Notes under the pieces: model-generated
What the model was told of the DNA's origin: nothing
What the model saw: only the letters and a program-made list of their open reading frames with translations
Database searches by the model: none
Made by a program: the position numbers and the translations under genes
Shown here: one piece after another, positions 1 through 64,000 of the stretch
How positions within the stretch are numbered: the stretch's first letter is position 1
How the letters are laid out: each line of letters begins with the position of its first letter
Source of the DNA: Nonomuraea africana
Lineage (GTDB): Bacteria > Actinomycetota > Actinomycetes > Streptosporangiales > Streptosporangiaceae
DNA length: 64,000 nt
Reading direction: 5' to 3'
Assembly (NCBI RefSeq): GCF_014873535.1
Contig: NZ_JADBEF010000001.1
Span: 2,046,001-2,110,000 of the forward strand

Positions 1-256
1 CTCCGGCCGGGTACCGCCGGAGCACACCCATCCAGTTCCAGATCGCGCCCGGTGGGCTGAGCACCCGGGGCATGTGCCAGCGCAGCAGGTCGGGGGCCAG
101 ATGGCGCAGGTCGTCCGCGATCAGGTCGGCGATCTCCTGGCCGCATGCCCGCGCCACCGTGGCAAGATCGATATCCAGGTCGATACCCGCCGCCGCGCAG
201 GCGCCCTCCACATCACCGGCCAGCCGCCGCCCGGTCGCGGCCTCGATCATCCACAT
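1..256 (-). CDS. hypothetical protein, 3' end cut by window edge
   Basis: Reading leftward from the ATG at 256-254 the frame is open for 85 codons to the window edge. The visible product begins MWMIEAATGRRLAG and is rich in Leu, Ala, Asp and Arg, with a run of likely helices (for example IADLIADDLRHL). The start overlaps the end of the small ORF at 247-351 by a few bases, so it is probably translationally coupled to it. In this frame there is a stop upstream of the ATG, so a longer version is excluded. I do not recognise the family. A single frameshift joining it to the upstream ORF is an alternative explanation. Confidence 0.45.
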   Translation of the reverse strand, partial: MWMIEAATGRRLAGDVEGACAAAGIDLDIDLATVARACGQEIADLIADDLRHLAPDLLRWHMPRVLSPPGAIWNWMGVLRRYPAG

Positions 257-351
257 GGGACCGCGTACCGGCGCACCCGCTGGTACATCGCCAACACCGC
301 CCGGCGTCCCTTGGGAAGCTCATCTGCCCGGATCGGGACCTCGTCGCTCAC
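247..351 (-). CDS. small ORF, 34 aa, unknown
   Basis: GTG start at 351-349 preceded by AGAGGAG at a good distance (about 8 nt). The product starts VSDEVPIRADELPKG and ends with TGA at 249-247. It follows the PRC-barrel gene closely and overlaps the start of the next leftward ORF. It is too short for a family call. It may be a real small protein, or the true N-terminus of the following gene if a base has been lost near 255. Confidence 0.35.
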   Translation of the reverse strand: MSDEVPIRADELPKGRRAVLAMYQRVRRYAVPCG

Positions 352-364
352 CGCGGCGCTCCTC

Positions 365-865
365 TTAGACGCTCGCGGCATCGTCCACGATGGACGAGAC
401 CCGACCGACCTGTGCCCGTTCCACATCGAACTCCCCGGTGCGCCTGATCTTCTGCAAGATCTTCGCACAGGCCGGTGTTCGGGTGGCCGTATTGATCGAC
501 CGCCCTACTGCTTGGCTCCTTACATGGTGCCGGGGAAGTGGGGCGTAATAGCCGCCTACCTCGTCGCGGTAGCTCTTGTCCTCGTAGGCGGCCTCGTTGA
601 ATTCCGGCGCGTCTTTGATCTCCTGCTTGCTGCGGGAGACGAAGACGGTGCGCTTTTCCCGATCGATGCCGGCCACCGTACTGGCGGGCGGCAGGACCTT
701 CTTTCCGAAGATCCAGGGGCCGGTGTCGACGACGATGTAGCTGTCGCCTACCGCATTGTTGGCCTCGTCCACAGACCCGATTGTGCCGTCGGTGGCCTCC
801 ACGTGGACGCGTAGCGCTTGAGCTGGGGTAACGCACGTGCGCGGAACGTTATCATGCAAGATCAT
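365..865 (-). CDS. PRC-barrel domain protein
   Basis: 166 aa if the ATG at 865 is used. Residues about 24-105 match the PRC-barrel pattern common in actinomycetes: VHVEATDGTIGSVDEA, then SYIVVDTGPWIFGKK, a basic stretch resembling VFVSRSKQEIKDAPEF, and an acidic YRDEVGGYYAP ending. Such proteins are usually small, cytosolic and stress-associated, with unknown biochemical activity. The start is uncertain because the domain begins about 25 residues in; a GTG near 835 would also serve. The tail after about residue 105 is unlike the usual family ending and could be degenerate. Confidence 0.65.
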   Translation of the reverse strand: MILHDNVPRTCVTPAQALRVHVEATDGTIGSVDEANNAVGDSYIVVDTGPWIFGKKVLPPASTVAGIDREKRTVFVSRSKQEIKDAPEFNEAAYEDKSYRDEVGGYYAPLPRHHVRSQAVGRSINTATRTPACAKILQKIRRTGEFDVERAQVGRVSSIVDDAASV

Positions 866-924
866 CTGTTAGGGTCGGAGATCTATTGGAATCGAAGATC
901 ACCGGCCAGGAAGCGAGTCCCCTT

Positions 925-1422
925 ATGTCCGACCTCCCCCCGACGGACGAAGGTTCCCGCAGCTTCACCTTCCCCGGCGACCACACGGACACCGTCCCGT
1001 CGCTTCACCTGCTCGCCCTGGAGGGCACCCCCGGCTTCTCGTACGAGACGATCCGCCCGCAGCTGCGCGACACCGACACGCTGGCCTTCTGGCCGATGGT
1101 CGTGAACGACGTCGACGTGGTCGCGGTCGGGATGAACGCGAAGGTGTTCCCGCTCGACCGTGAGAACGTCACCCGGCTCGTCGACCTGCTGGGCCTCGCG
1201 GACGACGCCCCGCACCAGTTCGTGGTGCAGATCGACTGCGACCCCGCCAATCCCGACTTCCTGAGCGTCGAGGTCGGCCTCGGCTGGGTCGAGCTCCGGC
1301 TGTACCAGGAGCGTATGTACACCGGCGTCCGTGTGATCATCCCCGCTGACCGTCGCGACGAGGTGCGCGAGGCGCTCACCGCGCTGACCGAGCTGCTCGC
1401 GCCCGCCCAGCCCGTGGCCTGA
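925..1422 (+). CDS. hypothetical protein, 165 aa
   Basis: The ATG at 925 is favoured over 886 because AGGAAG at 909-914 lies about 10 nt upstream. The product starts MSDLPPTDEGSRSFTF and is acidic, with no signal peptide or membrane segment. The middle (AFWPMVVNDVDVVAVGMN, then LDRENVTRLVDLLGLADD) looks like a compact alpha/beta fold. The frame has strong G/C third positions throughout, which supports a real gene. No family is recognised, and the neighbours do not indicate a role. Confidence 0.6.
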   Translation: MSDLPPTDEGSRSFTFPGDHTDTVPSLHLLALEGTPGFSYETIRPQLRDTDTLAFWPMVVNDVDVVAVGMNAKVFPLDRENVTRLVDLLGLADDAPHQFVVQIDCDPANPDFLSVEVGLGWVELRLYQERMYTGVRVIIPADRRDEVREALTALTELLAPAQPVA

Positions 1423-1543
1423 CGGCACCGCGCATACCGGACTGCCCCCTTACCCGATCCTGCGCCCATGTCCACACGCCGCCAAGAACCCGATCCTGCG
1501 CCACACCGACGCACCCAGCCGAACGCGAAAAGGGAGGCACACC

Positions 1544-1654
1544 ATGACCGACGAGATTGAGTGCCGGCCGTACTCGCACACCACCAACGACCGCCGACTT
1601 CGTCACACGTCGGCCTGTGCCCACCTCGACGGGCCGGGGGAGCGTTCACGCTGA
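1544..1654 (+). CDS. small ORF upstream of the recombinase remnant, 36 aa
   Basis: ATG at 1544 with an excellent ribosome-binding site (GGGAGG, 6 nt spacer). The product begins MTDEIECRPYSHTTND and stops at TGA 1652-1654. It may be the original N-terminus of the recombinase at 1686-2750, cut off by a frameshift, because that gene has no comparably good start of its own. It could also be an independent leader peptide. Confidence 0.3.
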   Translation: MTDEIECRPYSHTTNDRRLRHTSACAHLDGPGERSR

Positions 1655-1685
1655 TGCTGGAACTGCTGCCGGAACGGATGCGCGG

Positions 1686-2750
1686 GTGACCGAGCTGGAC
1701 GTCCGCGGAGGCGAGCAGATCACACTGCGCGGTACGGCTCCCGCTCAGAACGAGTTCGAGCTGGCCGATCTCATGCGCGCGATCGGCTTGGACCCGCTCA
1801 TGGTGGCCGCGACGGAGGGGTGGCTGGCCGGCGAGAAGCGCACCTCGGCGGCGACGCGGCGCGGCTACTCCATGGACCTGTCGTGGTGGCTCGTCTACTG
1901 CGCGTCCCGCGGCCTGGACCCGGCGGACGTGCATCCGCTGGAGGCCGGCCGATACATGGCCGCGCTACGCGAGCATGGCCTGTCGCCTGCGACGCGGGCG
2001 CGCCGGAAGTCGGCGGCGTCATCCTGGTATGCGTACATCCTCCGGGCCGGCGCCGTGGTGAGGGACCCGTTCGCTGGTATGGAGTCGCCATCGGTCACGC
2101 AGGAGTCGAAGACGCGCGGCCTGTCGAAGGCCCAGCTCGACCGGATGCTCGCGTGGGCGCACCAGGACGCCGAGAAGCGACGGAGCGCGTACGAGGGGCG
2201 GCGCGGGTCGTTCTCCCGGGCCCGCGACGGGGCGCGGACGTACGCGCTGCTGTGCCTGATGGTCGTCACCGGCTGCCGGGTCGGCGGCGTGATCGGCGCG
2301 CAGCTGTCCGGCCTCGGCCAGGACCGCGAGCACCCCGTGGTCGACCTGCCGGTGACCGGCCAGACCGGGAAAACGCGGCGCTTCCCCCTCCCCGCCTACG
2401 CCGCCGCGGCGTTGAACGCCTACCTAGAGTTCCGCGGCGACGACGACGGGCCGCTGTTCCGCACGGACGCGGGCAAGCCAATGGCGCAGTCGGCGATCTT
2501 CCGGCAGATCCGGTGGGTGGGCGGCAAGGCCAAGGTGCCGCACGCGGTCCAGCTCTCGCCGCGCTCGCTGCGGCACGCGGTGGCCACCTACCGGCCGGGC
2601 ACGCCGGGAGCGCAGCCGCACAGGGTGCAGGAGCCGCTCGGCCACGCCGACCCGCGAACCGCGATGGAACCACAGCTCAGAGCCATGGCGACAGATTCGG
2701 TAGACCCCCATAAAGGACCGACTAATGCATACTCCATACTGAATCCATGA
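1686..2750 (+). pseudogene. degenerate tyrosine recombinase/integrase
   Basis: About 354 aa from the GTG at 1686; an open frame without a good start extends back to 1557. The N-terminal SAM-like core-binding domain is clear (TRRGYSMDLSWWLVYCASRGLD and later SPATRARRKSAASSWY). The catalytic domain keeps the first arginine (VTGCRVGGVIGAQLS) and LRHAVAT. Three features are lost. The His of HxxR is Arg (LSPRSLRH). After LGHADPRTAM the nucleophilic Tyr, expected nine residues after the LGH His, is Pro. The tail no longer matches the family. The fold is identifiable, but strand exchange activity is very unlikely. The frame ends in an ATGA overlap with the carbonic anhydrase start. I see no att site or neighbouring mobile genes. 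Confidence 0.75.
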
Positions 2751-3445
2751 ACGAGAAGATCGTTAACCGTCGCACCGTTCTGAGTATCGCCGGCCTGATG
2801 GCAGGCGGAATGCTGTTAGACGCCGGAGCGGCGCACGCGCGCCCTCGGTCCTCCGAGCCGGCGATGAGCCCGCCCACCCCGGACGAGGCCTGGGCGAGGC
2901 TCAGGGAAGGCAACCGCCGCTGGGCCTCCGACACCGCGATCCATCCCCACCAGGATCGCGCCCGACGTGCCGAGGCTGCCCGCAAGCAGGAGCCCTACGC
3001 TGTCGTCGTCTCGTGCATCGACTCCCGGGTGGCTCCGGAGCTCGTCTTCGACACGGGAGTCGGCGATCTGCTCAGTGTGCGCAGCGCCGCCCAGACGATA
3101 GACCCGCTCGTGTCCGGAGCCATCGAGTACGGCCCTGCCGAACTGGGCACCCCCTTGATCGTGGTGCTCGGCCACCAGCGCTGCGGAGCGGTGGCGGCCG
3201 CCGCGCACGCGTTGCACGAGCAAACCACGCTCCCCGGTCACCTCCAGGACATCGTCGAGGCCCTCCGCCCCGCCTACCGGCGCGCCCACGGGAACGTGGA
3301 CAAGATGATCAGAATCAACACCGCCGACGTCGTGTCCAAGCTGAAGTCCGACAAACTGCTCGCCGCGCGCATCGCCCGCAAGCAACTCAAGATCGTGGGC
3401 GGCTACTACTCCCTCGACACCGGCCAGGTCACCCGAGTCGTCTAG
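2747..3445 (+). CDS. exported beta-class carbonic anhydrase
   Basis: 232 aa. Interconverts CO2 and bicarbonate. The N-terminus has a twin-arginine-like export signal (NRRTVLSIAG at residues 7-16, then a hydrophobic stretch and AHA cleavage region), so the enzyme probably acts outside the membrane. Zinc ligands and the catalytic dyad are visible: Cys90 and Asp92/Arg94 in SCIDSRV, and His143 and Cys146 in LGHQRCG. The length suits the beta class plus a leader. The start ATG overlaps the stop of the recombinase remnant (ATGA). Function is certain at family level; the physiological role (CO2 supply or pH) is inference. Confidence 0.92.
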   Translation: MNEKIVNRRTVLSIAGLMAGGMLLDAGAAHARPRSSEPAMSPPTPDEAWARLREGNRRWASDTAIHPHQDRARRAEAARKQEPYAVVVSCIDSRVAPELVFDTGVGDLLSVRSAAQTIDPLVSGAIEYGPAELGTPLIVVLGHQRCGAVAAAAHALHEQTTLPGHLQDIVEALRPAYRRAHGNVDKMIRINTADVVSKLKSDKLLAARIARKQLKIVGGYYSLDTGQVTRVV

Positions 3446-3515
3446 CTGCGATTGTTCACCTGACGACCCACCGCGCTCGCTCAAGAGGCGGCGGTACGGC
3501 AGGCAGGCCGCTGAC

Positions 3516-3584
3516 CGGGTGCGGGTGTTCCCGCTCAGCGGCCCGCCGAGCGCTCGATCTGGCCCGCTTGAACACCCGCACCCG
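3516..3584. repeat. 15-bp inverted repeat with 39-nt loop; possible LuxR-type gene remnant
   Basis: Arms at 3516-3530 (CGGGTGCGGGTGTTC) and 3570-3584 (GAACACCCGCACCCG) are perfect reverse complements. They lie in the 206-bp gap between the convergent carbonic anhydrase and TetR genes. No T-run follows, so it is not a standard intrinsic terminator. The right arm and the bases after it read NTRTRMDAVRIATQAGWL before a stop at 3627. This resembles the last residues of LuxR-type helix-turn-helix proteins, so the gap may hold a decayed gene end. That reading is tentative. Confidence 0.4.
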
Positions 3585-3651
3585 CATGGACGCGGTCCGC
3601 ATCGCCACCCAGGCCGGCTGGCTCTGACCTCCCTGCGGGCATGAGCCGTGA

Positions 3652-4275
3652 TCATTGTCGCGTGGAAGTCCCGGGTCTCCAGCCGAGCTCGACCGACTGA
3701 CGGCATCTATCGTGATCGTCGCCTGAGCTGGTGAACAGGGCGGTCAGCATGGGCACGCCATGGGCGAGCGCTCGGTGTGGCAACGGACCCGTGACCACAA
3801 GGGACGCCAGGCCGTGACCGATGGCCCAGCTCTGTGTCGCCAGTTCCAGCGGATCGACGTCGCTGCGGAACCGACCGGCGGCCTTGGCCCGTTCGACGGC
3901 GACTACCAGACAGTGCAACGTCTCATCCGCGGCCGCGGCATCCTCCAGCTCGAACCCGGCATCGAACATGACCCGGTAGAGATCGGGGGCGGCCAGGGCG
4001 TTGGACAGATACGCGGCACCCAGGGCGGCCAGGTCCCGCACCGGATCCGCGGACATCGAGACCGCCTTGAGCTTGGCGGCCAGGCGGGTGAACCCTTCCT
4101 GCCGCATGGCCTTCCACAGGCCGTCCATTCCGCCGAAGTAGGTGTAGACCGCCATCGTCGATACGCCGGTTCCGGCAACCAGCGAGCGGAGGGTGACCGG
4201 CTCCCGCATTCGAAGCATCTGCGCAGCTCGTTCTATCAGCAGGGAGCGGATCGCGGGATCTTTCGTGCGCGCCAT
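3652..4275 (-). CDS. TetR family regulator with WHG-type C-terminal domain
   Basis: 207 aa from the ATG at 4275 (MARTKD); an in-frame start 5 codons upstream lies inside the operator and is less likely. The helix-turn-helix is at about residues 24-55 (TLRSLVAGTGVSTMAVYTYFGG). The C-terminal half carries the AIGHGLASLVV pattern of the WHG ligand-binding domain. It is divergent from the RidA gene, with a perfect palindrome between them. The simplest reading is autoregulation plus control of the RidA gene. The ligand is unknown. Confidence 0.88.
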   Translation of the reverse strand: MARTKDPAIRSLLIERAAQMLRMREPVTLRSLVAGTGVSTMAVYTYFGGMDGLWKAMRQEGFTRLAAKLKAVSMSADPVRDLAALGAAYLSNALAAPDLYRVMFDAGFELEDAAAADETLHCLVVAVERAKAAGRFRSDVDPLELATQSWAIGHGLASLVVTGPLPHRALAHGVPMLTALFTSSGDDHDRCRQSVELGWRPGTSTRQ

Positions 4276-4287
4276 AGCGCCACAATA

Positions 4288-4302
4288 CATAGCATTGCTA
4301 TG
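4288..4302. promoter_or_regulatory. perfect operator CATAGCA-T-TGCTATG
   Basis: A 15-bp palindrome with 7-bp perfect arms around one T. It lies 12 bp upstream of the TetR start and about 48 bp upstream of the RidA-family ATG. Position and symmetry fit the binding site of the adjacent TetR protein, controlling both promoters. Confidence 0.75.
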
Positions 4303-4350
4303 GTTTTGCTGGAGTGCTGATCTTGTGTGCGCCGAAACCGAGGAGCGGTC

Positions 4351-4758
4351 ATGACCGTGAAGCTGTTCAACCCCGACGGGCTGCCGAAACCCGATGTCTA
4401 CCGCCAGCTCTCGATCGCCACGGGATCGAAACTGGTGTTCCTCGCCGGTCAGGTCGCCCGCGATGCTGAAGGCCGAAGAGTCGGCGAAGGCGACCTCGCC
4501 GCCCAGGTCGAGCAGTCCTACCTCAACATCGGCATCGCTCTGGCCGAGATCGGCGGATCCTTCGACGATGTGGCGAAGCTGACCATCTACGTCGTCGACT
4601 GGAAACCCGAGAAGATGCCGCTGCTGGGAGAGGGCGTCGCTCGGGCGGCTGCGAAGCTGGGAGTCGACCCGATCAAACCGATCACCCTCCTGGGCGTCGC
4701 GGCACTGGGAGAGCCCGATCTCCTGGTCGAAGTCGAAGCCACCGCGGTCATCGACTGA
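4351..4758 (+). CDS. RidA/YjgF family protein
   Basis: 135 aa from the ATG at 4351, with GAGGAG 6-7 nt upstream. Family members hydrolyse reactive enamine/imine intermediates (RidA proper) or act in degradation of small nitrogen compounds. Conserved features seen are LVFLAGQVARDAEG near residue 35, YLNIGIALAEIGGSFDDVAKLTIYV in the middle, and the EVEATAVID ending. Length is normal. The key Arg of true RidA (in the late R-x-x-V-E-I/V region) is not evident: the equivalent stretch reads GEPDLLVEVEATA, so this may be a RidA-subfamily member with another substrate. Likely controlled by the divergent TetR gene. Confidence 0.88.
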   Translation: MTVKLFNPDGLPKPDVYRQLSIATGSKLVFLAGQVARDAEGRRVGEGDLAAQVEQSYLNIGIALAEIGGSFDDVAKLTIYVVDWKPEKMPLLGEGVARAAAKLGVDPIKPITLLGVAALGEPDLLVEVEATAVID

Positions 4759-4764
4759 GCCGGC

Positions 4765-4950
4765 TCAGTCGTCCTCGTCGTCCCACAGGTCGCTGGGCGG
4801 CATCGGGTGCTCGTCGTCGATGAGGGAGCTGTCCACCGAGCGCCGCCAGGCGCTGCTCTCGCCGGGGTCGGCCCACTGCTCCTCCAGGCCAGGCTCGTCG
4901 CCGATTAGGGGAGCGTCCGATCGCTTGCGCAGGAGTTTCCTGACGCTCAG
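4765..4950 (-). CDS. small acidic protein, start uncertain
   Basis: A leftward frame ending at TGA 4767-4765 encodes a very protein-like acidic tail: VRKLLRKRSDAPLIGDEPG, then EEQWADPGESSAWRRS, ending SDLWDDED. It fills the gap between the RidA gene and the second TetR gene. There is no ATG, GTG or TTG upstream in frame; the only weak candidate is a CTG at 4950-4948. It may therefore use a rare start, have lost its start by mutation, or be the end of a decayed gene. No family recognised. Confidence 0.35.
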   Translation of the reverse strand: MSVRKLLRKRSDAPLIGDEPGLEEQWADPGESSAWRRSVDSSLIDDEHPMPPSDLWDDEDD

Positions 4951-5025
4951 AGCTCCCGCCCGACGGCGCCCAGCCGCAGCAGTATGGCCTGAGCGTGCAC
5001 GCCTCGCCGGCGCGGATGACGGAGG

Positions 5026-5595
5026 TCAAGTGCCCACGACGGCGTGGTACAGCAGCTCGGTCAGCTCGTCGGCGTATGCGGGCTCGCTCACATCCCGCCC
5101 GGTGGCCACGCGCAGGAAGACCGCGCCCACCAGCATCTCGAGGAAGACCTGCTGGTCCACCCCCGGCCGTACGCCAGGCTGCGCCAGCGTCCCGGCCAGG
5201 TGCGCACGGCGGGGCCGTACCAGCTCGAGGCCGAAGCGCCGCTTGTCCGGCAGGTCGGCCATCAGCCCCAGGAATGCCTGGACCACCTCCGGCCGGCCGA
5301 AACGGGCCACCACGGCGTCCACCCACGCCCGCAGGTCACGTCGCAGATCCCCCGACACCCGCGGCGCCGTGCGCTCCGACTGGCCGAACAGCGCCTGCGC
5401 GACGATGTCCGCCTTGGAGCGCCACCGCCGGTACACCGCGGGCCGGCTCACGCCAGCCCGCCGCGCGATGGCGTCGATCGAGGCCTGCTGGTAGCCCACC
5501 TCGGCCAGCAGCTCCAGCGTCGCCTCCAGCACCCGCGCCTCCACGGCGGGGTCCCTCGGCCGCCCCTTGACAGGGGCGCTGTCCGGTTTCACCAT
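5026..5595 (-). CDS. TetR family regulator
   Basis: 189 aa from the ATG at 5595 (MVKPDSAP); a longer form starting at 5622 is possible but would place the operator inside the gene. The N-terminal helix-turn-helix is typical (ASIDAIARRAGVSRPAVYRRW at about residues 38-58). The C-terminal region (FLEMLVGAVFLRVATGRDVSEPAYADELTELLYHAVVG) fits the TetR C-terminal dimerisation fold. It is divergent from the SurE-like gene 62 bp away, with a palindromic site over its own start. Probably represses itself and the nucleotidase. Confidence 0.87.
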   Translation of the reverse strand: MVKPDSAPVKGRPRDPAVEARVLEATLELLAEVGYQQASIDAIARRAGVSRPAVYRRWRSKADIVAQALFGQSERTAPRVSGDLRRDLRAWVDAVVARFGRPEVVQAFLGLMADLPDKRRFGLELVRPRRAHLAGTLAQPGVRPGVDQQVFLEMLVGAVFLRVATGRDVSEPAYADELTELLYHAVVGT

Positions 5596-5617
5596 TACGT
5601 TCCAAACCGTAACGTAA
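5595..5617. promoter_or_regulatory. TetR operator candidate TTACGTT-N9-AACGTAA
   Basis: Perfect 7-bp arms TTACGTT (5595-5601) and AACGTAA (5611-5617) separated by 9 bp. The site overlaps the start codon of the TetR gene and sits about 40 bp upstream of the divergent SurE-like gene. The overlap with the start suggests a leaderless or very short 5' leader for the regulator. Confidence 0.65.
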
Positions 5618-5656
5618 ATCACACCTCAGGCGCAAAAGGTAGGACGGGAGCACCCC

Positions 5657-6532
5657 ATGGTCCAACGCGCCCTCATCGCCCTGCTGTTACTCCTGACAGC
5701 CTTCCTCCCCGGATCGTCCCCCGCGCAGGCCCACGCGCGGCAAGGGCTCAGGATCCTCCTCACCAACGACGACGGCTACGGCTTCCCGTTCATCCAGGGG
5801 CTACGGCGGGCCCTCACCACGGCCGGGCACGAGGTGATCATCGTCGCCCCGGCAGCCGATTCCAGCGGGAGCGGCACCGCGTTCAACGCCAAGTTCGGCA
5901 CCACCATCGAGGCGGCGGAGAAGTCGCCGGGCGTCTGGTCGGTCAGCGGCAGCCCCGGCGACGCGGTGGCGTTCGGCCTGCGGGTCGTCTTCGCCGGCGA
6001 CCCGCCGGACCTCGTGGTCTCCGGGCCCAACGCGGGGCAGAACGTCGCGGCCGTCGTCAACCACTCCGGCACCGTCGGCGCCACCATCGCCGCGCTGGAC
6101 AACGGCGTGCCCGCGGTCGCCTTCAGCACGGCCGTGGACCTCACCACCAACCCGCCGTCCTTCCCCAGCGCCCAGCAGTCCATCGCCTTCGCCGTCAAGG
6201 TCGTCGACCGGCTGGCGAGCTCGCGCCAGATCCTGCCGCCGCGGACGGCGCTCAACGTCAACTACCCGGTCAAGCCCAACGGCACGGTGAGCTTCGCCCG
6301 GCTGGGCACCTCGTCGTTCATCTCCACCGGGTACGCTCCCGCGCCCGAGGCCTGCGCGGCCTGCTATCGCATCCAGCCGGTGGTGGCCACCGAGCCGGAC
6401 CCGGTCCGCGACGCCGATCGCACCCTGCTGGACGCCGGGCACGTCACCATCACGCCCCTCGACGGCAGCTGGGAGGCCGCGCCGGCCGTCACGGCGCTCC
6501 TGCGCATACGGCTGGCGGGCTTGACCCCGTGA
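5657..6532 (+). CDS. surE: exported SurE-family 5'/3'-nucleotidase
   Basis: 291 aa. SurE proteins are metal-dependent phosphatases that release phosphate from nucleoside monophosphates. Residues 1-26 form a Sec signal peptide (hydrophobic LIALLLLLTAFLPG, then AQAHA), so this copy is exported, unlike the cytosolic housekeeping SurE. The metal-binding LLTNDDG motif (Asp38, Asp39) and the SGPNAGQN motif are intact, as is the HSGTVGAT segment. An extra Cys pair (EACAACYRI) near the C-terminus could form a disulfide. Divergent from a TetR gene with a shared operator. Convergent with the next gene. Confidence 0.88.
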   Translation: MVQRALIALLLLLTAFLPGSSPAQAHARQGLRILLTNDDGYGFPFIQGLRRALTTAGHEVIIVAPAADSSGSGTAFNAKFGTTIEAAEKSPGVWSVSGSPGDAVAFGLRVVFAGDPPDLVVSGPNAGQNVAAVVNHSGTVGATIAALDNGVPAVAFSTAVDLTTNPPSFPSAQQSIAFAVKVVDRLASSRQILPPRTALNVNYPVKPNGTVSFARLGTSSFISTGYAPAPEACAACYRIQPVVATEPDPVRDADRTLLDAGHVTITPLDGSWEAAPAVTALLRIRLAGLTP

Positions 6533-6538
6533 GGCCCG

Positions 6539-7351
6539 TCAGGCGCGCCAGGCGTCGGCAGCGTCCTTGGCGTACTGGGTGAAGTCGCGCGCCGGCCGGC
6601 CCAGCGCCTGCCGTACCCCGTCGGCGAGGTTCTCGTTGCGGCCGTCGAGCACCTCGGCGAACAGCGCGTTGAGGCCGACGATCTCGTCCTCGGGCAGGCC
6701 CGCCGCGCGTGCGCCGTCGGCGAACTCCTCGGGGGTGACCGGCACGTAGGTGACCTCGCGGCCGCTGGCGGCGGAGATCTCCGCCGCGGCCTCGGCGAAG
6801 GAGAGCAGGCGCGGCCCCGTGAGCTCGTACACCTTCCCGGCGTGCCCGTCCTCGGTGAGGGCGGCGGTGGCCACGTCGGCGATGTCCTCGACGTCCACGA
6901 AGGGCTCGGTCACGTCCCCGGCGGGTAGCGCGATCGTGCCGCTCAGCACCGGGTCGAGCAGCCAGCCCTCGCTGAAGTTCTGCATGAACCAGCTGCAGCG
7001 CACGACGGTGGCCTCGACGCCGGAGCTCAGCACGGCCTGCTCGGCCTGCTGGGCCAGTTCCTCGTTGCGGCCCGACAGCAGCACCAGGCGGCGTACTCCG
7101 GACTGTACGGCCAGCGCGGTGAACTGGCGGATGCGGTCGAGGGCGCCGGGGAAGGCCAGATCGGGATAGTAGGTGATGTAGACGGCATGGACGTCGCGGA
7201 CGATCGGCGCCCAGGTGCTGCTGTCCTCCCAGTCGAAGTCGGGGCGGGAGCCGGCGCGCACGTCGCGCCCCATCGCCTTCAGCCGGTCCGCCACGCGGCG
7301 GCCGGTCTTGCCGGTAGATCCGAGAACCAGGATGGTGGTGTTGTTCGTCAT
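6539..7351 (-). CDS. NmrA-like NAD(P)-binding oxidoreductase/regulator
   Basis: 270 aa from the ATG at 7351 (MTNNTTILVLGSTGKTGRRV). The frame extends upstream but only this start gives a clean Rossmann N-terminus. The nucleotide-binding loop GSTGKTG is at residues 11-17. Later parts (VRRLVLLSGRNEEL, then VEATVVRCSWFMQNFSEG and EPFVDVEDIADVATAAL) match the NmrA/QOR2-like atypical short-chain dehydrogenase family. Members are NAD(P)H-binding redox sensors or quinone reductases. It ends a few bases from the convergent nucleotidase gene. Substrate unknown. Confidence 0.87.
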   Translation of the reverse strand: MTNNTTILVLGSTGKTGRRVADRLKAMGRDVRAGSRPDFDWEDSSTWAPIVRDVHAVYITYYPDLAFPGALDRIRQFTALAVQSGVRRLVLLSGRNEELAQQAEQAVLSSGVEATVVRCSWFMQNFSEGWLLDPVLSGTIALPAGDVTEPFVDVEDIADVATAALTEDGHAGKVYELTGPRLLSFAEAAAEISAASGREVTYVPVTPEEFADGARAAGLPEDEIVGLNALFAEVLDGRNENLADGVRQALGRPARDFTQYAKDAADAWRA

Positions 7352-7646
7352 GGCTCTAGTCCACCAGCCTGCGATGAGACTGAACATCGTCGAGACGCTC
7401 AGGCCCATAAGCGATCGTCTCAGACATCGTCCGCAAGCCGTCATCCCGTCCGGCAAGAACAAGGGCGAGTACCCGCCGGTCGCCACCGTCGGCCACGACG
7501 ACACTGCTCTCGAGCGTGCCGAGCTGTCCTCGATCCGGCGCACGCCGTCCTCAACGCGCAGGCTGGTGCCGTGGCTCTCCCGCGCCCACGATGGAGCCGA
7601 CCAAGGCCCCAAGGTCGCGCATGCCCGGGCGCCCTTCCCGCCCTCG
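7352..7646. other. 295-bp intergenic stretch, no supported gene
   Basis: Lies upstream of the NmrA-like gene and downstream of the sugar permease. Several short frames pass through it on both strands, but none shows a recognisable domain, a good ribosome-binding site or a conserved-looking start. It must hold the promoter of the leftward NmrA-like gene. I found no convincing palindrome. Confidence 0.4.
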
Positions 7647-8453
7647 CTACTTCAGCGCGCCCGCCGTCAGTCCCGTGACGATGCGGCGCTGGAAGAACAG
7701 GACCAGCAGCACCAGGGGGATCGTGACGAGGACGCCCGCCGCCATCTGCGTCCCGAACGGGGTGTCGAACTTGGCCGCGCCGGTGAACTGCGCGATGCGT
7801 ACCGTCGCCGTCTGCCGCCCCGGATCGTTGATCATGGTGACCGCGATGATGAACTCGTTCCACGTCGCGATGAACGCCAGGATCGCGGTGGTGAAGATCC
7901 CGGGCGCGGCCAGGGGGAGCATCACCCGCCGGAAGGCCGCGAACGGCGTGCAGCCGTCGATCATCGCCGCCTGCTCCAGCTCGTACGGCAGCTGCCGGAA
8001 GAACGTGGTGAGGTTCCACACGGTCAGCGGCAGCGCGAACGACATCGACGGCGCGATCATCGCCTGGTAGGTGTTGATCCACCCGATCGCGGTGAACAGC
8101 TTCAGCAACGGCACGATCAGCAGCGCCCCGGGGAACATGGAGACCGCGATGATCAGCGCCAGGATGAGGTTCTTGAAGCGGAACGTCAGCCTGGCCAGGG
8201 CGTAGGCCGCCATCGTGCCGATCAGCAGCGTGACCGCGGTCGTCACCCCCGCGACGATGAGGCTGTTGCCGAGCGACTGGCCGAACCCGACCCCCTCCTC
8301 GAAGACCGCCTGGTAGGACTCGAGAGACCATGGCGCAGGGATGGGGGACTTGTCGTATATGTCGGCGGTGCGGCGGAAGCTCGACACCACCATCCAGTAG
8401 AACGGCACCAGGCAGTAGAGCGCGATGCCGATCATGCCGGTCCTACGCAGCAT
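7647..8453 (-). CDS. sugar ABC transporter permease (MalG type)
   Basis: 268 aa, about six membrane segments. The EAA loop that contacts the ATPase is EQAAMIDGCTPFAAFRRVMLPL at about residues 158-179, with the family order after it (APGIFTTAILAFIATWNEF). One of two inner-membrane subunits of a carbohydrate uptake porter (CUT1). The start overlaps the end of the partner permease by 11 bp. No ATPase gene is present in the operon; CUT1 systems in actinomycetes often share a general MsiK-type ATPase encoded elsewhere. Confidence 0.93.
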   Translation of the reverse strand: MLRRTGMIGIALYCLVPFYWMVVSSFRRTADIYDKSPIPAPWSLESYQAVFEEGVGFGQSLGNSLIVAGVTTAVTLLIGTMAAYALARLTFRFKNLILALIIAVSMFPGALLIVPLLKLFTAIGWINTYQAMIAPSMSFALPLTVWNLTTFFRQLPYELEQAAMIDGCTPFAAFRRVMLPLAAPGIFTTAILAFIATWNEFIIAVTMINDPGRQTATVRIAQFTGAAKFDTPFGTQMAAGVLVTIPLVLLVLFFQRRIVTGLTAGALK

Positions 8454-9411
8454 CGGCGGTCTCCTTCTCGCGGGCGCGCACGTCGCTCAGCAGGTCCGCG
8501 CCCAGCAGCTTGACGAACACGAAGGCGATCAGCGCGATGTACACGAACAGCGCCGTGCCGTACGCCGAAGCGGGCCCGTAGTGAACCCTGGTCGCCTCGT
8601 CCCAGATCAGCCCGGACAGCGTCTCCACCGAGTGCTTGCGCGGCCCGATGAGCACGTACGGCAGGTCGAAGATGCGCAACGCGTCCATCAACCGGAACAG
8701 CACCGCCACCAGCAGGGCGGGCTTGACCAGTGGCAGCGTGATGCGCCAGAACGTCTGCCTGGGCGAGGCCCCGTCCACCCTGGCCGCCTCGTAGACCTCA
8801 CGCGGGATGATCTGCAGCCCGGCCAGCACGAGCAGGCCCACGAACGGGGCCGTCTTCCAGGTGTCCGCGACGATCACGGCCAGCTTGGCGTAGACGCCCT
8901 CGGCGGTCCACAGGATCTCCGTGCCGAGGAGCGTGTTCGCCACCCCGTCCGCCTGGAAGATCCACTTCCACATGAGCCCCGACACCGCGGTCGGCACCGC
9001 CCACGGGATGAGGATGCTGGCCCGCAGGACCGCCCGCCCCCGGAAGGCCCTGTTCATGACCAGCGCCATCGCCACCCCGAGCACGACCTCGAGCAGGACG
9101 GTGACCACCGTGAACAGCGTGGTGTTGAAGGCGGCGTTCAGGAACCGCTCGCTCACCACGCCCGCGTAGTTGGCCAGTCCGGAGAACCGCTCACCCTCCA
9201 CCACGAAGCCGTCGGCGTCCAGCGTCTCGCCGCTGGTGTAGAACGACTCGCGCAGCGCCGCCACCAGCGGGTAGAACACCACCAGCGCGAGCACGACCAG
9301 CGTGGGCGAGAGCATGGCCGCCGCCAGCCACGACTGCCCGCGCGCGACCTCCCGCCGTCGCCTGCCCGGCCCGGTCGCGACCGGGCGCCGCTCCTCGGTC
9401 AGCGTGACCAC
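8443..9411 (-). CDS. sugar ABC transporter permease (MalF type)
   Basis: 322 aa. A basic cytosolic N-terminus ([12 protein letters not shown]) leads into about six membrane segments beginning WLAAAMLSPTLVVLALVVFYPL. The EAA loop is EVYEAARVDGASPRQTFWRI near residue 210. Partner of the MalG-type permease, with which it overlaps by 11 bp. Encoded downstream of the binding lipoprotein in the same leftward operon. Specificity cannot be read from the permease. Confidence 0.93.
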   Translation of the reverse strand: MVTLTEERRPVATGPGRRRREVARGQSWLAAAMLSPTLVVLALVVFYPLVAALRESFYTSGETLDADGFVVEGERFSGLANYAGVVSERFLNAAFNTTLFTVVTVLLEVVLGVAMALVMNRAFRGRAVLRASILIPWAVPTAVSGLMWKWIFQADGVANTLLGTEILWTAEGVYAKLAVIVADTWKTAPFVGLLVLAGLQIIPREVYEAARVDGASPRQTFWRITLPLVKPALLVAVLFRLMDALRIFDLPYVLIGPRKHSVETLSGLIWDEATRVHYGPASAYGTALFVYIALIAFVFVKLLGADLLSDVRAREKETADAA

Positions 9412-9480
9412 CGTCCTGCTACCTCCCTCGGTCCGTACGGCATGCCGTACCGGATGACCATGCCCGAACAGCGTGCCCGG

Positions 9481-10740
9481 CTACTTGAGCAGCGGGCCGA
9501 GCGCGGACTGCAGCTCGGTCAGCGCCTGGTCGGCGGGCTTGGTCCCGGAGACGATCGCGTAGGCGGACTCCTGGATGGCCGCGGTCACGTCGCCGTACTT
9601 CACCGCGGCGGGTCGCGGCTTGGCCGCCAGGATGGCGTCCTTGAGCGCGGGCAGGTACGGGTACTTCTTGATCAGCTCGGGGTCCTCGTACAGCGAGGCG
9701 CGGGCCAGCGGGGTGGAGTTGATCAGCGCGAACGCCTTCTCCTGCTCGGCCGAGGTGACGAAGGCGATGAAGTCCTTGGCGGTCTCCTTGTGCTTGGAGA
9801 AGGACGAGACCGCCAGGTTGTTGCCGCCGAGCGTGCCCGCGCCCGGACCGGTCAGCCCGGGGATCGGCGCCACGTCGAACTTGCCGTTGACCTTGCTGGA
9901 GCCGTCGGTCTTGCTGGCGTTCTCGTACATGTAGGCCCAGTTGCGGTAGAAGAGCAGCTTGCCCTCCTGGAAGGCGACTCTGCCCTCCTCCTCCTTGTAG
10001 GTGATGGCCTCCTTGGGGATCAGCCCGCTCTTGAAGCCGTCGGCGAGGAACCTGGCGCCCTGCTTGGCCGCGTCGCTGGTGAGTTGCGGCCGGCCGGAGT
10101 CGTCAAGGAACCGGCCGCCCGCGGAGTTGATCACCTCGGCGAAGTTGACGGTCAGGCCCTCGTACTTGTCGAACTGGCCGCCGTAGCAGCTCATGCCCTT
10201 CTGCTTCGGCAGCACCTCGGCGCAGATCTTCTTCATCTCGTCCCAGGTCCTGGGCGGCTGCTCGACCAGGTCCTTGCGGTAGTACAGCAGGCCCGTGCCG
10301 GTGAACAGCGGCATCGCATAGAGCTTGCCGCGATACTTGCCGGTCTCGATGGAAGGAGGCAGGAAGCCGGTCACGTCGAAGCGCTGCCCGGTCAGCTCGT
10401 CGGCCCACCGGTTGGCGGCGAACTCGCTGGTCCACACCGCGTCGATGAGGATCACGTCGAACGAGTCGGACTTGGTCTGGGCGTTCTGGATGAGCTTGCG
10501 CCGCTGCTCGTCCGCGCTCTCGGGCAGCAGGACGGAGGTGACCTTCTGGTCGGGGTGTGCGGCGTTCCAGGCGTCGACGATCTTCTGGGTTGCCTCGGCC
10601 TCGAACTTGCCGCTGGCGAAGGTGATCGGCCCGCGGTCGCCGCCGCCGGACTCGGCGGCCTTCTCCGCGGTGGGGGTGGAGCCGCAGGCCACCAGGCTCG
10701 CGCCCAGGGCCAGGACGGCCGCGATCTGCTTACCGTGCAT
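9481..10740 (-). CDS. extracellular sugar-binding lipoprotein of ABC importer
   Basis: 419 aa. A type II signal peptide ends in the lipobox LVAC (Cys about residue 19), followed by a Ser/Thr-rich linker, so it is tethered outside the membrane. The body matches the family 1 solute-binding fold (ITFASGKFEAEATQKIVDAWN, later YAMPLFTGTGLLYYRKDLVE and GTLGGNNLAVSSFSKHKETAKDFIAF). It delivers a sugar to the two permeases encoded downstream. Its start overlaps the end of the oxidoreductase gene by 11 bp. The ligand is not known. Confidence 0.93.
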   Translation of the reverse strand: MHGKQIAAVLALGASLVACGSTPTAEKAAESGGGDRGPITFASGKFEAEATQKIVDAWNAAHPDQKVTSVLLPESADEQRRKLIQNAQTKSDSFDVILIDAVWTSEFAANRWADELTGQRFDVTGFLPPSIETGKYRGKLYAMPLFTGTGLLYYRKDLVEQPPRTWDEMKKICAEVLPKQKGMSCYGGQFDKYEGLTVNFAEVINSAGGRFLDDSGRPQLTSDAAKQGARFLADGFKSGLIPKEAITYKEEEGRVAFQEGKLLFYRNWAYMYENASKTDGSSKVNGKFDVAPIPGLTGPGAGTLGGNNLAVSSFSKHKETAKDFIAFVTSAEQEKAFALINSTPLARASLYEDPELIKKYPYLPALKDAILAAKPRPAAVKYGDVTAAIQESAYAIVSGTKPADQALTELQSALGPLLK

Positions 10741-11971
10741 GGGGGGTGGTTCCTTCCAGAGTGACGATCTCGCCCTCGAGGCGGGACCTCTCGGCCGCCC
10801 AGGCGATCAGATGGCTGTGCAGGCTCTCGCCGGGCGAGGAGAGAATGGGGGAGCGGTCCCTGGTGGCGACCGCGGTGAGGAAGGCGTCCACGAGCCCCTG
10901 GTCGCCGCCGCCGTGCCCGCCGGCGGCGCCGGCGTCTCCCATGGGCCGGGTGTCGACCGTCTCCACCTCGCGGGTGACGAAGTCGTGGACGGTCAGGCGC
11001 TCCCCGTCGCCCTCGATCGAGCCGCGGGTGCCGAAGATCCGAGTCTGCCGGTGGCCGGCCGGGGTGAAGCCGGTCATCGTGAACGACGCGGTGGCGCCGC
11101 CCTCGAACTCCATGTTCACGACCTGGTGGTCCACCACGTCGTTGTCGCAGTCGTAGACGCACCTGCCGTACGGGCCGGTCCTGAGCGCCTCCAGCAGTCC
11201 CCGCTCGGAGACGTCGTCGGAGAGCACCGACGCCGGCCACACGTCCTGCCCGGCCAGCGGCAGGTAGATGCGCTGGGCGGCGTACGGGCAGTCCGCCGCG
11301 ACCGCGCAGTCCAGGCAGCGGTCCGCCGCACCCGCGGGCTTGTTCTCCGGGCGGAAGTGGTGCAGCCCGCCGAACGACGACACCCTGGTGACCCGCTTGC
11401 CGGTGATGTGCACCAGCCAGTCGAGGTCGTGGCTGGACTTGGCGAGCAGCATGAACGTCGACTCGTCCGTCCTGCGCCAGTTGCCGCGGACGTAGGAGTG
11501 CGCCTGGTGCCACCAGCCGACCGGCTCCAGGTGCTGGACGCTGACGATCTCGCCGATCCATCCCGCGTCGAGCAGCGCCTTCAGCGCGCTGGTGTACGGG
11601 GTGTAACGCAGCACGTGGCAGACGGCGAAGATCGCGTCGTGCCGGTCGGCGGCGGCCACGATCCGGTGGCAGTCCTTCTCCGTGACCGCCATCGGCTTCT
11701 CCAGCAGGATGTCGTAGCCGAGCGCGGCGAAGCGCTCGGCGGGCTCGACGTGGTCGGCGTCCTGCGTGGCGATGACCACCGCGTCCGCCTGGCGGGGGAG
11801 CGCGGCCAGCTCGCGCCAGTCGGCGTACGGCGTCGCGCCGGGGAACCTGCCGCGCCGTACGGGGAGCGGGTCGGCCACCGCGACCACCTGGGCGCGGCCG
11901 GACTCGACGGCGTGGCGGGCGTAGGAGGTCCCCCGAGAACCCGCGCCGACGACGGCGAGAGTCACCATCAT
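10730..11971 (-). CDS. Gfo/Idh/MocA family oxidoreductase
   Basis: 413 aa. NAD(P)-dependent sugar or inositol-type dehydrogenase. The Rossmann loop VGAGSRGTSYA is at residues 8-18, and the EKPMAVTEKDC motif characteristic of the family is near residue 92. A Cys-rich insert (RCLDCAVAADCPYAA) around residue 230 is found in a subset of these enzymes and could bind metal. First gene of the leftward sugar operon, divergent from the ROK regulator. It probably begins breakdown of the sugar brought in by the operon's ABC importer. Confidence 0.9.
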   Translation of the reverse strand: MMVTLAVVGAGSRGTSYARHAVESGRAQVVAVADPLPVRRGRFPGATPYADWRELAALPRQADAVVIATQDADHVEPAERFAALGYDILLEKPMAVTEKDCHRIVAAADRHDAIFAVCHVLRYTPYTSALKALLDAGWIGEIVSVQHLEPVGWWHQAHSYVRGNWRRTDESTFMLLAKSSHDLDWLVHITGKRVTRVSSFGGLHHFRPENKPAGAADRCLDCAVAADCPYAAQRIYLPLAGQDVWPASVLSDDVSERGLLEALRTGPYGRCVYDCDNDVVDHQVVNMEFEGGATASFTMTGFTPAGHRQTRIFGTRGSIEGDGERLTVHDFVTREVETVDTRPMGDAGAAGGHGGGDQGLVDAFLTAVATRDRSPILSSPGESLHSHLIAWAAERSRLEGEIVTLEGTTPHAR

Positions 11972-11979
11972 GCCTCCAC

Positions 11980-12049
11980 TTATGTAACCGGATTACGTAT
12001 GTCGGCTGATGCTAGGATCCTGGCGGTTGGTCGTCAATGGGGTAATTAC
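11980..12049. promoter_or_regulatory. two ROK-type operator candidates between divergent genes
   Basis: The 95-bp divergent gap holds two sites built from the same half-site. At 11982-11998, ATGTAA and TTACGT flank CCGGA (one mismatch from perfect symmetry). At 12042-12049, GTAATTAC is a perfect 8-bp palindrome. Both present GTAA and TTAC, which suits a dimeric regulator. The adjacent ROK protein is the obvious candidate, controlling both its own gene and the sugar operon. Confidence 0.6.
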
Positions 12050-12066
12050 GAAAGCGGGTCTCATAA

Positions 12067-13152
12067 GTGCTGGGGGACGCGTCTCTGGTGCGCAAGGTCA
12101 ACACCCAGGCCACGCTGCGGGCGCTGCGGAGCGAGGGCGTGACCACGCTGACCCGGCTCGGCCGCATCACCGGGCTGTCCAGGCAGACCGTCGAGGCGGT
12201 GCTCGACGAGCTCGGCGAGCGCGGCTGGGTCAGGGAGGTCCCGCCCGACGGCGGCGCGATGGGCAGGCCCGCCAGGCGGTTCGCCTTTCGCGCGGACGCC
12301 GGTTACGTGCTGGGCGTCGACGTCGGCGCCAACAAGATCCTCGTGTCCCTCGCCGACCTCAACGGTCAGGTGGTCGCCTCCGAGCGGGCGCTCGTCGAGG
12401 AGGCGGCCTCCGCGCCCGAACGGCTGGCGGCGGCCGAGCGCACCGCCCTGGCGTGCGCCGACAGGTTCGGCATCGCCAGATCGCGCGTCTGGGCCGTCGC
12501 GGCGGGCACCGTCGGCATCGTCGACAGGTCGGGCCGCGTCACGCTCTCCCTGGTGCTGCCCGGCTGGACGGGCGTCGACCTGGCCGCGCACGCGGGCCGC
12601 TGGTTCGGCTGCAAGGGCCTGGCCGACAACGACGCGAACCTGGCCGCGCTGGCCGAGCACTGGTGCGGCAGCGCCCAGCACACCCAGGACATCGTCTACG
12701 TGCTGGCCGGCCGCCGGGCCGGTGCGGGCATCCTCATCGGCGGCAGGCTGCACAGGGGGCGCAGTGGCGGCGCGGGCGAGATCGGCGCCCTGCGGCAGGT
12801 CGGCTGGGAGGACGCGGGCCGCGCGCTGACCGAGAAGGGCAGCCCCGACGAGGTGTTCGCCGCGGCCGGCGCGGGCGAGCAGCCCGCGGTGGACGCGGTC
12901 GACAGCTTCGCGTGGAACCTCGCGGTGGGCACCTCGGCGCTCATCCTCGCCATTGATCCCGACCTGGTGGTGATCGGCGGCGGCTACGCCCGCGCGGGCG
13001 AGGTGCTGCTCGCTCCGCTCCGCCGCCACCTGGACGACCTGTGCCTCAGCGTGCCCGAGGTGGTGATCTCCACGTTCGGGGACGAGAGCGTCGCGCTGGG
13101 CGGGGTACGGCTGGCGCTGGACCACGTGGAGCGCGAGGTGCTCGGACTCTGA
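12067..13152 (+). CDS. ROK family transcriptional regulator
   Basis: 361 aa from a GTG start. An N-terminal winged helix (VTTLTRLGRITGLSRQTVEAVLDELGERGWV, about residues 23-53) is fused to a ROK sugar-sensing domain with the phosphate-binding DVGANKILVSLADLNG segment. The ROK zinc motif CxCGxxGCxE is absent: the corresponding region reads HRGRSGGAGEIGALRQ. Zinc-dependent sugar binding or kinase activity is therefore unlikely. Divergent from the sugar operon, so it is the likely repressor. Confidence 0.9.
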   Translation: MLGDASLVRKVNTQATLRALRSEGVTTLTRLGRITGLSRQTVEAVLDELGERGWVREVPPDGGAMGRPARRFAFRADAGYVLGVDVGANKILVSLADLNGQVVASERALVEEAASAPERLAAAERTALACADRFGIARSRVWAVAAGTVGIVDRSGRVTLSLVLPGWTGVDLAAHAGRWFGCKGLADNDANLAALAEHWCGSAQHTQDIVYVLAGRRAGAGILIGGRLHRGRSGGAGEIGALRQVGWEDAGRALTEKGSPDEVFAAAGAGEQPAVDAVDSFAWNLAVGTSALILAIDPDLVVIGGGYARAGEVLLAPLRRHLDDLCLSVPEVVISTFGDESVALGGVRLALDHVEREVLGL

Positions 13153-13711
13153 TCGCGGGCCGCCGGTCGATCCGTCCCGCCCAGACCGCGCCCGCCAGCG
13201 TCACGACCTCGGCCGCGATCCTGACCAGGACGACCGGGTCGGGAGCGTCGAGCGCCATCCGCGCGGGGTCGGCCGTCGCCAGCAGAGGTACGGCCGCCAG
13301 CCACCACAGCGACCGCCGCCTTGGCTGTACCCGGCGCACGGCAAGGATCGTCAGGCCGGCACAGGCCAGCAGCGGCCCGGTGACCGCTCCGACGGGACCG
13401 CTGCCGGCGTAGAGCGGGTCGCTCGTCAGGAACGCCGGCTCGACGGGGAGGGTCGTGGCATCGGCGAAGACGACGCCGGTGCCGAGCGCCCAGGCCTTGA
13501 TCCCGGTCGGCAGCGCGAGCGGCAACGCGAGCCGTACCCGGCCCATGACGGTGAGGGCCAGGGCGAGCGCGGACAGCGCGCACCACACGGGGATCGACGT
13601 GACATAGGGCAGCGACGCGGCAAGGTTGGCCGTACCGAGCGCGGTGACGCCGAGGTGCAGCCCATCAGCCCACAGCGGCGCCGTGGTGGCATGCCAGACC
13701 CGCTCCCGCAC
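13046..13711 (-). CDS. predicted multi-pass membrane protein
   Basis: 221 aa if the GTG at 13711 is used (VRERVWHATTAPLWADG); the open frame continues upstream to 13975, but that part is low-complexity Arg/Pro sequence. About five hydrophobic segments are visible, for example WCALSALALALTVMG, then GAVTGPLLACAGLTILAV and LWWLAAVPLLATA. The last 35 codons lie antisense to the end of the ROK gene, so the true end or start may differ. No family recognised; the general layout suggests a small integral membrane protein. Confidence 0.5.
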   Translation of the reverse strand: MRERVWHATTAPLWADGLHLGVTALGTANLAASLPYVTSIPVWCALSALALALTVMGRVRLALPLALPTGIKAWALGTGVVFADATTLPVEPAFLTSDPLYAGSGPVGAVTGPLLACAGLTILAVRRVQPRRRSLWWLAAVPLLATADPARMALDAPDPVVLVRIAAEVVTLAGAVWAGRIDRRPAIRVRAPRAPRGPAPAVPRPARRSRPRTWRSPPRAR

Positions 13712-13792
13712 GCCGTTGGCGAGCGGTCCCGCCGCCAGGCAACACCGAGCCTCTCTGAGTGGGCCGCCGGTTCCCCGACGTTGCTTCTGGCC

Positions 13793-13808
13793 TGCGCCTA
13801 TAGGCGCA
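13793..13808. repeat. perfect 16-bp palindrome TGCGCCTATAGGCGCA
   Basis: Lies in the roughly 300-bp non-coding stretch (13712-14009) between the membrane protein and the secreted-protein gene. It is fully self-complementary without a spacer, which is unlike a terminator hairpin and more like a protein-binding site. A second, small hairpin with a GCAA tetraloop (stem TCCCC/GGGGA) follows near 13853-13866. Otherwise the stretch appears empty. Confidence 0.5.
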
Positions 13809-14009
13809 TGGAACCGACGTTGACCTGTTGCCCTCCCCGACAGGAAGGCCCTTCCCCGCAAGGGGGATCGCTTTCTCACAGGTTCTTGTTGACCATTCGG
13901 CGTACAAGGGGGCCACCGCCCGGCAGGATGGCTTGGCGGCTTTCCGGCATGGACCGGAAATCGGCGCTCGTGCACAGTCGGCGAAGTCCGTCAATGATCG
14001 GGAGGCTTC

Positions 14010-15047
14010 ATGCGCGCGGTTCCCTCCATCGCGGCAGCGGTCCTTACCTTGCTTCTCAGCTTCACCATCGCCCCTTCCCCGCCGGCTGCCGCCTCCGCCG
14101 CGGCCTTGCCGGGCGGCAAGGCCACCTATGTCGTCTCGCAAGGACACCTGAAGGCCGCATCCAGGCAGAACTGGGTAAGACTCGGCAGCTACCGCTTCGC
14201 CGCCGACGGCACGGTGACCGCGGCTCTGCATCTGTGGTGGCAGCGCCATCCCGAAGCCAGGCAGGGCACCGGCACCACCCCCGACTCAGGCTGCACCACC
14301 AAGGCAGGCGGATCCGGATCGCGTCCCCGTACCTGCGAGGTGCTCACCGCCGGCGGCTTCACCGGCGCCCCCGATGAGAACCGCACCGGGACGTACACCG
14401 TGTCCGGCGACGTGGTGAGCATCCGGTGGAAGATCGCCCAGACGTGGACCGAGCAGTGGTACGTGCGGCCCTCCTCCGACGGCACGCTTGCTCGTCTGGA
14501 CCTCAAGCAGAGCACGCTGGCCACCCACGGCTACGGATACGGCAGCAACGCGGCGCTCGGCACCCGGCGCGCGATGAGTTCGGTGAAGGCGTTCGCCGGC
14601 ACGCTCAGGCAGGATCTGGCGAGCTGGGCGGGCGGCAAGATCGTCACCTCCAGCGGTCAGAGGTTCGCCCATTCCTCCTTCCGCACCTGCGCCAGCACCA
14701 CCTGGTGCCTGACCTACCTCCAGCCGTCGTCCACGGGCGCCTGCCAGAAGTCGGGCGGCTGCCCCAAGTACGGGGGCGGAACGAGCGCGAACGTGAGTTC
14801 CATCCAGTACTACCTCACGAAGATCTCCAATACCGATCGCCGTGACACGTTGTGGCACTGGTGCACCTGTCTGGCGATGGAGCGCGGCGAGTTCTGCTAC
14901 ACCGGCAACTCCCACGTCAAACCGCTCATGCAGATCATCGACGACAAGGGCGCCTTCCGCGGGTGGGTCGGTGCCGAAGCCTCCTTCTCACCCGGTTCCA
15001 GGGCCGCGGACATGATGGCGGTGTTCCGCATCACCGACTTCCGCTGA
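14010..15047 (+). CDS. secreted protein of unknown function
   Basis: 345 aa, preceded by GGGAGG. Residues 1-32 are a Sec signal peptide (VPSIAAAVLTLLLSFTIA, then Ala-rich cleavage region). The mature part has eight or more Cys residues in the second half (CASTTWC, ACQKSGGC, WHWCTCLAMERGEFC), compatible with disulfides in an extracellular domain. Trp and aromatic residues are abundant, as in carbohydrate- or wall-binding proteins, but I recognise no domain. It appears to be a single transcription unit. Confidence 0.75.
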   Translation: MRAVPSIAAAVLTLLLSFTIAPSPPAAASAAALPGGKATYVVSQGHLKAASRQNWVRLGSYRFAADGTVTAALHLWWQRHPEARQGTGTTPDSGCTTKAGGSGSRPRTCEVLTAGGFTGAPDENRTGTYTVSGDVVSIRWKIAQTWTEQWYVRPSSDGTLARLDLKQSTLATHGYGYGSNAALGTRRAMSSVKAFAGTLRQDLASWAGGKIVTSSGQRFAHSSFRTCASTTWCLTYLQPSSTGACQKSGGCPKYGGGTSANVSSIQYYLTKISNTDRRDTLWHWCTCLAMERGEFCYTGNSHVKPLMQIIDDKGAFRGWVGAEASFSPGSRAADMMAVFRITDFR

Positions 15048-15120
15048 CCGGCCGCCCTGCCAGAGCATCTCGGGGGTCGCGACTGCCACATGACAGCTCG
15101 GCACGGTGTTGGATGGGCGC

Positions 15121-15696
15121 ATGCCCCAGACTGCTGTCACACGACTTCGTCAGGCCATCTCCCGAACCCATGGCGTCACTCGCGACCGTACCGCCACGGG
15201 ACGGTGCCCAGAGGACGCCGACGACCTCGTGGGCACCTTCGCTACGGACGGGGCACTCGGTTTCGATCCGTTCCCCTTCCTCCATGCCCTGCACAAGGCC
15301 GGCTCACATGCCATTGTCGTCGGCCAGGTCGCCGGCATCATGCACGGTTCCACCGAACTGACCGGCGACCTCGATCTCCTGTGGGACGGCACGCCTGCGG
15401 AGGCCCGCGCCCTGCGCGACGCCCTCGTCATCGCCGGGTGCACCGAGCCGCCCGACCTCGACCACGCGCAGGTGGCTTATCGGGTGACCGGTGCCAGCGG
15501 AGACTTGTGCACGCCGGCCCTGTCCTGGGGCGGCCTCGACGTCACCGCATGCCTGACCCGAGCCGCGTATGCGGACGACCCTTCCGGCTTCACGGTCCGC
15601 TATGCCGCGCTCGACGACCTCATCCGCATGCGGCGGGCCATCGGGCGGCCGAAGGACCACCGCCGCGCCGACGAACTCGAACGCCTGCGCACCTGA
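15121..15696 (+). CDS. nucleotidyltransferase-fold protein (MNT/AbiEii-like)
   Basis: 191 aa from the ATG at 15121; a GTG at 15106 is in frame. The core reads AIVVGQVAGIMHGSTELTGDLDLLWDG, with Gly-x-x-Ala, then Gly-Ser and the Asp-Leu-Asp metal-binding pair of the nucleotidyltransferase superfamily. The C-terminal DLIRMRRAIGRPKDHRRADELERL matches the common ending of this group (DLI..K....R.KD..D...L). Relatives include toxin nucleotidyltransferases and housekeeping proteins. No antitoxin partner is visible next to it, so a toxin role is not supported. Confidence 0.72.
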   Translation: MPQTAVTRLRQAISRTHGVTRDRTATGRCPEDADDLVGTFATDGALGFDPFPFLHALHKAGSHAIVVGQVAGIMHGSTELTGDLDLLWDGTPAEARALRDALVIAGCTEPPDLDHAQVAYRVTGASGDLCTPALSWGGLDVTACLTRAAYADDPSGFTVRYAALDDLIRMRRAIGRPKDHRRADELERLRT

Positions 15697-15805
15697 CCGC
15701 CCCGTCGCATAGGTGCTGCCGACAGCGGAACAGCACGCCGACCACCGATCACCCTAGACACTCGGCGGCATCATGCACTCCAGCCAAGGGCGATACCTTC
15801 CAGCA

Positions 15806-16351
15806 ATGAGCGAAGGGGCATCGAGCCGGAACGCCGTCATCATTCCCGGCGGGATGTACGGACCGCAGGCAGGACTGCTCGCCTACGCCGGCGAAGCAGC
15901 CGCCCGCCGTGGCGCCAACCTCGAACTGATCTCGTGGACACCGCCGAAGGGCCGCCCCCTGGTGGAGAGGCATTCCTGGGTCTACGAGCAGGTGACGTCC
16001 GTCGTGGAGAAGCTGGCGACACCGCTGCTGATCGGCAAGTCACTCGGCTCGTACGGCGCCGCCGTGGCCGCAGATCGCGGCCTGCCAGGTATCTGGTTGA
16101 CGCCGTTGCTCACGATGCCCGCATGCGTGGAGCCGTTGCGTCGGGCCACCCGGCCATTCCTGCTCGTCGGCGGCACCGCGGACGACTTCTGGGATGGCGC
16201 GCTGGCGCGGGAGTTGACGCCGCACGTCCTCGAGGTCACCGGCGCCGATCACGGGATGAAGGTGCCGGGGCCGCTGCACAGGTCCGCCGAGGTGCTCGGT
16301 CAGGTGACGACGACCATGGAAGCCTTTCTCGACAGCGTCGTCTGGCGTTAG
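15806..16351 (+). CDS. small alpha/beta hydrolase
   Basis: 181 aa from the ATG at 15806 (MSEGASSRNAVIIPGG). The nucleophile elbow is GKSLGSYGA near residue 79, and the catalytic His candidate is in GADHGMKV. An Asp is available in the preceding GTADDFWDG strand. The short length and minimal cap resemble dienelactone-hydrolase or YqiA-like esterases. Substrate unknown. The neighbours are unrelated single genes. Confidence 0.75.
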   Translation: MSEGASSRNAVIIPGGMYGPQAGLLAYAGEAAARRGANLELISWTPPKGRPLVERHSWVYEQVTSVVEKLATPLLIGKSLGSYGAAVAADRGLPGIWLTPLLTMPACVEPLRRATRPFLLVGGTADDFWDGALARELTPHVLEVTGADHGMKVPGPLHRSAEVLGQVTTTMEAFLDSVVWR

Positions 16352-16559
16352 CGGAAGTCCCACGCCGCCCAGCTTGCACGGACAGCTCGGGACAGAAAGC
16401 TGACGCTCAACAGGATGGGCTCCGGGCGTGAGCACGACGGGCGGGTATGCGCGGCGCGGGGCCGGCGTGAGAAGCGGCCGGCCGGATCAGCGCCACCAGG
16501 ACGGCCATCCCGACAGGCATGCGGCGCTCCGCGGTCTCAAGCGGGTGGAGCATGGCCTC

Positions 16560-17243
16560 ATGCGAGTGCTCGGCATCGACGGATGCAGGCAGGGATGGAT
16601 CGCGATCGCCCTCAGCGGAGAGCAGGTCCACGCGTACTTCGGACCGCGGATCGGCGAGTTGGTCTCAGCGGTCACGAAGGACGGCGAGCTGGACGCTGTG
16701 GCCGTCGACATGCCGATCGGGCTGCCTGATCGGGGACGGCGGGAAGCCGACGTGCTCGCGCGGCAAGCGGTCGGCGCGCGCTGGCCATCGGTGTTCATGA
16801 CGCCGACCCGTGAGGCGCTCGAAGCCGAGAACCACGCGGCGGCGGCGGCGATCAATCAGCGGCTGGCCGGTGAAGGGGTCTCGCGGCAGGCGTTCGCTTT
16901 GAAGGACAAGCTGCTGCAGGTCGACCGGTGGATCCGCGAGACGAGCCTGAGGGTCGTCGAGGTCCATCCGGAAGTGAGCTTCGCGCGGTTGGCGGGGGCG
17001 CCGCTGCCGGTCCGCAAGACCACCTGGGCCGGTGTCGAGCGCCGTCGTGCTCTCCTCGAAGGCGCGGGCATCGCGGTCCCGCGAGAGCTCGGTCATGCGG
17101 GCGTGATGGCAGCCGTCGATGACGTCCTTGACGCGGCGGTAGCGGCCTGGTCGGCGCGACGGGTCGCCACGGGTCAGGCCCGTCCCATGCCGTCGCCGCC
17201 GCAGATCTTCAGCGACGGACTCGCCTGCGCGATCTGGGTTTGA
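16560..17243 (+). CDS. DUF429 family protein (predicted RNase H-like nuclease)
   Basis: 227 aa from the ATG at 16560 (MRVLGIDGCRQGWIAIAL). The opening Asp-Gly-Cys-x-x-Gly-Trp motif, the VAVDMPIGLPDRGRREADVLAR segment and the VVEVHPEVSFARLAG segment are diagnostic of DUF429. A conserved Asp near the C-terminus (VMAAVDDVLDAAVAAWSARR) is also kept. The family is predicted to have an RNase H-like fold; its substrate is not established. Upstream in-frame sequence back to 16428 is Arg-rich and probably not translated. Confidence 0.85.
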   Translation: MRVLGIDGCRQGWIAIALSGEQVHAYFGPRIGELVSAVTKDGELDAVAVDMPIGLPDRGRREADVLARQAVGARWPSVFMTPTREALEAENHAAAAAINQRLAGEGVSRQAFALKDKLLQVDRWIRETSLRVVEVHPEVSFARLAGAPLPVRKTTWAGVERRRALLEGAGIAVPRELGHAGVMAAVDDVLDAAVAAWSARRVATGQARPMPSPPQIFSDGLACAIWV

Positions 17244-17419
17244 GTCTCGGGTGGACAGTGTCAGATCCGCGGTGCCGTACGGCGCGACACCTGCGCACCG
17301 ACCAGGCGTTCCCCGTCGCCGTGCGCGACGTCATGGCGAAGGAGATCAGCTTGGAGCCGGTGAAAGGGGTAGGCCGCGTCTCCTCGGCGACCGCCTCGCG
17401 CCGTTCGCCGGTGCGGGCG

Positions 17420-18571
17420 TCACGCGAGTAGACCTTCGTCGAGTTCCCTCCTTATCGTCTCGTCGTGCTCGCCGAGCAGCGGCGGCGGCAGGTGTCGCGT
17501 CCTGGTGACCGAGGTGCCGTCGGCGCGCTCCACGCGCAGTGGAGGTCCTGGCAGCCGTACGCGACCTGTGGCGGGATGGTCCACCTCGATCACCAGCCCC
17601 TGGGAGAGCGTCTGCTCCCAGGTGTAGACCTCCTCGATCGTCCTGATCGCGCCCGCGGGGACGCCTTCGGCCGCCAGCAGGTCCAGCCAGTGCCGCCTGG
17701 GCCGGGTGCGCAGGACCGATTCGAGCCGCTCGACCAGCGCGCGATGCCTGGCGATGCGGTCGGCATTGCCGGGGAACTCCTCGGGATCGATGTCGAGGAG
17801 CTTCGCGAAGCGCCGCCAGTGCTCCTCGGTGCCGCAGGCGACCTGGATCATCCCGTCGGCGCAGCCGAACGCGCCGTACGGGGCGATGGAGGGGTGGTGG
17901 TTCCCGGTCAGGCCGGGATTCTGGCCTGCGACGGTGTGGCGGGTGCCCTGGAAGGCGTGTACTCCGACGAGCGCGGCCAGCAGCGAGGTGCGCACCACGA
18001 CGCCCTGGCCGGTCCGCTCCCGTGCCGCCAGGGCGGAGGCGACGCCGTACGCGCCGTAGACGCCGGCCAGCAGGTCGCCGATCGGCACCCCCGTCCTGGT
18101 GGGCTCGGTCAGGCCGGTCAGGCTCATCAGCCCCGCCTCACCCTGGGCGATCTGGTCGTATCCGGCGCGCCCGCCCTCGGGCCCGTCGTGGCCGAAGCCG
18201 GTGATGGACAGGACCACCAGTCCTGGGTTGAGCTCGTGCAGCCTGGTCACCGGGAAGCCGAGCCGGTCGAGCACGCCGGGCCTGAAGTTCTCGATGAGCA
18301 CGTCGGCCCGGCCGACCAGCCGTTCGAGCGTCTCCCTGCCTTCGGCCGACTTCAGGTCCAGGACGACGGATTCCTTGTTGCGGTTGCAGGAGAAGAAGTA
18401 GGTGGATTCGCCGGACACGAACGGCGGTCCCCACCGGCGCGAGTCGTCGCCGCCGGGCGACTCCACCTTGATCACCCGGGCGCCCATGTCGCCGAGCATC
18501 ATGGCCGCGTGCGGCCCGGCCAGCGCCCGCGACAGGTCCAGCACCAGAGTGCCTGCTAGCGGCCCTGCCAT
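17420..18571 (-). CDS. class III (CaiB/BaiF) CoA-transferase
   Basis: 383 aa from the ATG at 18571. Moves CoA between carboxylic acids. The family core is complete: residues 1-20 MAGPLAGTLVLDLSRALAGP, then GDMGARVIKVESPGGDDSR, VLIENFRPGVLDRLG, and the catalytic Asp166 in PIGDLLAGVYGA. Last gene of the leftward carboxylate operon; its start overlaps the enoyl-CoA hydratase stop by 16 bp. It is a distant paralogue of the transferase at 22646-23887, so the locus may activate two different acids or use one enzyme for CoA recycling. Confidence 0.93.
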   Translation of the reverse strand: MAGPLAGTLVLDLSRALAGPHAAMMLGDMGARVIKVESPGGDDSRRWGPPFVSGESTYFFSCNRNKESVVLDLKSAEGRETLERLVGRADVLIENFRPGVLDRLGFPVTRLHELNPGLVVLSITGFGHDGPEGGRAGYDQIAQGEAGLMSLTGLTEPTRTGVPIGDLLAGVYGAYGVASALAARERTGQGVVVRTSLLAALVGVHAFQGTRHTVAGQNPGLTGNHHPSIAPYGAFGCADGMIQVACGTEEHWRRFAKLLDIDPEEFPGNADRIARHRALVERLESVLRTRPRRHWLDLLAAEGVPAGAIRTIEEVYTWEQTLSQGLVIEVDHPATGRVRLPGPPLRVERADGTSVTRTRHLPPPLLGEHDETIRRELDEGLLA

Positions 18572-19326
18572 GTCACCTTCTCCTTGGCGAGGAAGGCCGG
18601 TACGGCGGCGCGGAAGTCCTCGCTGCCGAAGACCTCGGCCACGATGTCGTCCCCTTCGGGCAGTCGTGCCACCCGCAACCGGCGCAGCGCCTCCCTGGCC
18701 GCCCACATCGACAGCGGGGCGTGGGCGAGCAGGCGCCGTTCGACCTCGTCCTGCCGTGCCTGCAGCTCCTCGGGGGAGCAGAGCTCGGCCACGAACCCCG
18801 CGGCGGCCGCCTCCGCGCCGGAGAACATGCGGGCGCGCAGGAGCATGTCGAGCGTGCGGCCCGGGCCGAGGTGGTGGACCAGGAGCGAGTAGGTGTTCAT
18901 GGACAGGCAGTTGCCCAGGGTCTTGGCGATGGGCGCGCCGAACCGGGCCTCGGGCGTCGCGATGCGCAGGTCGCAGGCGGCGGCGACGACCAGGCCGCCG
19001 CCGACGCAGTAGCCGTCCACGACGGCCAGGGTGGGGACGCGGACCCGTTCGAGCCGGTCGATGATCCGCTGTACCCTGCGCTCGTAGGCGATGCCGTCCT
19101 CTCCGCCGGAGAACGCGGTGAACTGGGAGATGTCGGTGCCGGCGACGAACGCCCTGCCACCCGCGCCGGACAGCGCCAGCAGCCTGACGTCGGGGTCGGC
19201 GTCGGCGCGCTCGCACGCGTCGTACAGGCCGTCCCACATCGCCCACGTCAGCGCGTTGTGCTGGTCGGGCCGGTTGAACACGACCCGCAGCACCGGCCCG
19301 TCCGCCGAGACGATGAGCTCGGTCAT
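18556..19326 (-). CDS. enoyl-CoA hydratase/isomerase family protein
   Basis: 256 aa from the ATG at 19326. Crotonase fold, likely hydrating or isomerising an enoyl-CoA made in this locus. The oxyanion-hole regions are visible: RAFVAGTDISQF near residue 60 and GYCVGGGLVVAAACDLRIA near 105-123. The usual second catalytic Glu region (around residue 133) reads LGNCLSMNTYSLLVHHLG without an obvious Glu, so the reaction may differ from plain hydration. ATGA overlap with the TctA gene and 16-bp overlap with the CoA-transferase. Confidence 0.9.
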   Translation of the reverse strand: MTELIVSADGPVLRVVFNRPDQHNALTWAMWDGLYDACERADADPDVRLLALSGAGGRAFVAGTDISQFTAFSGGEDGIAYERRVQRIIDRLERVRVPTLAVVDGYCVGGGLVVAAACDLRIATPEARFGAPIAKTLGNCLSMNTYSLLVHHLGPGRTLDMLLRARMFSGAEAAAAGFVAELCSPEELQARQDEVERRLLAHAPLSMWAAREALRRLRVARLPEGDDIVAEVFGSEDFRAAVPAFLAKEKVTWQGR

Positions 19327-20807
19327 ACGGTGATCCTTTCCTTCTTGAACGGCTTGATGAGCGCGGGCCCCGCCAGCAGCAGCACCGCGAGCGCCAGCAC
19401 CACCAGGGCGATCGGCCGGGTGAAGAGGATGGTGAGGTCGCCGTCGCCCATCGCCGAGGTCTGCGCGAGCGCCTTCTCGAACAGCGGGCCGAGCACCAGG
19501 CCGAGCACGAGCGGCGCCATCGGCAGGTCGAACCTCTTCATGAAGTAGCCGACCAGGCCGAAGACGAACACCACCCAGACGCTGAACATGTTGTTGTCGA
19601 TGGAGTAGGCGCCCACGAAGCTGGTGAGCAGGATGAGCGGATACATGTAGCCGTAGGGAATCCGCAGCATCTGGGCGAACAGCGGCGCCAGCGGCAGGTT
19701 CAGGATCAGCAGCATCACGTTGCCGACGAAGAACGAGGCCAGCAGTCCCCACACCAGCTCGGGCTGCTCCTCGAAGAGCAACGGGCCGGGCTGGATGCCG
19801 TACATGAGGAACGCGCCCAGCAGCACGGCGGTCGTCGCGCCGCCGGGGATGCCCAGCGCCAGCGTGGGTACGAAGTTGGCGTTGGCGGCCGCGTTGTTGG
19901 CGCTCTCCGGCGCGGCCACCCCCTCGATCGCGCCGTGGCCGAACTCGGCCCTGTTCCTGGAGACGCGTTTCTCCACGCCGTAGGCCAGGAACGAGGCGAG
20001 GGTGGAGCCCGCGCCCGGCAGGCAGCCCAGCAGGTAGCCGATGACGCTGCCGCGGGCGATCGCGCCCTTCGACCTGGACAGCTCCGACCGGGTGATCATC
20101 AGGTCGCGGAAGCGGGCGTGGATCGGTTTGGCCGCGCCCTCCCTGATCTGGTACAGCACCTCGCCGACCGCGAACAGGCCGATCATGACCTGCACGAACG
20201 GCAGCCCGGACAGCAGGTTGACGTCGTCGAAGGTGTAGCGCGGCACGCCGGTGGCCGCGTCCACGCCGACCGTGGCCAGCAGCATGCCGAGGGTCGCCAT
20301 GGCCAGGCCGCGCAGCCGCGCCCCGCCGGAGAAGCTGACGATCGTGGCCAGGCCGAGCACCATCACCGCCAGGTTCTCCGGCGGCCCGAAGTTGATCGCG
20401 AGCGCGGCGAACGGCGGCGCCATCGCCACGAGCAGGACGAGCGAGATGATCGCGGCGACGAACGAGCCGATGGCGGCGATGGACAGCGCCGCGCCGGCCC
20501 GGCCCTTGCGCGCCATCTGGTAGCCGTCGATCGCCGTCACCACGCTGGCCGCCTCGCCGGGCGTGGAGATGAGCACGGAGGTGATGGTCCCGCCGTACTG
20601 CGCGCCATAGTAGATGCCGGCCAGCATGATCAGCGCGGTCAGCGGCTCGAACGACAGGGTCAGCGGCAGCAGCACCGCCACACCCGTGGTCGACCCCAGA
20701 CCGGGCAGCAGCCCGATGATCGTGCCCGCGAGCACGCCGACGAAGCACCAGATCAGGTTGGCGGGGGTCAACGCGGCGCCGAAGCCCATCAGCAGGTTGT
20801 CGAGCAT
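19323..20807 (-). CDS. tctA: tripartite tricarboxylate transporter, large membrane subunit TctA
   Basis: 494 aa with about twelve membrane segments. The family signature GLLPGLGSTTGVAVLLPLT is at residues 33-51 and its internal repeat GYLLGCLPGAGSTLASFLAYGVEKR is near 255. It forms the permease of a secondary, binding-protein-dependent carboxylate importer. Its start shares one base with the TctB stop (TGATG) and its stop overlaps the enoyl-CoA hydratase start. Operon context indicates import of the acid degraded by the surrounding enzymes. Confidence 0.96.
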   Translation of the reverse strand: MLDNLLMGFGAALTPANLIWCFVGVLAGTIIGLLPGLGSTTGVAVLLPLTLSFEPLTALIMLAGIYYGAQYGGTITSVLISTPGEAASVVTAIDGYQMARKGRAGAALSIAAIGSFVAAIISLVLLVAMAPPFAALAINFGPPENLAVMVLGLATIVSFSGGARLRGLAMATLGMLLATVGVDAATGVPRYTFDDVNLLSGLPFVQVMIGLFAVGEVLYQIREGAAKPIHARFRDLMITRSELSRSKGAIARGSVIGYLLGCLPGAGSTLASFLAYGVEKRVSRNRAEFGHGAIEGVAAPESANNAAANANFVPTLALGIPGGATTAVLLGAFLMYGIQPGPLLFEEQPELVWGLLASFFVGNVMLLILNLPLAPLFAQMLRIPYGYMYPLILLTSFVGAYSIDNNMFSVWVVFVFGLVGYFMKRFDLPMAPLVLGLVLGPLFEKALAQTSAMGDGDLTILFTRPIALVVLALAVLLLAGPALIKPFKKERITV

Positions 20808-21313
20808 CAGCTCTCCCCTCCGATGCCGAGCAGGCCGCCGGGCAGCGGGACGCCGAGGAACAGGACGAAGATCGCATAGATCGCCAGGACTGCGACCGCC
20901 GAGACGGTCAGCGCGGGCACCGGCCGCCGCCGCTCCACGAACGCGGAGACGGCGAAGACCAGCAGCCCGAACGCGACCAGGAAGCCGGTGACCGGCACCA
21001 GCAGGAGCGCGCCGAGCAGCATCGCGAAGACCGTCCAGAGGATCCTGACGCGCTGCGGCTCGGTCCTGCCCTGCTCGTCGCTCTCCGTCCGCGCGGGCGC
21101 GGCCTCCTCCGGTTCCGTATGGCGCAGCGTCTCCGCCAGCGCCGTGCCGGCCAGCACGGCCAGCAGCACCCCGGCCACGAACGGCAGGAAGCCTGGCCCG
21201 ATCTGGCCGCCTTCCTTGGTGATGCCGTAGCCGAGCGCGCCGGTCGCCATGGCCGCCGCCAGGAGGGTGAGGCCGGCCCAGACGGCGGCCTCACCCTGTC
21301 GCCTGCGGCTCAT
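20807..21313 (-). CDS. tctB: tripartite tricarboxylate transporter, small membrane subunit TctB
   Basis: 168 aa from the ATG at 21313, with four membrane segments. The N-terminal GPGFLPFVAGVLLAVLAGTALAE and the two C-terminal hydrophobic segments (SAVAVLAIYAIFVLFLGV, then GVPLPGGLLG) are typical of TctB. An acidic, polar loop (EPEEAAPARTESDEQGRTEP) separates the halves. Overlaps TctC by ATGA and TctA by TGATG. Confidence 0.93.
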   Translation of the reverse strand: MSRRRQGEAAVWAGLTLLAAAMATGALGYGITKEGGQIGPGFLPFVAGVLLAVLAGTALAETLRHTEPEEAAPARTESDEQGRTEPQRVRILWTVFAMLLGALLLVPVTGFLVAFGLLVFAVSAFVERRRPVPALTVSAVAVLAIYAIFVLFLGVPLPGGLLGIGGES

Positions 21314-22278
21314 GACGACTTCTTCAGCACCGGGGCGAGCGCCGTGTCGAGCTGCTCCAGATAGGCGCCGAACTCGGCGCCGTACAGCTCGGCCTGCTGA
21401 AGGTAGTTGTCCTTGAGCCACTTCTGGAACTCGGCGGTCCTGGGGATGCCCCTGGCCGCCTCCTCCCAGTAGGCGCGCTCCCGCTCGTCCAGGCCGCCGG
21501 GGGCGAGGAAGCCGCGGAACTGCACGTAGGAGACGTCGATGCCCTGCTCCTTCGCCGTGCCGAGCGCGGCGAACTCCGGGTAGGTGTAGCGCTTGTCCGT
21601 GGTGACGCACAGGCCCTTGAGGTCGCCGGACCTGAGCTGCCCGATGACCTCACCGGGGTTGAGCAGGGCCACCTGGATCTGCCCGCCGAGCACCGCGGGC
21701 ACCAGCTCGCCACCGGACTCGAACGGCACGCGCTGGAACTTCACCCCGGTCTTCTGCTCGATCATCGTGAAGATGACGCTGTCGACGCCGAAGGCGCCGG
21801 ACATGCCCACACTGACCCGGCCGCTCTTGGCCGCGTCGATCACGTCCGAGCAGGTCGTGAACGGCGCGTCCTTCTTGACCACCATCACCGCGCCGTCCTC
21901 GGCCAGCTTGGCGACGGGCGTGAAGTCCTTGCGGGTGAAGGAGGCCTGGCCGCTGAGCGGCAGGGAGAGTATGGCGTTCTCGGTGGCGAGCAGGTAGTTG
22001 CCGTCGCCCTTCTTGGCCAGCAGCGCCGAGTACCCGACGGCGCCCGAGCCGCCCTCGCGGTTCTCCACGTTGACCTTGAGACCGGGCTTGGACTTCTCCA
22101 GTGCCGTGGCCATCGCGCGCCCGGCCAGGTCGCTGCCGCCGCCGGCGCCGAACGGCACGATCATGCGCACGTCGCCGCGCGGCTTCCACGACCCGCCGCC
22201 GTCCGAGGCGGCCTGCCCGGAGCAGGCGGCCGTCAGCGTGAGCAGGACGGCCGCGCCCGCCAGCACGATCCCTTTCAT
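21310..22278 (-). CDS. tctC: tripartite tricarboxylate transporter, binding lipoprotein TctC
   Basis: 322 aa. A lipoprotein signal ends in LTAAC (Cys about 19). The body follows the Bug/TctC family: VRMIVPFGAGGGSDLAGRAMA near residue 37, then VNVENREGGSGAVGYSALL, and FESGGELVPAVLGGQIQVALLNPGEV. These proteins capture carboxylates, including aromatic acids, for TctAB. The ligand is unknown. Start and stop overlap the thioesterase and TctB genes by ATGA. Confidence 0.95.
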   Translation of the reverse strand: MKGIVLAGAAVLLTLTAACSGQAASDGGGSWKPRGDVRMIVPFGAGGGSDLAGRAMATALEKSKPGLKVNVENREGGSGAVGYSALLAKKGDGNYLLATENAILSLPLSGQASFTRKDFTPVAKLAEDGAVMVVKKDAPFTTCSDVIDAAKSGRVSVGMSGAFGVDSVIFTMIEQKTGVKFQRVPFESGGELVPAVLGGQIQVALLNPGEVIGQLRSGDLKGLCVTTDKRYTYPEFAALGTAKEQGIDVSYVQFRGFLAPGGLDERERAYWEEAARGIPRTAEFQKWLKDNYLQQAELYGAEFGAYLEQLDTALAPVLKKSS

Positions 22279-22661
22279 GATCCCAGCTCCGCGAGCTTGG
22301 CGGCGAACTTGTCCAGGTTGATGATGAAACGCTCGTGCGTCCCCTCGGCGATCCTGCCGTTGTGGTCGTGCGCGACCACGTCGAACGTGACGCGGCGGCG
22401 GTCGACCTCGGTGACGGTGGCGGTGGCGGTCACGGAGGCGCCTTTCAGCGTCGGCGCGACGTGCGCGATCTCGACCCTGCTGCCGACGCTGCCCTCCTCT
22501 TCCTTCAGGTACGGCGCGAGCGCCTCGATCGCCGCGTCCTCGAGCAGGTGCACGAGGTTGGGCGTGGAGAAGATGTCGTGGTCGCCGCGGCGGGTGCAGT
22601 GCCGTTCGTCGACGATCCAGGTGAGGCTGCCGCTCACACCGATGGTCAGCTGGTCTCCCAT
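22275..22661 (-). CDS. hotdog thioesterase, fluoroacetyl-CoA thioesterase (FlK)-like
   Basis: 128 aa from the ATG at 22661. Single hotdog domain with FlK-type residues: Thr33 and Glu41 in FSTPNLVHLLEDAA, and His67 in IAHVAPTLKG. The spacing between them equals that of the FlK triad Thr42, Glu50 and His76 (constant offset of nine). FlK hydrolyses fluoroacetyl-CoA. Here the enzyme lies between a CoA-transferase and the binding protein of a carboxylate importer, so it may clear a dead-end or toxic acyl-CoA, or release a product. Substrate not determined. Confidence 0.85.
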   Translation of the reverse strand: MGDQLTIGVSGSLTWIVDERHCTRRGDHDIFSTPNLVHLLEDAAIEALAPYLKEEEGSVGSRVEIAHVAPTLKGASVTATATVTEVDRRRVTFDVVAHDHNGRIAEGTHERFIINLDKFAAKLAELGS

Positions 22662-23887
22662 GAACTCTCCAATGGTGGGATGGGGGGTTGGGCCGCGACG
22701 CCGTCGGCGAGCAGCCGGTCGATCTCGCTGTCGGTCAGCCCGCATTCGCGCAGCACCTGGACGGTGTCCGCGCCGAGCAGCGGGCCCGCCGACTCGCGAC
22801 GGGTGGGGGTGGCGGAGAACCGCATGGCCGAGCCGAGCTGGCGCACGGCGCCCATGACGGGGTGGTCGGCGTCCCAGAAGTAGTTCCGCCGTTCGAGGTG
22901 CTCGTCGTTGAACACCTGGTCGTAGGTGGAGATCGGGGCACAGGGGACGCCGTGCGCCTCGAGCGCGGCGACGACCTCGGCCGTGGTCCTGGTCGTGGTC
23001 ACCTCCTCGATGGCGGGCACGAGCTCGTGGCGCAGGCCGTGCCGGTCGTGGGCGTCGTCGTACCTGGCGTCTTCGAGAAGGCCGGCCAGGCCGAGCGCCG
23101 TGCAGAAGCCGTGCCAGGTCTTCGGGGTCACCGCGCCGACCGTGCACCAGCCGTCCGCGGTGCGGATCGCCTGGTACGGGGCCGTGCTCTGGTGCGCCGA
23201 GCCGAGCGGCCTGCCGACCTCGCCGGTGGCGAAGTACTTGCCCGCCTCCCATACGGCGAACGAGACGGCCGACTCCAGCAGGGAGACGTCCACGTGCTGG
23301 CCCTCGCCGGTCAGGTCGCGGGCGCGCAGTGCGGCGACGGCGGCGAGCGCGCCGTACAGGCCGCACACCAGGTCGGCGATCGGCACGCCGACCTTGACGG
23401 GATCGCCGTCAGGAGGGCCTGTCACGCTCATCAGGCCGCCGCGGGCCTGCGCCATGATGTCGAGTCCCGGCAGGTCGGCCAGTGGCCCGTCCTGACCCCA
23501 GCCCGAGGCCGAGACGTAGATCAACCGGGGATTGATCAGCCGCAGCTCCTCGTAGCCGAGACCGAGCCTGCGCATCGCACCCGGCCTGAGGTTCTCCACC
23601 AGCACGTCGGCCGTCTCCACCAGGCGGCGCAGCGCGGCCACGCCGTCCTCGCTCTTCAGGTCCAGGGCGACGGAGCGCTTGTTGCGGTTGAGCCTGGCGA
23701 ACGGCGAGCTGTGCCCTGCCACGAACGGGCCGATGGCGCGGACCTGGTCGCCGCCCAGGGGATTCTCGACCTTGACGACGGCGGCGCCCAGGTCGGCAAG
23801 CTGCATGGTCGCGAAGGGGGCGGCCATGAACGCCCCCACCTCGATCACGCGGACGCCGATGAGCGGCGCGACGTCGGAAGAATCCAT
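22646..23887 (-). CDS. class III (CaiB/BaiF) CoA-transferase
   Basis: 413 aa, first gene of the leftward carboxylate operon. Features: GVRVIEVGAFMAAPFATMQLA, LADLGAAVVKVENPLGGDQVR, VLVENLRPGAMRRLGL, and the catalytic Asp172 in PIADLVCGLYGALAAV. It likely transfers CoA from a donor such as succinyl-CoA to the imported acid. Its end overlaps the thioesterase start by 16 bp. The start lies 162 bp from the divergent GntR gene, with the operator between them. Confidence 0.93.
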   Translation of the reverse strand: MDSSDVAPLIGVRVIEVGAFMAAPFATMQLADLGAAVVKVENPLGGDQVRAIGPFVAGHSSPFARLNRNKRSVALDLKSEDGVAALRRLVETADVLVENLRPGAMRRLGLGYEELRLINPRLIYVSASGWGQDGPLADLPGLDIMAQARGGLMSVTGPPDGDPVKVGVPIADLVCGLYGALAAVAALRARDLTGEGQHVDVSLLESAVSFAVWEAGKYFATGEVGRPLGSAHQSTAPYQAIRTADGWCTVGAVTPKTWHGFCTALGLAGLLEDARYDDAHDRHGLRHELVPAIEEVTTTRTTAEVVAALEAHGVPCAPISTYDQVFNDEHLERRNYFWDADHPVMGAVRQLGSAMRFSATPTRRESAGPLLGADTVQVLRECGLTDSEIDRLLADGVAAQPPIPPLESSWETS

Positions 23888-23947
23888 TGCATCCCCTATG
23901 TGTCAGAAAAATGAAGAAAACCGCACTTCGCCGGGATATGTTGCCTA

Positions 23948-23977
23948 TTGTCTACAGAAGACAAGTGCGCTAGACAA
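23948..23977. promoter_or_regulatory. GntR/FCD operator candidate TTGTCT-N5-AGACAA plus extra half-site
   Basis: Perfect 6-bp arms at 23948-23953 and 23959-23964. A further TAGACAA half-site at 23971-23977 also pairs with the TTGTCTA at 23948. It sits between the divergent CoA-transferase and GntR genes and has the TTGTxTA/TAxACAA character of FadR-subfamily sites. Likely bound by the adjacent GntR protein to control both arms of the locus. Confidence 0.7.
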
Positions 23978-24049
23978 GGTTCTGCGGCAACTTTCTTCGA
24001 CAGGCACCATGGGGAGGACATTCACTCCTCGCTACACAGAGAGACCAGG

Positions 24050-24769
24050 ATGCGCATCGAGTCACCCCCCAGCATGGTCCAGCTCGCCACCGAGGCGCTG
24101 ATGCGCATGCTGCTCAGCGGCGCGCTGAAGCCAGGCGATCGGGTCGTGGAGAACCAGCTCACCCAGGAGCTCGGTGTCAGCAGGCCGCCGCTGCGCGAGG
24201 CGATGCGGGTGCTGGAGCAGCAGGGCCTGATCACCCAGCTGCCCAGGCGCGGCGCCTTCGTCACCGAGCTCACCCTGCATGACATCTACGAGATCTCCAC
24301 GCTCCGCAGAGAACTGGAGCGGATGGCGGTGGACCTCGGCGTCCCCGTGCGCGACCAGGCCCGCCTGGAGCGCTGCCGTACCGCCCTGGCCAAGCAGGGC
24401 GAGGCCGCGCGAGCAGGCGACCAGGTCGGCGTGATCCAGCACGCCTACGAGTTCCACAGCTCCGTCATCGGACTGTCCGGACACCGGCGGGTCGAGGAGG
24501 CCTACCGTTCGATCCAGCTGCAGATGCTGGTCTGCATGCGGATGAACAGGCAGGCCAGAGCCGACAGCGAGTCGCTGGTCGAGGACTGGCGCCGGCATCA
24601 GAGGCTGCTCGAGGTGATCGAGACGGGAGATCGCGAGGCGGTCCACCACGAGCTGGCCACTCACGGCGCCACCGCGTTCACCGAGGGCCTCGAGGACAGG
24701 GTGGGCGGCCACTCGCCCGAGTCGCTGGCGTGGCTGGAGCGGACGCGCGCCGAGAAGGGACGGACATGA
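24050..24769 (+). CDS. GntR family regulator, FCD (FadR) subfamily
   Basis: 239 aa from the ATG at 24050 (MRIESPPSMVQLATEAL). The winged helix covers about residues 8-72 (VVENQLTQELGVSRPPLREAMRVLEQQGLI, then LPRRGAFVTEL). The FCD effector domain follows with the metal-ligand pattern EFHSSVIGLSGH and a later HHELATHG. Such domains bind organic acids or metal. First gene of the rightward operon, with an ATGA overlap into the MaoC genes. Probably the sensor for the acid used by this locus. Confidence 0.93.
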   Translation: MRIESPPSMVQLATEALMRMLLSGALKPGDRVVENQLTQELGVSRPPLREAMRVLEQQGLITQLPRRGAFVTELTLHDIYEISTLRRELERMAVDLGVPVRDQARLERCRTALAKQGEAARAGDQVGVIQHAYEFHSSVIGLSGHRRVEEAYRSIQLQMLVCMRMNRQARADSESLVEDWRRHQRLLEVIETGDREAVHHELATHGATAFTEGLEDRVGGHSPESLAWLERTRAEKGRT

Positions 24770-25158
24770 TCGAGGAACTGGAGGCCGCCCTCGGCTGGGC
24801 GGGGCCGCGCAGACAGGACACCGTCGAACGACGGCACCTACGCGCCTTTCTCCACGCCATCGGGGAGGATCCCGACGGTGAGGTGCCGCCCACCTTCACG
24901 GCGTGCTTCCTCGACGAGCCGCCCTCGCTACCCGCCGCCGAGTCCTACGGCTCGGGCTGGCTCAACGGCGGCGACCGGTTCGAGTACCACGCGCCGCTGC
25001 GCGTGGGTGACGAGCTCTGCTCCCAGCCCCGCTTCACCGCCGTGACGGAGAAGCAGGGCTCGTCGGGGCGCATGGCGCTGCTCACCTTCGAGACCGAGTT
25101 CCGCCGCCCGGACGGCGAGCTCGTGGTCCGGCACATCGGCACCAGGATCAGGAAATGA
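24766..25158 (+). CDS. MaoC-like hotdog protein, N-terminal (non-catalytic) half
   Basis: 130 aa from the ATG at 24766. Matches the N-terminal MaoC-like half found in paired hydratases: AFLHAIGEDPDGEVPPTFTACFLDEP, then YHAPLRVGDELCSQPRFTAVTEKQG and LTFETEFRRPDGELVV. It has no Asp-His catalytic pair, as usual for this half. The catalytic half is encoded directly after it (ATGA overlap), so the two products should form a heterodimeric enoyl-CoA hydratase. Confidence 0.85.
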   Translation: MIEELEAALGWAGPRRQDTVERRHLRAFLHAIGEDPDGEVPPTFTACFLDEPPSLPAAESYGSGWLNGGDRFEYHAPLRVGDELCSQPRFTAVTEKQGSSGRMALLTFETEFRRPDGELVVRHIGTRIRK

Positions 25159-25541
25159 CCGAGCTGCCCCCGCTCACCGAGACCACGACCCTGCGCAGGC
25201 TCGTGGAGTACGCCGGAGCGTCGGGCGACTTCTACGACATGCACTACGACCTGGACTTCGCGCGCGCCCTCGGCCACCCAGAGCTGGCCGTGCACGGCCT
25301 GCTCAAAGCGGCCTACCTGGGGCGGACGGTCACCTCCTGGCTGGCGGGCCGCGGCCGGCTGACCACGCTGGAGGTCAGCTACCGCGGCATGGACTTTCGC
25401 GACCGCCCCCACACCTGCCGCGGCCGGGTGGTCACCACCGACGGACGGCGCGCCGAGCTGGAGCTGTGGGGCGAGGACGACACCGGCCGCCGCACCACGT
25501 TGGGCCGCGCAGAAGTGATCTTTGACAAGGAGAATCCCTGA
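25155..25541 (+). CDS. MaoC-like dehydratase, catalytic half
   Basis: 128 aa. The (R)-hydratase catalytic pair is Asp25 and His30 in GASGDFYDMHYD, followed by LAVHGLLKAAYLGR, the overhanging segment that lines the tunnel. It should work with the product of the preceding gene to hydrate or dehydrate a CoA thioester. TGATG overlap with the next gene. Similar split pairs hydrate mesaconyl- or itaconyl-type CoA esters in other organisms; the substrate here is inference only. Confidence 0.87.
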   Translation: MTELPPLTETTTLRRLVEYAGASGDFYDMHYDLDFARALGHPELAVHGLLKAAYLGRTVTSWLAGRGRLTTLEVSYRGMDFRDRPHTCRGRVVTTDGRRAELELWGEDDTGRRTTLGRAEVIFDKENP

Positions 25542-26473
25542 TGCCCACCCTCACCGAACTCCACGCCCTCACCGCCCGCCTCGGCCACCCGGTGCTGCGG
25601 GCGCCGTCCGACTCCACTGCCAGGTTCTCCGACGGCTCGGCCTACCGGTTCGAGATCCCCAGCGTCGAGGGGCCCGAGGTGCTGCTGGCCGTACTGGAAG
25701 AGGCGGACCGGCGCGAGGTGCGCGTGGACCGCACCTCCCAGGGCAGCGGCGTGATGATGCTGACCGACGCCGAGATCAGCACCATGGCGAAGCTCGGCGC
25801 CGAGCGCGGCATCGAGATCAACCTGTTCCTCGGCCCGCGGGCCGCGTGGGACACCGGCGGCCAGGCCAAGCTCACCCAGGCCGTCGGCGCGGCGGCGCGC
25901 GGCAACGCGATGGTGGCGGCCTGCGTGGCCGACGCGCTGCGGGCCTGTGATCTCGGCATCCGCAGCCTGCTCGTCGGCGACCTGGGCGTGCTCGAGATCC
26001 TCGACCGGCTCAAGAGGGACGGCACGCTCCCCGCCGGCCTCGTCCTGAAGACCTCGGTGCTGATGCCGCTGACCAACGGGCCGACCGCCGGCGTCCTGAG
26101 CCGCCTCGGTGCCTCCACGCTGAACGTCGCCACCGACCTCAGCCCTGCCCACCTCGGCGAGATCCGCGCCGCCACCGACCTGCCGATCGACCTCTACCTC
26201 GAAGTGCCGGACGATCAGGGGGGATTCATCCGCTTCTACGAGACCGCCGAGATCATCAAGGCGGCCGCGCCGGTCTACCTGAAGATGGGACTGCGTAACG
26301 CGCCCAACATCTATCCCTCGGGTGGGCACCTGGGCGCGGTGCCGAAGGAACTGGGCAGGGAGCGGGTGCGGCGCGCGGCGCTCGTCCAGCGGCTGCTGGG
26401 CGAGCTGGCCCCGGAGCTCGCCACCCGCTCCGCGCCCTCGCGCCCGAAGGACCTCGGCATCCCCGAGGTCTGA
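25541..26473 (+). CDS. unrecognised protein of the carboxylate locus, possible TIM barrel
   Basis: 310 aa, last gene of the rightward operon and translationally coupled (TGATG). Alternating strands and helices read as a probable beta/alpha barrel: GIEINLFLGPRAAWDTGGQA near residue 89, then IRSLLVGDLGVLEILDRL, LVLKTSVLMPLTNGPT, LNVATDLSPAHLGEIR, LPIDLYLEVPDDQGG and PVYLKMGLRNAPNIYP. A distant link to U32 peptidase-like barrels is conceivable, but I see no diagnostic motif. In a pathway without an obvious lyase, it is a candidate for the missing C-C-bond-cleaving or isomerising enzyme. No signal peptide. Confidence 0.7.
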   Translation: MPTLTELHALTARLGHPVLRAPSDSTARFSDGSAYRFEIPSVEGPEVLLAVLEEADRREVRVDRTSQGSGVMMLTDAEISTMAKLGAERGIEINLFLGPRAAWDTGGQAKLTQAVGAAARGNAMVAACVADALRACDLGIRSLLVGDLGVLEILDRLKRDGTLPAGLVLKTSVLMPLTNGPTAGVLSRLGASTLNVATDLSPAHLGEIRAATDLPIDLYLEVPDDQGGFIRFYETAEIIKAAAPVYLKMGLRNAPNIYPSGGHLGAVPKELGRERVRRAALVQRLLGELAPELATRSAPSRPKDLGIPEV

Positions 26474-26570
26474 CATCCCGCCACACCGGGAAACCCCGGC
26501 CTGCGCACAAGGACGCAGTGGTGGGAGCGGCTCGTCATTCGAATGGCTCGGTCACCACCGAGGACGCTCT

Positions 26571-27716
26571 CTACGGCCTGGCGTCGGCCGCCGCGCGCAG
26601 GACGGCGGGAACCAGGCGGCGGTTCTCCGGGGCTCCGCCGCCTCCGCCGAACGAGAAGCGGCGGCGGGTGTAGGCATAGGCGATGCCGCTGCGGGGGTCG
26701 GCGAAGGACTGGGCGCCGACCGCGCCGCTGTGGCCGAAGGCGTCCGCGCCCAGGTCGGGATAGCGGACGGCCTGCGCCTCGAAACCGAGCAGGAAGTGGT
26801 CGCGCTCACCCGTGACCAGGTCGGGGCCCGTGGAGTGCGGCCTGGTGAACTCGGCGAGGGTGCCGGGGTCGAGGAGCGGCGGCCTGCCGTCGATCTCGCT
26901 GATGGCCGCGGCGTACATCCCGGCCAGGCCACGGGCGTTGCCCACGCTGCCGGACGAGGCGGGGCCGAGCGCCCGTACCGCGCGGGTGTTGGCGAAGTCG
27001 GTGAGGTCGGTGGGCGGCGTGGCGTTGAGGTTGAACGCGATGCCCGTCAGGCTGTCGGGGGCCGGCGCGTTCGCCTCCGCCATGGCGCGTTCGTGCGGCA
27101 GCAGCGGCTGGACCGCCACGTATCGGGGTTCGAGCGCTTCGGGGAGACCGAGGTAGAAGTCCAGGCCGTACGGCGCGCGCACGCGCTCCTCGTACACCTG
27201 CTGGAGCGTCCGCCCGGTGGCGCGGCGGATCACCTCGCCGACCAGCGCCCCGATCACGAACGCGTGGTAGCCGTAACCGGCTCCGGGCCGCCAGTGGGGC
27301 CGCCGGCCGGCGAGCCGAGCGGCGAGGAGGCGGTCGTCGGCCAGTTCGGCCGTGCTGAAGCCGCCCTCCACGCCGATCAGCCCGGCGCGGTGCGCGAGCA
27401 GGTCCCGCAGGGTGAGGTCGCCCTTGCCCTCGGCGGCGAACTCGGGCCAGTAGGAGGCGACGGTCGCGTCCAGCTTCAGCACGCCGTCCTGCACCAGCAG
27501 GGCCGCGACGAGGTGCGCCGCGCCCTTGGCGGAGGAGTAGAGGGCGTGCAGCGAGTCACCCGTGACGCCGTCGCCGGTCCAGAGGTCGACGACCTGCCTG
27601 CCGTACAGGTAGACCGCCAGCTGGGCGCCGAGACCCGCCTCGGCGGCGGCCGCGGCGGCGAACTCGGTCCTGACCTCTTCGAACCCTGCCGACACGGTCC
27701 CGTAGATCTTGGTCAT
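26571..27716 (-). CDS. serine hydrolase, beta-lactamase/EstB family
   Basis: 381 aa, no export signal, so a cytosolic esterase is likelier than a beta-lactamase. The SxxK nucleophile motif is in LYSSAKGAAHL (about residue 61), and the second motif Tyr is in GYGYHAFVIGALVGEVIRR. LRDLLAHRAGLIGVEGG is the usual intervening element. Length is normal for class C-like esterases. Convergent with the carboxylate operon and probably separate from it. Substrate unknown. Confidence 0.88.
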   Translation of the reverse strand: MTKIYGTVSAGFEEVRTEFAAAAAAEAGLGAQLAVYLYGRQVVDLWTGDGVTGDSLHALYSSAKGAAHLVAALLVQDGVLKLDATVASYWPEFAAEGKGDLTLRDLLAHRAGLIGVEGGFSTAELADDRLLAARLAGRRPHWRPGAGYGYHAFVIGALVGEVIRRATGRTLQQVYEERVRAPYGLDFYLGLPEALEPRYVAVQPLLPHERAMAEANAPAPDSLTGIAFNLNATPPTDLTDFANTRAVRALGPASSGSVGNARGLAGMYAAAISEIDGRPPLLDPGTLAEFTRPHSTGPDLVTGERDHFLLGFEAQAVRYPDLGADAFGHSGAVGAQSFADPRSGIAYAYTRRRFSFGGGGGAPENRRLVPAVLRAAADARP

Positions 27717-27742
27717 GTCGGTCTCCTGGCGGTCGTCGAAGG

Positions 27743-28363
27743 TCAGACGAGGACGGGGGCGGCGCTGATGGCGCGGGCGAACCTCACGACGCGCTCGGCC
27801 TGGATCCTAGCGGCGGCGCGGGTGGTGTCACCGACAGGGGCGGTGCCTCCGGCGTCGCAGTGCGAGGTGCCGTACGGGTTGCCGTCGGCGAACTTGTCGG
27901 GGTGGGTGTAGCCGGGGGCCACGACGATGCCGCCGAAGTGGTGGAAGGTGTTGCTGAGAGCCAGCAGGGTCGACTCGTGCCCGCCGTGCTGGGTGCCGGT
28001 GGAGGTGAAGCCGCTGTAGACCTTGTCGGCCAGCAGTCCCTGCTGCCAGACGCCGCCCAGCGTGTCCAGGAACTGCTTGAGCTGCGAGGAGATGTTCCCG
28101 AACCGGGTCGGGGAGCCGAAGATCACGGCGTCGGCCCAGATCAGGTCATCGGCGGTGGCCACGGCGACGTCGGCGGTCGCGGCGTGGTTCGCGGCCCAGG
28201 CGGGGTTGGCGTCGATGGCCTCCTGCGGGGCGAGTTCGGCGACCTTGCGCAGCCGGACCTCGGCATCGGCCTTCCAGGCGGCCGCCGCCATCTCCTGGGC
28301 GATCTGCGCGATGTTGCCGGTAGCGGAGTAGTAGATGATCGCAAGCTTGACGGTGGTGCTCAT
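27743..28363 (-). CDS. wrbA: NAD(P)H:quinone oxidoreductase WrbA
   Basis: 206 aa from the ATG at 28363. Flavodoxin-like fold with the FMN phosphate loop YYSATGNIAQIAQEM at residues 10-24. Family motifs FGSPTRFGNISSQLKQFLD, SGFTSTGTQHGGHESTLL and GNPYGTSHCDAGG are all present. Reduces quinones by two electrons to avoid semiquinone radicals. Divergent from a LysR gene with a palindromic site between them, so it is likely induced by quinones or redox stress through that regulator. Confidence 0.93.
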   Translation of the reverse strand: MSTTVKLAIIYYSATGNIAQIAQEMAAAAWKADAEVRLRKVAELAPQEAIDANPAWAANHAATADVAVATADDLIWADAVIFGSPTRFGNISSQLKQFLDTLGGVWQQGLLADKVYSGFTSTGTQHGGHESTLLALSNTFHHFGGIVVAPGYTHPDKFADGNPYGTSHCDAGGTAPVGDTTRAAARIQAERVVRFARAISAAPVLV

Positions 28364-28448
28364 ATCGAACTTCTCCCAAGAAGAGGGCTCATGTGGTGCG
28401 TCAAGCATCGAAGAGCCACCAGTCCCGAACAATGCCGATGTGTGGAAC

Positions 28449-28473
28449 CATTGGTGAGCGAAGTTCACCAATG
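28449..28473. promoter_or_regulatory. LysR operator candidate CATTGGTGA-N7-TCACCAATG over the lysR start
   Basis: Perfect 9-bp arms (28449-28457 and 28465-28473) separated by 7 bp. The right arm includes the ATG of the LysR gene. There is no Shine-Dalgarno sequence before that ATG, so the transcript may be leaderless and the site would block its own promoter. It lies 86 bp upstream of the divergent wrbA start. Confidence 0.75.
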
Positions 28474-29376
28474 AAAGCGGCGACGTTGGACCAGCACGAG
28501 ATAGAGACGTTCCTGACGCTCGCCGAGGAGCTTCACTTCCGGCGTACGGCCGAGCGCCTCGGCCTCTCCCAGGGCCGGACCAGCCAGATCATCAGCAAGC
28601 TCGAACGACGCATCGGCGCCGCCCTGTTCGAGCGCACCAGCCGCAGGGTCAGCCTGACCCCGCTCGGCCGTCAGCTCCGCGACGGCATCGAGCCCGCCTA
28701 CCGGCAGATCCAGCAGGAGATCGCCAAGGCGGTGGACACCGGGCGCAAGGTCAGCGGGACACTGCGCCTCGGCTTCCTCGGCCCCGCGACCGCGGAGGCG
28801 CTCACCCAGGTGATCGACGCCTTCCGCGGCCTCCATCCCGACTGCGAGGTCCAGCTGACCATGGAGACGCAGCTCGACGACCACCTGGCGCCGCTGCGCG
28901 ACGGCACCGTCGACATGCTGGCGACGCTGTTCCCCGTGCGGGAACCCGACATCACCGTGGGGCCCGCGCTCCTGCGCGAGAGCTACGTGCTGGCCGTCTC
29001 CGCCCGACACCCCTTCGCCCGCCGCGACAGCGTCGTCCTGGACGACCTCGCCAGGGACACGGTCCTGTCCATCGACGGCGCCCCCGCGTACTGGCTGGAC
29101 AGCCACAGCCCGCAACGGACCAGCACCGGCGAGCCGATCCGGCGCGGACCGCTGGTGAAGACCTTCCAGGCGGTGCTGGCGCTGGTCGCGGCGGGGACGG
29201 CCATGACCCCGCTGACCAGTCAGGCCACCCGCTACTACGCCAGGCCGGACGTCGCCTACATCCCCATCGCCGACGCGCCGCAGGCCGTCTACGGGCTCGT
29301 CTGGAGAAGCGCGGCGGAGAACGCCAGGATCCGCGCCTTCGCCGACCTCGCGGCCCGCACCGCTCCCGCCGCGTAG
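28471..29376 (+). CDS. LysR family regulator
   Basis: 301 aa from the ATG at 28471 (MKAATLDQHEIETFLTLAEE). The helix-turn-helix is FRRTAERLGLSQGRTSQIISKLERRIG at about residues 22-48. The effector domain follows the usual order (GTLRLGFLGPATAEALTQVIDAF, then LRDGTVDMLATLFPV). An upstream in-frame start (28393) would put the operator inside the gene. Divergent from wrbA, which it probably controls. Confidence 0.9.
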   Translation: MKAATLDQHEIETFLTLAEELHFRRTAERLGLSQGRTSQIISKLERRIGAALFERTSRRVSLTPLGRQLRDGIEPAYRQIQQEIAKAVDTGRKVSGTLRLGFLGPATAEALTQVIDAFRGLHPDCEVQLTMETQLDDHLAPLRDGTVDMLATLFPVREPDITVGPALLRESYVLAVSARHPFARRDSVVLDDLARDTVLSIDGAPAYWLDSHSPQRTSTGEPIRRGPLVKTFQAVLALVAAGTAMTPLTSQATRYYARPDVAYIPIADAPQAVYGLVWRSAAENARIRAFADLAARTAPAA

Positions 29377-29677
29377 CCCGCCCATGTGGCCATCCGGGAT
29401 GAAGGGTCAGCGCAGGCCGACGCGTGTCGGAGCGGTTGTGCGCGAGCAGATGGTCCAGCCGCGCGTCCAGTGTCGCGGCGTGGCGGCCGGCCGAGACGAG
29501 GACCGGCCGCCGGGGGTCGTACCTGCGGCTGACACTCGCGTCGGCATCCGCGCCGGTGATCGGGAGGACCCGCGTCCTGAAAAAAATCCGGCCAGCCATG
29601 TAGAGAACAGGCGGACGGCTCCGACCTCCCCCTGAAGGCGGCGCCGGACGAGCGCCGGGAACGCAGGAGGCAGTGAG
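29377..29677. other. 301-bp intergenic stretch, no supported gene
   Basis: Between the LysR gene and the RibD-like reductase. A leftward frame from an ATG at 29600 gives protein-like text (RVLPITGADADASVSRRYD, then VSAGRHAATLDARLDHLL) but runs antisense into the LysR gene without a stop, so I do not call it. The rightward reductase gene must be expressed from here, and GGAGG lies just before its ATG. Possibly holds a decayed gene end. Confidence 0.35.
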
Positions 29678-30277
29678 ATGAGCAAGGTCACTTGTGACAT
29701 GGCGATGTCCCTCGACGGCTTCGTGGCAGGTCCGAACCAGAGCCTGGACGAGCCGTTCGGCGAGGGCGTGGGCGAGCGCCTGCACCGATGGATGTTCGAC
29801 GAGCCCGAGCGGCACGCCACGGTGATCGAGGGCATCACCGCGGCCGGAGCCTTCATCATGGGCCGCAACATGTTCGGCCCCGGCCGCGGCGCCTGGGACC
29901 TGGACTGGAACGGCTGGTGGGGCGACGAGCCGCCGTACCACGCGCCGGTCTTCGTCCTCACTCACCACCCGCGCGAGCAGTTGACGATGAAGGGTGGCAC
30001 GACGTTCACCTTCGTCAGCGACGGGATCGAGGCGGCGATGGCCCAGGCGCGCGAGGCCGCCGGCGACCGCGACGTCGCCATCGCCGGTGGCGCGGAGACG
30101 GTGAACCAGTACCTGGCGGCAGGGCTCATCGATGAGCTGCGCCTGCACGTCGCGCCCGTGATCCTCGGCAGAGGCGAGCGGCTGCTCGACAACGTCGGGG
30201 ACATCACCCTTGAACCCCTCGGCGACCCCTCGGGCACCAGCCTCGTCACCCACCTGACGTACCGGGTGATCCGGTAG
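29678..30277 (+). CDS. RibD C-terminal/dihydrofolate reductase-like protein
   Basis: 199 aa. Opens with MSKVTCDMAMSLDGFVAGPN, then GAFIMGRNMFGPGRGAWD, and ends with VAIAGGAETVNQYLAAGLIDELRLHVAPVILGRGERL. This is the standard order of the RibD C-terminal reductase family, which binds NADPH. These single-domain members are common in actinomycetes, and their substrates are usually unknown; it is not a folate-pathway DHFR. Likely a single gene with a good RBS (GGAGG). Confidence 0.9.
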   Translation: MSKVTCDMAMSLDGFVAGPNQSLDEPFGEGVGERLHRWMFDEPERHATVIEGITAAGAFIMGRNMFGPGRGAWDLDWNGWWGDEPPYHAPVFVLTHHPREQLTMKGGTTFTFVSDGIEAAMAQAREAAGDRDVAIAGGAETVNQYLAAGLIDELRLHVAPVILGRGERLLDNVGDITLEPLGDPSGTSLVTHLTYRVIR

Positions 30278-30588
30278 AAGGCTGTGGTCCGGTCAACCAG
30301 GCGATTCCGGCGACGGTTCGCCTTCACCCGCAACCGGTTCTCGGCCCAGCACGGCCACGCCGGTGTCCCCGTCCCCGCGATCCGCCACTTCAAGGCCGTG
30401 TCGGCTGTCCCTGGGGTGCTTCCTCTTCAGGACCGTCGATCGAGGGCGGCCGACAGGCCCCTTTGACGGCAAGAATATGCAGGTCAAACCGCATCGTGGG
30501 TTCCTCGGCGATACGCTGGAGGTCGAGCCTGACTCCGGCGCCCGACCGGACGGCCGGCACCGGACGGCCGGGCCGAAGGGAGGCATCG
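30278..30588. other. 311-bp intergenic stretch with a TTTGAC/GTCAAA inverted repeat
   Basis: No convincing gene is present. An inverted repeat TTTGAC (30462-30467) and GTCAAA (30483-30488) with 15-bp spacing lies about 100 bp upstream of the DUF2267 gene and could be part of its promoter or an operator. The rest is GC-rich sequence without motif. Confidence 0.35.
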
Positions 30589-30978
30589 ATGCACTACGAA
30601 GAGTTCCTTGCCAAGGTCCGTGAACGCGGCGAGTACGCCGACACGCAGGAGGCCGAACAGGTCACCCGCGTGGTGCTCGGCGCGCTGGCCCGCCGACTCA
30701 ACCCCGGCGAAGTGGACGACCTCGCCGCCCAACTACCCCACCAGCTCGCAACGGCCCTGCCCACGGATCACGATCGGGCCGAGTCATTCCGGGTCCAGGA
30801 GTTCCTGCGACGGGTCGCCGCGGCCACCGGAGCCACCGAACGCACCGCCGAGTGGGATGCCAGCGCGGTGTTGTGCACCGTGGCCGAGGCGGTCTCCGGC
30901 GGTGAGCTCAACGATGTGCTGACCCAGCTGCCGTCCGGGTTCGCGGTGCTGTTCGGTAAACCCAGCCTCAGCGGCTGA
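30589..30978 (+). CDS. DUF2267 domain protein
   Basis: 129 aa from the ATG at 30589, with AAGGGAGG 6 nt upstream. The text MHYEEFLAKVRERGEYADTQ, then VTRVVLGALARRLNPGEVDDLAAQLP, and the second half-repeat VLCTVAEAVSGGELNDVLTQLP are characteristic of DUF2267, an all-helical family with two similar halves. Function is not established; homologues are often stress-induced. Single gene. Confidence 0.88.
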   Translation: MHYEEFLAKVRERGEYADTQEAEQVTRVVLGALARRLNPGEVDDLAAQLPHQLATALPTDHDRAESFRVQEFLRRVAAATGATERTAEWDASAVLCTVAEAVSGGELNDVLTQLPSGFAVLFGKPSLSG

Positions 30979-31325
30979 CCTGCGGGCACCGGCTCGGACG
31001 AAGCGCCGTTCTCTGGGAGGTCGCCCCCCGCCCGAACATCCGAGTCACGTGACGCAGCGAGCAGTGCCACAGCGGAGCTCGGTCGGCGCATCTGTCATGC
31101 TCGTCGGCGTGGCTCAATGATCGCCTTCCGTTTTCCTCGATGGGGCCGCGCCGCGTGCTGATTTGGAACAGCAGTACTGCGCGTGCGGCCCCGAGGGTCA
31201 CTGACCACGGCCGCGTGATCGGGCTGGTCGACCACGTGCGAGCCGCGCACGGTCACGCCCGTGTCGAAGGGGCTCCACGTCCTGCCCTCGGCCGTACAGG
31301 AGTCGCCCTTACGCGGATAACGGGG
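30979..31325. other. 347-bp intergenic stretch, possible decayed gene end
   Basis: Holds a perfect 10-bp palindrome GTCACGTGAC at 31044-31053. The last part (about 31190-31315), read leftward, gives exoprotein-like text (YPRKGDSCTAEG, then WSPFDTGVTVRGSHVV) just downstream of the M6 protease stop. This could be the lost C-terminal end of that protease or another decayed gene. I see no intact ORF. Confidence 0.35.
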
Positions 31326-32504
31326 TCAGGTGCGAAGCCGCTCGACGTGTACGACGTCTCCTTCGACCTTGACGCGCACCTTCGCCGACTCGTCGGTGAA
31401 GACCTCGCCCGAGCCGTAGGCGCCGTCGTCGAGGGCGTGGCAGCCGGCCGGTGGGACGGCGTCGGGCTTGGCGTCCATCACGCGGATGGGCCCCTCACCC
31501 GTCGCCACCGCCGAGTCGACCCGGTAGATCACCATCCCGCCCGAGCACGCGCTTCCCGTCCGCGACTCGATGGCGTAGGCGCTCGTCTCGCCGGTTCTGA
31601 CCACGACGAGCTTGCGCCCGCCAGACCGTTCGACGGGGGTGAGCCGGTAGGTTCCGCCGGAGGCGGGCGCACACGCCACCTGGCCGTCGGAGATCCAGCC
31701 GAGCTTCCACGCGTGCCACGCGAAGGGCTGCGGCGACGGGCCGCTGATCAGCCCCATCACGTCCCAGCCGCCGACGAAGCGGTGGTGATCGGGTCCGGTG
31801 AAGGAGTAGAGGTCGGGCAGGCCGAAGATGTGGCCGGTCTCGTGGGCGAGCACCTTGTGCCCCCAGCGCCACATGTCCTGGCCGAACGTGACGCCCCACT
31901 TCACCTCGGCGCCGTCGGCGACCACGCCGCTCTGGGCCGGGTCCCACAGGTAGGTAGGCGAGAACCTCACCGCCGCCGCGTTCCTCGACGGGACGATGTA
32001 GACGACGTCGTAGGGGGAGAAGTCCACCTCGGCGTCGGCCGCGGCCACCGCCTGCCGGACGTAGAGCCGGTGCTGTTCGTAGCTGATACCCCTGTCGAAG
32101 CCGTAGGTGGTGCTGGCCTGCGGCATCCTGAACCACTTGTGCACCGGGGTGATGCTCAGCCGCGCCCTGCCGTACGACGCGGCGGCGAGCCACTGCCGGG
32201 CGGGCGCGAAGTGATCGGCGTACGGCGCGGTGCCGCCCTCGGCGGCCGCGTCGGGGAAGTCGACGAACAGCATGACGGCCCTGATCCGGCCGGTCGCGGC
32301 GCGGAACTGCCGGTGGTCGGTGTCGTGGCCCTCGTCGGTCCAGCCGGTACGGCCGGGCAGCGCGCACTCGGCGGCGCGAGCCTTGGCGGCGGGCGGCTCG
32401 GCGGCGGGCGGCTCGGCGGAGTGCGGTTCCAAGGCGTGGGCGGCCGTGGGGACTGCGAGGACGGACGCGGCGAGCGCGGTCGCCAGCACTAATCGACGCA
32501 ACAT
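31326..32504 (-). CDS. secreted M6 family metalloprotease
   Basis: 392 aa. Sec signal peptide at residues 1-25 (LVLATALAASVLAVPTAAHA). The zinc-binding motif HETGH is in LAHETGHIFGLPDLY near residue 222, followed by the met-turn-like GGWDVMGLISG. Both are diagnostic of immune-inhibitor-A-like (M6) peptidases. Shorter than many M6 enzymes because there is no large C-terminal domain. Last gene of an operon with a peptide importer and an iminopeptidase (14-bp gap), so it probably makes extracellular peptides that the importer then takes up. Confidence 0.88.
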   Translation of the reverse strand: MLRRLVLATALAASVLAVPTAAHALEPHSAEPPAAEPPAAKARAAECALPGRTGWTDEGHDTDHRQFRAATGRIRAVMLFVDFPDAAAEGGTAPYADHFAPARQWLAAASYGRARLSITPVHKWFRMPQASTTYGFDRGISYEQHRLYVRQAVAAADAEVDFSPYDVVYIVPSRNAAAVRFSPTYLWDPAQSGVVADGAEVKWGVTFGQDMWRWGHKVLAHETGHIFGLPDLYSFTGPDHHRFVGGWDVMGLISGPSPQPFAWHAWKLGWISDGQVACAPASGGTYRLTPVERSGGRKLVVVRTGETSAYAIESRTGSACSGGMVIYRVDSAVATGEGPIRVMDAKPDAVPPAGCHALDDGAYGSGEVFTDESAKVRVKVEGDVVHVERLRT

Positions 32505-32517
32505 CGGAGGGTTCCTT

Positions 32518-33753
32518 TCAGATCGCCAGTTCCATGAGCCGGGCGAGCACCCGCTCGCCCGAAGCGGTGACCCCGTCGTGCTCCCACTCGTTGGTGACCC
32601 AGGCGCGCACGTTGCCGACGGCCTGAACGGTCTCCAGTGAGAGGCCCGCGTCGACGTACATGTCGTCGTGGTAGACCACGGCCGCGACCGGCACCTGGTT
32701 GGCGGCCAGGCGGTCGAGGTCGTAGAGCGCGGGCCAGTCCGCCACGCGGGCGAGCTCGTCGGCGGCGTCGGCGAAGGGCCGCAGCGCCGCGACCTCCTCG
32801 AACATCCAGGGGTAGATCATCTCTCCGGTGAACAGCAGGGAGTCGGCGTCACGGCCGAAGTGGGGGAAGTCGGCGAGGGCCCGCTCGGCCGCCCAGGCGG
32901 TGGGCTTGGCCCCCTGGCCGTAGATGCTCTCCTGCAGCACCGCGAAGAGCGGGTTGCCGGTGAAGCCGGTGAGCTGCATGACCTGGTAGAGGAAGTCGTG
33001 TGACAGCTCGTCGCCGTCGAAGGCATCCTCGATCAGCCAGTGCACCCGATCGAACCCGTTTCCCATGCCGAAGGCCAGGCCGAGCGTCCTGAACCGGTGC
33101 GGGGTGAGCAGGTCACCGTCGGGCAACCTGACCCCGCCCTCGTGCAGCCGGTCGAGGATGCGCCCGACCCTGCCGGTGTCGGCGGGATAGCGGGAGTAGT
33201 ACTGCCTGACCTTGGCGGCGACCCTCGGGTAGGTACGGGCGTAGACCTCGTCGGCGGTGGCGGTAAGGCCGGGCAGCCCGCCCGTGACGTAGCAGGCCTT
33301 CAGCGCCTCGGGCGCCGTCGACAGGTACGTCATCGTCAGGAAGCCGCCGTAGCTCTGGCCCAGCGTCTCCCACCGCTCGACGCCGAGCCGCCGGCGGATC
33401 AGCTCGCAGTCGGCCACGATCGAGTCGGCCCTGAACTGCCGCAGGTACCCGGCCAGGTCGGCGACCCGCTCAGGGGTGCGCGGGGTGACAGGGGTACTGC
33501 GGCCGGTGCCGCGCTGGTCGAGAAGCAGCACCCGGTGCGTCCTGAGCGCGTGACGGAGCCAGCCGTCCGCGCCCAGCGGTCTGGGCGAGCGACCACCGGG
33601 ACCGCCCTGCAGGTAGAGCAGCCAGGGCAGGTCCTCCCCGGCCCGCGCGGCGTCGGCCACCTCACGGGCGAACACCTCGATCGAGGGGCCGCCGGGATCG
33701 GCGTGGTCGAGCGGGACGGGGAAGAGGTGATCGGCCAGGTGCAGCCTGGTCAC
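32518..33753 (-). CDS. proline-iminopeptidase-like alpha/beta hydrolase
   Basis: 411 aa from the GTG at 33753 (VTRLHLADHLFPVPLDHADP). Oxyanion motif LQGGPGGRSPRP near residue 49, nucleophile elbow LGQSYGGFLTM, and the C-terminal catalytic His candidate in WEHDGV. Family S33, which removes N-terminal proline or other residues from peptides. No signal peptide, so it is cytosolic. GTGA overlap with the upstream ABC ATPase gene ties it to peptide uptake. Confidence 0.88.
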   Translation of the reverse strand: MTRLHLADHLFPVPLDHADPGGPSIEVFAREVADAARAGEDLPWLLYLQGGPGGRSPRPLGADGWLRHALRTHRVLLLDQRGTGRSTPVTPRTPERVADLAGYLRQFRADSIVADCELIRRRLGVERWETLGQSYGGFLTMTYLSTAPEALKACYVTGGLPGLTATADEVYARTYPRVAAKVRQYYSRYPADTGRVGRILDRLHEGGVRLPDGDLLTPHRFRTLGLAFGMGNGFDRVHWLIEDAFDGDELSHDFLYQVMQLTGFTGNPLFAVLQESIYGQGAKPTAWAAERALADFPHFGRDADSLLFTGEMIYPWMFEEVAALRPFADAADELARVADWPALYDLDRLAANQVPVAAVVYHDDMYVDAGLSLETVQAVGNVRAWVTNEWEHDGVTASGERVLARLMELAI

Positions 33754-34738
33754 GGGGCTCCTTCGCGAGAGAGTGAGGTGTCGAGGGGGAAGTGGCAGGC
33801 GACCCGATGGCCGGGCGCGCCCTCCGCAAGGGCGGGCCGCTCCAGCGCGCACCTCTCGGCCGCTCTCGGGCACCGGGTGCGGAAAGGGCAGCCGCTGGGT
33901 GGGTTCGCGGGGCTGGGCAGGTCGCCGGAGAGTACGACGCGGGGCCTGGCCCGCTCGATCCTGGGGTCGGGGATCGGCACTGCGGCCAGCAGCGCAGCGG
34001 TGTACGGGTGGGCCGGACGGGCGAACAGCTCGTCACGGTCGGCGATCTCCACGATCGTGCCGAGGTACATCACCGCGATCCTGCCGCACACCTGGCGCAC
34101 CGCGCCGAGGTCGTGGGCGATGAACACGTAGCTGAGCTCGAACTCCTCCTGCAGGTCGCGCAGCAGGTTGAGGATCTGCGCCTGGACCGAGACGTCGAGT
34201 GCGGACACCGGCTCGTCGCAGACGACCAGCTTCGGATGGAGGGCCAGTGCGCGGGCGATGCCGATCCGCTGGGCCTGACCACCGGAGAACTGGTGCGGCA
34301 GCCGTTCGGCGTGCTCCGGACGCAGCCCCACCCGGCGCAGCAACTCGGCGATCTGGCCTGGCTCGGGCTTGAGGCCCTGGTAGCGGAAGGGCGCCGACAG
34401 GATCGCCTCGATGGTCATGCGCGGGTTCAGCGAGGAGAACGGATCCTGAAAGATCATCTGTAGGTCGCGGCGGACCGGGCGCAGGGCGGCCTCGCCCATC
34501 GTGGTGATGTCGCGCCCGTCGAAGCGGATCGTGCCCCCGGTCGGCTCGGCCAGCCGGGTGATCAGTCTGGCCGTGCTCGACTTGCCGCAGCCTGACTCGC
34601 CGACCAGGCCGAGCGTCTCGCCCCGCCGTACGGTCAGGGAGACGCCGTCGACCGCGGTCAGGTGGCCGGTGACGCGGCGGGTCAGCGGATGGCGTACGGG
34701 GAAGCGCTTGACCAGGCTTTCCGCTTCCAGCAGGGGGG

Positions 34739-34742
<4 letters not shown>
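33750..34742 (-). CDS. oligopeptide ABC transporter ATP-binding protein (DppF/OppF type)
   Basis: 330 aa. Walker A GESGCGKSS near residue 48, Q-loop QMIFQDPFSSLNPR, signature FSGGQAQRIGIARAL, Walker B KLVVCDEPVSALD and the His switch FIAHDLG are all intact. The C-terminal extension (PNPSG-like CPFRTRCPRAAERC with Cys residues) is the usual oligopeptide-ATPase tail. ATGA overlap with the partner ATPase and GTGA overlap with the iminopeptidase gene. Confidence 0.95.
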
Positions 34743-35532
<790 letters not shown>

Positions 35533-35536
<4 letters not shown>

Positions 35537-36528
35537 GCGGCACCGAGCCTGATCCGCGGGTCGAGCACCGCGTAGAGAAGGTCCACGATCACGTTGGCGA
35601 AGACGATGAAGGTCGCGGCGAACAGCGTCACACCGAGGATCACCGGCTGGTCCGAGCTGTTGATCGCGTCGGCGGCCAGCTTGCCCACGCCGGGCAGGCC
35701 GAACACCGACTCGGTGATCAGCGCGCCACCGAGGAGCGCGCCGAGGTCCATGCCGAAGACGGTCACGATCGGGGTGAGCGTGGGCCGCAGCGCGTGCCGC
35801 CGTACGACGGTGCGTTCGGGCAGGCCCTTGGCCCTGGCGGTGCGGACGAAGTTCTGGTTCAGCGCGCCGATCAGCTCGGTGCGCGTCAGCCGGGCGTACA
35901 TGCCCGCGTAGAGCGCGGCCAGCGCGATCCATGGCATCAGCATCGAGGCGAACCAACCGCCCGGATCCTCCAGCAGGCCGACCGCCCTCGGATACGGCAG
36001 GACCTCGAGCACGACGACGAGGACGTACTGCAGGACGAGCGCGGTCAGGTAGATCGGCAGCGAGATCCCGCCGAGCGCCGCCCCCATCGCCGTCCTGTCC
36101 CACCACGAGCCCTTGCGCAGCGCGGCGACCACTCCGGCGCCGACGCCGACGAGCAGCCACAGCGCGGCGGCGCCGATCGCGATCGAGGCGCTCACCGGCA
36201 ACCTGCTGACCAGCAGCTCCTGCACCGGCACGTTGGTCTGGAAGCTGAAGCCGAGACAGGGGAAGGGACACTCGACCGCGGTCGGTCCCGTGCCGTAGGT
36301 GCGCCCGGCGAAGATGCCCCGCACGTAGACGGCGAACTGCTCGGGGATCGGCGCGTCGAGGCCGAGTTGGCCGCGGATCTGCTCGATCCGCTCGGGGCTG
36401 CAGGCCTTGCCGCACGCCTTCTGCGCGGGGTCGTCCGGCGCGATATAGAAGACCGCGAAGGTGAGCGCGCAGATGACCAGCAGGATCGCGGCGGCCGCGC
36501 CGAGCCGTTTGAGGAGGTAGACGATCAA
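35533..36528 (-). CDS. peptide ABC transporter permease (DppB/OppB type)
   Basis: 331 aa from a TTG start at 36528 (LIVYLLKRLGAAAAILLVI); TTG is chosen because it overlaps the upstream stop as TTGA and gives the family N-terminus. About six membrane segments. The EAA loop reads FVRTARAKGLPERTVVRRHALRPTL near residue 215. A Cys-containing extracytoplasmic loop (KACGKACSPERI and ECPFPCLG) is unusual but occurs in some actinomycete members. Confidence 0.93.
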
Positions 36529-37448
36529 CGGAAGTCTCCGAGGGCGTCGCCGACCAGGTTGAACGCAAGCACGGTGGCCAGCAGGAACAGGCCGGGGACG
36601 AGGAAGTAGACGGGATCGGCCGCGTACCAGGGCACGGCCGAGGCGATCATCTGGCCCCACGAGGGGGTCGGCGGGCGCACTCCGACACCCAGGAAGGACA
36701 GGCCCGCCTCGGTGGCGATGTAACCGGGGATCGACAGCGTCGCCACGACCAGGATCGGCCCGGTGAGGTTGGGCAGGATCTCCCTGAACAGGATCGTCCT
36801 CCTGCTCGCGCCCAGCACCCTGGCCGCCTCGACGAACTCCCTGCCTGCCAGCGCCATGGCCTGGCCGCGGACGATCCTGCCGATGTACGGCCAGCCGAAC
36901 AGGCCGAGCACGGCGACCAGCATCAGCTCCCGATCACCGTCGGGCGCGACGGACATGAGCGCGATCATGAAGATCAGGCTGGGAAAGGACATCAGCAGGT
37001 CCATCAGGCGGCCGATCACCATGTCGGCCCACCCGCCCCGGAATCCGGCGACGAGGCCGAGCACGGTGCCGAGAGCGGTGGAGAGCAGAGTGGCCAGCAG
37101 CGAGATCAGCAGCGAGACGCGGGCGCCCCAGACGACACGGGCGAGCACGTCACGGCCGGTGGTGGGTTCGACGCCGAGCGGATGCTCGGCGCTGATGCCG
37201 CCCCATGAGCCCTTCGGCAGGCCGCCGAGGGCGGGGTCGATCGCCTCCGGGTGGAACTCGTTGGGCGACTGGCCGGTGATGGCGGTGATCAGGGGCGCGC
37301 CGACGGCCATGAGCACCAGGAGCGCGATGACCGTGGCACCGGCGGTGGCGGCGCGGTCGGACAGGATGCGCCGAGCGAGCTGGCGCGCCGATGAGCCGGC
37401 GGTGGCGGGCGGGGCCGCCGGTGCCTCGGCGAGCTGGGCGAGCGTCAT
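36525..37448 (-). CDS. peptide ABC transporter permease (DppC/OppC type)
   Basis: 307 aa. An N-terminal Pro/Ala-rich cytosolic stretch is followed by about six membrane segments. EAA loop FVEAARVLGASRRTILFREILPNL near residue 200, and GLSFLGVGVRPPTPSWGQM near the C-terminus, typical of the DppC group. ATGA overlap with the binding-protein gene and TTGA overlap with DppB. Confidence 0.95.
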   Translation of the reverse strand: MTLAQLAEAPAAPPATAGSSARQLARRILSDRAATAGATVIALLVLMAVGAPLITAITGQSPNEFHPEAIDPALGGLPKGSWGGISAEHPLGVEPTTGRDVLARVVWGARVSLLISLLATLLSTALGTVLGLVAGFRGGWADMVIGRLMDLLMSFPSLIFMIALMSVAPDGDRELMLVAVLGLFGWPYIGRIVRGQAMALAGREFVEAARVLGASRRTILFREILPNLTGPILVVATLSIPGYIATEAGLSFLGVGVRPPTPSWGQMIASAVPWYAADPVYFLVPGLFLLATVLAFNLVGDALGDFR

Positions 37449-39118
37449 CGGGCGCTCTTGAGGCCGACCGTGGCGAGGTCGACCCGCCCGACGAAGGCGA
37501 CGTGCCCGTAGGCTCCGGTCACGTTCGACCCGGTCAGGAAGGCTGACTTGTCCCAGAGGAACGGCACGACCGGTGCGTCCTTCATGATCCGCGTGGCCAG
37601 CTCGCCGTAGGCGGTCGCGGCGGCAGCGGCGTCCGTCATCGCGGCGATCTCGTCGAAGCGCTTGTTGACCTCGGCCGAGTCGTAGCGCGCCCGGTTCTGG
37701 TTGCCCTGCTTGACGATGAACCGCCCGTCCAGGATGTTGGGCAGGTACGTCGAGGCTCCCGTCCAGTCCGGTGTCCAGCCGTCGATGACCAGGTCGTGCT
37801 GCTGGCTGGTGTTGCCCACCGTGCTCCAGAACGCCGACGAGCTGATCTCGTTGATCTTCACCCGGATGCCCGCGCGGCCGAGCGACGCCTGGATCGCCTC
37901 GCCCTGCGCCTTGCCGCTCGGCGTGGCAGGAGTGTCGAGCGTGAGGTCGATGCCGGAGGCGAACCCCGCCTCGGCCAGCAGCGCCTTGGCCTTGGCCACG
38001 TCGACCGGGTACGGATCCTCCTTGCGGTGGCCGGGAATCGCCGGCGGCAGGAGAGTGGTCGCGATGTCACCCGCGATGGGCCCGCCGCGCACCGTCCGCA
38101 GCGCCTCCTTGTCCAGCGCGTAGGCGATCGCCTGCCGTACTTTCACCTGGTCGAGCGGCTTCCTGCTGGTGTTGAGCGAGAGGAACCTCGTGTTGATCGA
38201 CTCTCCCGTGACCAGGCGCTCCTTGAGCGCCGGATTGGTGAGCACCTGGGCGACGGAGGCGGCGCCGATCGGCTCGAACTGCACGGCGTTGGCGTCCTCG
38301 CCCTGTCCCGCGATCATCCGCTGGTCGATCACGGCGGGATCGAGGTTGAGGTCGATGACGACGCGGTCGGGCAGTCCCTTGCGCACGGTGTCGGTGGCGC
38401 GGTTCCAGTGTTCGTTGCGGACGAGCTCGATCCGCTTCTTCGGCTCGAATTTCTCGATCTTGTAGGGCCCGGAGGAGAACGGCCGGTTGTCGTAGGCGAC
38501 CCCGGCCTCCTTGTCCTTGGGCACGGGCGAGAAGAACGGCATCGAGACGGCCGAGCCGAAGTCGGCGACCGGCCTGTTCAGCCGGAACACGATCGTCCGG
38601 TCGTCGGGCGTCTCGATCGCCTTCAGATCCTCGCCGGCGAGGGGACCCTTGTACGTGTCACCGCCCCGCAGCCACATCCGTGCGTACGGCGGGCCCTCGG
38701 GGAACTCGGGGGCGAAGGTTCGCTCGACGCCGTACTTGACGTCCTTGCTGGTGATCGGGCGGCCGTCCTCGAACTTCACCCCTTCCTTGAGGGTGAAGGT
38801 CCAGGTCCGGGCCCCGTCGGTGGGGGTGCCGAGATCCGTGGCCAGGTCGGGGACGATCTCGCCGCCCGCGGGACCGGGCGCCGCGGCGTTGGTGGTGAGC
38901 GTGCGGTAGATCAGCCTGCCGACGTCCATCGACGAGGTGACGTAGTTGCGGGCCGGATCCAGGTGCTCGAGGTCGATGCTGGCCAGGACGTGCAGCACCC
39001 CGCCCTTGGCGCTCGCCGTGCCCTGCGGAGCCGCAGTCGTTCCGCCACCCTGACCGCAGCCGCTCGCGACACCGGCGAGACCGATCACGAGGGCGACCAG
39101 GCCACGTTTCTTGGACAT
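37445..39118 (-). CDS. oligopeptide-binding lipoprotein (DppA/OppA family 5)
   Basis: 557 aa from the ATG at 39118 (MSKKRGLVALVIG). Lipobox GVASGC with Cys about 21. The family 5 signature appears early (SIDLEHLDPARNYVTSSMDVG), then WTFTLKEGVKFEDGRPITSKDVKYGVERTF (split here by description only), and later VRQAIAYALDKEALR. It binds peptides or similar oligomers outside the cell for the DppBC/DF system. First gene of the leftward operon, divergent from a LysR gene. Confidence 0.94.
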   Translation of the reverse strand: MSKKRGLVALVIGLAGVASGCGQGGGTTAAPQGTASAKGGVLHVLASIDLEHLDPARNYVTSSMDVGRLIYRTLTTNAAAPGPAGGEIVPDLATDLGTPTDGARTWTFTLKEGVKFEDGRPITSKDVKYGVERTFAPEFPEGPPYARMWLRGGDTYKGPLAGEDLKAIETPDDRTIVFRLNRPVADFGSAVSMPFFSPVPKDKEAGVAYDNRPFSSGPYKIEKFEPKKRIELVRNEHWNRATDTVRKGLPDRVVIDLNLDPAVIDQRMIAGQGEDANAVQFEPIGAASVAQVLTNPALKERLVTGESINTRFLSLNTSRKPLDQVKVRQAIAYALDKEALRTVRGGPIAGDIATTLLPPAIPGHRKEDPYPVDVAKAKALLAEAGFASGIDLTLDTPATPSGKAQGEAIQASLGRAGIRVKINEISSSAFWSTVGNTSQQHDLVIDGWTPDWTGASTYLPNILDGRFIVKQGNQNRARYDSAEVNKRFDEIAAMTDAAAAATAYGELATRIMKDAPVVPFLWDKSAFLTGSNVTGAYGHVAFVGRVDLATVGLKSAR

Positions 39119-39145
39119 GTCGCTCCACCTTCCGTTACGCACCAT

Positions 39146-39162
39146 TGCCATATGAAATGGCA
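39146..39162. promoter_or_regulatory. operator candidate TGCCAT-N5-ATGGCA
   Basis: Perfect 6-bp arms around ATGAA, 28 bp upstream of the peptide-binding-protein start and about 90 bp upstream of the LysR start. Likely part of the control region of the peptide operon. Confidence 0.6.
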
Positions 39163-39236
39163 CACATCGTTATGGGCCTCCCGAGTGGCTTGATAGTCGT
39201 CCATCCGTTCACCAGCACGAAAGCTCCTATTTCCCT

Positions 39237-39251
39237 ATAACATCGGGTTAT
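39237..39251. promoter_or_regulatory. LysR-type site ATAAC-N5-GTTAT over the lysR start
   Basis: Perfect 5-bp arms with the T-N11-A spacing of LysR boxes, ending inside the ATG of the LysR gene at 39250. Fits negative autoregulation. Together with the site at 39146 it suggests two binding sites in the divergent control region. Confidence 0.65.
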
Positions 39252-40206
39252 GGAGGTAGAGATCCGGCATCTGCGCATCATCTGCGCCATCGCCGAGTCC
39301 GGCAGCCTGACCAGGGCCGCCAAGACGCTACGCCTGTCGCAGCCGGGCCTCACCGCCCAGCTGCGCCGCATCGAGACCATGCTCGGCGGCACGCTGTTCG
39401 AGCGGGCCCCGCAGGGCGTGCGGCCCACCGCGTTCGGCGAACTCGTGCTGGCCAGGTCGCGAGCCGTCCTGCCCGCCATCGACGATCTGGTCTTCGGGCT
39501 GCGCGCGCCCGCGCAGAACAGGACGCTGCGGATCGGCACGGTGAACGCGCCACTCCTGACCGGACTCTTGACGTGGCTCGACGCCGCCCACCCCGAGGCC
39601 CTGGTGACCACCGTCACCCGCGGAGCGGCGACCCGGCTCGTCGAGCTGGTCGAGGCCGCCCAGCTCGAGCTCGCGGTCGTGGGCGACTGCCCCGGCTACG
39701 AGCTCGCGGCCGGCCCCAGCGTCGTCCTGCGGCCGGTGGCGACCGAGCCCGTCTTCGCGATGATGGCCGTCGGCCACCCGCTCGCGGCCAAGACCGAGGT
39801 CACCCTCACGGAGCTGGCCGCCGAGGACTGGATCGCGCCACCGCCCGACGACGACCGGATCAGGGAGTACTGGACGACGATCTTCCACGACGCGGGCCTG
39901 GCCATGCGGGTGCGGCACGAGGCGGAGGGGACGGTCCTGCTCGACCTCGTGCTCGCGAGGCGGGGAGTCAGCCTGTGCCAGGCGACCTTCCGCCAGGTGC
40001 CGGGTCTGGCGATCAGGCCGATCGCCGGCGACCCGCTCTGGTACCGGCACCTGCTGGCCTGGCATCGGGACGCCCCCTTCGCCGCGGCGGCCGCCGAGGT
40101 CGTCGAGCACGCCCGGCACGCCTACGACGAGGCGAGCAGGCGCAACGACGCCTACCCGGCGTGGCTGGCCGGCCACACGGCGGCCGGCGGTATGCGCCGC
40201 GAGTAG
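39250..40206 (+). CDS. LysR family regulator
   Basis: 318 aa. Starts MEVEIRHLRIICAIAESGSL, with the helix-turn-helix LTRAAKTLRLSQPGLTAQLRRIETMLGG at about residues 20-47. The effector domain includes LRIGTVNAPLLTGLLTWLDAAHPEA and LELAVVGDCPG. Divergent from the peptide-use operon, so the likely regulator of it. The family resembles actinomycete LysR proteins that respond to starvation or amino acids, but the ligand is unknown. Confidence 0.9.
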   Translation: MEVEIRHLRIICAIAESGSLTRAAKTLRLSQPGLTAQLRRIETMLGGTLFERAPQGVRPTAFGELVLARSRAVLPAIDDLVFGLRAPAQNRTLRIGTVNAPLLTGLLTWLDAAHPEALVTTVTRGAATRLVELVEAAQLELAVVGDCPGYELAAGPSVVLRPVATEPVFAMMAVGHPLAAKTEVTLTELAAEDWIAPPPDDDRIREYWTTIFHDAGLAMRVRHEAEGTVLLDLVLARRGVSLCQATFRQVPGLAIRPIAGDPLWYRHLLAWHRDAPFAAAAAEVVEHARHAYDEASRRNDAYPAWLAGHTAAGGMRRE

Positions 40207-40276
40207 GCGGTGCGGGCCCAAAGCCGCCGATCTCGTCGTCGGACCGGCCGTGGACCGCCCACCCGCGACGGCCTCC

Positions 40277-41275
40277 TCACTTCAGGATCAGCACGTCCTC
40301 CCGTCGCGGGACGAGCTCGCCGATCACGGGGAAGCCGGGGATCTCACCGGCGACGAGCAGGCCGCCCGAGGTCTGCGCGTCGGCGAGCAGGAGGCGTTCG
40401 GTCTCCGGCAGGTCGCCGAAGTCGCAGTGGGGCGCGATCCAGTCGAGGTTGCGGCGGGAGCCGCCGCTGACGTATCCGTCGCGGACGGCCTCGCGGGCGC
40501 CCTCCACGTACTGGACGGCGGCGCTGTCGACGACGGCCGAGACGCCGCTGGCCCTGGCCAGCTTGTAGAGATGGCCGAGCAGGCCGAAGCCGGTGACGTC
40601 GGTGGCGCAGCGCGCCCCCGCGGCCAGCGCCGCCCGGGAGGCGTCGCGGTTCAGCGTGGTCATCGCCGCGATCGCCTCGGGGAAGACCTCGCCGGTGGCC
40701 TTGTGCCGGGTGTTGAGCACGCCGATGCCGAGCGGCTTGGTCAGGGTGAGGGGAAGGCCCGGCTCGCCCGCGTCGACGCGCAGCAGGCGGTCGGGGTCGG
40801 CGACGCCGGTGACGGCCAGCCCGTACTTGGGATGCGGGTCGTCGATGCTGTGGCCGCCCGCCAGGTGGCAGCCGGCCGCCTGCGTCACCGCCGATCCGCC
40901 GCGCAGCACCTCGCGGGCGAGCTCGAGGGGCAGGACGTCGCGCGGCCAGCCGAGCAGGTTCAGGGCGATGACGGGCTCGCCGCCCACGGCGTAGACGTCG
41001 GAGAGGGCGTTGGTGGCGGCGATCCGCCCGAAGTCGTAGGGGTCGTCGACGACCGGGGTGAAGAAGTCCGTCGTCGCGACGATGGCCTGGGTGTCGCGCT
41101 CTCCCACCTGGAGCACCGCGGCGTCGTCGCCGTGCTCGATCCCGACCAGCAACCTGCCGGGCGCGCCCGACGGGGTGCGGGGGAGCCCGGCCACCAGATC
41201 CTCCAGCTCGCCTGGGGGGATCTTGCAGCTGCAGCCGCCTCCATTGCCGTATTGCGTGAGCCTGATGTTGTTCAT
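40277..41275 (-). CDS. selD: selenide, water dikinase SelD
   Basis: 332 aa from the ATG at 41275 (MNNIRLTQYGNGGGCSCKI). Makes selenophosphate from selenide and ATP. The active-site Cys15 in GGGCSCK aligns with E. coli Cys17, so this is the Cys form, not a selenoprotein; the Lys18 and the Gly-rich loop are kept. AIR-synthase-like core: EHGDDAAVLQVG, TTDFFTPVVDDPYDFGRIAA, LAGGHSIDDPHPKYGLAVTG, ATDVTGFGLLGH. Divergent from tRNA-Sec, 18 bp away, so the promoters must overlap the neighbouring genes. Confidence 0.96.
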   Translation of the reverse strand: MNNIRLTQYGNGGGCSCKIPPGELEDLVAGLPRTPSGAPGRLLVGIEHGDDAAVLQVGERDTQAIVATTDFFTPVVDDPYDFGRIAATNALSDVYAVGGEPVIALNLLGWPRDVLPLELAREVLRGGSAVTQAAGCHLAGGHSIDDPHPKYGLAVTGVADPDRLLRVDAGEPGLPLTLTKPLGIGVLNTRHKATGEVFPEAIAAMTTLNRDASRAALAAGARCATDVTGFGLLGHLYKLARASGVSAVVDSAAVQYVEGAREAVRDGYVSGGSRRNLDWIAPHCDFGDLPETERLLLADAQTSGGLLVAGEIPGFPVIGELVPRREDVLILK

Positions 41276-41293
41276 GGGGCTATGATCCACTTC

Positions 41294-41386
41294 GGAGGCG
41301 TTTAGGTGTCTGGTGGCCCTCCTGGTCTTCAAAACCAGTGGCGCCGAGCAGCTCGGCGCGGCGGGTTCGATTCCCGTCCGCCTCCG
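41294..41386 (+). tRNA. selC: tRNA-Sec (UCA anticodon)
   Basis: The acceptor arm pairs GGAGGCG (41294-41300) with CGCCTCC (41379-41385), with discriminator G at 41386 and no encoded CCA. The anticodon stem CTGGT/ACCAG holds the loop CTTCAAA, with anticodon TCA at 41329-41331. There is a long variable arm GCGCCGAG/CTCGGCGC and a T-arm with GTTCGATT. Long variable arm and UCA anticodon identify selenocysteine tRNA. It sits 30 bp upstream of selA, so it may be the first part of the selAB transcript. Confidence 0.95.
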
Positions 41387-41415
41387 CTGATCACCGAGTC
41401 GGGGGTTGGTCGCGA

Positions 41416-42696
41416 GTGGATCGACGCAGTTCCGTGCCGCGGACCGATGTCATGCTGGCCGACCACCGGCTGGCCGCCGCGCAGGAGTCGCTCGGCCGCG
41501 GCCTGGTCAAGGCCGCCGTCGTGGCCGCCCAGCAGCGCGTCCGTGACGGCCTGGCCCTCCCCGATGAGGCCGTGGAGGCCGCGCTCGCCCTGCTGCCCGG
41601 CACCGCCTGCGGCCTCCAGCCGGTCGTCAACGCCACCGGCGTGCTCGTGCACACCAACCTGGGCAGGGCTCCGCTCTCACCCGCCGCCGTCGCGGCGGTC
41701 ACCGCGGCCGCCGACTACACCGACGTCGAGTTCGACCTGGCCGGCGGCCGGCGGGCCCGCCGTGGCCGTACGGCTCTCGCCGCCCTGGCCGAGGCCGTCC
41801 CGCGGGCGCGGGCCGTCCACCTCGTCAACAACAACGCGGCGGCCCTCGTGCTGGCGGCGACGGCGCTCGCGCGGGGCAAGGAGATCGTGATCAGCCGCGG
41901 CGAGCTGGTGGAGATCGGGGACGGCTTCCGCCTGCCCGACCTGCTGGAGTCGACAGGGGCCCGGCTGCGCGAGGTGGGCACGACCAACAGGACCACGCTG
42001 GACGACTACGCGAAGGCGTGCGGGCCTGAGACGGGTTTCCTCCTCAAGGTGCATCCGTCCAACTTCCGGATCGAGGGGTTCACCTCCGAGGTCTCCGTCG
42101 AGCAGCTCGCCACGCTCGGGCCGCCCGTGGTCGCCGACATCGGCTCGGGGCTGCTGCGGCCCGAGCCGCTGCTGCCCGGCGAGCCGGACGCGGACACCGC
42201 GCTGCGCCAGGGGGCGGCGCTCGTGACCGCCAGCGGCGACAAGCTCCTCGGCGGCCCGCAGGCGGGGCTGCTGCTCGGCGACGCCGACATCGTGGAACGG
42301 CTGCGCCGCCATCCCCTCGCCCGCGCGCTGCGGGTGGACAAGCTCACCCTGGCCGCGATCGAGGCGACCCTGCGCGGCCCTCGCCCGCCGCTGCACCGTT
42401 CGCTGCACACGAGCGTCGCCGAGCTCAGGGAGCGCGCGGAGCGCCTCGCGCGGCGCCTCGGCACCCGCGCGGAGGCGGTGGCGACGACCGCGAGGGTCGG
42501 CGGCGGCGGCGCGCCGGGGGTGGAGCTGCCCAGTGCGGGCATCGCCGTGGACCAGGAGCTGGCCGTACGGCTGCGCGCCAACGACCCGCCCGTGGTCGGC
42601 AGAGTCACCGACGGGCGGCTGGTGCTCGACCTGCGCGCGGTCGATCCCGCTCAGGACGAGGTCATCCTCGCCGCGGTGGAGCGCGCGTGCAGGTGA
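41416..42696 (+). CDS. selA: L-seryl-tRNA(Sec) selenium transferase SelA
   Basis: 426 aa from the GTG at 41416 (VDRRSSVPRTDVMLADHRL). A pyridoxal-phosphate enzyme that converts Ser-tRNA(Sec) to Sec-tRNA(Sec) with selenophosphate. NATGVLVHTNLGRAPLS is the family hallmark, and the cofactor Lys is in SGDKLLGGPQAGLLLG. VNNNAAALVLAATAL and FRIEGFTSEVSVEQLA are also conserved. Slightly shorter than E. coli SelA (463 aa) at the N-terminus. Overlaps selB by 10 bp. Confidence 0.96.
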   Translation: MDRRSSVPRTDVMLADHRLAAAQESLGRGLVKAAVVAAQQRVRDGLALPDEAVEAALALLPGTACGLQPVVNATGVLVHTNLGRAPLSPAAVAAVTAAADYTDVEFDLAGGRRARRGRTALAALAEAVPRARAVHLVNNNAAALVLAATALARGKEIVISRGELVEIGDGFRLPDLLESTGARLREVGTTNRTTLDDYAKACGPETGFLLKVHPSNFRIEGFTSEVSVEQLATLGPPVVADIGSGLLRPEPLLPGEPDADTALRQGAALVTASGDKLLGGPQAGLLLGDADIVERLRRHPLARALRVDKLTLAAIEATLRGPRPPLHRSLHTSVAELRERAERLARRLGTRAEAVATTARVGGGGAPGVELPSAGIAVDQELAVRLRANDPPVVGRVTDGRLVLDLRAVDPAQDEVILAAVERACR

Positions 42697-44420
42697 TCGC
42701 CACGGCCGGCCACGTGGACCACGGCAAGTCGACGCTGGTCAGGGCGCTGACCGGGATGGAGCCTGACCGGTGGGCCGAGGAACGCCGCCGCGGCATGACC
42801 ATCGACCTCGGGTTCGCGTGGACCACGCTCGGGTCGGGTGAGCGGATCGCGTTCGTCGACGTTCCCGGGCACGAGCGCTTCGTCACCAACATGCTGGCCG
42901 GGGTGGGGCCGTGCCCGGCGGTGATGGTCGTCGTCGCGGCCGACGAGGGCTGGCAGGCCCAGTCGGCCGAGCACCTGGCCGCCCTCGACGCCCTCGGCGT
43001 ACGGCACGGGCTGCTGGTCGTCACCAGAGCCGACCTCGCCGACCCCGAACCCGCCCTGGTCCAGGCCCGCAACCACCTCGAGAAGACCGGCCTGGCCGGG
43101 ATCGACTCCGTCGTCGTCAGCGGGCGGACCGGGCAGGGGCTGGCCGAGCTGGAGGCCGCCCTGGCGCGTCTTGCCGCCGCGATTCCCGAGCCGGACACGG
43201 AGGGAGCGGTCCGGCTGTGGATCGACCGGGTGTTCACCATCACGGGCGCGGGGACCGTCGTCACCGGAACCCTGTCAGGTGGCAGCCTGCGCGTCGGCGA
43301 CGAGCTGGACGCCGGCGGGCACCTGGTCAGGGTCCGCGGGCTCCAGACGCTCGGCGAGAAGGCGGAGCAGGTCTCGGCGACCGCGCGCGTCGCGGTCAAC
43401 CTCCGGGGCGTCGACCGTGACGACCTGTCGCGCGGCACGGCACTGCTGACGCCGGGCGCCTGGATGCCGGCCCAGGTCATCGACGTACGGCTGGATCCGG
43501 ACGGCAACCAGCGGCGGGAAGCGGTCCTCCACGTCGGCTCGGCCGCCGTTCCCGTGAGGCTGCGTGCTCTCGGCGCCGGCACCGCCAGGCTCACCCTCGC
43601 CCGTCCCCTGCCGCTCAGGACTGGTGATCGGGGCCTGCTGCGCGACCCTGGCCGCCGCGAGATCGTCACCGGACTGCGTGTGCTGGACATCCGTCCCGCT
43701 CCGCTGCGCCGACGGGGCGCCGCGGCCGCCAGGGCCGCCGCACTCGACGAGGTGGACCTGCCCGACTCCGCGGCCCTGCTGCGCTGGCACGGCCTGCTGA
43801 CGGGAGCCGAGCTCGCCGCGATGGGCTGCCCACCCGGCGGCGCCCCTGTGGTCGGTGACTGGTACGCCGATCCCGCGCACTGGTCGTCCCTGGGCGGCCG
43901 TCTCGCCGACCAGGTCTCGCGGCGGCCTCCGCTCGATCCCGGGATCACCGTGGACGCCGCCGCCCAGCTGCTCGGCCTGCCCGACCGCAGGCTCGCCGAG
44001 GCGCTCGTCGCGCCACCCCTGGTGCTCGAAGCCGGACGGATCCTTCCCGCGGGACGGTCGCTGCCTCCCCCGATCGCCGAGGCGGTCGCCGAGCTGGCCG
44101 CCGAGCTGGCCGAACGCCCCTTCCACGCGCCCACAGCCGAGCGCCTGGCCGAGCTCGGCCTGACGGGCAAGGCGCTGGCGGCCGCGTTGCGGGCGGGCGC
44201 CCTGACGTCGATCGGGAAGAACGTCGTCCTGCTGCCCGACGCGCTGGACAGGGCGGCCGAGATGCTGGCTCGACTGCCATCGCCCTTCACCGTCAGCGAC
44301 GCGCGGGTCGCCCTGGACACCAGCCGCCGCGTCGCCGTACCCCTCTTGGAGTCCCTCGATGCCCGAGGAATCACCCGGCGTACCGACAACGAGCTCCGGA
44401 CCTGCCGTCCCCATGACTGA
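42687..44420 (+). CDS. selB: selenocysteine-specific elongation factor SelB
   Basis: 577 aa from a GTG start. The EF-Tu-like GTPase domain has G1 AGHVDHGKST, G2 RRGMTIDLGFAW, G3 DVPGHERF and the TRADLAD G4 motif. Domain II contains DRVFTITGAGTVVTGTLSGG. The C-terminal winged-helix repeats that bind the SECIS hairpin follow (EAVAELAAELAERPFHAPT, then the last VSDARVALDTSRRVAVPLLESLD). Delivers Sec-tRNA to UGA codons. Overlaps selA by 10 bp and the rhodanese start by 8 bp. Confidence 0.96.
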   Translation: MQVIATAGHVDHGKSTLVRALTGMEPDRWAEERRRGMTIDLGFAWTTLGSGERIAFVDVPGHERFVTNMLAGVGPCPAVMVVVAADEGWQAQSAEHLAALDALGVRHGLLVVTRADLADPEPALVQARNHLEKTGLAGIDSVVVSGRTGQGLAELEAALARLAAAIPEPDTEGAVRLWIDRVFTITGAGTVVTGTLSGGSLRVGDELDAGGHLVRVRGLQTLGEKAEQVSATARVAVNLRGVDRDDLSRGTALLTPGAWMPAQVIDVRLDPDGNQRREAVLHVGSAAVPVRLRALGAGTARLTLARPLPLRTGDRGLLRDPGRREIVTGLRVLDIRPAPLRRRGAAAARAAALDEVDLPDSAALLRWHGLLTGAELAAMGCPPGGAPVVGDWYADPAHWSSLGGRLADQVSRRPPLDPGITVDAAAQLLGLPDRRLAEALVAPPLVLEAGRILPAGRSLPPPIAEAVAELAAELAERPFHAPTAERLAELGLTGKALAAALRAGALTSIGKNVVLLPDALDRAAEMLARLPSPFTVSDARVALDTSRRVAVPLLESLDARGITRRTDNELRTCRPHD

Positions 44421-44865
44421 CGTCGACCGGCTGCTGGCGGAGGCCCGCGCGGACCTGTGCCGCCTGCGCCCCGCCGAGGCGTGGGCGGCGGTGAGCCGCG
44501 GTGCGGTGATCGTCGACACCAGGCCCGAGTTCCAGCGCCGGGCCGCAGGGGAGATCCCCGGCGCCATCGTCATCGAACGCAACCATCTGGAGTGGCGGCT
44601 CGACCCCACCTGCGACTCCCGCATCCCCGAGGCCACCTCCCACGACATCCCCTGGATCGTGATCTGCGCCGAGGGTTACTCCTCCTCTCTGGCGGCGGCG
44701 GAGCTGCGCCGGCTCGGCCTGCGCCACGCCACCGATGTCATCGGCGGACTCGACGCGTGGATTCAGGATGGCCTGCCGGTGGTTCACCCCGCCCGGCCCA
44801 CGGCGCCACGCGGCCCGGGCGACGGGGCGGCCGCGGACCCATGGTTGTCGACGGCGCTGGGTTAG
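44413..44865 (+). CDS. rhodanese-like sulfurtransferase linked to selenium genes
   Basis: 150 aa from the ATG at 44413; a longer start at 44359 lies within selB. Rhodanese core: VIVDTRPEFQRRAAGEIPGA at about residues 32-51, active-site loop with Cys85 in VICAEGYSSSLAAAELRRLG, and the ending DVIGGLDAWIQDGLPV. Rhodaneses move sulfane sulfur and can carry selenium. The overlap with selB suggests a role supplying or detoxifying selenium for SelD, but this is inferred from position. Confidence 0.88.
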   Translation: MTDVDRLLAEARADLCRLRPAEAWAAVSRGAVIVDTRPEFQRRAAGEIPGAIVIERNHLEWRLDPTCDSRIPEATSHDIPWIVICAEGYSSSLAAAELRRLGLRHATDVIGGLDAWIQDGLPVVHPARPTAPRGPGDGAAADPWLSTALG

Positions 44866-45053
44866 CGGCGGCCGAGGCGTGACACGGACGCCAGGTCATT
44901 CGGAAAGCCAGTGACTCTCAGGGTCCGGCTGAGGGCCGGGGGCCCGGCTGGGTGGGCGCGGACAGACGATGACCTGCCAAGGTGGTGCGGTGCGCATCGA
45001 GTGAAGGCCGGGCGGAGAAGTCACGTCTCCGAACTGCTCGCCCTGCAGCGGCG

Positions 45054-45081
45054 TTGACACCACTCCGGATCTCTCTAGACC
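45054..45081 (+). promoter_or_regulatory. probable promoter of the TetR gene (TTGACA, 16 nt, TAGACC)
   Basis: A consensus -35 TTGACA at 45054-45059 is followed by TAGACC at 45076-45081, spacing 16 nt. The start would be near 45088, at the edge of the palindrome and only about 15 nt from the ATG, giving a very short leader. Confidence 0.55.
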
Positions 45082-45088
45082 GGTGGGG

Positions 45089-45103
45089 TGTACCATCGGT
45101 ACA
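45089..45103. promoter_or_regulatory. TetR operator candidate TGTACC-ATC-GGTACA
   Basis: Perfect 6-bp arms around ATC, just downstream of the likely -10 and touching the start codon at 45103. A repressor here would block its own transcription, so the TetR gene probably regulates itself together with the downstream membrane protein gene. Confidence 0.72.
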
Positions 45104-45672
45104 TGCCGCTTCCGCGTTTCTACCGGCTGCCCGCCGATCGGCGGGAGTCGATCCTGCGGGTGGCCCGTGCGCACTTCGCCCGGGACGGCCTCGACCGCGC
45201 CTCCTATAACAAGATCATCGCGGAGCTCGGGATCTCCAAAACCTCCGCCTACCAGTACTTCGACGGCAAGGAGGACCTGTTCGCGGGGGTGATCGAGGAT
45301 GTGCACGCGCGGGTGCTCCAAGCGCTCGGGGACTGGCGGAACGCGAGCTCGGCCGAGCAGTTCTGGCAGCGGCTGCGCGAGGCGTCCGACCGGCTGGTGG
45401 CGCACGGGCTGGCGCATCCCGAGGACCTGGCACTGCTCAACGCGAGCACGGCCCAGGACCCCGCACCCTGGCTGGCCCCCGTGCTCGACAACGGGCGGGC
45501 ACTCGGCGTGATCAGGGCCGACGTGGACCGCGAGCTCATGCTCGCCGCGACCGCCGCCGTCCTGCGCGCCGCCGACGTCTGGCTGGCCGTACGGCTCCGC
45601 GAAGGCGCAAGTGTCCCTGACGTGACGTGGAGTCTGATCGAAGGACTGTGGAGGAAGCCCGATGAGAGCTGA
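45103..45672 (+). CDS. TetR family regulator
   Basis: 189 aa from the ATG at 45103 (MPLPRFYRLPADRRESILRV). The helix-turn-helix is ASYNKIIAELGISKTSAYQYFDGKEDLF at about residues 32-59. The C-terminal domain is helical (EQFWQRLREASDRLVAHGLAHPEDLALL). A GTG start at 45088 would include the operator in the gene. Overlaps the next gene by 11 bp, so the two form an operon. Confidence 0.9.
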   Translation: MPLPRFYRLPADRRESILRVARAHFARDGLDRASYNKIIAELGISKTSAYQYFDGKEDLFAGVIEDVHARVLQALGDWRNASSAEQFWQRLREASDRLVAHGLAHPEDLALLNASTAQDPAPWLAPVLDNGRALGVIRADVDRELMLAATAAVLRAADVWLAVRLREGASVPDVTWSLIEGLWRKPDES

Positions 45673-46297
45673 GATCGACTGGGACATCCCGGCCACGCCG
45701 CCGGGGTGGAGAGGCGCGCTGGAGCGGTTCATGGGCCCGGGCAAGACCAGGGCCGAGCTGCAGATGGAGATCGCCGGATCGCTCGCGTGCATGGCGTTAC
45801 TCGGCTGGCACCTGCTCGCGGCGCCGGTTCAGGGGGGATGGCTGCCGTGGGCGGTCACGTTGGTCATCGGCCTCGACCTTGTCGGCGGCGTGATGACCAA
45901 CGCGACCAACGCCGCGAAGAGGTGGTATCACCGCAAGCCATCCCGCTCACGGCTGGGGTTCGTCGCGGCGCACGTGATCTATCTGGCGGCGATCGCATTC
46001 GTGGTGCTGGACGCGGCATGGGGGTGGTTCCTGGTCAACACCGTGCTCCTGCTGGCGGGAGCCCTGCTGATCGAGACGGCCAGGCTGGAGGCCAGACGGC
46101 CCGCCGCCATGGCGGCCTACATGGCGGCGGTGCTGGTCAACCTGACGCTCGTGCCGGTGCCCGAGACCCTGGCGTGGTTCACCGCCTTCTTCTTCCTCAA
46201 GCTCCTGGTCTGCTACCTGGTTCCGGAGGCGCCCATGCGCTCGGTGGCCGAGCCGCCTGAAGCGCCGCATGGACAACGGGAGCATCGCGTTCAGTAG
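45662..46297 (+). CDS. integral membrane protein, unknown function
   Basis: 211 aa with about six hydrophobic segments (SLACMALLGWHLLAAPV, LPWAVTLVIGLDLVGGV, FVAAHVIYLAAIAFVVL, FLVNTVLLLAGALLI, and two near the C-terminus). An internal basic patch with TNATNAAKRWYHRKPSRSRLG lies between segments two and three. The start overlaps the TetR gene by 11 bp, so it is probably repressed by it. It ends overlapping the end of the convergent regulator by 7 bp. It could be an exporter or ligand-handling protein; no family recognised. Confidence 0.75.
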   Translation: MRAEIDWDIPATPPGWRGALERFMGPGKTRAELQMEIAGSLACMALLGWHLLAAPVQGGWLPWAVTLVIGLDLVGGVMTNATNAAKRWYHRKPSRSRLGFVAAHVIYLAAIAFVVLDAAWGWFLVNTVLLLAGALLIETARLEARRPAAMAAYMAAVLVNLTLVPVPETLAWFTAFFFLKLLVCYLVPEAPMRSVAEPPEAPHGQREHRVQ

Positions 46298-47694
46298 GCG
46301 CGGTCGGCGGACCCCGCTCGCTCCAGCGCCTGCCGTACCAGCACGTCGTCTCGCCCGTGCGGGGCGGTGGTCCAGCGGGTCAGCGCGTCGGGGTCGCCGT
46401 GGGACAGCACCCTGACGCGCAGCCGCTGGTGCAGCCGGTCGCGCAGCGCCTCGACGCCTTCCGCGCGCGACGAGGGCAGCAGCGGCCCCCGGTAGCGGTC
46501 GAGCAGCGCGCCGACGCTCTCGGTGGCCAGGTCGTCGTCCAGGGTGAGGAAGTCGGCCGCCGTCTGCCCGACCAGCCGGTACGGATCGGAGGCCAGGCGG
46601 TAGCCCAGGATGCGGCGCAGCCGGGTCATCTCCGCGCGGACGGTGACCGTCTTGCCGTCCTGCCCATACGTCAGGCGCGCCAGCGCGTCGGCGGTCAGCC
46701 CGGCCGGATGGGCCGCCAGGAGCACGACGAGCTCGCTGTGCCTGGCACTGAGCTCGTGGGCGACGCCGTCCAGGCGGATCCACGCGCGGTCGCGGCCGAG
46801 CGCGTGCAGCACCAGGGCCTCGCTGGTGCTGTCGGCGCCGTCGACGCAGTGCACGGCGAAGGGCCCGGTCGCCGACAGCCGTTCGAACACCACCCTGCGG
46901 CCGTCGGGGAGCTTCGCGGGACCCTCGCGGGGCGGTGTCGGCCACCGCTTCGGCAGCCAGCCGCCCGGCGACGCGTGCAACACCCGGCCGTCGGCGCCGA
47001 CCAGCGCGCTGTGAATCCCCTTGTGGCGCATGACGTGTTCGAGATAGCGCATGCGCAGCCGCTCGTCCTGCTGCCTGGTCTGCTCGCCCAGCTGCGCCTC
47101 GGCCAGCCGCGCGGCCGCGACGACCAGGGACAGCGACAGCGAGTTCGCGGCCGGCGTGGGACAGGTCACGTCGATCGCGCCGAGCAGCTCGCCGGTGACC
47201 GGGTTCCTGATGGGGGCGGCCGAGCAGGTGAAGTCCACGGCGACCGAGAGGAAGTGCTCGGGGCCGCGCACGCGGAACGGCCGGCCCAGCGCGAGCGCGG
47301 TACCCACGCCGCTGGTGCCCGCCTTGCCCTCGCTCCACAGCGCACCGGGCACCAGATGTACGCCCTCGGCGAGCCTGCGCGCCGACCGGTCGCCCATGAC
47401 CCAGAGGAGGTGCCCCGCCGAGTCGCTGGCGAAGATCAGATGACCGGGCTGGGTGGCCGCGTCGCGCAGCGTGCCGAGCAGCGTGGGCCAGACCGAGGCC
47501 ATCGGGTGATCGCGTTGCAGCCCGCGCACCCGGTCCTCCGGCAGCTCGATGGGCGGCAGCGAGCGGTCGGGGTGGACGCCCTGGAGGCGGGCACGGTCCC
47601 ACGACGCCCGTACCTCCGGGCGTACCTGCGCAGCTCGTTGGCCGCTCAGCGCGCTCTCGCGAGCACGGGCCAGCCGTCGCGTCGAGTCGTCCAT
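46291..47694 (-). CDS. GAF-domain transcriptional regulator (AcoR-like, no AAA domain)
   Basis: 467 aa. The N-terminal region (RPEVRASWDRARLQGVHPD) and the GAF domain (GHLIFASDSAGHLLWVMG, then GTSGVGTALALGRPFRV, LLGAIDVTC) match the sensor part of AcoR/SigL-type activators. Instead of the AAA ATPase there is a C-terminal winged-helix region (LSARHSELVVLLAAHPAGLTADALARL, then VTVRAEMTRLRRILG), as in many actinomycete members. Divergent from an alpha/beta hydrolase; the direct repeats between them are candidate sites. Confidence 0.82.
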   Translation of the reverse strand: MDDSTRRLARARESALSGQRAAQVRPEVRASWDRARLQGVHPDRSLPPIELPEDRVRGLQRDHPMASVWPTLLGTLRDAATQPGHLIFASDSAGHLLWVMGDRSARRLAEGVHLVPGALWSEGKAGTSGVGTALALGRPFRVRGPEHFLSVAVDFTCSAAPIRNPVTGELLGAIDVTCPTPAANSLSLSLVVAAARLAEAQLGEQTRQQDERLRMRYLEHVMRHKGIHSALVGADGRVLHASPGGWLPKRWPTPPREGPAKLPDGRRVVFERLSATGPFAVHCVDGADSTSEALVLHALGRDRAWIRLDGVAHELSARHSELVVLLAAHPAGLTADALARLTYGQDGKTVTVRAEMTRLRRILGYRLASDPYRLVGQTAADFLTLDDDLATESVGALLDRYRGPLLPSSRAEGVEALRDRLHQRLRVRVLSHGDPDALTRWTTAPHGRDDVLVRQALERAGSADRAY

Positions 47695-47722
47695 GATCTC
47701 CTGTCGAGAAAGTTAGTACCGA

Positions 47723-47751
47723 ATGCAACCCCTATGCAACGCGGCCGCAAC
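47723..47751. promoter_or_regulatory. three 7-bp direct repeats at 11-bp period
   Basis: ATGCAAC at 47723-47729 and 47734-47740, and CCGCAAC at 47745-47751, spaced exactly 11 bp, about one helical turn. They lie between the GAF regulator start and the hydrolase start. In-phase direct repeats of this kind fit cooperative binding of an activator. Confidence 0.6.
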
Positions 47752-47821
47752 TCTTGGGCGGCCAAGGCGCATAGCGGATAGTCGTTACGGCCCAGACATT
47801 TCCACCTGTGGGAGAGACAAG

Positions 47822-48631
47822 ATGTCATACCTGGAGTTGCCAGACGGTGTGCCGCTTTACTACGAAGACCACGGTTCTGGGCCCGCCGTGCTGCTCATCC
47901 ATGGGTGGACGATGAACAGCACGTTCTGGGGACAGAACGTCGGCGCGCTCAGCGAGTCGAATCGGGTCATCACTGTAGACCTGCGCGGGCATGGTTTGTC
48001 CGGGAAAACAGATGACGGCCACACGTTGTCGCAATACGCCCGCGATGTACGCATCCTGCTGGAGCACCTCCAGGTGAGCGACGTCTCCATGGTCGGCTGG
48101 TCCATGGGCACGGCGGTCATCCTGTCCTACGTCCAGCAGTTCGGCTGCGACCTGCTGCGCTCGGCGGTCTTCGTCGACCAGTCGCCGCGCTTCCTTGACG
48201 GGGAGGGCTGGGAGTTCCCGCTCCTCGGCGGCTACTCCACGACCGACCTCGCGGTCTTCGCACAGGGTGTCAGGTACGCCAGGCCGAGCGTGATCAAGCC
48301 GTTCATCGCCGCGTGCTTCGCCGAGACCCCGCCGGACGAGGTGATCGACGCGGTCTACGCCGAGACCACGAAGATGGCCACGTCGGCGGCGCTGGCCATC
48401 TGGTACGACATGGCCTACGCCGACCTGCGTCCCGTCCTGCCCGCGCTCACCGTGCCGACCCTGCTGGTGTACGGCGCGCGCAGCAAGATCTTCCCTGGCG
48501 ACCTCGACGAATGGCTGGCGGGCCGGTTGCCGAAGGCGCAGGTGGCCAGGTTCGACAACAGCGGCCACGCCCCGTTCAGCGAGGAGCCCGACAAGTTCAA
48601 CGAGACCCTGGGCGCCTTCCTGCGTTCGTGA
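47822..48631 (+). CDS. alpha/beta hydrolase
   Basis: 269 aa from the ATG at 47822 (MSYLELPDGVPLYYEDHG). Oxyanion HG in LLIHGWTMNSTFW, nucleophile Ser in VGWSMGTAVILSYV (near 99), an acid in the YGARSKIFPGDLDEW segment, and His in FDNSGHAPFSEEP. It looks like an esterase, haloperoxidase-type or peroxidase-like hydrolase; the substrate cannot be read. Divergent from the GAF regulator and probably its target. Confidence 0.9.
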   Translation: MSYLELPDGVPLYYEDHGSGPAVLLIHGWTMNSTFWGQNVGALSESNRVITVDLRGHGLSGKTDDGHTLSQYARDVRILLEHLQVSDVSMVGWSMGTAVILSYVQQFGCDLLRSAVFVDQSPRFLDGEGWEFPLLGGYSTTDLAVFAQGVRYARPSVIKPFIAACFAETPPDEVIDAVYAETTKMATSAALAIWYDMAYADLRPVLPALTVPTLLVYGARSKIFPGDLDEWLAGRLPKAQVARFDNSGHAPFSEEPDKFNETLGAFLRS

Positions 48632-48679
48632 CGAAGAGTACTCACAAGGGGGAGAGGACGTGTCTCGACCGACCAGCGG

Positions 48680-48985
48680 ATGGCCGAGCCGAAGGAGCGC
48701 GAGGTGATCAGGATCGCGCCCGCAGGCGCCGTCGACCTGGCTCAGCTCGACCAGGAACACCAGCTCGTCCGGCTGCGCGACCAGCTCGTCCTGCTCGGCG
48801 TCAACGCCGAGCTCCGGGACAACAACACCGCTCTCATGGTGCACAGGCCCGCGCCTGGCCTGCCGGTATGGGTCTTCGTCGGCTACGGCGGGGCCAGCTA
48901 CTCCTGGCAGAACGCCAACAAGCGGCACCCGGTCGGCGATCCGCAGGGGGCGGCCGCGGTGCTGGCCGAGTACGTCGCGCGCTAG
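48680..48985 (+). CDS. small hypothetical protein, 101 aa
   Basis: MAEPKEREVIRIAPAGAVDL followed by a helical segment (LDQEHQLVRLRDQLVLLGVNAELRD) and a Trp/Tyr-rich end (VWVFVGYGGASYSWQNANK). Cytosolic, no membrane segment. It lies 48 bp after the hydrolase gene and just before a strong terminator, so it likely belongs to the same transcript. Family not recognised. Confidence 0.65.
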   Translation: MAEPKEREVIRIAPAGAVDLAQLDQEHQLVRLRDQLVLLGVNAELRDNNTALMVHRPAPGLPVWVFVGYGGASYSWQNANKRHPVGDPQGAAAVLAEYVAR

Positions 48986-49000
48986 GCGCGACGCCATGAC

Positions 49001-49044
49001 GTGACGGCCATCCCGCGCACCGCAGCGCGCGGGGTGGCCGTCAC
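49001..49044 (+). terminator. strong intrinsic terminator hairpin
   Basis: An 18-bp stem GTGACGGCCATCCCGCGC (49001-49018) pairs with GCGCGGGGTGGCCGTCAC (49027-49044), with one G-T wobble and an 8-nt loop. It is followed by CGTTTAAATCC, a short T-run. It ends the transcript of the hydrolase and the 101-aa protein. Confidence 0.85.
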
Positions 49045-49221
49045 CGTTTAAATCCGGATGGCCTACCAGAAACCGGATATTTGATCATAAAATAGGGCAC
49101 GGAATCCTTGTTCGGAACACACGGCCTCGCGAAGTATTGGAAGGCGAAGGGCGCTTGCGGGCGCTGGTCACGCCGGAGCGCGCAAGAGAGGCGTCCGACG
49201 TCCCCGAGTGGGGGAGGAATC

Positions 49222-49833
49222 ATGGCCGTTGCCCAGCCCGGAGCGCGCACGACCAAAGGGCTCACGCTCGATCTGCCGCTTCTCACCATCCAGGTCCGCC
49301 GCCCCGACCTGCGGATGCCGAACATCCCGAAGCCGCACCTCGAGATGCCGGACATCCCGCTCCCGCGCCTGTCCCGGCAGGAGGTCGGGCATGCCGTGGA
49401 CATCGCCAGGACCTTCCTTCCCCCGCCCGACCGCATCGCCTACTACGGCGCGCTGGGCGCGCTTGCGGCCTTCGGTGTGCTGGAGTGGCCGGTGGCCGCG
49501 GCCATCGGCGCGGGCGCGATGATCGCGCAACGCGGTCGGCAAGGGGAGGGCGGACCCCCGGAGCGCACGGCGCAGGAGTCCCCGTCCGCCGCCGAGCGCA
49601 GCCGCGCCGCGACCACTGTCACGCCGAAGAGCACCGTCACGCCGAAGAGCACCGTCACGCCGAAGAGCACCGCCGCGTCCAAGGGCACCCCCAAGACCGC
49701 CGCCGTGTCCAAGGGCACCTCGTCAAAGAGCACCGCCGCTTCGACGGACACCTCTCCAGGTAAGCCCGCCTCCGCCGCCACGTCACGCGGCGCCCGGAGG
49801 AGCACCGCCGGGCGCCCGCGGTCGGGCGGGTGA
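49222..49833 (+). CDS. protein with one membrane segment and histone-H1-like repeat tail
   Basis: 203 aa from the ATG at 49222 with GGGAGG upstream. Order: a Pro-rich repeat region with motif PxIPxPxL (MPNIPKPHLEMPDIPLP, residues about 32-48), an amphipathic helix (SRQEVGHAVDIARTFLPPPDR), one hydrophobic segment (YGALGALAAFGVLEWPVAAAI), then a 95-residue basic Lys/Ala/Thr/Ser tail with tandem VTPKST repeats. Such tails bind nucleic acids or are disordered linkers. It is next to the chaperone operon. Role unknown; a nucleoid-linked or membrane-anchored scaffold is speculation. Confidence 0.65.
   Translation: MAVAQPGARTTKGLTLDLPLLTIQVRRPDLRMPNIPKPHLEMPDIPLPRLSRQEVGHAVDIARTFLPPPDRIAYYGALGALAAFGVLEWPVAAAIGAGAMIAQRGRQGEGGPPERTAQESPSAAERSRAATTVTPKSTVTPKSTVTPKSTAASKGTPKTAAVSKGTSSKSTAASTDTSPGKPASAATSRGARRSTAGRPRSGG
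49618..49671 (+). repeat. 18-bp tandem repeat, three perfect copies
   Basis: GTCACGCCGAAGAGCACC is repeated exactly at 49618-49635, 49636-49653 and 49654-49671, encoding VTPKST three times. Identity at the DNA level suggests recent slippage expansion and possible copy-number variation between strains. Confidence 0.9.
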
Positions 49834-50074
49834 GCTCGGGGCTCGCCTCGTTCAGACATCGTTCGGGGAGCGGTCGGTGCGCAGGAGTGCCTCGCCTACT
49901 GCCAGGGGGCCGGCGGGGGAATTCTGCGTGGCGTCGCAGGCTGAGGAGTACGCCCGCCTGGGCGGCGCGGGCGACTGCGCGTTCGAACAGCCCGGCCGCG
50001 TCACCTGACTCGGCGCGGTGCCACTCGGTGGTAGAGAGCTCGAAGCGGTAGCCGCGGCCTTGGCCGTCGGTCAT
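49655..50074 (-). CDS. possible small protein, start region clear and end unclear
   Basis: From the ATG at 50074 (MTDGQGRGYRFELSTTEWHR), with GGGGG about 7 nt upstream, the first 45 codons have good G/C third-base bias and a helical, acidic-then-basic sequence (AGLFERAVARAAQAGVLLSLRRHAEF). After that the frame becomes low-complexity Arg/Cys text antisense to the repeat-tail gene. The true gene may stop near 49840 after a frameshift, or be decayed. Family not recognised. Confidence 0.35.
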   Translation of the reverse strand: MTDGQGRGYRFELSTTEWHRAESGDAAGLFERAVARAAQAGVLLSLRRHAEFPRRPPGSRRGTPAHRPLPERCLNEASPELTRPTAGARRCSSGRRVTWRRRRAYLERCPSKRRCSLTRCPWTRRRSWGCPWTRRCSSA

Positions 50075-50133
50075 GTGGCCCCCGTCGGGTGCCGCCACCG
50101 ACTGCACGAGAAGGTGCTACCGGCCCTAAAGAG

Positions 50134-50175
50134 TACGACTGGCCATAAATGCGACAAAGAGTTATATAAGTCGTA
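50134..50175. promoter_or_regulatory. divergent control region of dnaK with TACGACT...AGTCGTA repeat
   Basis: TACGACT (50134-50140) and AGTCGTA (50169-50175) are perfect inverted arms 28 bp apart. The enclosed DNA is AT-rich for this genome (CATAAATGCGACAAAGAG, then TTATATAA), about 100 bp upstream of the dnaK ATG. I see no HspR HAIR box (CTTGAGT-N7-ACTCAAG) and no CIRCE element. Candidate promoter/operator for the chaperone operon. Confidence 0.4.
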
Positions 50176-50268
50176 TAGCCCTCATGGTGCGGGGTAAGGC
50201 GGGCGTGTCGGAGGCGCTGTCCCACGTCTGCCAGCCGATCTGCGGCGATCCTCTGGGGGAGGAAAGCG

Positions 50269-52152
50269 ATGTCCAGGGCAGTCGGAATCGACCTGGGTAC
50301 CACGAACTCTGTCATCGCGGTGATGGAGGGCGGCAAGCCGACCGTCATCGCCAACGCGGAGGGTTCGCGCACCACCCCTTCGGTGGTGGCCTTCACCGAC
50401 CAGGGAGAGCGACTGGTCGGTCAGATGGCCCGCCGTCAGGCGATCCTGAATCCGAAGGGCACGATCTCGTCCGCGAAACGGTTCATCGGCCGCCGCCACG
50501 GCGAGGTCACCAGCGAGATGAACGCGGTCTCCTTCGACGTGGTCCAAGGCCCGGACGGTGCGGTGCGCTTCGACGTGCGCGGCCGGCAGTACGCGCCGGA
50601 GGAGATCTCCGCGCAGGTCCTGCGCAAGCCGGCCGACGACGCCGCCAAGTTCCTCGGCGAGAAGGTGACCGAGGCGGTGATCACCGTACCGGCCTACTTC
50701 AACGACGCCCAGCGGCAGGCCACCAAGGACGCCGGCCGGATCGCGGGTCTGACGGTGCTGCGCATCATCAACGAGCCCACGGCGGCGGCGCTCGCCTACG
50801 GGCTGAACAAGCGGGCGAACGAGACCGTCCTGGTATTCGACCTGGGTGGCGGCACGTTCGATGTCAGCATTCTGAGCATCGGCGACGACGTCGTCGAGGT
50901 GCGGGCCACCGCCGGTGACGGCCACCTGGGTGGCGACGACTTCGACCGCAGGATCGTCGACCATCTGGCCGAGCAGTTCCAGCGCGAGAACGGGATCGAT
51001 CTGCGCGCGGATCCGCAGGCCCTGCAACGCCTCTTCGAGGCGGCCGAGAAGGCCAAGGTCGAGCTGTCGTCGGTGAGTCAGACACAGGTGAGCCTGCCGT
51101 TCGTCACCGCCGACGCGACCGGGCCCAAGCACCTCAACACGACCCTGATGCGGTCGACCTTCGAACAGATCACCACGGATCTGGTCGAACGCTGCACCGG
51201 CCCGGTGCAGCGGGCGATGGCGGATGCGAAGATCACCTCGAGTGACATCGACGAGGTGATCCTGGTCGGCGGCTCCACCCGGATCCCTGCCGTCCAGAAC
51301 CTGGTCCGCCGGCTGACTGGCGGCAAGGACCCCAACATGTCCGTCAACCCCGACGAGGTCGTGGCGATGGGCGCGGCGATCCAGTCCGCCGTGCTCAAGG
51401 GCGAGGCGAAGGACGTGCTGCTGCTGGACGTCACGCCGCTGTCCCTGGGCGTGGAGACGCTCGGCGGCGTGATGACCAAGGTGATCGAGCGCAACACCAC
51501 CATCCCGGCCCGGCGTACCGAGACGTTCAGCACCGCCGAGGACAACCAGAGCGCGGTCGATGTGGTGGTGCTGCAGGGCGAGCGGGAACGGGCCGCCGAC
51601 AACCGGGTACTGGGCCGGTTCCGGCTGGAGAACATCCGGCCCGCTCCGCGCGGCGTCCCGCAGATCGAGGTGACCTACGACATCGACGCCAACGGAATCC
51701 TCAACGTCTCCGCCAGGGACAAGGACACCGGCGCCGAGCAACGGATCACCATCAGCGAGAGCTCCAACCTGGACCAGAGCGAGATCGAGCGGATGATCGC
51801 CGAGGCCGAGCAGCACCGCGGCGAGGACGCCAGGCTGCGTGAGCAGATCGACGCGCGCAACGAGCTCGACTCGGTGGCCTACCAGGTCGAGCGCCGCCTG
51901 CGGGAGCTGGGCGAGGCGGTGCCCGTCCACGAGAAGGCGCGGGCCGAGATGCTCGTGAACGACGCCCGGCAGGCGGTCAAGAGCGAGGCGCCGCTGGAGC
52001 GGCTCCGCACGCTCACCTCCGAGCTGCAACAGATCTTCCACGGTCTGGCCGCGGCCACCGGCCCGGCGGGCGGGCCGGGAGCCGGACCGGGCACGGGCAC
52101 GACGGGAGGGCCGGACGACGATGTCATCGACGCCGACTACACCACCTCCTGA
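50269..52152 (+). CDS. dnaK: chaperone DnaK (Hsp70)
   Basis: 627 aa. ATP-driven folding chaperone. N-terminal ATPase: [17 protein letters not shown] at residues 6-22, [45 protein letters not shown] and [11 protein letters not shown]. The substrate domain ([23 protein letters not shown]) and helical lid follow, ending in a Gly-rich linker and [12 protein letters not shown]. An atypical lysine-poor loop ([16 protein letters not shown]) replaces the usual KLKEDAE. This is probably a second, stress-specific DnaK. The downstream grpE overlaps by 32 bp. Confidence 0.97.
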
Positions 52153-52696
52153 CGAGCCTGACGAGCCTGACGGCGAGCTGCGGGAGGCGGCGGAGTCCCC
52201 GCCCGGTCCCCAGCCCGAGGCTTCGTCCGAGGAGGATCCCGCCGCGCTGGCCGAGCGGCTCAAGGCGCAGGTGGCCGAGCTGGAGGACGTCGGGCGGCGG
52301 GCGCTGGCGGACGCGGACAACCTGCGCAAGCGCTTCGAGCGGGAGGCCGACCGGGAACGGCGACGCGAGCGGGCCCGTGTCGCCGCCCGGTGGCTTCCGG
52401 TGCTGGACAACCTCGAGCGCGCGCTGCAGCACGCCGAGGCCGACCCCGGCCTCATCCTCGACGGTGTACGGGCGGTGCGCGACCAGGCGGTGGAGGTGCT
52501 GGCCGAACTCGGCTACCCGCGGCGGGACGAGGTGGGGGTGCCGTTCGACCCTGCCCTGCACGAGGCGGTGAGCGTCATGATGGACACCGACGCCATCCCC
52601 GGAACGGTGGTGCGGGTCCTTCAGCCAGGTTACGGCGACGGCGAACACCAGCTGCGGCCCGCGCTGGTCTCGGTGGCGGCGAAGGCAGGACAGTGA
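52121..52696 (+). CDS. grpE: nucleotide exchange factor GrpE
   Basis: 191 aa. An acidic N-terminal tail leads into a long coiled coil ([34 protein letters not shown], in parts), then [20 protein letters not shown], and the beta head with the hallmark [16 protein letters not shown] and [21 protein letters not shown]. Releases ADP from the DnaK encoded just upstream. Its start lies 32 bp inside dnaK, and its stop shares TGATG with the dnaJ start. Confidence 0.95.
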
Positions 52697-53634
52697 TGGC
52701 GGTCCGTGACCCGTACAAGGTGCTGGGAGTGGCGCGCGACGCGAGCCAGGACGAGATCCAGCGCGCCTACCGCAAACTCGCGCGCGCCTTTCATCCCGAC
52801 ATCAACAAGGGCCCTGAGGCCGAGGAGAAGTTCAAGGACGTCGCCGAGGCGTACGCGATCCTGTCGGATCCCGAGCAGCGCCGCCGCTACGACACCTTCG
52901 GCGCGGACTTCCGCCAGGTCCCGCCGGACGTCGACCCGGCGATGTGGGCCAGGACCAGGCGCGGCGCCGGGGCCGGCGCCACCTCCTGGGCCGGCGCCGG
53001 ACGGGGCCCCGGCGGGGGCTTCGAGACGAGGTTCGGAGAGGACATCGATCTCGACGCGCTCTTCGGCGGCGGCTTCTTCGGGCGGCGCGGGCCCGGCGGC
53101 TGGGGACCGGTCCCCGGCGCGGACCAGGAGGCCGAGCTCGAGGTGTCGGTCGAGGAGGCCTATCACGGAGGTCGCCGCTCGATCACCTTCGACGGCGGAC
53201 GGACCATCCAGGTCACCCTGCCCCCAGGCGTCACGGAGGGGCAGCGCATCCGCGTGGCCGGACAGGGCGGCCGCGGTGTCGGCGGGCCGCCCGGCGACCT
53301 GTATCTCGTCGTGCGCATCGCACCGCATCCGCGCTTCCGCGTTCGGGGTCGTGACCTGCATGTCGATCTGCGGCTGACACCGTGGGAGGCGGCGCTGGGC
53401 ACGTCCGTGCCCGTGCGGACCCCCGGCGGGGAGGCTCAGGTGCGGGTCCCGCCCGGCAGCTCCAGCGGGCGGCGGCTACGGCTGCGCGGCCGCGGGCTGC
53501 CCAACCCGCGCGGCTCGCCGGGAGACCTCTACGCGGAGGTGCGGATCATGATCCCGGCGACACTCACCGACCAGGAGCGGCGACTGTACGAGCAGCTCGC
53601 CGCCACGTCATCGTTCGATCCGAGGAAAGCGTGA
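52696..53634 (+). CDS. cbpA: DnaJ-family co-chaperone, CbpA type
   Basis: 312 aa from the ATG at 52696. J domain residues 6-70 with HPD at 33-35. A Gly/Phe-rich linker follows (GAGATSWAGAGRGPGGG, FGGGFFGRRGPGG), then two C-terminal substrate-binding beta domains (AELEVSVEEAYHGGRR, LPPGVTEGQRIRVAGQG, and RRLRLRGRGLPNPRG). There is no four-repeat zinc finger, so it is a class B (CbpA) protein, not classical DnaJ. TGATG overlaps on both sides. Confidence 0.94.
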   Translation: MAVRDPYKVLGVARDASQDEIQRAYRKLARAFHPDINKGPEAEEKFKDVAEAYAILSDPEQRRRYDTFGADFRQVPPDVDPAMWARTRRGAGAGATSWAGAGRGPGGGFETRFGEDIDLDALFGGGFFGRRGPGGWGPVPGADQEAELEVSVEEAYHGGRRSITFDGGRTIQVTLPPGVTEGQRIRVAGQGGRGVGGPPGDLYLVVRIAPHPRFRVRGRDLHVDLRLTPWEAALGTSVPVRTPGGEAQVRVPPGSSSGRRLRLRGRGLPNPRGSPGDLYAEVRIMIPATLTDQERRLYEQLAATSSFDPRKA

Positions 53635-53963
53635 TGCGGCCAAACGAACACTTCGCCGACAGCCATGCTCTGGTCCGCGTCGGCCGTCCGGCCCGGCTGG
53701 ACCTGGAGGCCTTCGCCCGAGCCGCCGACACCCACCCGGAGCTGGTGCGCCGCCTGGTCTGCCTCGGCGTGCTGGAGGCGGAGCAGACGTCCACCGGACA
53801 GCTGTGGTTCTCCTCGGCCGAGCTGGCCTCGCTGGCGCGGATCCAGCGCCTGCGCGCGGCCTTCTCCCTCAACTACGCGGCCTTGGGCCTGGTGTGCGAT
53901 CTGCTCGACCGCATCGCCGCGCTGGAGGCGGCGCTGCACAGTGACCCTCGACAGACCCGCTAG
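53634..53963 (+). CDS. cbpM: chaperone modulator CbpM-like, MerR-like fold
   Basis: 109 aa from the ATG at 53634. Short MerR-like protein with no full MerR DNA-binding N-terminus: [30 protein letters not shown], then [45 protein letters not shown] (described in parts). CbpM binds the J domain of CbpA and inhibits it. Its place after cbpA supports that role over HspR, which carries a clear DNA-binding helix and regulates a HAIR box. TGATG overlap with cbpA. Confidence 0.85.
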
Positions 53964-53977
53964 ACCGGAGGCGGACG

Positions 53978-56591
53978 GTGGACGCCAACAGACTGACCCA
54001 GAAATCCCAGGAGGCGCTGCACGACGCGCAGACCAGGGCGCTGCGCTTCGGGCACACCGAGGTGGACGGCGAGCACCTGCTGCTGGCGCTGCTCGACCAG
54101 GCCGAGGGGCTCATCCCCCGGGTGCTCGAAGACGGCGGCGCGCACCCGGACCGGCTGCGCGCCGACCTCGAGGCCGAGCTGTCCAGGCGGCCCAGGGCGA
54201 CCGGGCCCGGAGCGGCGCCGGGACAGGTCTACCTGACCCAGCGACTGTCCCGGCTCCTGGATGCCGCCGAACGCGAGGCGGGACGGCTGAAGGACGAGTA
54301 CGTGTCGGTCGAGCACCTGCTGATCGCCCTGCTGGACGAGGGCCCGCAGACCGCGGCCGGCCGCCTGCTGCGCAGGCACAGGGCCTCACCCGCGACCGCT
54401 TCCTGCAGGCCCTCAGCACGATCCGCGGCAGCCAGCGCGTCACCTCGGCCACGCCCGAGGCCGCCTACGAGGCGCTGGAGAAGTACGGCAGGGACCTGGT
54501 CGCCGACGCCGCGAACGGCAGGCTGGAGCCGGTGATCGGCCGCGACACCGAGATCCGCCGCGTCGTCCAGATCCTGTCGCGCAAGACCAAGAACAACCCG
54601 GTGCTCGTCGGCGACCCCGGCGTCGGCAAGACCGCCATCGTGGAAGGCCTGGCCCAGCGCAGCGACCACGGCGATGTCCCCGAGGGCCTCAAGGACAAGA
54701 CGATCTTCGCGCTCGACATGGGCGCGCTGCTGGCGGGGGCGAAGTACAGGGGCGAGTTCGAGGAGCGGCTCAAGGCGGTGCTGGGCGAGGTCAAGGCCGC
54801 CGAAGGGCGCATCCTGATGTTCGTCGACGAGCTGCACACCGTCGTCGGGGCCGGCGCCGCCGAAGGGGCGATGGACGCGGGCAACATGCTCAAGCCCATG
54901 CTGGCCCGCGGCGAGCTGCATCTGATCGGCGCCACGACTCTCCAGGAGTACCGCAAGCACATCGAGAAGGACGCCGCGCTCGAGCGCCGCTTCCAGCCCG
55001 TCCTGGTCGACGAGCCGTCCGTGGAGGACGCCGTGTCCATCCTGCGCGGCCTGCGCGAGCGGCTGGAGGTCTTCCACGGCGTCAAGATCCAGGACGGCGC
55101 CCTGGTGGCGGCCGTCGTCCTGAGCCACCGCTACATTTCCGACCGCTTCCTGCCGGACAAGGCGATCGATCTGGTGGACGAGGCGTGCGCGATGCTCCGT
55201 ACCGAGATCGACTCGATGCCCGCGGAGCTGGACGAGCTGACCCGAAGGGTGATGCGCCTGGAGATCGAGGAAGCCGCGCTGTCCAAGGAGAGCGACCCGG
55301 GTTCCCGGGCGCGGCTGCGGGAGCTCAGCGGGGAGCTGGCCGATCTGCGCGCCGAGGCCGGCGCGATGCGCGCCCAGTGGGAGGCTGAGCGGCAGTCGCT
55401 GCGCAAGGTCCAGGAGCTGCGCCTGCAGATGGAGAGCATCCGCCACCAGGCCGAGCAGGCCGAGCGCGACTACGACCTCAACCGCGCCGCCGAACTGCGG
55501 CACGGCAGGCTCCCCGACCTGGAACGGCGGCTGAGCGCGGAGGAGGAGCGGCTGACCGCCAAACAGGACGGACGCGGGCTGCTTCGCGAGGTGGTGACCG
55601 AGGAGGAGGTCGCCGGCATCGTGTCGCGGTGGACCGGGATCCCGGTCAGCCGGCTCCAGGAGGGCGAGCGGGACAAGCTCCTGCGCCTGGACGAGATCCT
55701 CCACGAACGCGTCATCGGCCAGGACGAGGCGGTGCGGCTGGTGGCGGACGCCATCATCAGGGCCCGCTCGGGCATCAAGGATCCGCGCCGGCCGATCGGC
55801 TCGTTCGTCTTCCTCGGGCCCACCGGCGTCGGCAAGACCGAGCTGGCCCGATCGCTGGCCGAGGCGCTCTTCGACACCGAGGACAACATGGTCCGCCTGG
55901 ACATGAGCGAGTACCAGGAGCGGCACACGGTCAGCCGGCTGGTCGGCGCGCCGCCGGGGTACGTGGGGTACGAGGAGGGCGGCCAGCTCACCGAGGCGGT
56001 ACGGCGCAAGCCGTACTCCGTGGTGCTGTTCGACGAGATCGAGAAGGCGCACGCGGACGTCTTCAACACGCTGCTGCAGGTACTGGACGACGGGCGGCTG
56101 ACCGACGCGCAGGGCCGGACCGTCGACTTCCGCAACACGGTGATCATCATGACGTCGAACATCGGCTCGGAGCACCCGCTCGAGGGGGTGACCCCGGGCG
56201 GCGAGCTCAAGCCCGAAGGACGGGAGCGCGTCATGGCGGCGCTGCGCCGGCACTTCCGGCCCGAGTTCCTCAACCGGATCGACGACATCGTGCTGTTCAA
56301 GCCGCTGACCCAGCAGGAGATCGAGCGCATCGTCGACCTCATGCTCGCCGATATCGGGAACCGGCTGGCCGATCGCCGGCTGACGCTGGAGGTGTCCGAG
56401 GCGGCCCGCGCCTTCATCGCCCGGCAGGGCTTCGACCCCGTCTACGGCGCGCGTCCGTTGCGCAGGTTCATCGCTCGTGAGCTGGAGACCCGCGTCGCCC
56501 GGGCCCTGCTGACCTGACCGGGCAGGTCGACGACGGCTCGACGATCCACGTCGATGTGAAGAAGGGTGAGCTGGTCGTCGGCGGTCACTAA
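53978..56591 (+). pseudogene. clpB: ClpB disaggregase gene broken by two frame shifts
   Basis: Encodes a full ClpB layout in three frames. The N-domain ([27 protein letters not shown]) runs in frame from 53978. At about 54380-54381 two extra bases (AG) shift the frame; without them [14 protein letters not shown] would be continuous. NBD1 follows ([37 protein letters not shown]), then the coiled-coil middle domain and NBD2 ([40 protein letters not shown]). At 56510-56519 TGACC is duplicated, giving a premature stop at 56515; in the third frame GQVDDGSTIHVDVKKGELVVGGH ends at TAA 56589. Real inactivation, or sequence error. No good internal start precedes NBD1. Confidence 0.85.
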
Positions 56592-56632
56592 ATCGTTGGA
56601 CAACGCGTGCACCCACGGCCATCGTTGGCGGC

Positions 56633-57379
56633 ATGCGACAGGAGGAGATCTGGGACATCGAGACCGCCCAGCGCTATGACACGCCGGGCACCGGCATGTT
56701 CGCGCCCGAGGTCTTGGAGCCGACCGTGGACCGCCTCGCCGGACTCGCGGGCGACGGAGCGGCGCTCGAGTTCGCCATCGGGACCGGCCGCGTGGCCGTG
56801 CCGCTCGCCGCGCGAGGGGTGCCCGTCACCGGCATCGAGCTGTCACCTCCGATGATCGACCAGCTGCGCACGAAGGTGGACGAAGCGACGATCCCGGTGA
56901 TCGTCGGCGACATGGCGACTGCCGTCGCTCCGGGGAAGTACACGCTCGTCTACCTCGTCTTCAACACGATCTCCAACCTGCTCACCCAGGCCGAGCAGGT
57001 CGCGTGCTTCCGCAACGCCGCCCGCCACCTCACGCCCGGCGGCCGCTTCGTGATCGAGCTCTGGGTGCCCGAGCTGCGCAAGCTCCCACCGGGTCAGCAG
57101 GCCACGGTCTTCCATTGCGAGCCTGGCTACATCGGCCTGGACACCTACGACGCGCTGCGCCAGCACGTCGTCTCGCACCATTTCAGGTTCGATGAGAGCA
57201 GACAGGCTCGGCTGTTCCGTAGCCCGCACCGCTACATCTGGCCGGCCGAACTCGACCTCATGGCTCAGCTGGCCGGGTTCGAGCTGGAGACCAGGCATGC
57301 CGACTGGACAGGAGCCGACTTCACCGCCGAGTCGCGTTCCCACGTGTCCGTCTACCGCATCCCACCGGACCGCCACTAG
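56633..57379 (+). CDS. SAM-dependent methyltransferase
   Basis: 248 aa. Class I fold with motif I ALEFAIGTGRVAVPLAARG near residues 43-61, VTGIELSPPMIDQLRTKV, and VYLVFNTISNLLTQAEQVACFRNAARHLTPGGRFVIELW, typical of a methyltransferase post-motif order. The C-terminal region (YIWPAELDLMAQLAGFELETRHADW) is common in small actinomycete methyltransferases. Substrate unknown. It starts 41 bp after the clpB end and is otherwise a single gene. Confidence 0.9.
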   Translation: MRQEEIWDIETAQRYDTPGTGMFAPEVLEPTVDRLAGLAGDGAALEFAIGTGRVAVPLAARGVPVTGIELSPPMIDQLRTKVDEATIPVIVGDMATAVAPGKYTLVYLVFNTISNLLTQAEQVACFRNAARHLTPGGRFVIELWVPELRKLPPGQQATVFHCEPGYIGLDTYDALRQHVVSHHFRFDESRQARLFRSPHRYIWPAELDLMAQLAGFELETRHADWTGADFTAESRSHVSVYRIPPDRH

Positions 57380-57486
57380 TTGCGCACGGGTTCCACGTCC
57401 GTCAGTGGCACATCGCCGACGGCCTTGGCCCGTCGGCCCGGCAAGCCCTCCCACGTTCGTGCAGGTCACCGCACGATGATGGGTTC

Positions 57487-57966
57487 ATGGACGTGAACGA
57501 GGTGCTCCTTCCAGGCGTGGGGCTGCGGTATGAGTTCACCAACCATGACGGCGACCGGATCGGTGTCGTGGCGCGGCGGACTGGCGAGTTCGAGTTGGTC
57601 GTCTACGCGAACGACGATCCTGACGAGGGCCGGCCCATGTTCCGGCTCAACATCGAGGAGGCCGACGCGCTCGCCGAGATCCTCGGTGCGCCTCGCATCG
57701 CGGAGCGGTTCGCGGACCTCACCAAGGAGGTGCCAGGGCTGAGCGCCGGACAGACGGAGGTGCGGCCCGGCTCTCCTTACGTGGATCGCCCGCTGGGGCA
57801 CACCAGGGCGCGCAGCCGTACGGGGGCGTCCATCGTGGCGATCGTCCGCGGTGAGGACGTGATCGCGTCACCGACACCTGATCAGGTGCTCCGAGCGGGT
57901 GATGTCCTGGTGGTCATCGGCACCCGCAGCGGCATCGCCGGCGTGGAACAGATCATCCGGGGCTGA
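57487..57966 (+). CDS. KhtT-like TrkA-C regulatory subunit of K+/H+ antiporter
   Basis: 159 aa. The C-terminal half is a TrkA-C ligand-binding domain (TGASIVAIVRGEDVIASPTPDQVLRAGDVLVVIGTRSGIAGVEQIIRG, given as a summary). The N-terminal half (MDVNEVLLPGVGLRYEFTNHDG) matches KhtT-type proteins that gate CPA2 antiporters, often in response to cyclic di-AMP. Followed 4 bp later by the antiporter gene, so the two are one transcript. Confidence 0.87.
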   Translation: MDVNEVLLPGVGLRYEFTNHDGDRIGVVARRTGEFELVVYANDDPDEGRPMFRLNIEEADALAEILGAPRIAERFADLTKEVPGLSAGQTEVRPGSPYVDRPLGHTRARSRTGASIVAIVRGEDVIASPTPDQVLRAGDVLVVIGTRSGIAGVEQIIRG

Positions 57967-57970
57967 GCGC

Positions 57971-59128
57971 GTGCAGACCTCCGTCGCGCTGCTGCTGGAG
58001 CTGGGTGTCATCCTGGCCGCCCTCAGCGTGCTCGGGGCGTTGGCCCGGCGCTTCGCCCTGTCGCCCATCCCGCTCTACCTTTTCGCCGGCCTGTCGCTGG
58101 GCGAGGGAGGCATCGCTCCCGTGCCCGCCGCCGGCGAGTTCGTCCAGATCGGCGCGGCCATCGGGCTCGTCCTGCTGCTGCTCGCTCTCGGCCTGCAGTT
58201 CTCCATCAACGAGTTCTCCGCCAGCCTGCGCCGCCACGTGCCCTCCGCAGCGGTCGACCTCGTGCTGAACGCCGTCCCCGGCGCGCTGGCCGGCTGGTTT
58301 CTCGGGCTGGACGGCGTCGGCATCCTGGCCCTTGCCGGCGTCACCTATATCTCCTCCTCCGGCATCATCGCCCGGCTCCTCGACGACCTTCGGCGCCTGG
58401 GCAATCGGGAAACCCCGGCCGTGCTGTCGGTGCTGGTGCTGGAGGACTTCGCCATGGCCGCCTACCTGCCGCTGCTCGTCGTTCTCGCCTCCGGCGGCAC
58501 GTGGTTGCAGGCGACGCTCGGTGTGCTCGTCGCGGTCGGCGCGGTGCTGGCCGCCTTCGTCGTGTCCTATCGCTGGGGCCACCACCTCGGCCGGCTGCTG
58601 TCCGATCCGGATCCTGAACAGCTCATGCTCCGAGTGCTGGGCATCACGCTGATCGTGGCGGCGCTGGCCGAACTGGTCCACGCCTCGGCCGCGGTCGGGG
58701 CCTTTCTGGTCGGGCTCACGCTCACCGGTGAGGCCGCCAGGCGGGCTCGCAGTGTGCTCACTCCTTTGCGCGACCTGTTCGCCGCGGTCTTCTTTCTGGC
58801 GATCGGTCTGTCGGTCAGCTTGCGGGATCTGGTCCCTGTGCTCCCGGTGGCTCTCGTCCTCGCCGTGGTCACAGCCGCGACCAAAGTGGCCACCGGCCAG
58901 TACGCGGCTTTCCGGGAGGGAGCGGGAGCGCGAGGACGCCTGCGCGCGGGAACGGCGCTCATCGCCCGCGGCGAGTTCTCCATAGTGATCATCGGTTTGG
59001 TCGGCGCACAGCACGACAAGCTCGGTCCCTTGGTGGCCGCCTATGTCCTCGTCCTGGCGATAGCCGGGCCACTCGCCACGCGGCTGGGCGGCGCGCCGAC
59101 CTACCAACCACGAACGACCAGGCACTGA
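57971..59128 (+). CDS. CPA2 cation/H+ antiporter (KhtU/KefB-like membrane subunit)
   Basis: 385 aa from the GTG at 57971, with about twelve membrane segments beginning LLLELGVILAALSVLGALARRF. CPA2 features include GLQFSINEFSASLRR, SSSGIIARLLDDLRRLGNRE and the later AVGAFLVGLTLTG and LIARGEFSIVIIGLVGAQ, the last close to the ion-exchange helix pattern. No C-terminal RCK domain, as expected since the regulator is the separate KhtT-like protein. Exports K+ (or Na+) in exchange for H+ across the cell membrane. Confidence 0.9.
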   Translation: MQTSVALLLELGVILAALSVLGALARRFALSPIPLYLFAGLSLGEGGIAPVPAAGEFVQIGAAIGLVLLLLALGLQFSINEFSASLRRHVPSAAVDLVLNAVPGALAGWFLGLDGVGILALAGVTYISSSGIIARLLDDLRRLGNRETPAVLSVLVLEDFAMAAYLPLLVVLASGGTWLQATLGVLVAVGAVLAAFVVSYRWGHHLGRLLSDPDPEQLMLRVLGITLIVAALAELVHASAAVGAFLVGLTLTGEAARRARSVLTPLRDLFAAVFFLAIGLSVSLRDLVPVLPVALVLAVVTAATKVATGQYAAFREGAGARGRLRAGTALIARGEFSIVIIGLVGAQHDKLGPLVAAYVLVLAIAGPLATRLGGAPTYQPRTTRH

Positions 59129-59357
59129 CGCCGCAGTCCCACGACGGATTCGAAGACCGGGAAGGCGTGGCGGCTCCGGCAATGCGCGCGGGCCGCCTCG
59201 TCGCCCGGCTGATGCCACGCCGAACCCGGTGAGCGGTCGGGCCTACCCGGCGAGGACCGGGTTTCAAGGACAACGATCGATCCAGAAATGCCCGAGGGCA
59301 TGCGTCGGTTTGAGAGTTCTTCCCAGGTCGAGCGGGAAGTCCTCGGTAGGGGTGGTC

Positions 59358-59756
59358 ATGATGGGGTTGCCGGGGACGCAGACTTCGATGGGGCGGCTGC
59401 GTATCAAGGTGCATCGCGGTTCCACGGCTGTCGTGCTCGGCCTGCAGGGGCAGCTGGACCTGTACACCAAGCCGTTCTTGCGGGACAGGCTGAACGAGGT
59501 GTTGACCGCGTCGGCGCCGCATCCGCCCGGCGTGGTCGTGGATCTGTCGGAGTTGGAATTCTGTGACTCCTCCGGGGTCAGCATGTTGATCGCCGCTCGG
59601 TATCGCCTGAAGGATGCCGGCCGGCCGTTGGCGCTGGCCGGCGCGCATGGCATCTGCGATCAGGTCCTGCATCGCACCGGGCTGCACCGGGTCTTCCACT
59701 GCTATCCCACGGTGGCCGAGGCCGAGATCGCCCTGGCGGAGCAGGCCCACCCCTAG
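59358..59756 (+). CDS. STAS domain anti-sigma factor antagonist
   Basis: 132 aa from the ATG at 59358. The STAS core is VVLGLQGQLDLYTKPFLRDRL, then GVVVDLSELEFCDSSGVSMLIAARYR with the phosphorylatable Ser in CDSSG, and LALAGAHGICDQVLHRTGLHRVF. Such proteins release sigma factors (for example SigB/SigF-type) by binding the anti-sigma kinase. The presence of a SigB-like promoter at katE nearby is suggestive, but no anti-sigma gene is adjacent. Confidence 0.88.
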   Translation: MMGLPGTQTSMGRLRIKVHRGSTAVVLGLQGQLDLYTKPFLRDRLNEVLTASAPHPPGVVVDLSELEFCDSSGVSMLIAARYRLKDAGRPLALAGAHGICDQVLHRTGLHRVFHCYPTVAEAEIALAEQAHP

Positions 59757-59820
59757 CTAGTGCCACCTCGGCGGCCCTACCGCCCCTTCCCCGCGCCGAT
59801 CGTCGCGCGAATCGCCGGCA

Positions 59821-60015
59821 ATCGCCACGGCGGAGTTCGACCCGCTCCGCGACGAGGGCATCGCCTACGCCTTGCGCCTGCTGCAGGCGGGCGTCTCGGT
59901 CGAGCTGCACCAGTGGCCGGGCACCTTCCACGGGTCACAGGCCATCATCACCGCCGGTGTCCCAGAGGCAGAACGCCGAGCTGGCCACCGCACTGCGCCG
60001 CGCGCTGGCCGGATA
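59821..60015 (+). pseudogene. C-terminal fragment of an HSL-type esterase
   Basis: From 59821 the frame reads [21 protein letters not shown], then [21 protein letters not shown], the conserved C-terminal end of hormone-sensitive-lipase-like esterases (catalytic Asp in EFDPLRDEG, His in FHGS). A frame break near 59961 then gives [13 protein letters not shown] and a stop at 60013-60015. The nucleophile and oxyanion halves are absent upstream, where the STAS gene lies. A decayed remnant, not a working enzyme. Confidence 0.8.
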
Positions 60016-60114
60016 GGAGGGCGGAGCGGATGCCGCAGGTGGCGACGGGACTGCCCGAGCTGCTGCGGCCCGCGCGGAAGGCTGGCCCTGGCCCGTGACC
60101 GCGGTGTCTCAGCC

Positions 60115-60149
60115 GGACGCCCCGTCTGCTCCTGGGAGACGGGGCGTCC
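60115..60149. terminator. 13-bp perfect hairpin, probable bidirectional terminator
   Basis: GGACGCCCCGTCT (60115-60127) and AGACGGGGCGTCC (60137-60149) pair perfectly with a 9-nt loop. It lies between the rightward esterase remnant and the leftward katE, whose stop is about 30 bp to the right. It is the natural end for katE transcription and for the rightward STAS transcript. Confidence 0.8.
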
Positions 60150-60178
60150 AATGAGGCGGGCCCCTCGGCGCCGGTAGG

Positions 60179-62455
<2,277 letters not shown>

Positions 62456-62517
62456 GCGTTACCCCCAGAGAAGCGCGCCGTGACGTCGTTCGACACGGCG
62501 CTGATCCATGGGCGGCC

Positions 62518-62542
62518 CTACCCGGATTCCCCGGGTCAAAGC
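62518..62542 (-). promoter_or_regulatory. SigB-like promoter of katE
   Basis: Read leftward, GCTT (62542-62539), 15 nt, then GGGTAG (62523-62518), matching the actinomycete SigB/SigF-type consensus GNNT-N14-16-GGGTA. It lies 63 bp upstream of the katE ATG. General stress control of katE by a SigB-class factor fits established knowledge. Confidence 0.65.
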
Positions 62543-62623
62543 GAGCGTTTCCGGAGATGAGGGGAAAACCGGGCCGGAGTCCGACCTTCGCCCCCTTGAA
62601 CCGGCTCGCACTCTCGAGCTGGC

Positions 62624-62995
62624 TCAAGGGCTCCTTGTGCGCTTGTGAACCGTCCAGCGGTGGACGATCCAGGCGCAGGCGCAGAGGAGGAAGAGCAGGG
62701 CGCAGACCGCGATGACCGGGAAGATCCATCCCGGAGGACCGTCGCAGACGGCCGCCACGTCGCCGGGCTCCCAGGGGCAGGGGTCGTCGGAGTCGAGCTT
62801 GAAGAAGCTGTCGTCGGCCTCCAGCGCGTACCCGAAGGCCGAGGCGGTGGCCAGGGCGAAGGCCGAGGTCAGCCTGCCCCACGGAGCGGGCTTCCTGGCC
62901 ACCGCCGTCCAGATCGCGATCGCGAGGGCGAGGACGGCGGTCAGCGGCCATGTCAGGGCGAGGGTGATCAGGGTGATCAGGGCGAGCGCGGCCAT
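62624..62995 (-). CDS. small membrane protein
   Basis: 123 aa with three hydrophobic segments: LITLITLALTWPLTAVLALAIAIW, FALATASAFGYAL and IFPVIAVCALLFLLCACAWIV. The outside loop has acidic residues and Cys (DDPCPWEPGDVAAVCDG), possibly a disulfide. The start lies 7 bp after the metallo-hydrolase stop, so the two form an operon. Family not recognised. Confidence 0.7.
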   Translation of the reverse strand: MAALALITLITLALTWPLTAVLALAIAIWTAVARKPAPWGRLTSAFALATASAFGYALEADDSFFKLDSDDPCPWEPGDVAAVCDGPPGWIFPVIAVCALLFLLCACAWIVHRWTVHKRTRSP

Positions 62996-63002
62996 GCGGC
63001 CG

Positions 63003-64000
63003 TCAGCAGCAGGCGCGGGTCGAGAGCACGGGTGAGGCGGCCCCGCCCGCCGGAGGGGTGGCGGTGCTCGTCTTCTGGTCCGAGGCGATACGGCCGCGCA
63101 TCATGGTCTCCATGACCTTCATGAAGCGCTGCGCCCTGGCGTGGCCGACGATGAACGGGTTCCCGGACCCGGCGGACCCGCTGCGCAGTTCCTCCATGCG
63201 GCCGAGGCCGTGATCGCAGAGCCCGTGGTTGTTCAGCTCGACGTCCACACCTGCCCGCCGCATCTGGGAGGCGAAGGCGAGCACGGAGGAGAGATAGGTC
63301 CGCTTGCCCGCGGTCACGGTGGGCGGGTTGGTCCCACCCCACAACATCGCGGTGTGCCGCCGTCCCTTCCACCACACCGGGAAGATCGGCGAGACGGTGC
63401 CCGGCGTGTGTCCGGGCGTGTGATGGAACGTGACCGTCGTGTCGCCGAGGGTCAGCCGCTGGCCGTCGGAGATCTCCAGGTCTCGGGCGGGAGCGTTGGC
63501 GGGGGAGCCGGCGGCGACGAGGTCCCAGTCGGCTCGGCTCATCATGACCCGGGCACCGTACCGGTCGGCGAGGTACTGGGCGCCGCCGAAATGATCGCCG
63601 TGACCGTGGGCGGCCACCACATACCTGATCTTCGCCGGGTCCACTCCCACAGAGCGCAGCTCCGGAACGAGGATCTTCTCGGCCTCGGCCGGGGATCCCA
63701 GCGCGTCGACGAGAATGACGCCCTGGGAGGTCAGGAGCGCCGTGGCCGAGACGAAGCCGGTGCTCACCACCGCCACGTTGTCGAAGATCCTCAGCGGCTT
63801 GGGGGCCTTCACCGGTGCCATCGCGGAGCCTGGGGTGAGCGCCTTGACGAGGGCCAGCAGGACCGGATCGTCACCGGCCAGCCGGGCTGCGCGGTCGTAG
63901 TAGTCCTGCGCGTTCCTGGGCGGGGCGGTCGATGCCGCGGCCTCGCGTCCCGCCAGCGGCAGGAGAGCGGCGGCGGCCAGGAATGCCCGGCGGGACGTTC
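63003..64000 (-). CDS. Tat-exported metallo-beta-lactamase-fold hydrolase, start beyond window
   Basis: Reading leftward from the right edge, the frame opens with TSRRAFLAAAALLPLAGREA, a twin-arginine signal, and continues through QDYYDRAARLAGDDPVLLA into the previously visible MAPVKAPKPLRIFDN; so the internal ATG at 63821 is not the start. The metal motif is HGHGDHFGG, with later HHTPGHTPGT and a C-terminal GHARAQRF. These resemble exported MBL-fold enzymes of the glyoxalase II/lactonase type. Substrate unknown. The first few residues are cut off. Confidence 0.87.
   Translation of the reverse strand, partial: TSRRAFLAAAALLPLAGREAAASTAPPRNAQDYYDRAARLAGDDPVLLALVKALTPGSAMAPVKAPKPLRIFDNVAVVSTGFVSATALLTSQGVILVDALGSPAEAEKILVPELRSVGVDPAKIRYVVAAHGHGDHFGGAQYLADRYGARVMMSRADWDLVAAGSPANAPARDLEISDGQRLTLGDTTVTFHHTPGHTPGTVSPIFPVWWKGRRHTAMLWGGTNPPTVTAGKRTYLSSVLAFASQMRRAGVDVELNNHGLCDHGLGRMEELRSGSAGSGNPFIVGHARAQRFMKVMETMMRGRIASDQKTSTATPPAGGAASPVLSTRACC

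Follow-up and report, generated by a model that had tools for sequence, protein, structure and literature searches.

A candidate accessory membrane protein of very large CtpH/CtpI-like P-type ATPases in actinobacteria

An open reading frame of Nonomuraea africana encodes a small tailed membrane protein of a conserved family. In the loci examined, members of the family are mostly encoded directly upstream of a very large P-type ATPase, and their presence follows that pump across genomes. From genome context and sequence we judge, with moderate confidence, that they are small accessory membrane proteins of very large actinobacterial CtpH/CtpI-like P-type ATPases. The gene lies in a window of 64,000 nucleotides (the whole stretch of DNA that was analysed), where it sits beside a chaperone gene cluster.

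A three-part membrane protein with a basic arm

The gene reads from an ATG at 49222 to a stop codon at 49831-49833. Its ribosome site, GGGGAGGAATC, and its N-terminus, MAVAQ, are kept in three relatives and nearly kept in a fourth, making 49222 the likely start rather than the TTG upstream at 49108. The features of the gene and its borders are these:

49055..49221, plus strand: upstream region similar to a pump-linked relative (alignment; the blastn match to L002/L063 begins at 49055)
49222..49833, plus strand: gene for the tailed membrane protein, 203 aa, stop included in the coordinates
49261..49371, plus strand: N-terminal strand-like LTLDLPLLTIQVRRP and Pro-rich pentapeptide array, residues 14-50 (alignment; length a multiple of 5)
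49375..49416, plus strand: predicted helix SRQEVGHAVDIART, residues 52-65 (AlphaFold at low confidence; conserved in the alignment)
49435..49533, plus strand: hydrophobic membrane segment, residues 72-104, read as a hairpin (conserved columns; predicted helices)
49537..49830, plus strand: basic low-complexity C-terminal tail, residues 106-203 (composition; AlphaFold pLDDT)
49618..49671, plus strand: three perfect 18-bp copies encoding VTPKST, residues 133-150 (sequence; Tandem Repeats Finder; codon shuffles)
49834..49856, plus strand: end of DNA similarity to pump-linked loci (the blastn match to L063 stops at 49856, 23 nt past the stop)

From its N-terminus the protein comprises a short basic arm, a strand, Pro-rich pentapeptides, a helix, a hydrophobic stretch and a basic tail. 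The open reading frame and the alignment bear out the division into Pro-rich region, hydrophobic segment and basic tail that a sequence-only reading had proposed. Pentapeptides in series make up the Pro-rich part (RMPNI PKPHL EMPDI PLPRL in the window protein), and the stretch from strand to YYG is a multiple of five residues long in 31 of 42 proteins (L085, for which the script misplaced the strand, stands outside the 31). An alignment of 20 cores has 17 invariant columns, including Y74, Y75, G85, W89, P90, G96 and G98. The invariant W89-P90 stands at the middle of the hydrophobic segment, and G76 and G79 form a nearly invariant GxxG pair. AlphaFold (three sequences, low confidence) places helices at residues 52-65, 68-83 and 89-107, which suggests that the hydrophobic stretch is broken near E88-W89-P90.

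The family appears to be new to Pfam and NCBIfam, as no model for it was found. The window protein matched no Pfam family at E<=1 and nothing in NCBIfam, and neither four relatives searched against Pfam nor one searched against NCBIfam gave a match. Two mycobacterium-like relatives returned nothing over a curated cut-off, and a search of solved structures found no counterpart (best E 0.8).

The tail is basic, repetitive and probably disordered. From residue 106 onward it holds 98 aa with 17% K+R, 5% D+E, a net charge of +12 and 4% hydrophobic residues, the basic low-complexity composition of a histone H1-like tail. The perfect triple 18-bp repeat noticed at the outset is exact and far beyond chance: Tandem Repeats Finder reports 3.3 copies of 18 bp at 97% match (score 111), the VTPKST DNA contains a 37-nt exact self-match run at lag 18, and none of 20,000 codon-shuffled tails came to 37 nt at any of 8 lags (shuffle maximum 16). 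Disorder, also proposed from the sequence, is supported by AlphaFold pLDDT values below 50 over most of the tail and by C-tails that are net positive in 41 of 42 proteins. L102 is positive by +1 only; the exception is L003, an open frame without most of the tail.

A basic arm may sit at either end of the protein. C-tails range from 1 to 432 aa (median 101; n=42, window protein included), with net charges as high as +88 in L087 and L089. In five relatives (L086, L090, L092, L094 and L101) the C-tail has just 23-28 aa, and these carry N-arms of 60-152 aa with a net charge of +8 to +30. This exchange between ends fits both termini being cytoplasmic, and on the simplest reading, with both ends on the same side of the membrane, the broken hydrophobic stretch would be a hairpin.

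Selection acts differently on core and tail. The core of the window gene has a dN/dS of 0.23-0.38 against six relatives, and cores of two pump-linked pairs give 0.19 and 0.30; the tail gives 0.70-1.45. The core is therefore constrained, and the tail appears to keep its composition but not its sequence.

Association with a very large P-type ATPase

In 31 of 41 related loci, the gene is followed on its own strand, at a distance of 27-358 nt, by the start of an open reading frame for a P-type ATPase. The loci come from 20 of the 29 genus genomes with strong matches and 20 of the 93 other matching family genomes, together with L003, a second copy in G042; they were fetched mostly from the better matches, and L001 = L064 and L002 = L063 are each counted once. 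The adjacent pump frames span 1,427-1,703 aa (about 1,450, with uncurated ends set by the first start codon). They carry E1-E2 ATPase and cation-ATPase C-terminal domains, and their first ~600 residues have no Pfam match. Ten loci lack an adjacent pump: in nine of them the downstream sequence extends for 6.8 kb or more and tblastn was negative as well, and in L003 it extends for 3.3 kb.

The association is also visible from the pump side. The gene stands directly upstream in 22 of 25 genus loci of close-class pumps (at least 60% identity to the L064 pump), and for the pumps at G005:C98, G045:C22 and G045:C60 no such gene was found within the fetched stretch. Distant-class pumps, 41-53% identical over the aligned part, had the gene beside them in 0 of 12 examined loci (13 listed; G042:C17 was left out). 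The family joins a putative W-P hairpin core to a genomic tie with a large pump, a tie seen in the relatives.

Gene and pump also co-occur across genomes. A protein search found the gene in 32 of 54 Nonomuraea genomes at E<=1e-3, with 29 strong matches at E<1e-20; with the 107-aa core as query, 99 of 200 family genomes matched. For the genus comparison we used the 53 genomes searched for both (the gene-positive G046 lies outside the pump search) and counted the weak matches in G009, G036 and G049 (E ~5e-4) as negatives. A pump of either class was present in 28 of 28 gene-positive genomes vs 1 of 25 gene-negative ones (Fisher p 3e-14), and at family level, with the N-terminal half of the pump at E<=1e-20 as criterion, in 94 of 99 vs 9 of 101 (Fisher p 2e-39), both p-values overstating independence because the genomes are related. 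A stricter gene threshold of E<=1e-10 in the family gave 83 of 84 vs 20 of 116. Because their genome handles match, and with the unmatched genomes listed in part, the two family searches are taken to have drawn on one set of 200.

Among gene-positive genus genomes, 23 have a close-class pump and 5 the distant class only; all five of the latter carry a 43-46% identical pump elsewhere. G037, the sole gene-negative genus genome with a pump, has one of the distant class. Five family genomes have a gene match but no detected pump (G098, G164, G199, G202 and G223), and all of these except G164 are weak gene matches. Possession of the core is not by itself a sign of a pump, since short tail-less homologues in the family at 13 loci (L112-L124; open frames of 82-145 aa ending GxAxExA) have no pump within the fetched stretch, L124 lying at a contig end.

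In the L064 pump (L064:2181-6566, minus strand), residues 292-432 resemble residues 880-1026 (26% over 155 columns, E 5e-4, one sequence), and its N-terminal half has VVLDAAALTTG at the position where the catalytic half has LCFDKTGTLTEG. From this likeness, the N-terminal half is possibly a degenerate second P-domain. Three further loci (L200, L201 and L202; G048:C33, G012:C13 and G003:C333) contain frames of 648-693 aa that match the pump's N-terminal half only, at 47-48%, with neither a catalytic half nor a partner gene found within the stretch. At one locus, L128:1-7906, two relatives of the pump are oppositely oriented, and a partner-like gene there, with a basic N-terminal repeat arm, points away from the nearer pump.

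The orphan locus and alternative readings

The basic tail alone would also suit a nucleoid or RNA anchor: by binding nucleic acid, a histone-H1-like tail would fasten the membrane, or an enzyme in it, to the nucleoid. Such an anchor would be in keeping with the tail's charge, from +12 here to +88 in L087 and L089, and with its few hydrophobic residues. It does not predict the association with a pump, however, and five relatives manage with C-tails of 23-28 aa, though their N-arms are basic. Nor can basic composition separate nucleic acid from anionic lipid as the bound surface. We consider this reading unlikely.

In the window, the gene is intact and separated from its pump. A DNA match in pieces to a pump-linked locus, that of G043, covers 49055-49856, the upstream region as well as the gene; no pump remnant was detected in the window, where the best pump tblastn match has E 0.66. 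In a tree, the window gene is nearest by path to the pump-linked L063, L065 and L064, its branching point not being fixed. In the window genome, G000, one copy of the gene was detected. The genome's one large pump relative is 44% identical and maps to C1:8188888-8192910, where no neighbouring gene of this kind was found; no close-class pump was found in this genome.

The upstream region carries a direct repeat, CGGAT-N14-CGGAT (49055-49059 and 49074-49078), that is exact in the pump-linked L001 and L002 and has one change in L065. This repeat is a possible regulator site. No sigma-70-like promoter was found.

An orphan of this kind might be a decaying remnant, left jobless once its pump had gone. 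Its position, the missing close-class pump and an end branch of 0.32 (against a median of 0.14) are what decay would produce. Yet the open frame, ribosome site and upstream region are all kept, and the core dN/dS of 0.23-0.38 indicates constraint, though it includes time before the pump was lost. Orphan genes also persist elsewhere, as judged from a well-supported clade of four loci without an adjacent pump and from the five of five genus genomes in which such genes co-occur with a pump at another site. Decay in the window genome is therefore improbable.

The pentapeptides raise the prospect of a metallochaperone for the pump, with Met, His and Pro residues forming a metal-binding site. Among relatives MPH recurs as many as five times (L068). 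The corresponding stretch of the window protein holds two His and no MPH, MPH is missing from this part of 15 of 42 proteins, and the window tail contains neither His nor Cys; metal delivery by this protein looks very doubtful.

The chaperone neighbourhood appears incidental. The dnaK gene starts at 50269, on the same strand and 435 nt after the stop of our gene, and opens a dnaK-grpE-dnaJ-clpB cluster at 50269-56517; it is one of at least two dnaK-like genes, with another match at C1:7934995. The sequence-only reading had drawn attention to this neighbourhood, but related loci lend it no support: DnaK is encoded within the fetched stretch of 1 of 41 (L102), about 6 kb off. Close copies of the window dnaK (at least 79% over at least 500 nt) exist in at least 16 of 52 other genus genomes, and their similarity begins within ~15 nt of the dnaK start (query positions 356-379; start at 370). 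Among the matches listed, 11 genomes hold both the gene and a close dnaK copy, never adjacent, the nearest pair lying ~37 kb apart in G023. With synteny in relatives favouring the pump and 49055-49856 matching a pump-linked locus, we reject a co-chaperone or stress-operon role with DnaK, GrpE, DnaJ and ClpB as extremely improbable, the shared strand and 435-nt spacing notwithstanding. The comparison of loci indicates that the gene probably belongs to the pump as a helper, not to the neighbouring heat-shock cluster.

CtpH/CtpI-like pumps, PacL and a proposed role

Relatives of the gene are also found outside the family. Searched with a profile at E<=1e-6, 394 genomes of the class gave matches in 62, of which 50 are from other families. 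A pump relative lies within the stretch at 17 of 20 fetched outside-family loci, the exceptions being L161, L173 and L178; in L170 and L172 the gene is on the opposite strand, divergent from the pump. At four mycobacterium-like loci (L160, L164, L165 and L166) the pump stands between a tailed relative before it and a tail-less relative of ~90 aa after it, and a tail-less relative also follows the pump in L162, L163 and L167. Locus L161 (7444-8711) carries tailed and tail-less small genes ~185 nt apart (measured between open-frame ends) with no pump within the stretch; the pump may have been lost naturally here and its two partners retained.

Profile comparison of the window family gives 99.4% (hhalign E 1.8e-21) with a tail-less set of eight, five of them mycobacterium-like, and 89.7% (E 1.8e-6 over 29 columns) with the tailed mycobacterium-like group. 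On this evidence the family's link to the tail-less group is firm and that to the tailed group fair; the tailed protein has a Gly/Ala-rich N-terminus where the window family has Pro pentapeptides. Core homologues of ~90 aa without a tail, which the sequence-only reading had named, together with a lack of binding in vitro, as evidence against its account of the tail, thus exist, but they form a separate group; in the proteins aligned as orthologues, at least one end still carries a basic arm.

The pumps indicate the kind of partner. Their motifs, DKTGTLT or DKTGTLS and PEGL or PEGM, and their open frames of 1,450 aa upward liken them to CtpH and CtpI (TCDB FUPA24), which are counterparts of the partner and not of the small protein. 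PEGM occurs with DKTGTLS in the pumps of L162, L163 and L166, and PEGL with DKTGTLS in those of L160, L164, L165 and L167. CtpH motifs are given as PEGM with DKTGTLS in passages of a 2012 survey (PMC3573892), so the mixed motifs of the mycobacterium-like pumps stop our naming at CtpH/CtpI-like. The same passages report that counterparts of the beta subunits of Na/K- and H/K-ATPases were not found in the M. tuberculosis complex. A 2023 review describes CtpI and CtpH as isolated, uncharacterised and possibly a unique family (PMC10654040).

By locus-tag position and size, Rv0426c and Rv0424c are the putative counterparts of the small genes in M. tuberculosis, on either side of ctpH. Their sizes fit the tailed and tail-less relatives that flank the CtpH/CtpI-like pump in mycobacterium-like loci. 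A published table lists 13.9 kDa for Rv0426c and 10 kDa for Rv0424c (PMC2396618), and ctpH is listed as Rv0425c (PMC4119724). Rv0426c is reported to promote intracellular survival of recombinant mycobacteria (Ruan 2020, as cited in PMC12436412), with no pump link in the passage concerned. Within the titles, abstract openings and passages searched, subscription journals being mostly outside, we found no tie of Rv0424c, Rv0426c or the related small proteins to CtpH.

The closest functional parallel is PacL. PacL1, PacL2 and PacL3 (DUF1490, PF07371) are described as partners of the mycobacterial P1B-ATPases CtpC, CtpG and CtpV; PacL1 has a disordered cytoplasmic part, is encoded with the zinc pump CtpC, stabilises it and clusters with it, and conserved PacL membrane residues, including GxxG, are reported essential for PacL clusters (passages of PMC9374683 and PMC13043812). 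Both families are small actinobacterial membrane proteins with a disordered, repeat-containing region, encoded with a P-type ATPase; in our family that adjacency holds for 31 of 41 related loci, not for the window itself. Both also have GxxG in the membrane segment, at G76 and G79 in the window family. In the window protein a tail with pLDDT below 50 follows, which would be cytoplasmic.

Likeness ends at sequence and partner. PacL serves P1B pumps, whereas the window family accompanies CtpH/CtpI-like pumps of ~1,450 aa. Profile comparison by hhalign gives a probability of 0.2%, with no detectable sequence relation. Whole-genome searches for PF07371 found it in 0 of 3 genus genomes, G000 included, and the window protein has no match to it; DUF1490 genes are present in 4 of 7 searched genomes of the mycobacterium-like genus, one ground for taking it as Mycobacterium. 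The C-terminal Asp/His metal-binding motif of PacL is absent: the window protein ends in ...GARRSTAGRPRSGG, and residues 106-203 contain no His. We therefore reject homology to PacL and propose an independent pump-partner family that would work in a similar way.

We envisage the protein as a tethered organiser of the pump. The YYGxLGALAxxGxxEWPVAAAIGxGxxIAQR segment would form a membrane hairpin that docks on the pump or clusters it, with both protein ends in the cytoplasm. The basic arm, rich in Thr, Ser, Ala and Lys, may act as an electrostatic tether or organiser of pump assemblies, as PacL1 does for CtpC, and we guess that it most likely holds to anionic lipid or an acidic surface. Its many Thr and Ser residues could, as a further guess, provide a kinase switch through phosphorylation. 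In the window organism, the neighbouring pump gene would have been lost or left behind while the core stayed under constraint, and the protein would serve the 44%-identical pump elsewhere in the chromosome.

A broader reading, which we offer tentatively and hold less firmly than the accessory role itself, is that giant CtpH/CtpI-like pumps, so far regarded as single polypeptides, are multi-part machines with dedicated small hairpin subunits, the tail setting clustering or activity according to cell state. One such subunit would bear the basic tail and, in mycobacterium-like genomes, another would lack it; as a group they may constitute a class of accessory subunit new for P-type ATPases.

The value of the finding lies in a candidate accessory subunit for the CtpH/CtpI group, for which a conserved, co-inherited small partner offers a direct handle on pump function. 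If the accessory reading is true, actinobacteria would have, besides PacL, a second and unrelated pairing of a P-type ATPase with a membrane protein that has a disordered tail.
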